Positions 1 through 64,000 of a DNA stretch of 64,000 nucleotides are shown here, piece by piece (within the stretch, counting starts at the first letter, position 1; each line of letters opens with the position of its first letter). The position numbers were made by a program, and so were the translations under genes. The notes under the pieces were generated by a model. It was not told where the DNA came from, did no database searches, and saw nothing but the letters and a program-made list of their open reading frames with translations. The stretch spans positions 15,381,001-15,445,000 of the forward strand of contig OX387204.1 in NCBI GenBank assembly GCA_947561715.1, read 5' to 3'. The stretch comes from Ascidia mentula. Its lineage: Eukaryota; Chordata; Ascidiacea; Phlebobranchia; Ascidiidae.

Positions 1-41
1 GCGCTTTGGTGATATGGCAAATGTTCTCTTATAGCGTAAGT

Positions 42-407
42 CTGTGTTTCCCAACCGGTGGTACGTTTACCGCTAGTGGTATGCGACCGCATTTCAGGTG
101 GTACGCGAGCACCTTTCCGTAATTATCTTAGCTCTTACTTGGTGGAACGTGCGTTCAGCGCATTCTCCACTCTTTTAGATGGAAAAAGAAATCGTCTTAA
201 TATCGACAATTGAGGAGACTTACGATTGTTTTTGTCCGACATGAAACCTGATATTAAGAAACTGGCGTCATTGCACCAACCTCACCCATCGCATTAATTG
301 ACAAGCAACAAATAAATTCGCTGTGTTTTTTTGTCTGGTCTGTTGGGCGTTGTTAAATGACTAAGGTGTTTGGGGGGCGGTACAGAAAAAAAGTTTGAGA
401 AACACCG
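42..407 (+). mobile_element. hAT DNA transposon remnant with transposase C-terminal end
   Basis: The ends form imperfect terminal inverted repeats: CTGTGTTTCCCAACC at 42 against the reverse complement of a GTTTGAGAAACACCG end at 407. Inside, 139-297 on the plus strand reads as the C-terminal end of a hAT (ZBED5/SCAND3-like) transposase. It shows VERAFSAF, then RNRLNID, then DLRLFLSDMKPDIKKLA and a final HPSH before TAA, with one internal TAG. The layout is a short internally deleted copy that has lost most of its transposase. No matching 8-bp target duplication was seen at these exact borders (GCGTAAGT left, ATCTAACC right), so a border may be off or decayed. It lies in the last visible intron of the minus-strand dehydrogenase gene. 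Confidence 0.7.
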
Positions 408-414
408 ATCTAAC

Positions 415-2327
415 CTGTAATATCCTCCGCTGGTAGGTTCAATGTTCGGTGCTATAGCGCAAAATACGGGTGCCCTTGCTCCCTTTTCAGCGCTTATCCA
501 TACCAACTTATCCATGAGTGGAAGAAATGAGAGCCAGATTCTACATTTCCACGGCAGGTTTCCTCCAGGTGATAAGATGTGACGTATTATATTGGTTTTG
601 ACGTAACCCGGATGTACAGCAAACACCGAAACATTCGTGTCTAAAAGAAAACATATTTTTTCAAACAAAAATAAATTAATTAAACTGCCGGTGTCGCACT
701 ATATAGAGCCACAGACTGTTTTTAATCTAAATGGAAAAGCACAACTAAAGTTAATGTGGTATTACTGCAATTCTAACCTTACCTCGCAAAAGTTTTGCCA
801 TCTGTCTCACGAATAAAACATTCATGAGCTTGCTCTGATAGTAAGCTTCAGCTTGGCTGTAGTCGCGTTGCAAGTTCACGTCGTCCCACCGAATCGAACC
901 TTTTTCGTGGAGAATCGACGATACAGTGACGATACGGCTTGGTGCACTGGCCTGTGTTATATGGCATGTTTTTCATTTCTTAACATGAAAAATGGATGTG
1001 AAAAAACATGTGGAAAACTGTAACCAAATGTATTTGAAACAACAAACACAGTGGGTACAGTGAAGGGAAAAACATGCAATTTTTTTATTCAAAAGCTGCA
1101 TTTCGACGTATATCCCTTGAAACCATCACCCGGGCCCCTTTGGGGTAAGCAAACGCCATGTTGGGAACCATTAATGCAAACGAAGGTAATTACTTTCAAA
1201 ACATCCAGTAGTAGGTCGGTCAGCAGGAAGTGGCCGAGGTGGTTTACTTGGAGGTGGGTCTCAAATCCGTCTTCGGTTTCCGCCTGTTCGCACATCATTA
1301 TCCCTGTTTAGAAACATGAATGTTGATGCTGATAGGACACACATAAATTTTCTGGTGTTTACATTCTTGGTATTTTACCATTCGCATTTCTGTGCAAAGT
1401 GGTGTCAATATTACATTTCAAGACTACATACTTTTTATTACGTTATGGGTTTATATATTGCTGGTAGCGGTCTGCAAGATGTTAAGCAATTAAAAAAAAA
1501 CCTTATGTTTATATAGGAGAAAAATTCCCATAGCCTCTTATTTCAACAAATATTGTAATAAATACTGCGATTGCTGTCAGGCCTGCTGCAATTTAAACAG
1601 AACTGATCCTCTGCCAAAAATTAACATAGTTTATTTCTCCGACGTTTTGTCTGTCATACAGCAAGACCATAGTTTTTACCAATTTAAACTTAAACCCCTC
1701 GCTGTATGACAGACGAAACGTCGATAAAATACGTTTGCCAGTAGATCAGTTCTATCATAAAATGCTTAACCTGACTGGTATTTGGTTTGAAGTACATGTT
1801 TTGTTCCTTCAATATACGACCCGTATCTGTTTAAGGTTTACCTGCGTTGTTCACCAACACGTCCAGTCTTTCTTCGGTTTCCTTGAATTCTTTCGCAAAA
1901 CTTCGTACGCTTTTAAAAGATGACAAATTGAGAATCATCGTTCGGACGTTTCGTTCGTCGCAGACAGTTTTGGCGACTATCTGCACGTTCAAATTAACCA
2001 AATCCGTGATTTCATGTCGTATATTATTATTTTTACGCAGCAGTATAGACCGTTGTATATTTTGACGTCTACCTATATGCTTTTTGGTTGAGCAATAAAG
2101 TTCCAAATACAGCGTTTTACGCAATAATAATACAAATTTGGTAATTTCCGTGATAATGAACATACACGTTCTTTGGCTTCCTCCGCCCTTTGAAGGTCTC
2201 TGCAAGCTAGTATCACCCTACTTCCGCGTTTAGCAAAATCCAAGGCAGTCCAAAACCCGATTCCACTGTTGCTTCCGGTTACGATCCCCGTCTTTCCCTC
2301 CATACTGATGTCTTCAAAGTCATCCAT
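415..2327 (-). CDS. Short-chain dehydrogenase, retinol dehydrogenase 11-14-like (3' end outside window)
   Basis: Five minus-strand exons join in phase: 2327-2166, 1980-1842, 1303-1194, 951-783 and 640-415, giving 268 residues plus two bases. The start ATG at 2327 opens a short N terminus followed directly by the Rossmann motif TGSNSGIG (residues 17-24). Further hallmarks are NNAG (98-101), [12 protein letters not shown], the VSS catalytic serine (about 149), the YxxxK pair Y174/K178 in YYQSKLMN, and VHPGYVKT. The order and spacing match the RDH11-14 branch of the SDR family, NAD(P)-dependent oxidoreductases acting on retinoids or lipid carbonyls at ER membranes. The substrate is not readable from sequence. 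No hydrophobic leader is seen, so membrane attachment is doubtful. The frame is still open in phase 2 at the donor at 414, so the final exon should lie left of the window. Confidence 0.85.
1599..1753. repeat. Foldback (MITE-like) inverted repeat in the dehydrogenase intron
   Basis: The outer arms begin AGAACTGATC at 1599 and end GATCAGTTCT at 1753. An inner pair of 23-bp arms (1640-1662 and 1701-1723, one mismatch) carries the word GTCTGTCATACAGC and its complement around a 38-bp loop. The element folds back almost end to end, as a small non-autonomous DNA transposon would. It sits between dehydrogenase exons 2 and 3. No clear target duplication was found. Confidence 0.6.
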
Positions 2328-5300
2328 TCTTTATTTTGTGATTACTTTACAAATAGTTTACAATCCGAGTGAATCAGCTCCAATATTCAACAAAAACGCA
2401 TTGAATTGATACATGTTTGCTAATTCCTTACTATGTCAAATTAGGACACCTAAAATCAACAACAAGACACATGGTAACTCACAAAAACAGTAAAATTCAT
2501 CATAAGATTACAGTAACAAATGACACCACAGTTCTGCTATAAACTAAGTGTCAGTAGAGTGTTCTTTTACATCCTAGTGCAGTACGCATACGATTAAACT
2601 ATTGCTTCGCAAACAATCATATAAAATTTTTCGAAAATAGGATTTTGAAGGTCGAACAAAACCCCTTCGTCAAGCGTGCAAGTGGCACTTTTTTCATGGA
2701 GTTTAGTTTGCCACCACAAAGTACATGAAAGTATAGCACACATAACCTAGGCAACAAATAAAGAGAATTAAACGCAGTTTATGACTATATACCAACTACA
2801 AAAACACTCCTCTTCTGTATTTGTTTTATTCGATCATTACAGTGCTATATAGTATATCGACTTTTTAATGTACGACTGCCAAACAGCGGAGTTCATTATT
2901 CGCCTACAAATATTAAGCAAGTTACGCTTATTGTGCTACCACAAAAGAAAACCTTATTCCAAACTGTTATTCCACATGTTACTATTGAACTCTTCGCTTA
3001 AAAGCACACCCTGCGTCAGTAGTCACTAAGACAGATGGTGCTTTTTTCTGTGATGCGACGCTCGTGCATTTAAGTACTGTCAAGAATCATACAAAACTCA
3101 AATAGTATTCAAAATTTAAAAACGAACGGTTTCTAATTTGGTGATGACGTTTAAAACTACATTACATCGAAAGCACACTGGTCCTAAACTAACGAAAAAG
3201 TTCTATGTATATAGATTATATACCAGGGCTGAACAAACCTGTTCAGTGAAAAGGCCACTTGAGGAAAAGCACGAACGCCAGCGAGCCACAAAATCAGTAT
3301 GTAGTAGAGTTAGTGCCAGGGTCGGCGCATGATCAGTTTGTACCCTAAGCAAGTTTCTGATTTTTCGCCCCAGTAAACCACTTAATGCCACCATAATTGC
3401 TGATTATTGGTAGATAGCAGGGTTTTTAATGCATTGAAGGAGAGGTTATCCCGATGTGTAATTTTCAGTACATGGGTCTGGCGCTTTTTTACGAAGTGAT
3501 GCGCCCCCGTAGGGCTGTGCGCCCGAGGGTGGTTGACTAGTTCGCCTAATGGACGCGCCGGACCTGATTAGTGCTGTAAAATCTGAATACCTTCAGTCAA
3601 TTTCCGTCTCGATACCCATATTGCAAGACATCATTTTTTTTCCATATAAACTTGAAATCACTTAGGTAAACGGCAAGGCACGGTTCCAAAAAGAAGAAAT
3701 TGCTGAAATTATTCTATGTGGGGATCGGCGTCAGGTCGAATCCGAACATTGAAATGTCTGTACCATTCGGTTGAACCTGAATGTCCGATTTCGGTCAGGC
3801 AAATCCTAATATAACTACATGGATTTGTTGCTGGGTTGCGATGAAATAACTGAACCATGCGCTGTTGTGGTTTGAAAAGGTTTGCATTACATGGGAACAG
3901 AAGGTCAAAGTTTATAATCACGTTGAAAACGCGTCCCTGTATTTTATGCACTATAAAAACCTGATGTCAAACGTTCTCGCAACTGTACTGTATTATTTTC
4001 TTTCATATTAAAAATACAATCCCAAAGTTTTTTTTTAAATATTAGCCTTCTAGCATTTTCTACTCATTTGCCTACAAACAATAAATTATTATACCGAGAA
4101 CACATCGGAACATATATTGTAGATTATACAGTACGCTCATGCAACTACATGACTGTCTAGGCACTTGCATGTCCACATTAAATAGTCACAGGACCACTTT
4201 TGACAAAGCTATCATAACATTAAACGATTCATATTTAACGTCGCGTGCCCACATTGAACAACGAGAACAACTCACGTGCAACCTTTCACAAATTAAAATG
4301 GAACTTATCACGCACGTCAACAAGCATTCGAGCACGTCTATGTTGTCATTGTAAGTCCCCAACGGTACAGAACAAAAGCTATGCTTAAAATTACTGGTAT
4401 TTGAAAACAATATGTGAGGAATAGGACGCTCTTAAAACCACAAATTGTATATTTTTTGCTTTTTCTGCAGTCCTAATATTTCACTGCTACTCTAAGGGCG
4501 TATGTAGAATTGGTTAATTTAACAGCCCAAAACCGCAATTTCGGATAAAAGTTTGATGTCCTTCGAAAGCAGGACAGTATGTGATTATTTGCTGTAAAGG
4601 ATTTGTGCAAAGTTTTATAAGCAAAAGTTTTTAAGCTGTGTGAACAAGGCTAGGCGTGGCAAGGGAGATTTCCACAGGTTTAATCTTGTTCTTCCTTAAT
4701 CAAAACAATTAAAGACACTAATACAAACCGAGAGCAAGACATCATTAAATTGATCTGCGCTTATTGAATTAAAAGTGATGAAATGTAAAAAGGCGGAAGG
4801 GTGGCCACAAAATTTGCATTAAACTCGTAAGCCTTTTGCTAGTGCTAAAGGACTGTAGGTAGCACATTTTATGAATATTGCTTGTAGACCTACATTTGTT
4901 CTCAAAAGCTTAACCTCTAACACCAACCACGGTGTTTTCTTTAATTGCGGAATACTACACCCTGTCACTTAACAAGATAACAGCGACCAACTCTATATAC
5001 AGGGACTCTTCTTGCGCTAACAACAAGGCTGGCTTGCATCGATTGGCACGTCAATTATATACATATGACGCTATAACACAATGGCATGAAAAACGGAAAT
5101 TGTCTTCATTTTGATATCAACATTTGATATAGTTCTGTCAACATTAAAAAATAGCTGCGAAGCGTACTTCGTTACCGAAGGCACTTTAATAGCTTTGGCC
5201 ACACAAAATTCGAATTTCAACTGGTGAAAACGGTCATCTAAAATAAATATTTATTTATTGGAGGAATCAACTTTATCTTCCTGAAATGATGTTTATACAT

Positions 5301-6026
5301 TGCTCACTTCAATTTGTTTCTTGTACATTTACCATGTAAAATTCTTCATGGTTTAATGTCCGCTAGATGATGCAATTGAGCAGTTAATTTTGGCGCCTTT
5401 TTGAATTTGCCTCCAAAAGCTGAAGTGGGACATTTATTTGTTTGTGCCACAGACCGTGGATTTACAGATTGTTCATCCCTGTGTCAGGCATGACTGTTCT
5501 TTGAACTGTTCAGACTGTTCTGAAAGACAGAAGAAAGGGCCATGTGTACCAAAGCCCGTGCTGTTTGCTTACCAGTTAGGCTACTAAGCTTTAAAACGTC
5601 TTGTAACGCAGAGATGCTTGCTAGTTGCAGTTAAAGAGTAGAATGGCAACAGGGATTAAGTTATTAATGCACAGGCTATTCTTGAAAATAAAGAAAGCAA
5701 TTTTTTTATCATAAATATATGCAAAGATGCCTGTCTTTATGCAAGAATGAGTCAACATTTGGCAAGATTTTAAAAAGTATTACGATTTTTGTACCAAATG
5801 AAACTATAATAGCACTATTACTGCCCAGCTATGAAGTTTAGTTTTGTAAATAGTTGCACTGTCTTTCTTTGTAGGACCAAATATTTACGTATAAAGCATG
5901 ATTATACAACTGCAATGGAAATGACCATGTACAAAGTTCCTACTGTGCAATATGAGTTACTGACTTAAATTGTAAAAAAGCCTGCCTATGCACTTATTAC
6001 TGAAAGATAATTTTAACCAATAAGCC
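2328..6026. other. Intergenic region between divergent dehydrogenase and MICAL genes
   Basis: This 3.7-kb AT-rich region separates the starts of two divergent genes, so it should hold both promoters and any MICAL 5' untranslated exons. I see no convincing coding ORF, TATA box or CpG cluster that fixes a start site. The one defined object is the MITE at 3317-3566. Confidence 0.6.
3317..3566. mobile_element. Non-autonomous hAT-type MITE with 8-bp target duplication
   Basis: The left end CAGGGTCGGCGC (3317) pairs with the right end GCGCCGGACCTG (to 3566) as terminal inverted repeats with two mismatches. The flanks are GTTAGTGC (3309-3316) and ATTAGTGC (3567-3574), an 8-bp target duplication with one mismatch, the hAT hallmark. 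The 250-bp interior has no ORF. It includes the CGCCCCnGTAGGGC style of sub-terminal sequence often seen in hAT elements. Confidence 0.75.
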
Positions 6027-9000
6027 ATGGTGATCAGTACTAATGATGACCTCGAAAAAGATGCTGAAACTTTGCCAGAAGGTGAAGAACAGCCAGGACC
6101 TGTCAAGTTGTTCGACAGGTATCACATGCTATTAGTTGTATATCTGGATAAAATTTACATTCATCAAATTATCTATATTTTTTATTTGTTGTTGATTAAA
6201 TTCTTCTCCAAAATACAGATGACCATTTGTTTTGTTTACTTTATGTTGCTGTTATGTGAGGTTTACATTTTTTTGTCATTGTAAGATTTGTGATGTGCTT
6301 TTAGGCAAGGTGACGTTTCAATTTCTTAACTATAACTTTAATCTATCACTTTCAGCTTTGTCCAAGCGCAAACATGTATCAAGACGCTTTCAACATTCCA
6401 TGATCTTTGCAAAGCCATTGATGTAGAATATCCTCCTTCACAATCATCCAATGATCACTGTACCTTCTATCCTCGTCTCAAGAAGCACCTTTCTGACTCA
6501 TGGAAAGCAAAGTCCTTGTGGTCCAAACTGGACAAGAGATTCTATGGGCCAGAGTATTTTCAAAATCCGAGAATGAGCAAAAATGATGGACAAAGAGTTG
6601 CAGAAAACACAAAAGTAGGTTGATCAATTTTTATGCTCTATTGTAATGATTTTGATGTAAACTTGAGTAATATCTTGTAGCGTTCTTCAGGAGAAGGTAA
6701 TTGTTTGTGTATGGAAAGCGTGAAAAGAGCAGTAAACTCTATGTTTCACTTAAAATTCTCTTTCTACTGGTAAACAAAATGAGTCGTGCCACTCCTATAT
6801 TTGGAATTCTGTTTGATTCCTTAGATGCATATTAAAAATTAATGAAACTCACAGAGTATATGCATATTAAAAGGGTGCTTAGGATTTTACTTATACTGAG
6901 GTAAACTCATAGTTTACTCACAAACAATATAAATACTGTATATATACAGTAAGTGTAGATTTGTCTTCACTGGATGTTTCAAGATGAAAAATATTCCTGA
7001 TTGCCTTGTAGTCCAACATGCTTGCTATAGATATTGTAATCTATTAACTGAGTTAGCACTAGCAGTGGATATTGTCAGGATGTACATGGCTTTAAAATAT
7101 GACATGGGGGGATTGTAATTTAATACATATGGCATAAAATTTGCAGCACGCTCTGACTTTGAATAGGGCGCCAAAACGGTTCATTCGCTCCACAGTTAAT
7201 GCGGTCCTTCCCTTGTGCTACAATTTGTAACCGACGCGTCGACAGCATTCGGGTCGGTGCAGACAGGTTTAATAACTGCCCATCCTTCCGGGCGCGGGCT
7301 GGAGTATCGTCGTTTCAATTGCTTGGCAGTTTGTGCCACTTGTGGCGGTTAAACACTCATGTACAGCTCTTTGTCACAGGTTTGCCGGTCCGTAAAGTTA
7401 ATTGGCGCTCCGTGAAAGGCGGATCCGGTAGCGGTTGGTTGGTAATACGCCTTGCGGGTCTTTTTGTATTGTTAACATTTAGTATATTGCTACTTTATCA
7501 AATTGTCGCTACGCACGTTTCCACTGATTTAAGTACGTGGGGTAGTTCTTAATAAGGAAGCTGGCAATAGTATTTGCTTATGTGGCAATTTATAATTTAA
7601 TTACATTGGGTAAGAAACAAATTGGTTTGTATAAGTTTAAATTTATTTCCATCTATTGATTTGTTTTTAATTTATTGTGATTGTTACAAAACCCTGCTAA
7701 GACAACATACTAAAACTGCACTTAAAAAAGGACAATAATCGAAAAGCAAGGAAATGACAGTCGATCAATTTTCGCCAAACAAGTCAAGTTTATTGATTTG
7801 ACGCCTCACCAAACTCGATAAATTACAAGGTTTTGTCTCTTTCCCAGTTTACACCGCAAGTTTTCGACGCACGTGACACCCCTTGCGTCACAGCGCGGTC
7901 TTGTCTCGTAATAATTGTGATCCCCAAACATGATAACATCATTTCAGTAAGCGTGGACGTGGATTTTCGATTAGACTAAAACCCTTCTTGTTGTACGTCG
8001 GACGGTTTATTGCAGTCTGTTGAAACTGTGGTCTGGTGCTTAGATGTTATCGGAACTCCAAAATTTGACACGAAAACGACAGTTTTTTCTCGATTTCCTA
8101 TTGTTTTAACCTCATGGTTTAATTAGGTCTTACTCAAACACTTGCATCATTCTGCGCTATATCTTATTTTTGTAAAATATTAGGACAGTTGGCGTTTATA
8201 ATTTCGGTTTTAACCTCCAGGTACAGTAATGAATAGATAGTGGTTCATATGCAGTAAAACACGTAATTTAGTGCAAATTACCGAGTTATATCAGTGACAA
8301 CCAAACCAAATGTTTTCAATAATGTCTCTTCCACGGAAAAATAAAAGACCAGATGTAGAACATTTGCCGAGCGGATGCCAGTCACCTGCTGATACAACTG
8401 GTTTCCTTGTTTAGATCGACTCATCAATAAGCGTTAGAACATAAGCCAGTCGAATCGCTCAACAAGGCAACACTTTCTTGTTTGTGTTCATCAGTTGCGT
8501 TGTCTGGTTCGATCAAACTGACGACTGCGCACGTGGTTTTCACTTCTGTGTCATTTCTCCTCACGCGTTGTCGCAATTTGACGCAAAACGACAAAATTTC
8601 CGACGCCGACACAATTCGCCAGTAGCCTGTATCTAATGAGATAATGTGTTGAGCAGACGGAACATGGGACATTACGCGGTTATTTTTCTGCTCATTTAGT
8701 GATGTTTTTCCCGAAAATGACTTTTTCTTGGGCGGTCGGCGCTCGATTTTGTGTTTTTTGGCAAATCTGTACAAAAGGCCGCGGGAGTTTTTGACGCTTG
8801 TAGTGATGTTGGTGGGTAAACAAACACAGATCAGTTTAACCTTGTTGTTCACCGTGTTCGTGTGTCACTGACTGGTTTCTCGTCCAGTCGAAAAACTGTA
8901 GGTTTAACATCCTTCTACTTCACTCCAGCCATGATAGCGGGGCAAGAAATACACAAATTTGTCTCTGAGTACGTCAAGGAAGTGAACATTTTATCTCTTA

Positions 9001-12000
9001 TATTCTGTAACGCCCAAACAAACCTAAAACCAAAACAACGTATTGTGGAAATTAGAGCATAGCGTATAAGGATGGCTGTTGATATCGACCGTGTTTAAAA
9101 CCCCAGTGACCCAAGAAGTTCGCTATTCATATCTTCGTGTTGAATACTTCATTGATTTCGATTCAATCCTTTTTCCCATGTTGATTTCTACTCGTAACCA
9201 CGAAACTTTATGTGAACAAAGGTGGTGATTAAAATAGTTCACTGAAACCAGATATCACATAGGAGTTGCGTGCTTAGCGGTTTTATTGTCGATTTTAACA
9301 GGAGTGGGTGAATTTACCTTTCACATTTTCTAGTTAAGTTTTTTGGGTTTTCCGTTGTTCGCCTTTGGACGCGTATTTTATTTTAACAAAACAAATTCGT
9401 GTTGTTTTGTTGTAATTACACGGGTAACTCCATTGTAGGTGTGTTATAATGGGACTGATTTCCCGAAAGAAAAACACTTTTTATATTTAAATTAGCGCAG
9501 AGGAACCCTTCAAAACAAATTAACACCTTGCGTGTATTATAACGTTTACAAGCCGTTTCCTTTCACGAACTCCATTTTCCGGACTTGACACCTGTATGTA
9601 AAAACCGCACTGCCCACTGTAAGCCACATGTTTAACACAGCACGTGATATTTAATCAGGGACCATCTTTTAATAAAGGCACAAAATTAAGCACATCGTGC
9701 CACCACAAACCGCTTAACCCACGTACAGAAACGTCAATGAAAACCCAACCGTTTGATCAGGCGATGGCAAAATCCCGTTCAGTTGAATGCAATCATAGCG
9801 GGGGGCGTTTTTGATAGATTAGAACTGTTTCCCGGCACTGTCAGTCGTCTGCCTTCCCATATGTTTCCTACGCATTCGCGCCGGCGCCCAGTCCCAAGCA
9901 AATGTAAACAGGACGGCCGGCAGCCCCCTTGGGCGGCCGCAGACTAGTGTCGTCACAATGTCTTTGCGTAAAGCCTCTGCTGGGCCTTATGGCGTAATAA
10001 AAGGGCAACGAAACGAAAGCCGATTTCACGACGCTGCGTTTTGTGATATCACGTGACGGTGTGTGACGTTACCGATCAACAACAAAGCAGTTGTGTGTGT
10101 ACTGTTTGTCTCTATCCTGAAAAGTGAATCATCTAATCTTGCCCCTGGCAAAACAGCCTATGTTTTTGTAGCACTTTGGTGTTGATTGCGATTGTTTTGC
10201 TTGAAAACCGCATGCTTGCCACGCGTGAACTTTCAAGTATCAAACACTGCGTTACAGTTTAGGAGAAAATCGTTTGGTGGTGAACTAAGTAATTTCCAAG
10301 GTAGTTTTTCGTGGAGTGGTTTCCAAACCTAGCGTCGTGATGCCTTGGTGTGTGTTGTTTCGAGTATTCTGGGAAGTCGTGTAATATTTTAATCTAAAAA
10401 AGTGGCGTTTTTGAAAAAAGGGCAGATAACAAGATAAGATATCCGCTTTCACCAACATAACAAATTTAAATCGTCACAGTTTAATTTGCAAAAGCGATAA
10501 TGATGAGGCCAACAAGCAAAATATATATATCTAGGAAAAACGTCAAACAAACGACATAGGACTGTACAGGAGTTGTTCAATACATCTGTTACGAAGTCTT
10601 TGTTGGCCATAAAGATAACAGGAGATTCCGATAATACGAACTTCCATTCGTCCCAATTAAGTTCAGATGCGTCGCAACTGCGTTGAAACTTTCCAAATGC
10701 TTTACAGGTTAAACAAGTTTGGGGCCACTGCCTGAAGGCACTTGATTTGTAATCTTATATTTTCGAAAGTTATATTTTAAGTGTGTCCTTGCGCCACGCT
10801 GCTTTACATTCGTCATTACACAATCGTCAGAATCATCTTGTAAATTGATTCCCATAACCACTGGATATATACCACGGGTGGCATGAATCACTTCTAGGTT
10901 TAACCTCAACTCGCAACGTCGTAAAGGTCATTCAATGAAAAGCTAACAATAGCTGGGGCATGGATCGACGGAGAACTGATTTCTCAGCAACTGTATTGTA
11001 AGTACCGAAAACGTTTGGTTTGCAAAGAAGTTGATAGCTTTCCTGGTTTCATTTTTTATGTCTGTGTACTTGTAGTTGATATTATTGGTCACTACGTCAT
11101 GCATGTCATGAACTTCGAACCGTTCTCAGATTATGCAGTAACACGCGCGGTTACCAATCTGATGGTCAGTGTGATTTTTTTAAAACTGCCACTGACAGTA
11201 CTTCATTTATATTAGATATTGTATACATTTAAACTTGTGTGTGATGTTACTGTAAGTATTGCCCTTGGTATTACAACAAATCAGTTACAAAAAATGGAAT
11301 CTGGATCATCCACTAAAGATAAATGCTTTTCACAACATGGCCTAACCCACGTTCACCAACTGAAAACACCAATGTTTCTTGATGTATCCGTTTTTTCTTA
11401 TATTGTAACTACCACATGTACCACAGTCTAATAAATGATCAGGCTTTTGTCATATATAATATCACGTACTTGTGCAGTTAAGCGTATTACATGTCCAAAT
11501 AAGACGCCGTAAACTTTAATCGAAGCTTTCCTATTGGTTTTTAAACCTCTGTCTCGTGTCTTCCACCCGAGTAAACAACCCAACCTGTACGCCATTAACA
11601 GAAGCGTGAATAATAGATGAGAGCACTTGAGAATTAAGCAGCTGGGGCCTCAACGCTCAAGCGCAGCAAGTTTAAACTGAATGTGAATTTCGATAATTGT
11701 CTCAAGTTGCGCATCTGTCTTAAAGAGGTGCGCTGTCACAATTGTAAGTGTCATTTTTATTGCTTTGTTTTTGTTGTTGTTGTAATTCGGTTGGCGGCGA
11801 GCAGCGGTAAACATACAGTCGAGAAATTTGTCCGTTTTATGTCACACAAATGTATTCTTGCCAAAACAGTTCCCAATTCTACATTCCTGTTCACGTGACA
11901 ACATGACTACGAAAAAGTGGATCTAGGTTAGGTCGACCTCAGACAGTACACAACACATTGCACGTTGATTGACTCTAATTGGAAGTGGACCAACATAAAC

Positions 12001-15000
12001 CGTTCACAGAGCCCTTTTCCGAGCGATGTCTATCGAGTGCGTGCTGCTCTAACTTCCATATTTTCACGAAAGTGCATTATGGACTCTTTCGTCGAAGCGC
12101 ATCCAGTCGAATAATATTACGCCTTTAAATCTTTCTTCGCTGTGGTATACAGCGCAATAAATTTCTCCGCGTATTTAAATTTCCAGGGTTAACCTTTTCG
12201 GTTCGATGATGTGCGAAGTGTAGTGGAGATATCACGCATCAATACGAAATTTAATAACATGGCCCGAACAAAACTGGAAATACTAAATACAACGCACAAG
12301 TAATTCATGCAAATCGCATGGCAGACAGGATCACCCCACTGCGCAGGTCTTAACTTGACAATCACAGCTATCGTAATGCAATTAATTCATTTTTTATTCC
12401 CTCAATTGACGAAAAGCCCAGCCAGCTTTACTGTTTATCGTCGCCTAATTTTAAAGCGCGCAAGTTTTGAAGGAAGCAGTTGGTGATGCAGTGTTTCCAG
12501 CTCGTGTACCAAAGGCCATGGGTTTGTTTACTGTCGGTTTAAACAACTCAACTCCCGTCATTATTGTTTATCAGGTTCGAGATAAGAGCAAGGCCAGCAG
12601 GTTTTGATGCAAAGGGAACCAGTTTTCTTGCTGCAAACTTGACGGCATGTTTTAAGTTACTATCCTCCAACACACGTGTAAATTTGAAATCCAAAACGTT
12701 AATTATGTAACAAACAGTCTGAAGGTTTTTGAATAGCTCATAACACCATCGCTAAGACCAATGTGGCGCTATTGATGTGATCACAATATGTTTAATAATT
12801 TTTTTCTGTTATTGAAAGGTGCATCCAAACTATAGTCCTTTTTGTTTGCTACTTTTCGTTGGTCAGTAAACCTAAAGGTGGAATCCAAGTGTTCCTCCTG
12901 TCGATGCCGAGTACCAAAAACCTCCACCCGCCGCCGATGACGTAACAAAACAACACAAGTGCCAATTAATTATTTGCGCAATCTATCTACAATGTCGCGC
13001 CCTTCGTTCCTACTGACCCTTCTTCAAACCAGTATCTAAGTGCTCACGAGACCCAGAGTAAAACTACACAGCATATATGGAAAGGGAAACGTGTTGAAGA
13101 GCGTAGGGCTCAACCCACGCAACGCCCTGCACCGGGCAAAGACCTTTTCCGGCATTGCAAACATTTGCTCAGTCGTCGTTGTGTGTTCAACCCTGTAGCT
13201 CGTACCATCCCACTTACCTTTCTATTCGGAAACTCCATATTTGGCGAAACGGGACAATTGCAACTCGACGCCGCGTGTTTGTTTTGTTGATACTTACACC
13301 TTTTCACCGAATTTGGCACGCTCAGTTATTACCTTACATCACCCATTTCACTTATTGTGGTCACCCCTGCATATAACAGTGGTTTCAAACAGGATCATCC
13401 TATTGTTCGAGTCAAAATTTTGCGTTTCCAAAGCAAGTTCCAATGAAATATATTGCTTAGGATCTCATTGCACATATCAAGCAGCCTTTGTTGTAGCAAT
13501 TCTGATTTTTTCTGTTCCAAAATCTATTGCAATGTGTAGCCGTGATTGATGACCTTATTAGTTACAGTAGCTCTCGCCTTGCCTACATATCTTTATTTTA
13601 ATCTCAGTGCTCAATTATTTATTCCCCACTTGCAAATCAGGACTAAAATAATTTCCCAGCGGGATTGGAAATGGTGTCGAGAAAATCTGCCACAATTGGC
13701 ACCCTGTCACCCTCAACAATCTTGTATTGATTTTCGTGACACTATCTTTATTTTAATCTCAGTGCTCAATTATTTATTCCCCACTTGCAAATCAGGACTA
13801 AAATAATTTCCCAGCGGGATTGGAAATGGTGTCGAGAAAATCTGCCACAATTGGCACCCTGTCACCCTCAACAATCTTGTATTGATTTTCGTGACACTAT
13901 GTCACAAGGCTTAGTTGATTAGGAAACAAACCAATGTTACAATTATTGTGGTTTAGATTGATTAAAAAGGAAAATTTTAAGCAGTAAAATGCAATATTTT
14001 TTGTGCAGGTTCTAATTATTGGAGCTGGACCATGTGGTCTTCGCACTGCAATAGAGATGGCCTGCCTTGGTGCCAAAGCCATTGTTTTGGAGAAACGAGA
14101 CACATTTTCAAGAAACAATGTGCTACATCTTTGGCCTTTCATCATTACAGACCTAAAGGTAACAGTTATTTCAACCCATGAATAAATGTGTAAAAAGGGT
14201 TTGTTTAAGATTTTTTTTGGACACAATAACTATTTTTTTTTCTAAAGTTCTTTTTTTATTGTGATGTAATGCATTTTTGATAACGGTTAAACAGACTCTG
14301 GGTGCCAAAAAATTCTACGGTCGGTTCTGTGCTGGGGCGATCGATCACATCTCCATCCGTCAACTTCAACTTATCCTGCTCAAAACTGCCCTTCTTTTTG
14401 GTGTTGAAATTGTCGTCAACGTTTCTTTCGAGTGTTTGTCCCTTCCAGCTGACCCTGTAATTTGTGAGGATGGGTCAGTGCAGCAAAAAGGTAATTGTTG
14501 TTATTTTTGAAAGATTTGTCACTGAATGCTACATAATCAGGCCCACACATGAGTTCAAGAAATTATTAAATTGTATACAAGTATATACAGAATTTCTGAC
14601 AGATTACTATTCAAGTAATTCATGGTTCTATAATGTAACTTTGTCAATATTATGCTGCAAAATAATGTCAAGAACTTAGTCCTAAACAGTTGAAAAGTTG
14701 AAAGTGCTTACTTTCAAAAGCACTTTTCACATTATAGTCAGTTTGAAGATGTAAAAAAACTCCTGATGCAGTGGAGCCCGTGCATTCATATAACTGCCAC
14801 TCACACTATGAACTAGACTTCAACTTGCTCTTGAACATGAACTTGACATCACACTTCCAAGGGCTCTTCACAGGGGTTTAACATGGCAATAAGTCAACAC
14901 ACAATACATAGAACACTAATCCTTTTTTTAATTTTGTATATACCTTGTTTTGCAATTTGAGAGTTTAACCTCCAACCTGCCTTATTCATTTATTGTTGTG

Positions 15001-17702
15001 AAAGTTTTGTGTAATTCAATTATTTCTTGCAGGGTGGTCAGCTGTTGTTAGCCCAAACAATCACCCAGTATCCAATTTCGAGTTTGAAGTTATTGTTGGC
15101 GCAGATGGTAAACGTAATACACTGCAAGGTACGGAGTGCATACATTATGAATTAGCTGTTGGGTATTCCGCCCTTTTTGTGTTTTTGAACAATATGATGT
15201 AACCATGGATAGGTGCCATGACATGACACAGTCCTTGTGTTTTTGTGCTTTTTACAACTTTGTTTACAAAAGTCTGGAGACAATGGTTAATCTTGTTTTA
15301 CAATGTAATTTTATACAAGACCTTTGAACTTTCGACCATGAAAATTTGACATTCGTTTGTAGGATTTAAGCGCAAGGAGTTTCGGGGCAAGTTGGCCATC
15401 GGTTTGACCGTAAACTTCAAAAACCGCCACACTACAGCTGAAGCCAAAGTCCAAGAGATCAGTGGTGTTGCATACATCTTCAACCAGGAGTTTTTTAAGG
15501 TGACAATATACATTGCATGTTGTGTAAAATGCAAAACTGCTTGCCAACAGTGTGTACAGAAGGGGTATATTTGTGACTAAATCTGTTCTTTATTTTCTAA
15601 AAATCAACCCGCTTGCGCTGATAATGTCACATTGGCATTTTAAAGTTTATGACACGCTGTTTTATTAATTGCTATTCAGGATGAACTGCCTTTAACTGTT
15701 GCTATCCGTGCGTTGGCTTTAATGGGCTTGTGCAATTATGCAATTAATAAAAAATCATATTTTTAGCAAATACTTTTTGACATTTAATCTCTGTACAAAT
15801 TAACAAGATCTGTTTGCACAAAATTAACATTATAACCAAACAATAATGCAGTGTATACCAGTGGGCATAAATTGTCGGAGAAAAAAGTTTCTGAAAAAGT
15901 TCTGAACAAACATTATGTGTTTTTGTTTACAGGAATTGTGCAGAACCACTAACATTGATCTCGAGAACATCGTTTACTACAAGGGAGATACACATTATTT
16001 TGTGATGACAGCCAAAAAGCACAGTCTTATAAGCAAAGGTGTCCTCAGGAAGGTAGGCAACGTGACCTTAATAATATTTTGTCTTTTGCATTCAAGTAGC
16101 CTAATATATTTTCTTTTATTCAAGGATTATGAGGACACAGAAAGGTTGCTTTGTTATGCAAATGTTGACCAAGAAGCTTTAATGATCTACGCTCGTGAGG
16201 CAGCCGACTTTTCAACCAATCACAAACTCCCAAATTTGGAGTTTGCTATTAACCAATATGGACAACCTGACATTGCTCTCTTCGACTTCACATGCATGTT
16301 AGTAAACATTTTATAGAAATATTTTACAAGTACAAGCAATTCAATGTAGTACTTTTTAGCAAGAAAAATGTTTTTGTCGATCTATTTCAGTCATTACTTT
16401 TTACTATTGAGTTAATGTGAATTAGGAGGAGTGTTTTGTAATTCAACTTTTGTATGAATATAATCCTCTATTTTGCAAATTTTTGACAGGTATGCCGCTG
16501 AAAATGCTGCCCTGTTTCGTGAGACCAAAGACCGAAAATTATTGTCGTGTCTTGTTGGGGACAGCTTGCTAGAGGTTGGTTGTCCACATTCACTTAAGTA
16601 ATTTTAGTTTCACCTTTAACAATTCGTGTTTTTTCTCAGCCGTTTTGGCCAATGGGAACAGGCTGTGCTCGAGGATTTCTGGCCGCCTTTGACCTAGTTT
16701 GGATGGTCAGAAATCTCTGCCTCAAGAAGGAGGCAATGAACAACAACCAGATTGGTAAATTGCAATAAAAATATCAAGGTGACATTAGTGTTAAGTCACA
16801 TACCTAACTAGTTATTATAATAAAGCTTTAAACAAGTCAAAACAGGCTAGTTTTTTTTCCATGCCAGGCTGAGGCAACTCACTGGAAAGCCCAGGGTTTT
16901 GAGTTCGCATCTCAAAAGCACATAAGCCCTCACTTCTGCTGCCTTTTTATACATTTAGGCTAATTGTGGTGCTTTGGAGATGCCTGTCATTTTATATGAG
17001 ATAGGCAATGCAGAAAGCTAAATTAATTTAAAATAATTTTGTAAACAAAGAATGTTTTTGCAGACCAGGTTGGCAACTTGGCAGAACTGGAAGTTTTGGC
17101 CGAGCGGGAATCTATTTATCGACTTCTCCATCACACGACACCACAAAATACAGGCAAAAACTGGGCCAACTATACTATAGGTGAGCAATGGACGTTGTCA
17201 GTAAACTTGAAATCACTAAAAAGTAAAAGGTTTGCCGACATGCTACAATTTTGTTTTTAATTTCCCAACCAAAGATAAGTATCAGATATTAACAATATTT
17301 TTTTATTGTTGTTTTCTGTTTTACAATGCATTTATAAATTCAAATAAATAATGTATATAGTATAATTAAGTTCTCAAAGCAGTTATAAATTCAACTTTTT
17401 GAAATCCTAATTAAAGTTTCAGCCATAAAGTCCCACCTAAAAAAGAAATGACCCAATAAGGTATAAAACAATCCTGCCCCGATGAAAAATTTTATTTTCA
17501 TGTGCAGACCCTTTCACTCGATACACCAACTTGAACATGAAGAAGGTGTCGGTGAAGCAAGTTCGATCCTTGTACATCTCCGACAAAGATCAGATGGATG
17601 TTGTAGAAGAGGAAGAAAAAGTCTTCCAGGAGCCGATGGATGTTGATACGGAACCGAAAGCAGTCAAACACCAACATCTTAACCCTGCTTTAACGAGAAA
17701 AG
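6027..17702 (+). CDS. MICAL: MICAL exons 1-12: FAD monooxygenase domain
   Basis: Exons: 6027-6118, 6356-6614, 14009-14158, 14295-14490, 15033-15128, 15363-15499, 15933-16052, 16125-16297, 16490-16574, 16640-16754, 17064-17180, 17508-17702. They encode residues 1-578. The dinucleotide-binding motif GAGPCG (122-127) opens exon 3, followed by [18 protein letters not shown]. Exon 4 carries [18 protein letters not shown]; exon 5 [12 protein letters not shown]; exon 7 the [16 protein letters not shown] stretch; exons 9-10 the second FAD motif [14 protein letters not shown] (431-444). Exon 11 has [11 protein letters not shown]. All are near-diagnostic for MICAL enzymes and every key flavin-binding motif is intact, so the enzyme looks active. 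Confidence 0.93.
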
Positions 17703-20700
17703 GTGTGTTTTATGTTGTAGTGAAGGTTTGATGATGACTTGGGTCAAGTATTGTTGTGTAATGTCATCTTGCAAGAATTTTTGAATGAATTAAGCAGAAA
17801 TTACTTTGCATAAATAATTTTTTTAATTATTGTTTTATAAATTTAAAATTTTTTTAATCGTAATGACTCCAATTATCCCACACCCGTTCAACAATAATCA
17901 TATTTTATATGCAATTACATTTGCCTAATTTCTAGTATTTGGGATCTTTTCAAAGTTTGAGTCACTGCAAAATACTTGTTACAATCATTCAAGAACGCAT
18001 TTAACAGCATTAGAGAACTGTTGCTGTGTTTCTATAGACAACAGCAAGCATTGCGAAAATATAGCCATGGTGTAATAATTGTGGTGTAACCAAAGGTTGA
18101 CAGACTATTTACATTTGATTAATGATATTTACCTGTCACAAACTTTACGACAAAGCATTTTGCAATTATTTATCATTTAACATTTCCATTACTTCTTTCT
18201 TGCTACAGTTATTCTGTTTTGTGTGCCATCAATTTATATTCATCATGTTGATTTACACTTTGGTTCAAGAGCATTTAGCATGTACCTATTGTTTGGATAC
18301 AGGTTATAAATAATGATTTAATTTTGCTGAATATTGAAGTATTCAAATTTTTTTAACCTTTTCAATGCTCAAAAAAATTTCAAGATCTTTGATAAAAAAA
18401 GCATACAAACCACCAAACAATGAAAATAAAAACATTGGTTTTTGCACTCACGTACCACCAAGTTTTCAATAGCAACAAATAACTATAACTCCATATTCAT
18501 GTCATTTTACTAGTTTCCATTGTTCGATCAAACAAGCTACAGAACTGGTGCGGACGGATTACGCAAGGTTATGAGGCAGTTCACATTAAAGACATGTCTT
18601 CCTCTTGGAGAAGTGGGCTTGCATTGTGCGCGATTATCCACCAGTTCCGACCAGACCTCATTAAGTGGGAGGAATTAAACCCAATTGACATTGAACAAAA
18701 CAATCAACTGGTATGTGGACAGTGGTTTTGTGTAATGTTCCAATACAACTTGTTTTTAGTGTTTTGGTTCTATTTTTTATGAGCTATACTTTTCTATGAT
18801 AAAATTCTTCATTGTGTCGTGTCAGTCTCTGGTTCTTAACTTCGGTAGTTTCTCATGCACTACTAGTGACAGAATAATTTTTAAAACACTTTTAATAGTA
18901 TGACCATTCCCAAAGTTACTACTTGCTTCCTTAAGTGTGACATATGGTGTGAAGTATGTTCATTATCTATGTTACTTTGAAACATAAAAATAAATTATTT
19001 TTAATGACTTGCAAAACTGCAAAACATTTTCGATTCATATGAGGTTTTTCTACAAGTTCAATCCTTTCCAATGTGTTTCTTCGTTGCAGGCTTTTGATCT
19101 TGCCGAAAAGCACCTCGGAATTTCACCCGTTATGACAGGATTGGAAATGGCAATGTGCAAAGATGTTGATAAACTGATCATGGTCACATATATATCCCAG
19201 GTAAGCTAAGCTGTGCTAAGAATTGCTTATATTATATATACATGTGGAAATAGAATGTGTATTAATGAAGTAACAAGCCTCTGATTGAAGTAAGTAAATT
19301 TATTGGAAAAATCGTTTTCACTTAAATGCTATGAGCAAATCGGAGGCTTGTTACTTTTTTGTGTTGATGCTGATCTACATTGGAAAGTGTTTTTTTGTCA
19401 GTTTTACGAAGTGTTTAAAAATGAAACTCCCGCTGGTTGCCCCATCGATGACAAGGACAGCAAAGTTGAAAACCACGATGTCCCGAAAAGTCCGCTCAGT
19501 TCAACGTCTCCTGTCGGTCTTCTCATCCGGTTTACAAATCACCTAACTAAGAGAAAGTCGTACAATGTGAGAAAACCATTCACTTGAATATATTCTATAA
19601 ATGAAGTTTTAAGAAGTATTTGACTAGTGTTATATAGTAGTGGCAAGTCAAAAATAAGTAGTATATGAGCTTATTCTAAAAATTTTAATTGAAAACTTTT
19701 TTTGGACTTTGAGGAATTGATTGTAGTGTCAGGCTTGCAAATCTCTACCATATTTTCACCCTGGTTCCATTTGTAAAACAAAATGTTCACTCTATCCTTG
19801 CATATCAGGTTAAACAGGATGACCCTGTGAAGAAAAAGAAATATGGAGGCTTCTTCAAAAGAAGGGGAAGCACCTCATCTGAAACTATTCTTGAGCATGA
19901 CGACAAGGAAAACGCAGGGTATGTTGTCTGAAAAATAGACATTGTCAATTCATTGGTAATATTTTTTTTCTAGTATTCTTTGGTTTTAAGGATTAATTTG
20001 TTGTTGAAAAGTTAAATGTTCGTTTGTGGAAGGTGATAGGTTTTATTTATTTATATTTTTTGCAGAAAAACAGAAACTTCTGAAATAAAATCGTTGAAAG
20101 TTGGATCAACTGATGTCCAGCTTCGTCCTAAATCAGCCAAAGATGAGGGGTCAGTGCGCGTCAACCAGCGTGCAAGTAACAGGATCAGTGCTCTATCAAG
20201 TCAACTAATCTCGCAATGGGAACAAAACGCCCCCAACGAAGCTACATCAAGACCTGTTGTTGTTAGTTTTTGCTGTTTTTTTAAAATATGCAGATCTTTC
20301 CATTGGAATAGGCTTTGTTGGTGTTTGAATCACTATTTTCCTATTTTGGAACTGTCCTACATAAACACATAATAACTTTTCGCACCTTTTGTAGATATTT
20401 GACTTTTGAGGACATTGCTAATGTTCTCCTAGAGAGTTTGCTATTAAGAATGTGTCCAAAAATTTATTTCTAAATGCAGCCCCAAAAACTTCTTGCTTGT
20501 CTTGACAGATATCTTAATTGCATTAAAGCTCAAAACACTTTAAAAATGGCTAAAAAACTTGTGTTGTTGTTTAAATATGTTTCTACTACTTTTGACTGGC
20601 AATTGGCAATTTTTCAGAACATCCCAGAACAATCCACCAGCGACCGATGTTGTTTCTGTCAAAAGCGTGTTTATATTGTCGAGAGGATGAGCGCTGAGGG

Positions 20701-23700
20701 ATTGTTTTTCCATCGGCAGTGCTTTGTTTGTACTCACTGTGGAGTGACGCTCCGAAGAGGGAATTATGAATTTCAATCGGAGACAGGTTATGGATGGCCA
20801 ATTTATTCTCAGTGTTACAATATTTCTACATTATCACGTTGAACTTATTATTTTACATTGTAACTTTAAACTTAATATTATTTTTCCTCACAATTTTTTA
20901 GCAATTTGTAATGTTTTGGGTATTTAATTTTTTTAAATGGCTATTCCCGCAATGTATATTGAATGTGTTTTAATGTCTGTTAGGTTTTCATGCATTTCAA
21001 CTGACACAAGTATTATATTTCAGGCAAATTCTACTGCAGAGCTCACTACTTTGCCCATTCTGGCGCTTTCAAAACTGCCCAACAGAAAGAAATTGAAAAT
21101 TCTTCCACGGTTTCTGACAAAGCTGAAGACACACTCACTGCCCTTAACAACCAAGGTAGGTTATTCCAGTCACAACGTAAAATAGGGCTTGTTCAAGCAA
21201 AATCTGTGTCACATTTCTTTAACTTGTTAATCTGTACAAAGTATTTCAATTTTCAAACATTGTTCACAATAATTTTGAGTAATTTTTTCCCTTTTAATTC
21301 ATTCCTATTTGAATTTTTTCTGGTTTGATTGTTTTCACATGTAGCTCCTGCATATATTCACTTTGTAGTTCTCACATTCATCACATTCACTTACTGAATT
21401 GTATTAATTAACTATCACCACTTCTATTCAATACACCACTACGTCACCACTGTAGCACAGATACATGACTCTCTGTAAGTGTTCACCTAAATAGCATGAA
21501 CTAATTGCACTCTATATGGCAATGCGAAGGTATAGGGAAGGCTTTCTTTTGGCGCCTTTTGTCCCTACTGCTTGCCATGCTCACCTTTCTGCTGCACAAG
21601 TTTTGGAATGGCATGCTTTCTGTCTTTCGGGTCGGCTGGAATCGCCTCTGGCCTAAGACGGTGGCACCTATGAGTCCTGCGGTGCCCAAATTGGTAGTGA
21701 ATGGCAAAGGAACTTTGGTTGAAGATGGAAAACCCAAAACTGAGTTCATGACTCGAATAAAAAGTTTAAAACGGAACAGTTATTCAGCTGAAAACATACA
21801 GAAGCTGAAGCCGGCAAGTTTGTCGAAATGGAACTCAACAGAAACTTTGACAAGAATTGACAAACCATCCCAATTTAACAAATTCCAAGCCATAGAAAAG
21901 CCGAGCACTTCCACTGAAAATACACCAAACTCAACAAAAACTAGCGGAAGCCGTATATTGCATTTCGCAAGTTGGATGGCAAATTGTTTATTTCTTAAAT
22001 TATCACAAGCTACAAGGTCACTTCCCTCTTCACCAACGCTGACACAGTTTGCACTGGACTGGGTTTTACTACCTGTTGCTGCAACAGCACTGCTCTATTA
22101 TCATCATACTGTGTTTGTCAGTCCCTTGTGAAACAGTGAAAAAATCTACCTGACATCAATTTATTTACTTACCTGTTTGTGAGTTTTTTAGTTTATAGAA
22201 CATGTAGAATGTAAATATATTCGTGTATGTTTATTTATTTATTTTATCACTGTCATGTAGGATGATTGTGAGTTGACGATGTTCCAAACTCTCAATTTAC
22301 ATTTTGCTTTGTAGAATTTTGCCTAGTGTATCAATTTTCCTACCTTTAACAAACTACTAAATTAAGAGACCATATCTAAAGACCAAAGGAACGTACTTTA
22401 CTCGATACTCCACATTCCAAATGTTATTAAAGTTTATTGTTTCAATATTAGACTTCTTTCAGTTACTATTTTATAAATAACTGCTCTATGAGCAAACCAA
22501 CGCAACAATCCATAGTTCCAAAACTATTGTGAATGTTCCTTTCCACTGTGCTGTGATTGTTACTAAACATAGGTCATTGTTATCAAGTGCAATTATTCAA
22601 CAGATTGTGCCACGTTTATATCAAGTTCCCATTACCTTACTGTGAAGGTTTTTGTTCCATTTTGTTGGGCAATGTGACTCCAAATTTTGTTCATGTACAA
22701 AGTGAATACTGAGCATGCAATGCTTTGTAGAATTGTTAGTTTAACTTTAAAAGTGAAAGAAATATTTTCGTTGTATATCAAGTGTATTGTTTTTTGTTGA
22801 AATTTTTTTTCTTTTTTTATAATTTTACCATCCAGGCATTTAAATAAGCACTCAATGTCACACTAGACCAACAAAACATGTACATGTTGTAATCTGCTAA
22901 CAATATGATCCAGTAACAGGTCGGGTGAACGTTTTTTCAGTATGTAAAGCTCCAATGTGAAACGAGAGTAGAGGGTTCATTGACCTTGAAAACTTGCACC
23001 TGTGTTATCCATTGTGACGTGAAACCCTTGCTATATTATCATCACATAATAGGTTTTGAGATCCAGTGACCAATAACAGTTTCAGTGCCACACCTTTATC
23101 CATTATGTTTCTCTTTTTATTTTCCCTTTGTGCGTCAAGTGCCTTACAATGTAGTAATTTTCAACAGTGTTATATTAGGTAAAGTAGGGTATACTTATTG
23201 ATGTTTATAGAATGTTATTGTTGCAAATTTCCTTCTTGGTTTTTGGTTTGAAATCTTACTGAAGCCTTGTAAATGCTGTAGCAAGTTGTGTTGCTTTTAA
23301 GCTCACAGGGTGAATAAAATAGTGCAAAAAACTACTCTAATTGATTCTGCCAAGGCAGTAGGTTTATGAGGGAATTAACTTAAACGAAGGTGGCGCTGCT
23401 ACATGCTTAAATGACATCAGATTATGTTCTTAACTGTTCAAGGGGGCAACCCCCCTTTAGTGAATGCTTAAATTACCCACAATGCCTTGCTTTGCTCCTC
23501 CACTCCGCTCCCAAGCCCTCCTTTTCACCCCCTTTTTCTCATATGCTTATGACCTCACACAGGCCTTTGGACAGGAAACTGTGATGTCACAACTGTGTGT
23601 AATTGAAAATTGCCTTTTTCTTGTGCTTTCATTTGCTTGAGGGGCTGTGTTGTGATTTGCAAGAAATGTGTGCATTATGGCCCAAAGAAAAATATTATTT

Positions 23701-26700
23701 TGTCCTGCAAATGCTTGCTCCAGAATACATTTAACGTAACTTTAGGTTTTACTCATTTTCAACACAATGACAATATATTATCTTGGCATCATTCACGATA
23801 CAACTCCTGCAAGTTCCAAATTTTCTTTTTTAAGTTCGTCATTAATTTCTTTGCTACCAAAATTTTCTTTTTCCAACTTGCAAACACCCATTCGAGTTTT
23901 GATAAATATACAAAAACTTTCCAGCACTTAAGTCCCATGGCTGCAAATGGAATGACCAAAACCAACAACTATTGTTACTTCAAACCCCTCACAACCATTA
24001 TCGCTTTAAACCCATTTCACACTTTACTGTAGCTCACATTAACATCACCTTTCTCCCTGTTTCCATGAACCTTTTTATCTTCTGTATTTCTCATCACTGT
24101 CATGCTAATGCATTTACCATCAATCACCATTAGCTCTTGCATGCTCATTCGTGCTTAATACAATCTAGTCTATTTGACCTGAATCAGTAGAATTATTTTG
24201 CACAATTTACTGATCAAGGTTGTTGTGCTTTCATATCAACATATAGTTATCCAGAAATGCTTCCGGTTTCCCAATTGCTCGGTGTTTGATTTATGGCAGT
24301 GACTTCTCTAACATTGGTTTTGTATGCATTACATTTAACTTGGGCGCTTGAAAGTATTTACATTGCTTTTTATTCTTGCCATACCACTCTTTACTCGTTA
24401 GTGGTGACACAGTAAATTTATTTACCTTGCATTATAATACTTGGTGGCTTAAGCGATTTTGACTTGTTTGCAGTTTAAATGCACATTTTTGTCACTTTTT
24501 TGTGCATTTTGTTCACCCATGAAGCATGGCAGCTGTAGTGCATGACAGGTTGCTTGATAAGCTAGATGTTAGTTTTTCACCTTGCAACAAGAAATTCTTT
24601 TTTTCAACAGGAGTTAAGCTTCGAAGATCGCTGGAAGCAAAATCTTACAAAACCCCGGAGAGGATTGAACTGGAAAACATCCGTATATCCATGCTTAATG
24701 ACCGCAAGGAACTTACAGAGGAAGCACTGAACAAACACAACCTGAGTAATGCTTCCCAACGTGAAGGATCTCCTCACCTGGGTGACATAGATGAGTTAAT
24801 GAGGTATATATTTTTTGCTGGATTTAAATTTTGAATTTGGAGGTAACTGATCGGCACATCATGGAATTATTTTTGTGGTCACTGAAATATCAGATTCCAT
24901 TTGAATAAGCGACATTGATGATGCCAATAATAAACATATATATATCAAACAATAAAGCAAGACAAGCGACTTGTAATTTTATACTAAAGTTGTTGCAAAA
25001 AAATCTGTTTTCCAGTCTATGTTGGCCATTAGGGTATCAGGAAAGTCTGCAACATAAACTTTCATCATGCTTGGATTGTTAAAATTGAAAAAAAATTACA
25101 GTAATATTTTTTTAATTTGAAGCGTCAGTAAAACTTTTTTAATCATTTTAAAAAACTTATAATACAACAAAACTTGTGAGAATAAAAACTTAACCTTTTA
25201 ATTTTTTCTTTGATGTGAATGTGCAAAAGAGTTAAATTTGAAATGTAGTGATTCTTCTGATGAGGACATTGATTGGGAGGCAGTGCTCAAAGCTGCAAAG
25301 GAACAAGGAGATCATGATACAGGTGATAGTGAGAATGAGGGTGAAGAACATTCCTTCAGGTCCTCATCCAGAGGTAAATTCTTTCTTCTCATTGTGAAAT
25401 TATTTCCAATATAGTTTAACCTAAAATTTGTGCCTCTTAATTGCAAAATGAACATTTAGACACAACTCAGTATTGGGCTTTTGTCACAAATGTCATAAAC
25501 ACATTTTGCTCTGTACTTTCAATAATGTAAAGTAATGCCATAGTCTTTTCCAGTTGCCATAACAACAGCTACTAACCCAGTCTTTGTCACGGTGTTAAAT
25601 TGCTGAAAAACCGATAAATGATAGAATGCAAATAAGTATCAAACAAACAATAAACGTAAATACCAAAGTTTTGTTGGATAAAACGTAGGTTCCAATCGAC
25701 ATGACATTACAACCATGTCATGGCTGCACGATGGCTCGTACCTTCAAATTCCTGTGAACAATGGGTTTGACGATACCAGTACCATGGCTGACATAGCAGA
25801 AGGTATAAATGCACCCACCAGATATGCTACCAAACTAACCCTGGTTTGTCCATTAAACACCCATCCTTAACAACTTAGGCTTCCCAACTTTGCCTTTTGA
25901 TGCCAAACCTTAATTTCCTAGTGTGGGTGTCCAAATATTCTGTCTTTGTGCCACTGATAAGGGTTTCACAAATGTATGAAACTTTTGCATGATCGTTTTC
26001 CACAAAATATTCTAGAAAATGTAGCTGTACAATATCCTACACTCGTTTTCTCTGATGCACTTTTGCTTGGTTTGGTAAAACTTGGTTGGTTTTCACTTAC
26101 TGATGGTTTTGATTTGAAATCAAAACCATCTTCAGTTCAATGAACAGAGGACACTGGTTGTATTTAGGGGATTTGTATTCAATTGCAATTTGTTGCAGAC
26201 AAAATGGACTATAGCAATTACTCAACACTGCGCCGTCCGTTAACCCCAGTCAAAGAAGGTATTTTGGTGGCTGACACCAGAAAAAAGATATCTGCATGCT
26301 TTCTTTTGACAGACAGAAAAACTTCCTTTCAACTTTTTAGGAAAAGCATTATTTTTGTGGGTGAAAAGTTTTTTTTTGCAAATAATTCAATTTCCTTTTG
26401 TTTTCTTTTCGGTGTTTGCATTTTGGTTGGTGAACTTGACTTAACTGAAAGCAGAACAAGAATTGAATCCAAAAAATTGCTACCCTTGCTTCACTAAATC
26501 ACATTTTAGTGGATTTTGTGTGTTGTTGCTTGCTGATATTTTGTCTTTCTTTCGGCCGACAAAAGAATGCACAGGTGTTAACCCAAAATTAAATGGCCGA
26601 TTACGTCTGCAGAAATTTGTGAAGAATTTGTCGGAGGCAGCTGCGACCATAGTCGCGCCCCATCCTTCCACAATGGCAAACGTAACTCTCTGGAAGATTG

Positions 26701-29700
26701 GGAAGATGACTCTAGTGAAGGTAGCATGGCAACTGTGGATCTAGAAGAAGAAATAAATGAGCCAGTACGGCCTGCCATTACCCCCCGCACATCTGTCAAC
26801 GAAAAACCTGTTACCAAACCATCAACGTTGCCTCGAGCTTGTCGGCCATCTCAACTAAGTGTTCCCGAGTCTAAGAAGGCTTTTAAAAAACTGTTTAAGG
26901 GGATAAAAACCCACAAGACAAATGGGAACTCCCAAGACCCACAAGAGTGTTTATTTCTGTCCGTTGCTGAGATGGAAATGCAGCGCAAGCAATTAAACAT
27001 TGAGCAAACCCCTACCAAATGTCCAGTTATATATTTACCAAAGAACGAACTCACAATGCTAAATGACGGGAAAAAAACACACCTTGAGGCGAAAGTGAAT
27101 GGCACAAATGACGCGATACACAAATGGCTTTCAGGCTGTTTGGACCACAATGAAATCCATGAAAAGCTAAGCAATGGCTTAAAATCTAGAGGTAAGACTT
27201 GTTTCTGGGTTGCATAATGTTGGAAGTGGAAGTGACTAACTTTGAGGTCATAACAAGCATTTGGTGTTGCATGAAATGCCACAAGTTTGTTCATTGGAAA
27301 GTTTGGCTTCCTTTGTTTTGGTGGATCTGGTTTCTCATGTTGTATTTTTGTTTATTTCATTTTGGTTCCTTGTCTGGCACATTTACCACTGATTGCTGGT
27401 GCTGCACCATTTTGTTTCATTTGTTTGCTTCAACTGCAGGCATTTTTGTTGGTTGTTTTTCCAATACCTATTAGTTTTGTTCATACTCACTATTTCATTG
27501 TTTTTGATCAACTAACTTGAAATGCATGAATGCTTTTATTTATCTAGAACTAACCTAACACATCCAACTAACAGAAACCAACGTATGTAGTGAATGTTTC
27601 TTAATGATGTAGTCCTTTCCTTTTTTCATAAATCCTGTATTTTACAGAACTGGAATCCTCCTCTATCGTTTCGTCATCCACAGAAGATGATAAAAAGGTA
27701 AAAAACAAACACTTTACTGTTATTCACGTTGCTACGGGACTCATCCAGCATGGAAACATTATGTTTGTTTTTATATCAAAGCATCTTTAGAGAGAACTCT
27801 TTGAATAAGTATCGAAATCACAAACAGTCAGCAAAGGCTGTATCTGATTTGTGTAACAAGTTCTATAAAGAAAAACACCTAAAGTCATTTGCCATTATGT
27901 TTTTTCTGATATAATTTTGCCTGCAAATAGTCATCATCAGTATCACTAAAAAAAGGCGTTTTAAAACATATGAATAAAATTTAACAAACACAAACAACTG
28001 TGGCAAGATCTTATGAAGACATTTTGACTTAGTGTTGAGTTGTGTTGGCAGGTTGATGACTCGATGTCCACCGCATCTTCTGTTTCACCACTAGAGGGAG
28101 AGGCAGGTAATTTAGTAACTCGCTACAGTGAAGTTCTTACGAAGGAACAGGAAAGTCCAGAACCTCTCGAAACTGAATCCAAAAACCTGGTAGGAAAAAA
28201 CTACCTCTTGTTTAGTTACCTCTTATTTCATCTTTTATGTTTTTATTTTTTTACAGAATGAGGTTTCTGAGGACAAAGATTTTGAAGGTACAATTATGTC
28301 GCTATCTTTTTAAACTTATTTCAATCATTTGACCGAACATTTTTCCCATATTAATTGACTTTAATTGAATTGACTGAAAATTATTTATTAAATGTGCAGA
28401 AAACATGAGCTCATTAAGCACTGCATCAAGCCTGGAAGACCTTCTCAATAACGACATTCAAATTTTTCCTCCAAACTCAGCCGACAAAACTTCACCGGTT
28501 ACAGCACAAGACACAACCATAACTGCTGCTGCTGCTGCTGCAACCACTGCCGCCCCAGTCAAAAAACCAAGAACAATTTTCAATCTTCTTAGCAGCCCAA
28601 CTACTGACGAAAGCAAACCAATAAGTGATTCTGAATCCGCTACCATGGCAACGATACCTCGTAAGGAGGAATCAGAACCAGAGGTTATGGTGACCGAAGT
28701 CCCTGAAGAGTGCATTGCCTCCCATGCTGTCGAATCAAGATTGTCAGAGCAGGAAAATGTTAATGAAGAAGATGAAGATCCTCCGGTGGAGGCCCAGAAT
28801 CCCTTTTATCAGCTGAAGAGAGGAGACACCCTCGACCGAGTTCAGGATTATATTCTTAAGAATCCCGTTGGCGGGGCCAGCATAGACGAGCTGGATGAAG
28901 TCGATTGTTTTGGTGACACCTCTGTGAGTGAAAATGATGTGGAATTGTCCTCAAATACGACAACGTAAGAACCTTAATGTGTAAACTACAAGTAAAAAAA
29001 TAAAAACACAGCAAACATGCCAAGATTTTCACACCAGCTTTGCAAAACCTGTTACTTTTCGTCAATACCAACTCTGTCTCCTATATTGATTCAAACTATA
29101 GCAATTTTCGAAAAAAAATACAATTTCTACATTTTTTCGTTACCATATGTTTATGTACCTAAGCATCGGAAATACGCATGTCTGCAAATTGTTTTACAGA
29201 TCCGAATCAGAGTTGAACACAGCAAAACTCGATGTGGAAGATCTCCTGGAGGACAACTCGAACATGCGCTCCTCCAAGCCACCCATTGTGTCTGCCTCCA
29301 TTTTGAATAAAAACAAGAGAGCATCTTCCCCCCCTCCAATGGCGACTGAATTTAAACGTCCTCTTCCTTGTAGGGAGTCGATGGACAGTGTCCTCCTCCG
29401 GTCATCGGTTGCAGGAAGAGACAACACGAGTGTTTGGACCAACCTGGGAGGTGTGTGTGCTTAATGTTCCATTGTGATTACGGTTGTGTCCATCCCAACA
29501 CGAATACTCGGGAGGAAATCCTATGATTAATGTGTTCAACTCACGTTTAAACAACGGTGCTTGGAGTCACGTGTTGTCGTTGGTTGAGATATGCACGAAA
29601 ATGAAATTAACAAAACATCAAACAGCAACTAATTTGGCGCACGATAAACGACATTTGAATAGAACAGCATGTCTATAGAAAATATAAACGGTGCGTGTGG

Positions 29701-32700
29701 CTTTTGATGACCATATGTCTAAGCTAATGACGTCACTTAACCTTTGAATTTGGCCGAATATTGACTGCAAGTATTCGGATTCGGGCGAATCTTTTCTGTG
29801 TTGTCACGTGTCCTGGTTGTTTGTTTGCGCCCAAAAATATTAACCTTAAATTTCATTACTGTTATGTTTAGAGATTGTACTGTAATGGCGATATTAAAAT
29901 TCTTTCAGAGGATACTGTTGTTTCGGATCCCGAGCTTCGGGAATCGCTACAGCGAACAACCGGCGGAAATTTGTCAGACTCTTTTATCTCAAATTACAAT
30001 CCAGGGAGAGATTCAGAATTGGACGGAAAGCCCAGAGTTACGCTGGAAAGAAGATCTTCGTTCGACAGGTACAAAGAATTATTACTAAACTACGTTACTT
30101 TCAACCCACATAATATAAAAGTAGGTGTTCATTGAAGCATGTAATTCACACAAACACACAACGGTGATACTTTTAGTGGTACTGACAAGAACGCGGTATA
30201 AGAAAATTTCCTTTTTCCAACAAAAAACAAGTGTTTTTCATGTGAAAAGTTTATAAAACCGTAAATTATGATCCTAATAAAAAATATCTTCTTGCACGAA
30301 GCGTTTTTTCTTTATCGGCGTTTGGTCGCGATAAGAAAATATATAGCTTGGAAATAATATGTCTTACTTCTAACCCTGTTTTCTTACAATGCAATCGTTG
30401 TTCTTTCATAACGATGTTTTTTAATATTAATAAACCAGTTTATTTATAAAACAACAAATACGTGTATTTTGAGCAGTCTCGCAAATCGAATGAAGTCCCG
30501 GCTTCGTGAACGTCAAGATTGGTTTAAACAAACCAGTGAAGTTTCCACACCCGCTCAAACCGAAAAGAAATCCGACCCAACGTAAGTTTATAAACGTCAT
30601 CATGATCCATATAAGTTGCTTATCTCAATCCAATTCAGACTCAAATTATAAAGTAAGCTGTTCCAGTCCAAAGGTCCGAGCTGTCATTATAACGAACCAG
30701 GGAAAATTCGCGAAATCCCGTGTTACTAAAATTTAAAAACATTTTATCGAGCAAGCCAGCAGAGTAGCTCTGGACATCTGTTTCAAATCACAATTTTTTT
30801 TATTTCAGTTCTCCTAAAGTCGACATTCGCATCATCGAATCGTCCCCCCCGTTTACAGACCAACTCACCCCTTCTGCGCCCCCCAAAAGCCCCCTCGACT
30901 CCGACAGCGATCAGTTTTTCACCCCTATGGGCCAAACACCGCATCGGCACACGAACGGTGGGGGTGACGGGACAACTAAACTTAATCGCGTTTTACCTAA
31001 GATGGAGGACCTGACAATCAACAGCGCCGGAGGTAGTTGGAAATTTCTGAATTTTGGTTCTTTCCCAATGCGTTGGTGTTTTCGAATTGATAGGGAAATT
31101 GATGTAGACACGGTTTCCTTGGAAACTGTCGTTGAAATTTTTTTTTAAAAAACACTGACTATTTTAGATATGGACGATCAAGTTGCTTCGTCGTCTGACA
31201 CCCCTGGTAATACTTTACCCCGTAAACTTCCACCAACACCACCTGCGACAATTAACAGGAGATCACTGCCCGCCTTGCCCAAGGTAAGTCTATTCAATAA
31301 GTTGTAAAGATTAATATATTCTGTCCAAATTTTGTTCAAGTGCAGTTTTTGCTCCGAAATACCCCGACTTTGAAACGAAAGTAGTTTCCGAAGTTTTCTA
31401 TAAATGTTTCGCGTAACCAGGCGCTCTCACCAACGTTTTCTAATTGAAAACTCTTATTTTTATAGATTGCACACTTGGAGGCGCTCTCACCAACGGGTTC
31501 GCCGAGCTCCCCCCAGAATCCAAAAACCACCGTGGATCAGGACTTGAGGGCGGCCGAGGTAGAAACCGCGGTATTTTCACTTCAACAAACTTCTAGGTAT
31601 TCAGAATTTAAAAAAGTTGTGTTTGTTTCAGCTCCGGGTCAAAGAACGTGTCGCAAAACTTAAAGCTCAGTCGGCCAACCGACGTAAATCGGACACTGGA
31701 AAAAGTTCCTCTTCGATGGGTTCGTTAAGATTCGACATTTTTTGTTTGGTTTAACGATTGAAAGCGTTTTAACGCGTTGTTTCGCGTAGACGAGATGGCC
31801 AGTCGAGACTGCAAGACCACGCCCACCGAAGATAGTGGCAACGCCCCCGTGGGTAACCAATCAGCTCCCTCTTACCCTGGTATTTCCCCGAAACCGAAAC
31901 GCAAGAACTCATTCCGACAGAAATTGCGGAAGATGCAGAAGAAGAAGCCGAATGACGGTTTGTTACATTCTTTGGGTTTCTGTGAGTAAAATTTTAGTTT
32001 AGAAAGCAATGGGCGCTAAATTTAACACAAATGATTTTTCCGTCAAACAGCAAAGGTGATATATTGCATGTAAACTTTACACCGTATTGTTATAATATCT
32101 TATATATGAACCTTATAGTATTTAGGTCTATTATTTTGATTAGGATTAACGTCTCATTTCCTTTATGATTTTTAATTTTATCGTTTAGAACCAGTGGAGC
32201 ACAAAATACGAAGGGCTCTTCCCGTGCCTAACCTGGCTGCAGATTCAACATCGCCGTTCGAATCGACTCCAAAAGCAGACTTGAGCGCTAAAAAGAAACG
32301 TACCAGATTGAGAAAATGTGAGTTTTTTTACTGCAGTAAACCCAATAATTCTTCAGCTGCCATTATTGTTGCTTACACTTGGATTTAATACTGGAAACAT
32401 AAAATGTTAATTAAGCATTTTTGAAATGCAACTGCCAACTTGCTGTGACTATGCAAATCGCCACACTGAAAACGTCGTTTTGAAGATATTATTTTGTTTT
32501 GAAAAAAGAATACTTTACACCAGTAGGATGTCTGATAACGTATTTTCTGTCACAGCAAAAAGCAAAGTGGAATCATCGACCACAACAGGGTCAGGAACAG
32601 AAAGCGGTGGAAAAAGACCCAACAAGGTATCACCACGTCACAAACCTCGGGGTTGTGAGTTCGAATCCCACCCGGTGCGATAACCAACACTTATTGTTCA

Positions 32701-35700
32701 GGGATCCAAGTCGCTGTTCCGGATTTCTCCACGCAAAAAGGAGAAATCTCCACGTGTGGACGAAAGAGACGGCCTGGGAACACTGGAGAGAAAATATCCA
32801 GATCAGTCAGGTATAAGACAGCGGCTTTGTGTTATAACCAGTATAAGGGGGTCGGCAAAGTTCTTCGACTACTATAGGGCATTTCTATCATATGTACGCT
32901 ACTGCGAACTAAACAAAGCAAGACGTGACGGAAGACGTGTTTGACTTATAAATGTGCACTTTTATACAAAGAAATACTGTTTACGAGTTGGGGGCAAACC
33001 CATGATGCTTGTTTTACAGACAGATGATAAATTGGGCTTCACAAAGAAATAGGCATAGTAGAAAAGGCAGTCGAGTGTTTGTTTAAAGAAAGATATAACA
33101 ACCTCTCGTAAAATAACCAAACCTTTTTCCTACGAATCAAGGTGAGGTCAATGCGTTTGCCGACAAAGGTTGCAAGCTCTCAGTCGTTTTCACCTTGATT
33201 CAGTCACGGAGGTATACAGAGCAAGCATTCTCCCCCTTGAAACTGCCAACAAGAGGAAAGTCAGAAAGCAGCACTTGGCGGTTACAGAAAGTCAATACAA
33301 ACCTAATAAGCCGTATGCGTGTACGTGTATGAGAGCAAGGGAAAGGCAGTAGTAGTAATCGATATGAGCACGTCGCTATAGTGAGTGTTTACTTAACGCT
33401 TGTTCAGGGTCCAAATCTCGGTATCTCATTCGTTTGCGCAAAAACGTATTGTTGGCCAAGTCTTTAAATCTATATGCTTAGCGAGTAGCAGGTCCAGGGA
33501 AAGGGATTTCGTCGTTGTACAAAAGTTCTGTTGGGGTTGTCTTGCAGCAATTGCTAGGGACAATTTAGCTAACTGTTGCATTGCCCTGTAACGTATGACA
33601 GTAGCTATACGTATGTCGGAAATTGTAGCCGTAGGACTTCAATTTTAGTTGTAGTTTAAAATTGAGCAATAGCAGTCACAAAAGGTATAGCAAAACAGGA
33701 AATCCTTAGTCAGAATATTGATGTCACAAATAGGTAGGCTATAGTGTACGAAACAACCACAGGTACATTAGTTTGGTTGTTTTCCATGCGCAGTATGACG
33801 CATTGCAGCCATGGTAATAGGCCTATATCAGGTGTTTTGCTCCAACGTTATTTGAAAAGGATCTCGCCTTAGTATAATGTTACTAGTTCCGCGTTACCAG
33901 CAAAGATATTTGATTCCTTTAGATTAACCGTCATCAAAGAACAATAGCCAACCGTGTTCTCTTGTCAGTTGTTGAGATTTAGCTGAATGTAAGGACATTG
34001 TGCCCAGACGTAGTTTACATAGAAGCTGTGCTGGTTTACATCAGTTATGACACAATTTCTCTGGGAAAGGCCGGTTTTAGTAGCAGTGTTAAATTAATTT
34101 TGTGCAGTAATTTGTGTACATTCTCTTACAAGGAGGATCCCCGTTTTTCAGTAACGGATCAAGTGTGGATTTATGTAATTTTCACTTCGGCTTTAAATTG
34201 TTATTGAAGATCGTGAGAGGGCAATATTGCGAGGTGAGAGGATTCGATATTTGCCTGAAGTGCCGAGCGCCGGACCTGGATCCAGGCGACTTCGAGGCAG
34301 AGCTGAAACTTTCGACACCGTTGAAGGTAATTTGATTGAATTAACTCTAAATTAGGCCGAATTTAACAACGCGTCTGGGAACTGAAAATATACCTTTGTT
34401 TATGCACTTGTTATTGTTCGAACTTGCTACTTTTCATTTGTAACCTCATATACGCCCTACAAATCTCATTTAAAACAAAAGCAAAGCAAACGTAGCATGG
34501 GTGGAAACTCTTTACACTTTTCGACAGAGCCGCCAAGCAAGTCTTTAAGCAAACGACGAACTACACTTGCTGGATTAACACCCGCTGAAATTGACGCCAA
34601 GATAACCAGGAGAGTACAGATCGCGGCGCGGAGACAAGCTAAGATGGAAGCACAGAAGAGATTGAGAAGAGCTCAGGTAAACAACACATTTGTCCAGATC
34701 AGTGTTTCCGAAACGTTTGTCCGTGGAACTCACACAACGTCAGAATCATCATGTAAACCAGTTTTTTGGTTTCCTTGTGCGTTCGTTGCTCAAATACTAT
34801 ACAAACATATTCACCAATTTTGGCAAAAAAACTAATAGCACGCGGAATTCTTCATATTTTGTTATGGAAAGAGTTTTGGGAAACTTTGGTCTAGATTTTT
34901 GTTTTTTCCGTTAGGACATAAAATTGTTGGCGTGTTGTTACCCTTTCATTGCAGTAAAATGTTGAACGAAAGCTGTTGGACGTTTTTTAATTTAATAAAA
35001 CCTACCTATGTTTAATATATATTTCTGGGCTGCGTTCGCATTTTAAACGAAAACACTTTCCTGGTCCAGGTCATCCAACGTCAGCTGGAGGAAGTTGAAG
35101 TGAAGCAGAAGGAGCTGGAGGAGAGAGGAGTAAAACTGGAGATGATGCTACGGGAAGATGGAGGTTAGAATAAGAATGAATTACTTCGAAACTCTTTAAT
35201 GTAACTGTTAACGATTTTTTGCGCAGTTGAAAAAGACAAGGAAGATTCCACGTGTATGCAAGAATGGTTCCAGTTGGTCCAAGAGAAGAACGCTTTGCTT
35301 AGATACGAAAACGAACTAATGATATAGTGAGTTGGCAAGCAAATGCGAACTATTCTGTTATCGGGTCGTATCAAGTAAATATAGAACATATCGTTGATAG
35401 GCAAAAGACATATGTAAAGGATCGGCAGGGTGTTACTTTTTTAACTCATTAACCTCGCCTCAAAATAGTGTTTTACTGTAATATTCGTTGAGATTTTAGA
35501 ATGTTGTGGTTTATTGTGTTACAGTCAGCGCGAATTACAACTTGAAGATGTTCAAAGTCACCTCCAGCAAGAACTCCGCGAAAGAATGGCAATGGACGGT
35601 GAGACAATTTGTTAAAATGATTACTTTTTGCCAAAATCCAAAATTTTAACGATAATATTTATCATATGAATATTTTGGTTGTGATAACAATTTTGTTTAT

Positions 35701-36308
35701 TTATAGGATAATTATGACTTTATAAAGCAAAAAATTCAATTCATATATTGCGAAATCATCAATATTATGATAAAAAATAAGCAAAAATAGAAAATTTGGA
35801 ATTTAAAGCAGTCAATCAGTATCAGTGGAAAACTACTATAACATAATTGTGGAAGTCTGTTGTCAGATTAGCAAAATCGCTAAAAATTGAACAAATGCGA
35901 TAAAACTGACCGCCTTTGCGTTGCAACAATTACGTTTTAATTTCAAGACACAAGAAAAACATCAATTCAGCTTTCCCAAGAACGTGAGATCCTACAAAAG
36001 ATGTTGGAGGTTGTAGAGCAGAGGGATGAGCTCGTGGGTCTTCTGGAGGAGCAACGACTAAAGTAAGTCCCAAAACCGTAGACTTTCACAACTTATAACG
36101 CCATTCGGTTGGTTTTCCTTGAAACCCCAAACTATTTATTTCGATTCACCTTTAATCGATGCCTCGTTTCCTTAGAGAAAAAGACGAAGCCGTTGACATG
36201 GAAACGCTGATGCTGAGTAAGTTCAACGCCTTCTCAAGCCAGGAGCAGCGCGGCAATTCGTCGTCGGACTCTGTGACGTCATCGCCGCGTTCATTCCCGG
36301 TCACGTGA
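6027..36308 (+). CDS. MICAL: MICAL, F-actin-oxidising flavin monooxygenase (46 coding exons)
   Basis: MICAL proteins use FAD and NADPH to oxidise actin methionines and so disassemble filaments; the C-terminal bMERB domain binds Rab GTPases and autoinhibits the enzyme. All 46 exons here have GT..AG borders and compatible phases. They sum to 6,966 bases, exactly 2,322 codons including the stop, with no internal stop. Domains: FAD monooxygenase (about 1-500), CH (about 587-688), LIM (849-902), low-complexity acidic/Ser/Pro linker (about 940-2060), bMERB (about 2101-2290). The start ATG at 6027 sits in a good context (AGCCATGG); the stop is TGA at 36306-36308. The length is that of the long vertebrate MICAL3 or insect Mical type rather than MICAL1/2. 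Exons 1-2 are split from exon 3 by a 7.4-kb intron. Extra cassette exons cannot be excluded, especially between 32811 and 34209. Confidence 0.93.
7199..7552 (+). other. Unexplained 117-codon ORF with a hydrophobic segment, inside MICAL intron 2
   Basis: An ATG-initiated frame of 117 codons with a basic, Cys-containing first part and a hydrophobic stretch near the C terminus ([19 protein letters not shown], about residues 85-103). I recognise no family. The frame lies in the sense direction just where the CpG-rich part of the intron begins. It may be chance, or a short membrane protein or alternative first exon. Confidence 0.15.
8424..8852 (-). other. Unexplained antisense open frame inside MICAL intron 2
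   Basis: A 142-codon stretch without stops on the minus strand, but beginning at GTG rather than ATG. The first ATG would give about 82 residues. The sequence is basic (a KKK cluster and RRPPKKK) with no recognised motif. It lies in CpG-rich DNA, where stop codons are rarer, so chance is the leading explanation. Confidence 0.12.
13591..13900. repeat. Exact 155-bp tandem duplication
   Basis: Copies 13591-13745 and 13746-13900 appear identical base for base, both starting CTTTATTTTAATCTCAGTGC and ending TTTTCGTGACACTAT. The right end is 108 bp before the acceptor of MICAL exon 3. Identity of an intronic repeat implies a very recent event or an assembly duplication. It creates spurious overlapping ORFs here. 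Confidence 0.9.
16866..16916 (+). repeat. tRNA-like (SINE-type) fragment in MICAL intron 10
   Basis: A box A-like TGAGGCAACTCACTGG is followed about 20 bp later by a box B-like GAGTTCGCATCTC with a self-pairing T-arm shape. A full cloverleaf is not present. The best reading is a decayed tRNA-derived SINE head. Confidence 0.3.
18514..19200 (+). CDS. MICAL: MICAL exons 13-14: calponin-homology domain
   Basis: Exons 18514-18710 and 19090-19200 encode residues 579-681. The CH core is visible as LQNWC, then [41 protein letters not shown] and [11 protein letters not shown]. This single CH domain is typical of MICALs, where it aids coupling to F-actin. The acceptor chosen is TAG at 18511-18513, giving a VRSNKL lead-in like vertebrate MICAL2. 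Confidence 0.92.
19268..19356. repeat. Stem-loop inverted repeat in MICAL intron 14
   Basis: The arms 19268-19286 (AAGTAACAAGCCTCTGATT) and 19338-19356 are reverse complements with one mismatch, around a 51-bp loop. The right arm ends 45 bp before the exon 15 acceptor, so the intron RNA could form a hairpin next to its branch-point region. Confidence 0.7.
19402..21155 (+). CDS. MICAL: MICAL exons 15-19: linker and LIM domain
   Basis: Exons: 19402-19566, 19809-19918, 20066-20261, 20618-20786, 21024-21155. The first three encode a Lys/Ser-rich linker with a basic [13 protein letters not shown] segment. Exons 18-19 encode a LIM zinc-binding domain whose ligands are C849, C852, H870, C873, C876, C879, C899 and H902; the full double zinc finger is preserved. 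Exon 19 ends in phase 1, which lets it splice either to exon 20 (24611) or to the hydrophobic alternative exon near 21530. The end of exon 17 is ambiguous by 3-6 bases because the donor lies in a GTT repeat. Confidence 0.9.
21530..22131 (+). CDS. MICAL: Putative alternative terminal exon of MICAL with membrane-anchor tail
   Basis: A frame open over about 200 codons ends at TGA 22129-22131. An in-frame stop at 21502-21504 means the exon must begin after it. Two AG acceptors (before 21530 and before 21536) both join exon 19 in phase, giving isoforms of 1,138 or 1,136 residues with FAD, CH and LIM domains but no bMERB. The new tail opens with an aromatic/Leu-rich stretch ([18 protein letters not shown]). 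It runs through a Lys/Ser/Thr-rich middle and ends with [14 protein letters not shown] followed by only nine residues, a tail-anchor layout. An AT-rich 3' untranslated stretch follows, with ATTAAA at 22426 and AATAAA at 23313. Both acceptors lack a strong pyrimidine tract, which weakens the case. I recall no described membrane-anchored MICAL. Confidence 0.5.
22132..24610 (+). other. Probable 3' UTR of the alternative exon, then MICAL intron
   Basis: AT-rich and without convincing coding potential. Poly(A) signals at 22426 (ATTAAA) and 23313 (AATAAA) suit the alternative terminal exon. A short perfect hairpin, AGGGGG-CAA-CCCCCT, lies near 23440-23458. The open frames at 23610-24032 (+) and at 24526 upstream of exon 20 have no recognisable motif. 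Confidence 0.4.
23313..23318 (+). terminator. Candidate poly(A) signal for the short MICAL isoform
   Basis: AATAAA about 1.2 kb after the stop of the alternative exon, followed within 25 bp by an A-rich run. An earlier ATTAAA at 22426 is the other candidate. Confidence 0.35.
24611..34326 (+). CDS. MICAL: MICAL exons 20-40: long low-complexity linker
   Basis: Exons: 24611-24803, 25249-25373, 25689-25802, 26199-26258, 26613-27191, 27648-27697, 28052-28189, 28257-28287, 28400-28964, 29200-29450, 29909-30068, 30477-30581, 30809-31032, 31168-31283, 31466-31558, 31632-31719, 31790-31957, 32189-32317, 32556-32626, 32702-32810, 34210-34326. Exon 20 carries [14 protein letters not shown], a motif conserved just after the LIM in MICAL proteins. 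The rest is Ser/Pro/Glu-rich and poorly conserved, as in MICAL3; exon 28 has an Ala run from a GCT repeat at about 28523. Several exons are phase-symmetric (22, 23, 24, 26, 36, 37, 40) and so skippable without a frame change. Exon 27 is a 31-bp micro-exon. Confidence 0.85.
26102..26130. repeat. Perfect 29-bp palindrome in MICAL intron 22
   Basis: GATGGTTTTGATTT, a single G, then AAATCAAAACCATC: two perfect 14-bp arms around one base, 68 bp before exon 23. No coding role. It may be a foldback scar. Confidence 0.85.
32648..32680 (+). repeat. tRNA-like T-arm fragment in MICAL intron 38
   Basis: GTTCGAATCCC with flanking GTGAG/CCCAC arms and a following CCGGTGCGA resembles the 3' end of a tRNA. 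The 75-bp intron that contains it is too short for a whole tRNA plus splice sites, so it is a fragment. Confidence 0.4.
32811..34209 (+). other. MICAL intron 39 (1.4 kb)
   Basis: This intron joins phase-1 exons 39 and 40. The ORFs inside it (for example 33170-33352 and 33400-33591) show no family resemblance and lack coherent splice borders. An undetected phase-symmetric cassette exon is possible. Confidence 0.5.
34528..36308 (+). CDS. MICAL: MICAL exons 41-46: bMERB (Rab-binding) coiled coil and C terminus
   Basis: Exons: 34528-34676, 35070-35163, 35227-35326, 35525-35598, 35948-36062, 36176-36308. They encode residues 2101-2321. Long helical segments with heptads are plain: [20 protein letters not shown], then [39 protein letters not shown], and [16 protein letters not shown]. 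This is the bMERB fold (formerly DUF3585), which binds Rab8/10/13/35-type GTPases and folds back on the monooxygenase. A short Ser-rich tail follows and ends PRSFPVT. Confidence 0.92.
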
Positions 36309-36985
36309 TGTCCTATCGACGTTTCAAATTCTGTTTTGCTTGTACAGAAACGCACTGTGCTGGTTGTGTCAAGCGGTGCAAAGGATACGAAATTATTCTA
36401 AATCGTTTTTGTTTTGAATCCTTTTCTTTCATAGCGGGGTGATTACCCTAGTATTCGGATCAAATGTACATCGAAAGTGTTTGCGTTGATTTTTTTTTGC
36501 ATTGTACAATGGATAAATCATCTTACGGCTGCAGCCTTATGATATCGGAGCCAGAATTAACGACAAATACGACTTAGTCAAGCCATATCAAATCCCCTGT
36601 GTCTTGCGCAATTGCTTATAAGTGTTATAATTATCGTACAAGCCCCTTATTCTCTTGTGTTATATATGTTTCGAATCCGACTTTTTCAGGCCTGTTGTCA
36701 AGCAAAGTCGTTTTATAAATCTTTTTAACCATATATATTTTCCCCGTACTTCTGAACTGCTTTTACGAAAAAATCAAGAACTACTTTTCTGGTGCGCTCT
36801 ACTCCTTCGCGGTCCCGGTGCTTTCCCGTCGCACGCGCGCGCGCGCCTATTCGAAACAACGACTGAGCCATTGTGACGCTAATAACTGCTGCCTGTAGTA
36901 AGCTTTCCTTGTGTGATGCGAGCGAGTTTGTGCAATGCGTCGTAACTGTTTAAAACGCACTTCATCATGCATCACTTTCTATCGA

Positions 36986-37003
36986 AATAAAAGGACCAAT
37001 AAA
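36986..37003 (+). terminator. MICAL poly(A) signals
   Basis: Two AATAAA hexamers (36986-36991 and 36998-37003) lie about 690 bp after the MICAL stop and precede a GT/T-rich stretch. The 3' UTR between holds a CG dinucleotide repeat (36834-36846). Confidence 0.65.
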
Positions 37004-37009
37004 TGTGTT

Positions 37010-37914
37010 TTTTGGAGTAAAATCCGGGTAGTTGTGGAGTTGAACCAATGCTAATTAAACTTACGTCCCGCACAGCAAAATCACCCTAGCTTTTCTACAC
37101 AAAAACCGTGTGATTAAGGGGAAAGGTCGCCGATCTCTGCTCTGCATTCAAATATACATTTCGTGGAAAGACTTTCTTTGTATTTGTCAACAGAGGGAGA
37201 AAAACGGAATTTGGTCAACAGCATCGTCACAACACAAGACACGTCATAATAATACCACGTCATTGACACTACTCTTTGAAGATATAGCGCGTTCGTTTAT
37301 ATTTACAAATAAAAAAGAAGAAAACGAAAGAAAAAAGAAATCGAAATAAACTAATTAAAACGTGCGCTATGTGACGTCATAGTAGGGCTATTGTGCGATT
37401 CGAATGTTCTATTATGTGACTTAATTGCTTATCTCTGATTTGTCGTCAAAAAACACGGGCGTTTTCGTGTGGAAACAAGCGAACAGTGATCGGAAAATTT
37501 TCTGGTGTGATTTGGAATGTGGAGTTACCCAAAATAATAAAGTGGTGAAAGGGAATAGGAAGAAAAAGTTCTGAGAAAATAACAAACGAACGAGCGGCTG
37601 CTTGGGTGGAAAGTGAGCCGGGTTGTGAACGAGTTCGCATATAACTAAATAAAGATATCTATGTATATATAGGGAGTATCCACTGCATCGAACGAGTCTA
37701 CACAGCAATAGTGGTGCGAGGAGAAGTAGAAAAAAATATCTCCGACCTATATTTACACGTCGGTCACCTCCGCTATTCTCCAACGTAATTCGCCCTTAAC
37801 TCGCATGCCGAGCATAGGTAACATGGAACCACACCTTCGTCCGTATTGCATCGTCGTGACGTCACGCGCTGATGACGTCAATCGCGGGGAGGGGTGGGCA
37901 AGGAGGCAGTGCGG
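37010..37914. other. Convergent intergenic region / PDE3 3' UTR
   Basis: The space between the MICAL poly(A) sites and the PDE3 stop. It should hold the 3' UTR of the minus-strand PDE3 gene. Three perfect CRE octamers (37372, 37857, 37873) lie here. No clear AATAAA was found on the minus strand. Confidence 0.5.
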
Positions 37915-51427
<13,513 letters not shown>

Positions 51428-53647
51428 CTGCGTGGAAATGACGTCATTGACAGGTTGGAACTTCTGTGGCGTCATGAGTTCGCTCATCGGCGCAGTTGCA
51501 TTGTTTTTAAGGTTTACAAAAGGAGGTTCAGCGGGGCCAAGTTCAGTGTACTAGTGTTTTGTATGATTTTCAAGCATCAACTTAGTTATAACCTACAGTG
51601 GATTAAGGAACAGAGTTAAGGTGAACCAGAGATCATGCCTAGCATAAACGAACCTTTATGTTAGCTTATTCAGTCACCATACATGTTATGCAACACACGC
51701 ATTCGCAATTAGACACACATAGGTGGGCATTGGTACACAGTGATAAAGACAAAAGATAGATGACATACACTGTATTCCAGGACCAGGGACAGTATATGAA
51801 TTGACAAACAGTAACTTTGGACACCGATAAGGGGCTAAATGAAAAGACCCAACCGGCCAGATTTGGCCCGCGGGACGGAGTTTGCCAATATATCTACTGT
51901 ATTCCAATCATCTCAAACCAGATACAAGACAAAAAAAGTTCGCTCAAAACCCACTTTTTCCACTCACTCAGGGTGACAAGTCCCATTTGACGCACGGCTA
52001 CATTAACGTCAGCCGTCAGCCGACCACTAAACAAGAGTTAGAGTTACGCCTCATTGCATTCACGTCCGTGACGCAGAACACCGCTTTCAAGAAATTAAAA
52101 CGGCCGCGCAGTGACTTGTCATAGCAAAAGTTGCAAGCACTTATGGCACTGCGAGTAGGTTTGAATAATGGGTTGCGAGGTAAACTATGGGAGCAGTGTT
52201 CTGGGAGTAAGTGCCCTAATGGCGAAAAAAATGATTAATTTGGGTAATGTTTGGGGTGAGAGCCAGGTTGACTTGGCAAGAGCGTTAAATCGCGTGGTGA
52301 AAACAAGCGTTCATGGCACTTGAGCGAGGTCGAAACAGCGCCGGTTTTCTTACACTATGAGTTCCGTAACACGTAAGAAACCTCAGACCATCGCGTAACA
52401 TTACAACAATAGCTTCTCAATACACTTCACGTGCGACAAAAAGGAATGTTTCCCATCGCCGCAAGCGGGAAGCGAGATATTTGAAGCGAGGAAAGGTGTC
52501 GACACATGGACGTTTAAGAGAGGAAACGGATGGAATAGCTCACCGATAAAGCACGCGACTCCCGAGGAAACATACTCCCTAATGCGAAATATTTACGGCT
52601 CTGTAACATCACGGAGGACTTCCGAGCTGTTGGATGATATACGGTTGAGTTCAAATTTCGCTGCAATATTCACACTTCAAGAAACCACCCGAACTTGTAA
52701 CAAAACTCCGCGATTCGGCGAAAGATGCAGTGCGAAGTATTGTAGAAAAATATCTCTGATTTCCTTCACCTGCGTCGCCTCTTTTCACACTGAGTTTAGT
52801 GAGCAAAACAACATGCCTGAAAACTTTTCCTATTTCGCGACAAGCCTCGCGTTCCTGCATTCGGCTCTTACATTACGAGATCTTACCTGCGCTAAAACTC
52901 CCAACGAAGCGACGTGTAATTAATCTTAACACGTCGTTCGGCCTCCGCCGCCGCCGAAGCGCAACCGCCGCGGAGGTAACACAATGTTTGTGGCGTTGTT
53001 GCAAGGCACAGCATGCCGCAATCCGTCAACGCAAGCGCCTTAAGCCAATATTTGTGCCACCTCTCTTCGTCCATCAACGTCACAACTCGGGGACGGTCTT
53101 GCTACAGGCGCGTGCAGTCGGGCGTGACCAATCAGTCACGTGATCTTGTAGCGATCTTGTATGGTTTGTATTTTGGGTTTTGGGGATATGTTACCGTCAG
53201 TTTCTATTCGATAAGTTTAACAGCTTACTTCAATCTGAAACACTTTGTTTCACAATTATATCCCTATCTCAATACATTGGTTTCGTCTGTACTAAAACAA
53301 CGTCGAATCGATGGCTAGATTCTGTCATAATTGAGAACCACTGGTATTACACATCCATGACTGGTACATGCTAATAACAGCGATGGCACATTTTTCATTC
53401 TCAGATGAACTGCAGCTTTTTCTACAGTGCAGTCAGACTAAATAACTTCTAGCGAGCTCAAATCAGTATTGCACAAACCTCCATAAATAACCTAATCAGG
53501 CAAATGTTTAAATGAAAGATCGTCTTATACGCAAACCTAACATACTTTCAGTCGTATAACTGGTCCAGCTTAAAACCATAACCAAAACGCAAAACTTTTC
53601 CCAACCAAAATGCGCACGGCAAAAACCACTCGCCGGCATTTACTCAC

Positions 53648-53703
53648 AGTGGCTTTCGCAAAGACGTACGACGGAAATTTTCGACCGAAAGGTCAAGTTC
53701 GTT
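53648..53703 (-). CDS. PDE3: Tentative PDE3 exon with RRTSL phosphorylation-type site
   Basis: On the minus strand, after a CAG acceptor, the frame reads about 18 residues including ENFRRTSLRKPL and ends at a GTGAGT donor. Vertebrate PDE3A has HRRTSLP, a PKA/AKT site, between the last membrane segment and the AVM helix, the position this exon would occupy. It accepts phase 0 from the membrane exon but leaves in phase 2, which fits the AVM exon only through a weak alternative acceptor or a missing small exon. Shortness makes a chance match possible. Confidence 0.35.
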
Positions 53704-54691
53704 CTGTACTTTGCACTCGCTTAACCTGTCAGTTTGATTTGAAGGAAACAGGGGCGCCGTTTCCGGCTTAACGAGATAACATGAAACCGATGCAATCTTC
53801 GTCTGAGGCTTTTACCGAGCCGGCGAAATCGGCGCGTCATTGGAACTGAGGGTGTATAAGCGAACACCCATCGCCGCTAATCGCTTTATCCGACAGCTCC
53901 AACTTAATGTGAATGTCCAAGGGCATTGAACACAGCTTTGTTATCCCATATTTGGTAGGGGAAGATTTCGCCGAAACGAGACCAAAGGAAGTGGTAAACA
54001 CTAAACATTTTGCCCAAAACGACGTTTTGTAAGAAAACCGATATTTCTCGCAAAAATCTCGGATTTCTTCGTCGACACAAAAATGACGTTTCGTTTTGTT
54101 TTCATCTCTGTTTTATTCGTGTGTTTATTTTTGCTTGACGAGGACATTTAACGAATGCGAGAATACCCTTACTTTTATTCGATCTATTGTGAAACCAAAA
54201 GCAAAATTAACAGTTTGTCACTGAAGCTACCAGACATTGTGTGACATCAAAAACAGCAGATCACAATACATAGTTTAGTCCTTCCAAATTTCAGTTGGTC
54301 AAGGGTCACAAGCACTGTGCTCCTTCAATAACAATAGCAAATTCTTGTTTAATCACCACTAAACAACATCTATACAGTTTCCGTGGCAGTGACGGAATCC
54401 CTTCACTTCATTCATGAACTTTCACACACACACTATTGCACATCACGTGACACCCTCCCACGTGCCCAAAATAAGTCGCAAGAATCCGTATTTGGTATCC
54501 GTATTCGAAGCGGTGTGTTGTTCAATGGATACTTGAACCCACGTAATGAAAGGTCCGCATTCGCCCAGAGCGGAAACTGGGGTAGGGTTTTAAAGGGATG
54601 AAGTTGTATGAAGAGGGATTCAACTGCGAGTTTACGGCAACACCAGCACGTATCGTATACGATTCAAAGGTCGGTGGTGGAAGTTTTTTAC

Positions 54692-54828
54692 ACTATATAG
54701 GATTAAGAAATAGACAACCACAAACGCACTGAGACACAAAACACCAGGATAAGCGCTCTTATATAACCACGCAACGCCGAACTGCGCATTTTGCGAGAGT
54801 TTCACCGCTGAGTTCAGGTCCATCCCCA
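54692..54828 (-). CDS. PDE3: Probable PDE3 membrane-region exon
   Basis: After a strong TTGTGTTTTTTAG acceptor the frame reads 46 codons (phase 1 in, phase 0 out). They begin GMDLNSAVKLSQNAQFGVAW, go on to a hydrophobic segment AYPGVLCLSAFVVVYFLILY, and end at a GTAAAA donor. The LNSAVK...VAW...Y spacing resembles the last part of the PDE3A N-terminal hydrophobic region (LTSAVR...VAWRPYLAYL). This N-terminal hydrophobic region anchors PDE3 to the ER. Its strand, position and exit phase agree with the downstream gene. Confidence 0.5.
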
Positions 54829-55440
54829 CTAAAAAACACAATTATCTAATGTTAACTGAACAACGGCACTTCTCTCAAACCCTGGCGTGTATCCACAAAG
54901 GTCGGCCGAGCGACCACAACAAACGGCACCGCTCGCCCCACCAAACCCTATCGTCGCTAAACCGCAGCCTGTCAAGCTGTACACAAACGCTAATGGACGC
55001 TGGCGAGGTATCCACTACCTACGCCGTATCGAGATCGTGCAAGCTGATAGATTAAAAAGCCAGAGCCCACAGTGAGCTTAAGACCGTTTGAGCCGTTTGA
55101 CTGTATGCGGCGCAACAGATGGTTGGATAGCGCTTGGCGCATCGGCCAATATGTCAGTATGGCGCGCCGACGTCAAACCGAAAGGCGGAAACGTCTAATC
55201 TATCAAATATTCGCCCAGAGGCTGAAGTTCGCTTCTTCAAGGTTCGAATGCGTTCTTGGGATTAAATGAACTTTGATATGTGTCATTCCAAAATAACCTC
55301 CGCTCACGTCTGCTTTCCCTAACGTTTAATCGCTTGTACCTTGAACCGATCTGTTGATGAAACATTGCCTCCGCCACCAACACGATAGCCTGAGACACCA
55401 AGCCTTACTGCGGGCCGACCGCAGCCGCTAAGCCGCATCA

Positions 55441-55600
55441 CAGGCCGTGTGCTGTAATTCAACCGCCGCCATTAATAGCAGCAGGTGATAGAACGCTGCT
55501 CTAACATCTTCCTGTTGTTGCGTGCGGACAGTTAATGCCGCAGCAATGAGGATGCAGCACAGCAGCGTAGGAAATTGTGCGCCTTTTTTCTCACGTAAGC
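55441..55600 (-). CDS. PDE3: Weak candidate for a further PDE3 transmembrane exon
   Basis: A minus-strand open frame reads FPTLLCCILIAAALTV, then RTQQQEDVRAAF and LLLLMAAVELQ. A GTGATG donor after GCCT leaves phase 1 and joins the exon at 54828 as ...HTA-L-GMDLNSAV. The hydrophobic pattern suits the PDE3 membrane region, but the acceptor is poor and the similarity weak. An unrelated ORF is equally possible. Confidence 0.22.
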
Positions 55601-55670
55601 CATTGCACGGTAAGCGCAACCAGGTTAAGGGGGAAGACGAAATTTAGAGGGAACGCCAGTAAACAACGGA

Positions 55671-55701
55671 AGGTTGCGGGTTCGAGCCCCGTGTAAGGTA
55701 G
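55671..55701 (+). repeat. tRNA T-arm-like fragment
   Basis: GCGGGTTCGAGCCCCGT forms a five-base stem (one G-T pair) around a box B loop, followed by GTAAGGTAG. No matching 5' tRNA half was found upstream. Confidence 0.35.
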
Positions 55702-56939
55702 TTTGCGTGAAATGTTGCTTTTTTGGATAGTCTGTCAGCGCAACTTCCCCGCCAACATACAGTGATTTGGATCGGGCAAAACTTACATGTATATGTTATG
55801 CACGATACTACGAGCGGTGGATGTTTGCATAAAGTGCCGTAAAACACGCATTTTTTTAGCAAAATTACCTACGAAAACGCACAAGACACGGACAAAAAAA
55901 ACCTACTCACAACAAGACACACCACAAACATCAAGAGTGGTTAACTGCGGGTCAGGCAGAACGCGCCTTGGGATAACCGCGTATCCCTCAAAGTCACAAC
56001 CCGTGAAAGCATCAACCACGACCATTGATTTTTCACACATGAAACAACAGAAGGTGCGGAAAAGAGTAAGACTCGCGCGGAGACGGAGATCGGCCGGCGG
56101 GTTATGGGACGACGCCCATCGACCGGGCGTGGGGGAGGTTGTGACAGCGGTCACTTCCCATTATGACGTCAATGGCGGGCAGAGATGAATGGCGCGAGCG
56201 TGCGTTTGCCTGGAACGAGTACGGATGTTTAGCGAGCTGTGGAAGCGGGTTTGCGGATGCGGACTGTACTGTGAGCGCGTCTTTGTTAATGGATGGATTA
56301 TTGAGGAAGTTTGCCCGCGTTTAGACAATCTGTGGATGTTTATATTTTATCGCATGCGGTCGTTCGGTGTTGCTGTTGAGTCTGGATTTGCATATACACC
56401 TGTTTGCGGTTGAACAAAATCATTCTACCATGGTTTCCTAACTCCGTGACCGACTAACACTATTAAGCACGTGTACAAGTATCAAACTATCAATCCAGTA
56501 ATATCCAGTTTCGGTGCTATGAAATTTGCATTGTTTTGCAAACCTAACCTATCTCTTGCTACAGCGATATTTGCAGCAATGCGTTGCGGTTTGGTGGAGG
56601 TTTGTTTTCTTCGCACCACTCCTGTGACGTAAAGCACGAACCGCAAATGTTATGATTATTTCCATCTACGGCTTGTGCACGAGGCTTTGACAACCAAATC
56701 TGGCTTGCTGCTGCTGGAAAGCAATGGTCTTATGGATCGCAAATCGATTTCAAAATGTGGTCGATTGTTTGTCGGCGGCATATGTCCATCACATTGCTTA
56801 ACACTAAAGCCGGACAAAAAATAACAATCAGTATTGATGATAAACACTTTTAAAAGTTTTAGCTTTCGTATTTTTTTAAGGTCGTCCGCTCTTTTTTGTT
56901 TTCACCTAAATATATCTAATTTAAATAGAATGTCTTTAA

Positions 56940-56985
56940 CTGGCCACCATGGCTACGGGTACAGGGCTTGAACCTGGTTAACAAT
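56940..56985 (-). repeat. tRNA-like fragment (minus strand)
   Basis: The minus strand reads CCAGGTTCAAGCCCTGT, a box B with paired arms, then GTAGCCATGGTGGCCA. No complete cloverleaf; likely a SINE or tRNA relic. Confidence 0.3.
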
Positions 56986-57349
56986 CAAAAACCACAATGC
57001 GGTTGTTGCTCCAATGCAGTGCTCTAAATTGTGACTCAATTTATTGTTTTAATCACTGAACTTGAAACAATGCCTCAAACGCTCTGTGCATGTTGGTCAT
57101 TTTTGAATGCTTTTAAACCAAGCACGGATGGTGGAGGTCACGATTAGCTTGAGAGAGGAGAAATATGACACAGTTCTGAAAATCACGGGCGGGTTTAACA
57201 GGAGAAATTAGTGCCAAGATTTAAAATAGAGGGTTTATACCAGTGGTTCTCGACCTTATTTCTTCAGTGGAATGATTTATTTTAGTGAAATCTTTCTGGC
57301 CAATGTCCCGTCTGATTATGGCCACTCTTTCTCTGTATTCAGTGTTTAA

Positions 57350-57465
57350 ACATTTTTTTTTACCACGCCGGGATTTGAACCCAGGATGTCCTGGGCACGA
57401 ATCCCGATCACGATTTCTTCTAGGTATATGGGTCGTGCGCTTGACCGATGCTGCCAATTTTTTCA
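57350..57465 (-). repeat. tRNA-derived SINE-like element (minus strand)
   Basis: Read on the minus strand: TTGGCAGCATCGGTCAAGCGC (box A-like), about 65 bp on GGGTTCAAATCCCGGCGTGG (box B with T-arm), then a run of nine A. The A/B order, spacing and A-tail are those of a tRNA-headed SINE. The acceptor stem does not pair, so it is not a functional tRNA. Confidence 0.5.
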
Positions 57466-60415
57466 TCTTGCGCCATGGCCCGCTGGACAACAGCGCTCTG
57501 ATCCAAAAAAACTTGACCATAAGCCATTGGTTGAGAAACAACACTAGACCAAACACGTGGTTCACCAACACACCAAGTTAAATTAATGCTCCAATAGCGA
57601 GCGATCTGAAACGGCAATACAAGATGGGCAATTAACGGCAAAACACCAAGTAAATGACAGACATCGGTAATAGCGTAAACCAGCGCCAATTTTCACCAAT
57701 GTTTGTAGCTGTACACAGCAAAACCGTCTATGTGGCGCAGACTGTGAGGCACTCGCAAGAAATTCGATTTTGATCGGTCGGTTGATTGGATTTAGCAAGG
57801 CTTAGCGGTTTTTTTTAAACGAATTTAGACTGATTGAGGAAACTAGAGTTGCGGACGTTAAGAACAAGAAACGTCGAAAAGTGACTTTCATCAAGAAGAA
57901 GCTTTTATTTAGACATCGCTGTAATTTGATGCCTTCAACCTTGACTAAAGCAAAAATAATTTTCACGGCAACACAACAAGTTTTTCATTTAATTTCCACC
58001 AGCCTTGTACATTTTCTAACCTGCCCCAGCATCTATCTTCACTACACACATCCTTAAGTCCTCTCTGAGTACTATACTCACATGGGGACTCATCTACTCC
58101 GATCAGTAACAGCATCACCGCCTACGATCTTCTAGGCTATAACTGCAACAGTGTTTCGACATCTAGCGATCCAAGCACATCTGATAAGGTTGTTTTTTCA
58201 AAGACTGCGCTGAAGCGAGCGCCTCTGGGCAGCCATCGTCGTATGTGGGGGCAATTAGTGAGCTTGCCAGCTATGTAGTTAGCCTGGCACTGGAATGCGC
58301 GGTCGGCCGCCTTAACGAGTGTAGCAATAACTTGATATGTAAGCCACCCAGTGCGTTAGGCCAATAAAACAAGGCCAGCCTGTGCACTCATAACGCCGTT
58401 TATGTTTACAGCCTGCACGAGTATGACACACTCTCTTCGCCGTTTCGAAACGCATAATTTCAAACGTTGTGGTGAGAATCCGAACTAGCTTTTAACAAAA
58501 TGCAAACAGTGGAATTCTTCGTTCCTCGGAGCTCGGGTTAAAAGTGTTTCTGAACTTTCCTTGCCCCTGGTGCTCACTTAGGGGACAAGGCACCAAGCTT
58601 ATGTTTATGGTTGTGTCGAAAAGTTCAAGGTGGAATTGGAGTAAAACCTCTTACAAGTGCGTCTTACCTTGGTGGTGCGCCAATCAATACGTTTATGGGA
58701 CCACCTGGCGTAAGGGTACCGCTAAAACATCCAATAACGAGGAGGAATGAAGGACGAGTTTCCCGACAAAATCTTGACAACTTCTCAAAACTACGCTAAA
58801 GGCAACATCAAATCAGACTTACTGCCAAAATGAGAGACACTTCCTATATTCCAACAAACTGCTGAAAAGCCAATTTGAAATAGCAGAGACAATCTTGTCG
58901 GGACTGGAACATTTGATTCTGGCAGTGCTATCGACTCCATTGAAGGTGGGCATTAAGCCATTCCCGGCAACGCCAAAGTTACAATTAGCGAGCGACAACC
59001 AAGAGAAGGTGGCCGCCTGGGCCTCGAGCTTCGCAACTACTTAATTGGACGTTGTTGGGTCGTCCAGGTCGTTTTATCCTCGCTTTGGACCGGGACTCAA
59101 TTACATGGATGGGATGTAGGGTATTTTATGCTCCGGCCTTCCACAAGCGCTTCAGTGATTTGCCGAGGCTACAGCAAATCCCCGATCAACCAAAACAAGT
59201 TCGATTTGTTAAATATTTATGTTGGTGACGGAACACAATTGATACAGGGCGAATTTCTGTTCGCAATTTCAAAAAAGAAAAAAAAGTTATTTGCGAATCG
59301 AATTTTTCAAGAAGCCAAGATTTTGTGCAGATGTGCAGTAATGACCCGTTGCTGTTGTTTGAAGCACACTGAAATGCCACAAACTTTGTATAGCTAACAT
59401 CTGCGTCACGCCACGATGAATATATCCAACTGCATACAATCGGAACATTTTGCGGTGATATGCAAACACAAAACGTCCGATCTTAAGACACAAAATACAC
59501 ACCTTCCTCCACATACCTGGAACAGTTTTACTATCCCACGGTTGTTAAACGCCACAAAATCAGACGAAGGAAACTTATCCCAAAACTAACAAAACGCTAA
59601 CGCCTGTTCAAATACACAACCCCGAAAAAGTGAAAGAGCGTTCATAAACCCATACATCCAGCTCGCATTAGTCGACCACACGCGCCGTAGCAAGGTCAAC
59701 AAGCTAAACCATCTCAACTGCGCTAACACACAGAGTGAAGATGATAAGGGTGTACCAGAATACGTTCCCACGCAAAGCCAAGCAGTGCCTGGGGTCGGTC
59801 GTTGAGGAGTCGCTTGTATGTGGATTGTAAAGCTAGCTATCACCAGCGCGTGAGCCATGGTAAAAAGCAAGTCTTTAAGTTATCGCACCAGGCAAGAATA
59901 TTTGACACTTTTAAACTTATGGGAAAATCAAAACCTTTCAAAACACGACGAATAAGTTGCCAACTGCACCAACACAGTCTACAACAGTATTTGGCGTGGA
60001 CAACCAATGTACACGTTTAAATAGATACCACGATTTAATTCTTTCTCATGATGCAGCATCTCCACAAGACCGAGTATATGGGAGCCATTTGTGTACACCT
60101 CATCACCTGAAAGCTTATACCAAACCACAAGAGAACTGGTTTTAAGGTCAACGGAACAAGCTTTGTGAAAGAATAAACTTTGAGCAAGGTTAATGAAAAA
60201 ACCATCACCGCTTCACCAATGAGTTATTAAAGCGTAAAGCACTATCAGGACGTCATCAAGATTTGATGACGCTGAAATTCGGCCCATAGAAGCCCTGAAG
60301 CCTTAACGCGGCTCAATCGATTCCAATAACGTCATTGAGCCTTGTCGCCGGCACACTCATCCGTTAAGATGGGCTCGATCCAATTAATCAAAGCAGAGAG
60401 GTCATAAATTTTTCA

Positions 60416-60823
60416 CTAGGGTCGCATGTGAGTATAGTGCCATCCTGTATTAAAGGGCGACCAAAAGAAATTTTTTTTGACGGTTTTTGCGCACATGAGA
60501 GGGTAGCAGTTGCCATTGGCGACCGCGAAGAAGAGATTACGCATGACCGGCTTGGAATTTGCAAGGATGGGTTTCTGTGGTAACAAAATTTTCAAGGTAG
60601 TTTCCAAGAATATAGACACATCTTTGCAAAATGTATCAGGCCGCCAAATATCAAAACATATCTTTATCGACATGACATGAAAATTTAGTGTTGGATCAGC
60701 AGCTAACAATGGAAGAGCCACAAACTCCGTTTGAAACGTCATAAAAGCGTTTTGTGTTGGCAACAAAGCTTCTTCATTCAGTTTTCGTTTACATATGTTC
60801 TCAAACCTCAACAGACTTGACAC
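60416..60823 (-). other. Unexplained 135-codon open frame
   Basis: A 408-bp minus-strand frame without stops that begins at GTG, not ATG. The composition looks protein-like (RKLNEEALLPTQNAF, ICFDIWRPDTFCKD), yet I recognise no family and find no clear splice borders. It could be an exon of an unseen gene, an old repeat ORF, or chance. Confidence 0.2.
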
Positions 60824-62185
60824 AAACTGTTTCGTGGACTATCGAATAAAAATTATGATACATCCGCGTCACATAGTCTGGTTGAAACTCACCGGATGCA
60901 AAAACTTATCATCGCGTAATACACGGACACGTAATGCAATGTCCCCACACGTCAAACAGTGTTCCGTTCGCGCGGTCTTGTTAGAGATAAACCGCACGAA
61001 CGCGCTCGACGCGACGATCTCCACCACTGCCGGACGGGCTGCTGGCAAGACGTCAAGGTGACATTAGGACCTCTCTCCGTCACCTCCCTGAAGGCGCACA
61101 GCTATGTAGAATGACGTCACTACATTCTTAAACGCGCTGCCCCGAGGCTTACGAAGGTAGAAGAGCATTTGTGCGAACCGATAATCGCCTTTCCTGCGTT
61201 AAAAAACATCCCAAATTCGATGAAAACAGTTGTGAAATGGAGTGTGGACAAAACTGCCGTTCTCTGATCAAGGTTCTGGAGGTCTTGAGGTAATCCGGCA
61301 ATTCTTAGTTTCACAACCAAATCAGGTTTCGCGTTTTTGATAAATCAATAAATGAAACAAAACTGAAAGAAAACGGCAACCCGCGTTTGTTAAACCAAGG
61401 GAAGAGAACGGCGGACACACAGTTGCCAAGCAAGGCGAGTTGACGCAATTCGGTTGATGAGTCAAGATTCTTCATCAATGCCGCAAAACGTCAGTCTTGT
61501 GTCACAGATGGTGCACCGTCTCGTTAATAGATCAGTGTTACACACAATTACGCAGGCAGATGAGCAGATAGGGGGCGACACAACGGTGCCCTGGCGTTCG
61601 CGCATAGCTCCGTCGGATTGTGTGACATCTCTGCGGCGCAGTCTCTGTGGGCTCACAAAGAAATGTAACATGCGGTTGTTCTGTGTTTGTCGGCTTGTTT
61701 TCATGCGGTTTGGCGACATATGGCTTTGAACGAATCTCTTTGCACGGCTGCGCTCATGGAGTGTATTGAACAGAGGTTTCGTCATAGAAACCGTGTGGGC
61801 AATTTCTCCTTGGAAACACTTTTTACAACATTTTTTTAGGGAGAGTGACAGTCACGCCTCGGAAAAAATTTGTGTGCAGTTCTTCGAAAAAATGCACAGA
61901 CTTTGTGGCGACGCTACTTTTAACCTCAACCACAACCTTCGGACTCCTCTACATGGTCGTTCGGTACAAGTTGACATACAGGAGCATGTCAACCTTTTCT
62001 TAGTATACACTAAACCTTTTCCAGTGGCCTTTGGCCCAAGTATTTATGCGCCCAGGTTTTGTAAACTGCATTAAGATTTTTAGAGATGATTTTCAGCAGT
62101 GCAGAAAAAACACAATTGTCGGGGTACATAAAAAAGATAAGTGCTAGAAATAGGGTAGGTACCGCAGCCCGAGGACAAAATTAGA

Positions 62186-62714
62186 AGCACCGAAAAATAG
62201 TTTCCATTCACCCCTGCAAAAATTCCATTCATTTTTAAATCGTTCGCAACTATCGATGCTTCCTAAGTTTTTTTTTAGTTGCGACAAAACAAAAACTTCA
62301 ATCATGAGTTGCATTTCCCTGAATTGCCAGCAAGTTCCATGGCTTTTTTGACGATATCAAGGAGCACCAAAAATAGTTTCCATACACCCTCGCAAAAATT
62401 CCATTCATTTTTAAATCGTTCGCAACTATCGATGCTTCCTAAGTTTTTTTTTAGTTGCGACAAAACAAAAACTTCAATCATGAGTTGCATTTCCCTGAAT
62501 TGCCAGCAAGTTCCATGGCTTTTTTGACGATATCAAGGAGCACCAAAAATAGTTTCCATACACCCTCGCAAAAATTCCATTCATTTTTAAATCGTTCGCA
62601 ACTATCGATGCTTCCTAAGTTTTTTTTTAGTTGCGACAAAACAAAAACTTCAATCATGAGTTGCATTTCCCCGAATTGCCAGCAATTTCCATGGCTTTTT
62701 TGACGATATCAAGG
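62186..62714. repeat. Tandem array, three copies of a 176-bp unit
   Basis: The units start AGCACC at about 62186, 62363 and 62539, and each ends TTTTTTGACGATATCAAGG. Copies 2 and 3 are nearly identical; copy 1 differs in a few bases. Each contains CGCAACTATCGATGCTTCC and a T9 run. Because 176 is not a multiple of three, the 62-82 codon ORFs repeated in it cannot form one protein. Confidence 0.92.
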
Positions 62715-64000
62715 TTCCGGGCTAACCAGATTGGCGTTAACAAAAACATTGGCGATATTATGAAACAAACCCCTTGATCGCCACAAACGTGCTCCACGTA
62801 ATTTCACGGTAGTGGGCGTTCAGCCAATTACAAATACCAGTGCTGTCGTCAGAAGGGCCAGGCCAACATTTATGTGTGAACTCGTGAGGCAAAATCGTCG
62901 TCTGACCAATACCCCGCCCGTCCTCCCGAGTGTTCATGAGTTAATGTCAAAGTTCCGCATGACTGTTGGGATTTTTGCAGCCTCAATATGAGTGTGGCAG
63001 TATTGGGGCAACGGGGTATTTTTCTTTAAAATGTTGGTTTGATACCACCGAACTACTTTTTACTTGCTATGCAGAAAATGTAAAATCAAACTGAAATTAG
63101 GCATAACGATGCACGTTTTTATACCACATATGTGATGTGCATTGAAGTTGCCACGGAAAGTGACTATACCCAAAATAAACTAATAGTGTTTTGATAAAAG
63201 CAAACAATGTCCAGGTTTTATTTTTTAACACTTGCTCAAAAATTCACTGCGGCCCTGACAAATTATCCATCCTCACCACAGAAGTGGGAAAAAAAGTGGC
63301 GGAATAACTTCGTCCGCACGCCACCAGGCCATTAGCTCCGCAACACGCAAAACAAAGCAAAATTCCACCGATATTTCGCCACATGTTTATCTCAACATAA
63401 CTCAACGCTTAAAGTGAAACCACACAGACGATAGTTGATAGTCGCAGCACCTCTCAAGCTGGCGATTATTTACGCACAAATATTTCTGGACCATCCATAG
63501 ATAGACGGTAAATTGCTATGGTCGCTCAATGGACGCGGTCAGCGCAGAAGGGCAACCATTAATTTCGCTGTGTCAACACAAGTGGAAGGAATCGTCCAGC
63601 GATGTTCCGGGAACGAAACGAAGACAAATAAACAGACGGTCAGAAGCATCCTGCGAGCCACGGGGAACAACATGGGCGATGTCCATCAAACTAACCAGAA
63701 CCTCTCTAACACGACAGGGGTGATGGCTAACATCGGGTGAAATACACACAAAGGTTTCTGATTCCGGCTCAAATGCGCAAGATATAACGCTGTGGATAAA
63801 GGAAAAAGTGACACTAAACATTTTTGGGATACTCCGTGGAGCTTATACATAACACTTATAGCTCCATATGCAGGACATCTACAACAACCTTCAACAGGTC
63901 TTAGCCTGTCTCTGTACAACAGTTTCGCCTTTACTACGTTATACGACGTACGTCCCTGGATCTGAGAAGAATATGTACACTTTATTTTCCATATAAACGC
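62715..64000. other. No recognisable feature
   Basis: Mixed AT- and CpG-bearing sequence with only short ORFs (63513-63740 and antisense 63573-63919) lacking motifs. Nothing could be supported. Confidence 0.5.

Follow-up and report, generated by a model that had tools for sequence, protein, structure and literature searches.

An open frame in an intron of the Ascidia mentula MICAL gene: a candidate alternative terminal exon that would replace the bMERB domain

MICAL enzymes are kept in an off-state by their bMERB domain, which folds back; Rabs or plexins lift this inhibition. Intronic polyadenylation can generate isoforms through which a protein changes from soluble to membrane-bound or back. 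In the available portions of the open-access literature, we found no membrane-anchored MICAL oxidase. For MICAL1, bMERB is described as a C-terminal coiled coil that the CH and LIM domains hold and that covers the oxidase; the full-length protein brings about no faster loss of F-actin, whereas the oxidase alone speeds it (PMC11557892). MICAL2 is described as lacking this domain and as constitutively active (PMC11557892). Many MICAL2 cDNAs are without the bMERB region even though the locus holds it (PMC9982024), and the MICAL2 forms PVa and PVb have other C termini (PMC3645671). As far as the available parts of these sources go, vertebrate MICAL2 already provides examples of MICAL isoforms that lack bMERB (PMC9982024, PMC11557892).

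The window analysed here, a 64-kb stretch of A. mentula DNA (positions 15381001-15445000 of its contig), carries a MICAL gene with a Rossman_Mical oxidase followed by CH and LIM domains, and bMERB in the long product. The oxidase profile (PF25413) matches at 15906-16313 with an E-value of 3.3e-39. A profile search of the whole genome (195.8 Mb, 79 contigs) placed 3/3 Rossman_Mical matches inside the window and found no second MICAL oxidase gene. The parts of the gene that matter here are as follows, with exons 19 and 20 numbered as in an earlier, sequence-only reading of this DNA.

15392..16286, + strand: Rossman_Mical exons, oxidase domain, present in both the long and the candidate short product
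18489..18779, + strand: most of the CH domain, in an open frame (PF00307, E 1.9e-13), common to both products
20474-20839, + strand: frame with the first exon of the LIM domain (PF00412, E 1.1e-5), which continues into the next exon
21024..21155, + strand: exon 19, second half of LIM, assigned by position and by the reading FYCRAHY
21530..22131, + strand: candidate for an alternative terminal exon, beginning at 21530 or 21536 and with its stop at 22129-22131, 198-200 residues beyond exon 19
24611..24804 (end approximate), + strand: next constitutive exon, exon 20, in the same phase as the candidate exon
35073-35330 and 35941-36063, + strand: two exon matches to bMERB (PF12130, E 4.0e-14 and 1.1e-6); the first reads through stops, which leaves its exon limits approximate

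The domain order of the long product (Rossman_Mical, CH, LIM, bMERB) is that of MICAL1 and MICAL3, whereas the candidate short product would be without the Rab-binding, autoinhibitory domain. The short product would instead resemble the short forms of vertebrate MICAL2 (the 1,124-residue human form, PVa and PVb), which have the oxidase, CH and LIM domains and no bMERB, come from a locus with a bMERB-like region, and have C termini that differ by splicing (PMC9982024, PMC3645671, PMC11557892). In the available portions of those papers, no membrane segment is mentioned for the vertebrate forms. Isoforms made by intronic polyadenylation are also comparable, in that an alternative terminal exon within an intron changes the C terminus. 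There, the switch has been established by RNA data; here the ending is a prediction from DNA.

The sequence-only reading had pointed to a frame of about 200 codons between exons 19 and 20 and to two AG acceptors joining it in phase to exon 19. We confirmed both. The open frame spans 21505-22131 (+ strand; 208 codons stop to stop) in the intron between 21155 and 24611. Exon 19 ends at 21155 in phase 1 (one base over; donor AAG/GTAGGT), and the frame fits this phase at two AGs (21528-29 and 21534-35), giving exon starts at 21530 and 21536. The interval that holds it, 3,587 bases, is the longest among the 13 acceptor-to-acceptor intervals that the gene's 14 reference acceptors define.

The frame is longer than an intron would usually yield by chance. 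At least 199 codons were reached in 6/400 introns simulated at order 1 and 0/400 at order 2, and in 0/400 and 1/400 sequences simulated with the frame's own composition; these rates are per intron and the candidate came from the whole window, so that the real surprise is several times smaller. Stop-to-stop frames of at least 199 codons number three within the 64 kb, the candidate included. One of the other two has a PDEase_I match, and the other, of 211 codons, lies in the MICAL gene and gave no Pfam match. Three frames with PDEase_I matches (38685-40468, - strand) belong to a cyclic-nucleotide phosphodiesterase gene that adjoins MICAL on the opposite strand. The candidate frame itself is single copy in the genome both as protein and as DNA, as is the surrounding stretch 21300-23700. 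It matched no Pfam family at E up to 10 and had no significant relative in the PDB (a single chance match, E 3.8). A mobile or viral origin was considered and set aside: the region is single copy, and a scan of IMG/VR with tail peptides returned five pattern matches, none of which was confirmed.

We then scored the frame for coding potential with a three-periodic model built on 48 loci (the 25 of the codon-use set described below and 23/30 7tm_1 loci, L056, L057, L059, L061, L069, L071 and L083 having been left out for internal stops). The proper frame is the best of six, at 0.084 bits per codon and with a margin of 0.153 bits per codon over the other five; in held-out coding chunks the right frame was best in 57/57. 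The candidate outscores 6 of these 57 chunks, and its margin exceeds that of 3. It also scores above 1,087 of 1,088 stop-free pseudo-ORFs drawn from introns of its own gene. Among stop-free controls from 42-64 kb, a stretch that may itself contain exons, 89/1,150 (7.7%) reach the candidate's score; the controls overlap one another and are not independent. A comparison with intron windows (0/203) was set aside, being explained by stops alone.

We also scored codon use. The training set comprised 25 of 39 loci (L015-L053), those with internal stops or belonging to expanded or neighbouring groups having been left out (L024, L026, L030, L033-L039, L041-L044). Synonymous codon use did not separate the classes, with 12.9% of 2,000 intron chunks scoring as high as the frame and 11/47 coding chunks as low. 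Total codon use carried a modest signal (1.3% of intron chunks as high, 3/47 coding chunks as low). GC content by codon position is flat, 0.43/0.45/0.43 in the frame versus 0.49/0.38/0.42 in coding sequence. Elsewhere in the genome, contigs C1, C2 and C70 contain big groups of alike intronless kinase frames of ~300 codons, and contigs C69, C70, C73 and C2 have 7tm_1 matches in two halves within single open frames of ~500 to 1,600 codons.

Overall, the coding signal is moderate. On its three-periodic score, strong against own-intron controls and weaker against those from 42-64 kb, we read the frame as probably, though not certainly, coding. The same data bear on the view that a GC-richer part of the intron merely happens to be open and is never spliced. 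The flat GC profile, the uninformative synonymous codons and the 7.7% of 42-64 kb controls with an equal score all suit this view, as do two frames without assigned identity, 52399-52920 and 58957-59394, that score alike (0.066 and 0.103 bits per codon). It is opposed by the length of the frame and by the single own-intron control in 1,088 that attains the coding score. We consider a chance frame unlikely, yet a contender to be kept in mind, also in view of the splice and poly(A) signals.

The candidate acceptors do not resemble the gene's own. Their scores are -11.4 and -9.9 bits versus -5.0 to 10.8 for the 14 reference acceptors (leave-one-out), worse than 14/14, and among 1,554 other AGs they fall at the 27th and 38th percentile. 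The pyrimidine tract is missing (pyrimidine content before the AG 0.42 and 0.25 versus a mean of 0.65). The base preceding the AG is A or T in the candidates and C (CAG) in 13/14 references. Of 18 junctions inspected, 14 entered this set and 4 were unclear; some of the 14 sites were assigned visually to whichever AG lay closest, usually a CAG, which biases the set towards CAG. Real alternative exons often have weak acceptors; hence a weak acceptor is no refutation. No good phase-compatible AG was found elsewhere in 21505-21700; the next in phase, 21698, scores -8.5. Slightly further on, the best in-phase site is AG 21725 (-2.9), the use of which would skip the first hydrophobic segment. A microexon at 21456-21474 or 21461-21474, spliced onto exon 19, was weighed as well; it either breaks the phase or runs straight into a TGA. 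Three short motifs lie near the ends of the candidate exon.

21500..21504, + strand: CTAAT, branch-point-like (YTNAY), by script count 29 or 35 bases upstream of the candidate exon, depending on its start
22426..22431, + strand: ATTAAA hexamer, at background density
23313..23318, + strand: AATAAA hexamer, at background density and with no GT-rich run after it

The CTAAT is suitably spaced from the acceptors, but it is weak evidence because YTNAY also precedes 9/14 reference acceptors. Poly(A) hexamers downstream of the frame, which the sequence-only reading had listed, are indeed present, but their density (two in ~1.2 kb versus ~1.4 per kb across the gene) is that of the background and so amounts to no poly(A) signal for an alternative end. 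Downstream of the frame we found no poly(A) signal beyond background, and the candidate hexamers have no GT-rich run, unlike the true 3' end of the MICAL gene, where AATAAA is followed by one (36986, 36998). The earlier proposal of a splice from exon 19 into the frame holds as regards phase, which fits at two AGs, but is weakened by the poor acceptors. Poor acceptors and background hexamers are also what a chance frame would offer.

The frame could alternatively belong to a small gene nested within MICAL in the same orientation, with its own start (ATG 21465, spliced, or ATG 21577), encoding a short membrane protein of ~184-203 residues. Such a protein would have a hydrophobic N-terminal helix and then a basic cytosolic tail, and its transcript would start from its own promoter or by spliced-leader trans-splicing. 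Its first exon would be:

21465..21474, + strand: rival start exon ATGACTCTCT, before donor GTAAGT 21475, with a 55- or 61-base intron to the frame

This consensus donor, ten bases past the start of ATG 21465, is the sole donor-like site within 21156-21700 for the patterns tried, and it joins the frame in phase, giving 201 residues with no internal stop when spliced to 21536. The positive charge after the hydrophobic helix, given below, suits an N terminus outside and a C terminus inside better than it suits a cytosolic MICAL enzyme ahead of the helix. Spliced-leader trans-splicing is possible in this animal, given that the genome contains 1,830 exact copies (931 + 899) of ATTCTATTTGAATAAGGT, which we take to be the Ciona spliced leader plus GT; the reversed control has 0. 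Among the places listed, the copies are partly arrayed with a period of 719-720 bases, and one array lies on contig C1 at ~15.24-15.316 Mb. The spliced version of the nested gene nonetheless needs the same poor acceptor as the MICAL ending, unless translation starts at ATG 21577. We found no good trans-splice acceptor just before ATG 21465, where the sites score -10.6 and -6.3 under a model trained on cis acceptors. Moreover, nested genes in the same orientation occur less often than alternative terminal exons do. We regard a nested gene as rather improbable.

The tail that the candidate exon would add to MICAL contains two hydrophobic stretches, scored with hand-entered hydrophobicity and insertion-energy scales.

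21541..21597, + strand: strong hydrophobic segment covering residues 3-21 of the tail (1.80 on the Kyte-Doolittle scale, -0.23 on the insertion-energy proxy)
22039..22095, + strand: borderline hydrophobic segment, tail residues 169-187 of 198 (Kyte-Doolittle 1.59)

The first of these is the better and looks capable of crossing a membrane. Residues 3-21 are equalled by 2/78 other window ORFs of at least 90 codons on the insertion-energy scale and by 12/78 on the Kyte-Doolittle scale. The C-terminal stretch falls just under the usual Kyte-Doolittle cut of 1.6, contains Asp and Pro, and reaches 3.64 at best on the insertion-energy proxy (residues 172-190). Of the two segments claimed earlier, then, the one at the start of the tail stands as good and the C-terminal one as borderline, and a peak of this kind is common in intron pseudo-ORFs: the Kyte-Doolittle peak of the tail is reached by 55% of 544 stop-free ones. 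A Kyte-Doolittle segment of at least 1.6 is present in 21/78 other window frames of at least 90 codons, and plain read-through of the intron past exon 19 gives a 57-residue tail that is likewise hydrophobic, a point in favour of a chance frame. Hydrophobicity alone was therefore rejected as evidence.

The sequence-only reading had further proposed that a tail anchor at the C terminus tethers this MICAL, with actin oxidation at the membrane without Rab control. A tail-anchored protein has a single membrane segment near its C terminus. The candidate tail has two hydrophobic stretches, the second ending 11 residues before the C terminus, which would suit this model; the strong segment, however, lies at the tail's start, with 177 residues still to follow, and the stretch near the C terminus is no more than borderline, hence a strict tail anchor is not supported. 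The values of the C-terminal stretch (1.59 and 3.64 versus 1.80 and -0.23 at residues 3-21), with its Asp and Pro, speak against it, residues 3-21 would be recognised first, and two membrane passes would place the basic loop on the far side. We consider a C-terminal tail anchor unlikely and the full model, with Rab-free actin oxidation at a membrane, very improbable. Net charge after the first helix is +4 (residues 35-60) and +7 (residues 60-140). If the first helix crossed the membrane with the enzyme in the cytosol, this basic stretch would be on the far side, an unfavourable arrangement. It is equally likely that the helix lies within a single leaflet or binds a protein.

We tentatively favour the view that the open frame serves MICAL as an alternative terminal exon, a reading that we put at somewhat short of an even chance and that stays a candidate, unproven. 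What we observe is a single-copy frame of more than chance length, in phase with exon 19 and with a moderate coding signal; its splicing and an end within the intron would follow on this reading, as would release of the oxidase from autoinhibition by loss of bMERB, an effect known for MICAL1 and argued for MICAL2. Splicing from donor 21156 would go to 21536 (or 21530) and bypass 24611, and the transcript would end in the intron. The short product would keep the oxidase, CH and LIM domains, lose bMERB, and gain a basic tail of 198 to 200 residues in which a single strong hydrophobic helix follows the LIM linker immediately; this helix may dip into or cross a membrane or bind a protein. That such a product would end before bMERB (35073-35330, 35941-36063), as had been suggested, is supported by the in-phase, probably coding frame, and from the known biology of MICALs it would be an always-on oxidase.

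An always-on MICAL without bMERB is not new. A fixed place at a membrane would be, and one good helix stands behind it: we hold it doubtful that the locus makes a membrane-embedded, bMERB-less isoform, that is, an always-active oxidase fixed to one membrane and not recruited by Rabs. This possibility overlaps with the alternative-ending reading and includes the tail-anchor model, so that the respective probabilities do not add up. Should the frame be a chance one or belong to a nested gene, the picture of MICAL would be unchanged.

Two further features lie towards the ends of the window. Short-chain dehydrogenase-like frames occupy 297-2330 on the - strand (adh_short, 24.5 bits, below the curated cut-off of 26.6). 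At 62279-62703, a 176-base unit is present in at least two tandem copies, and two frames 176 bases apart encode near-identical protein.
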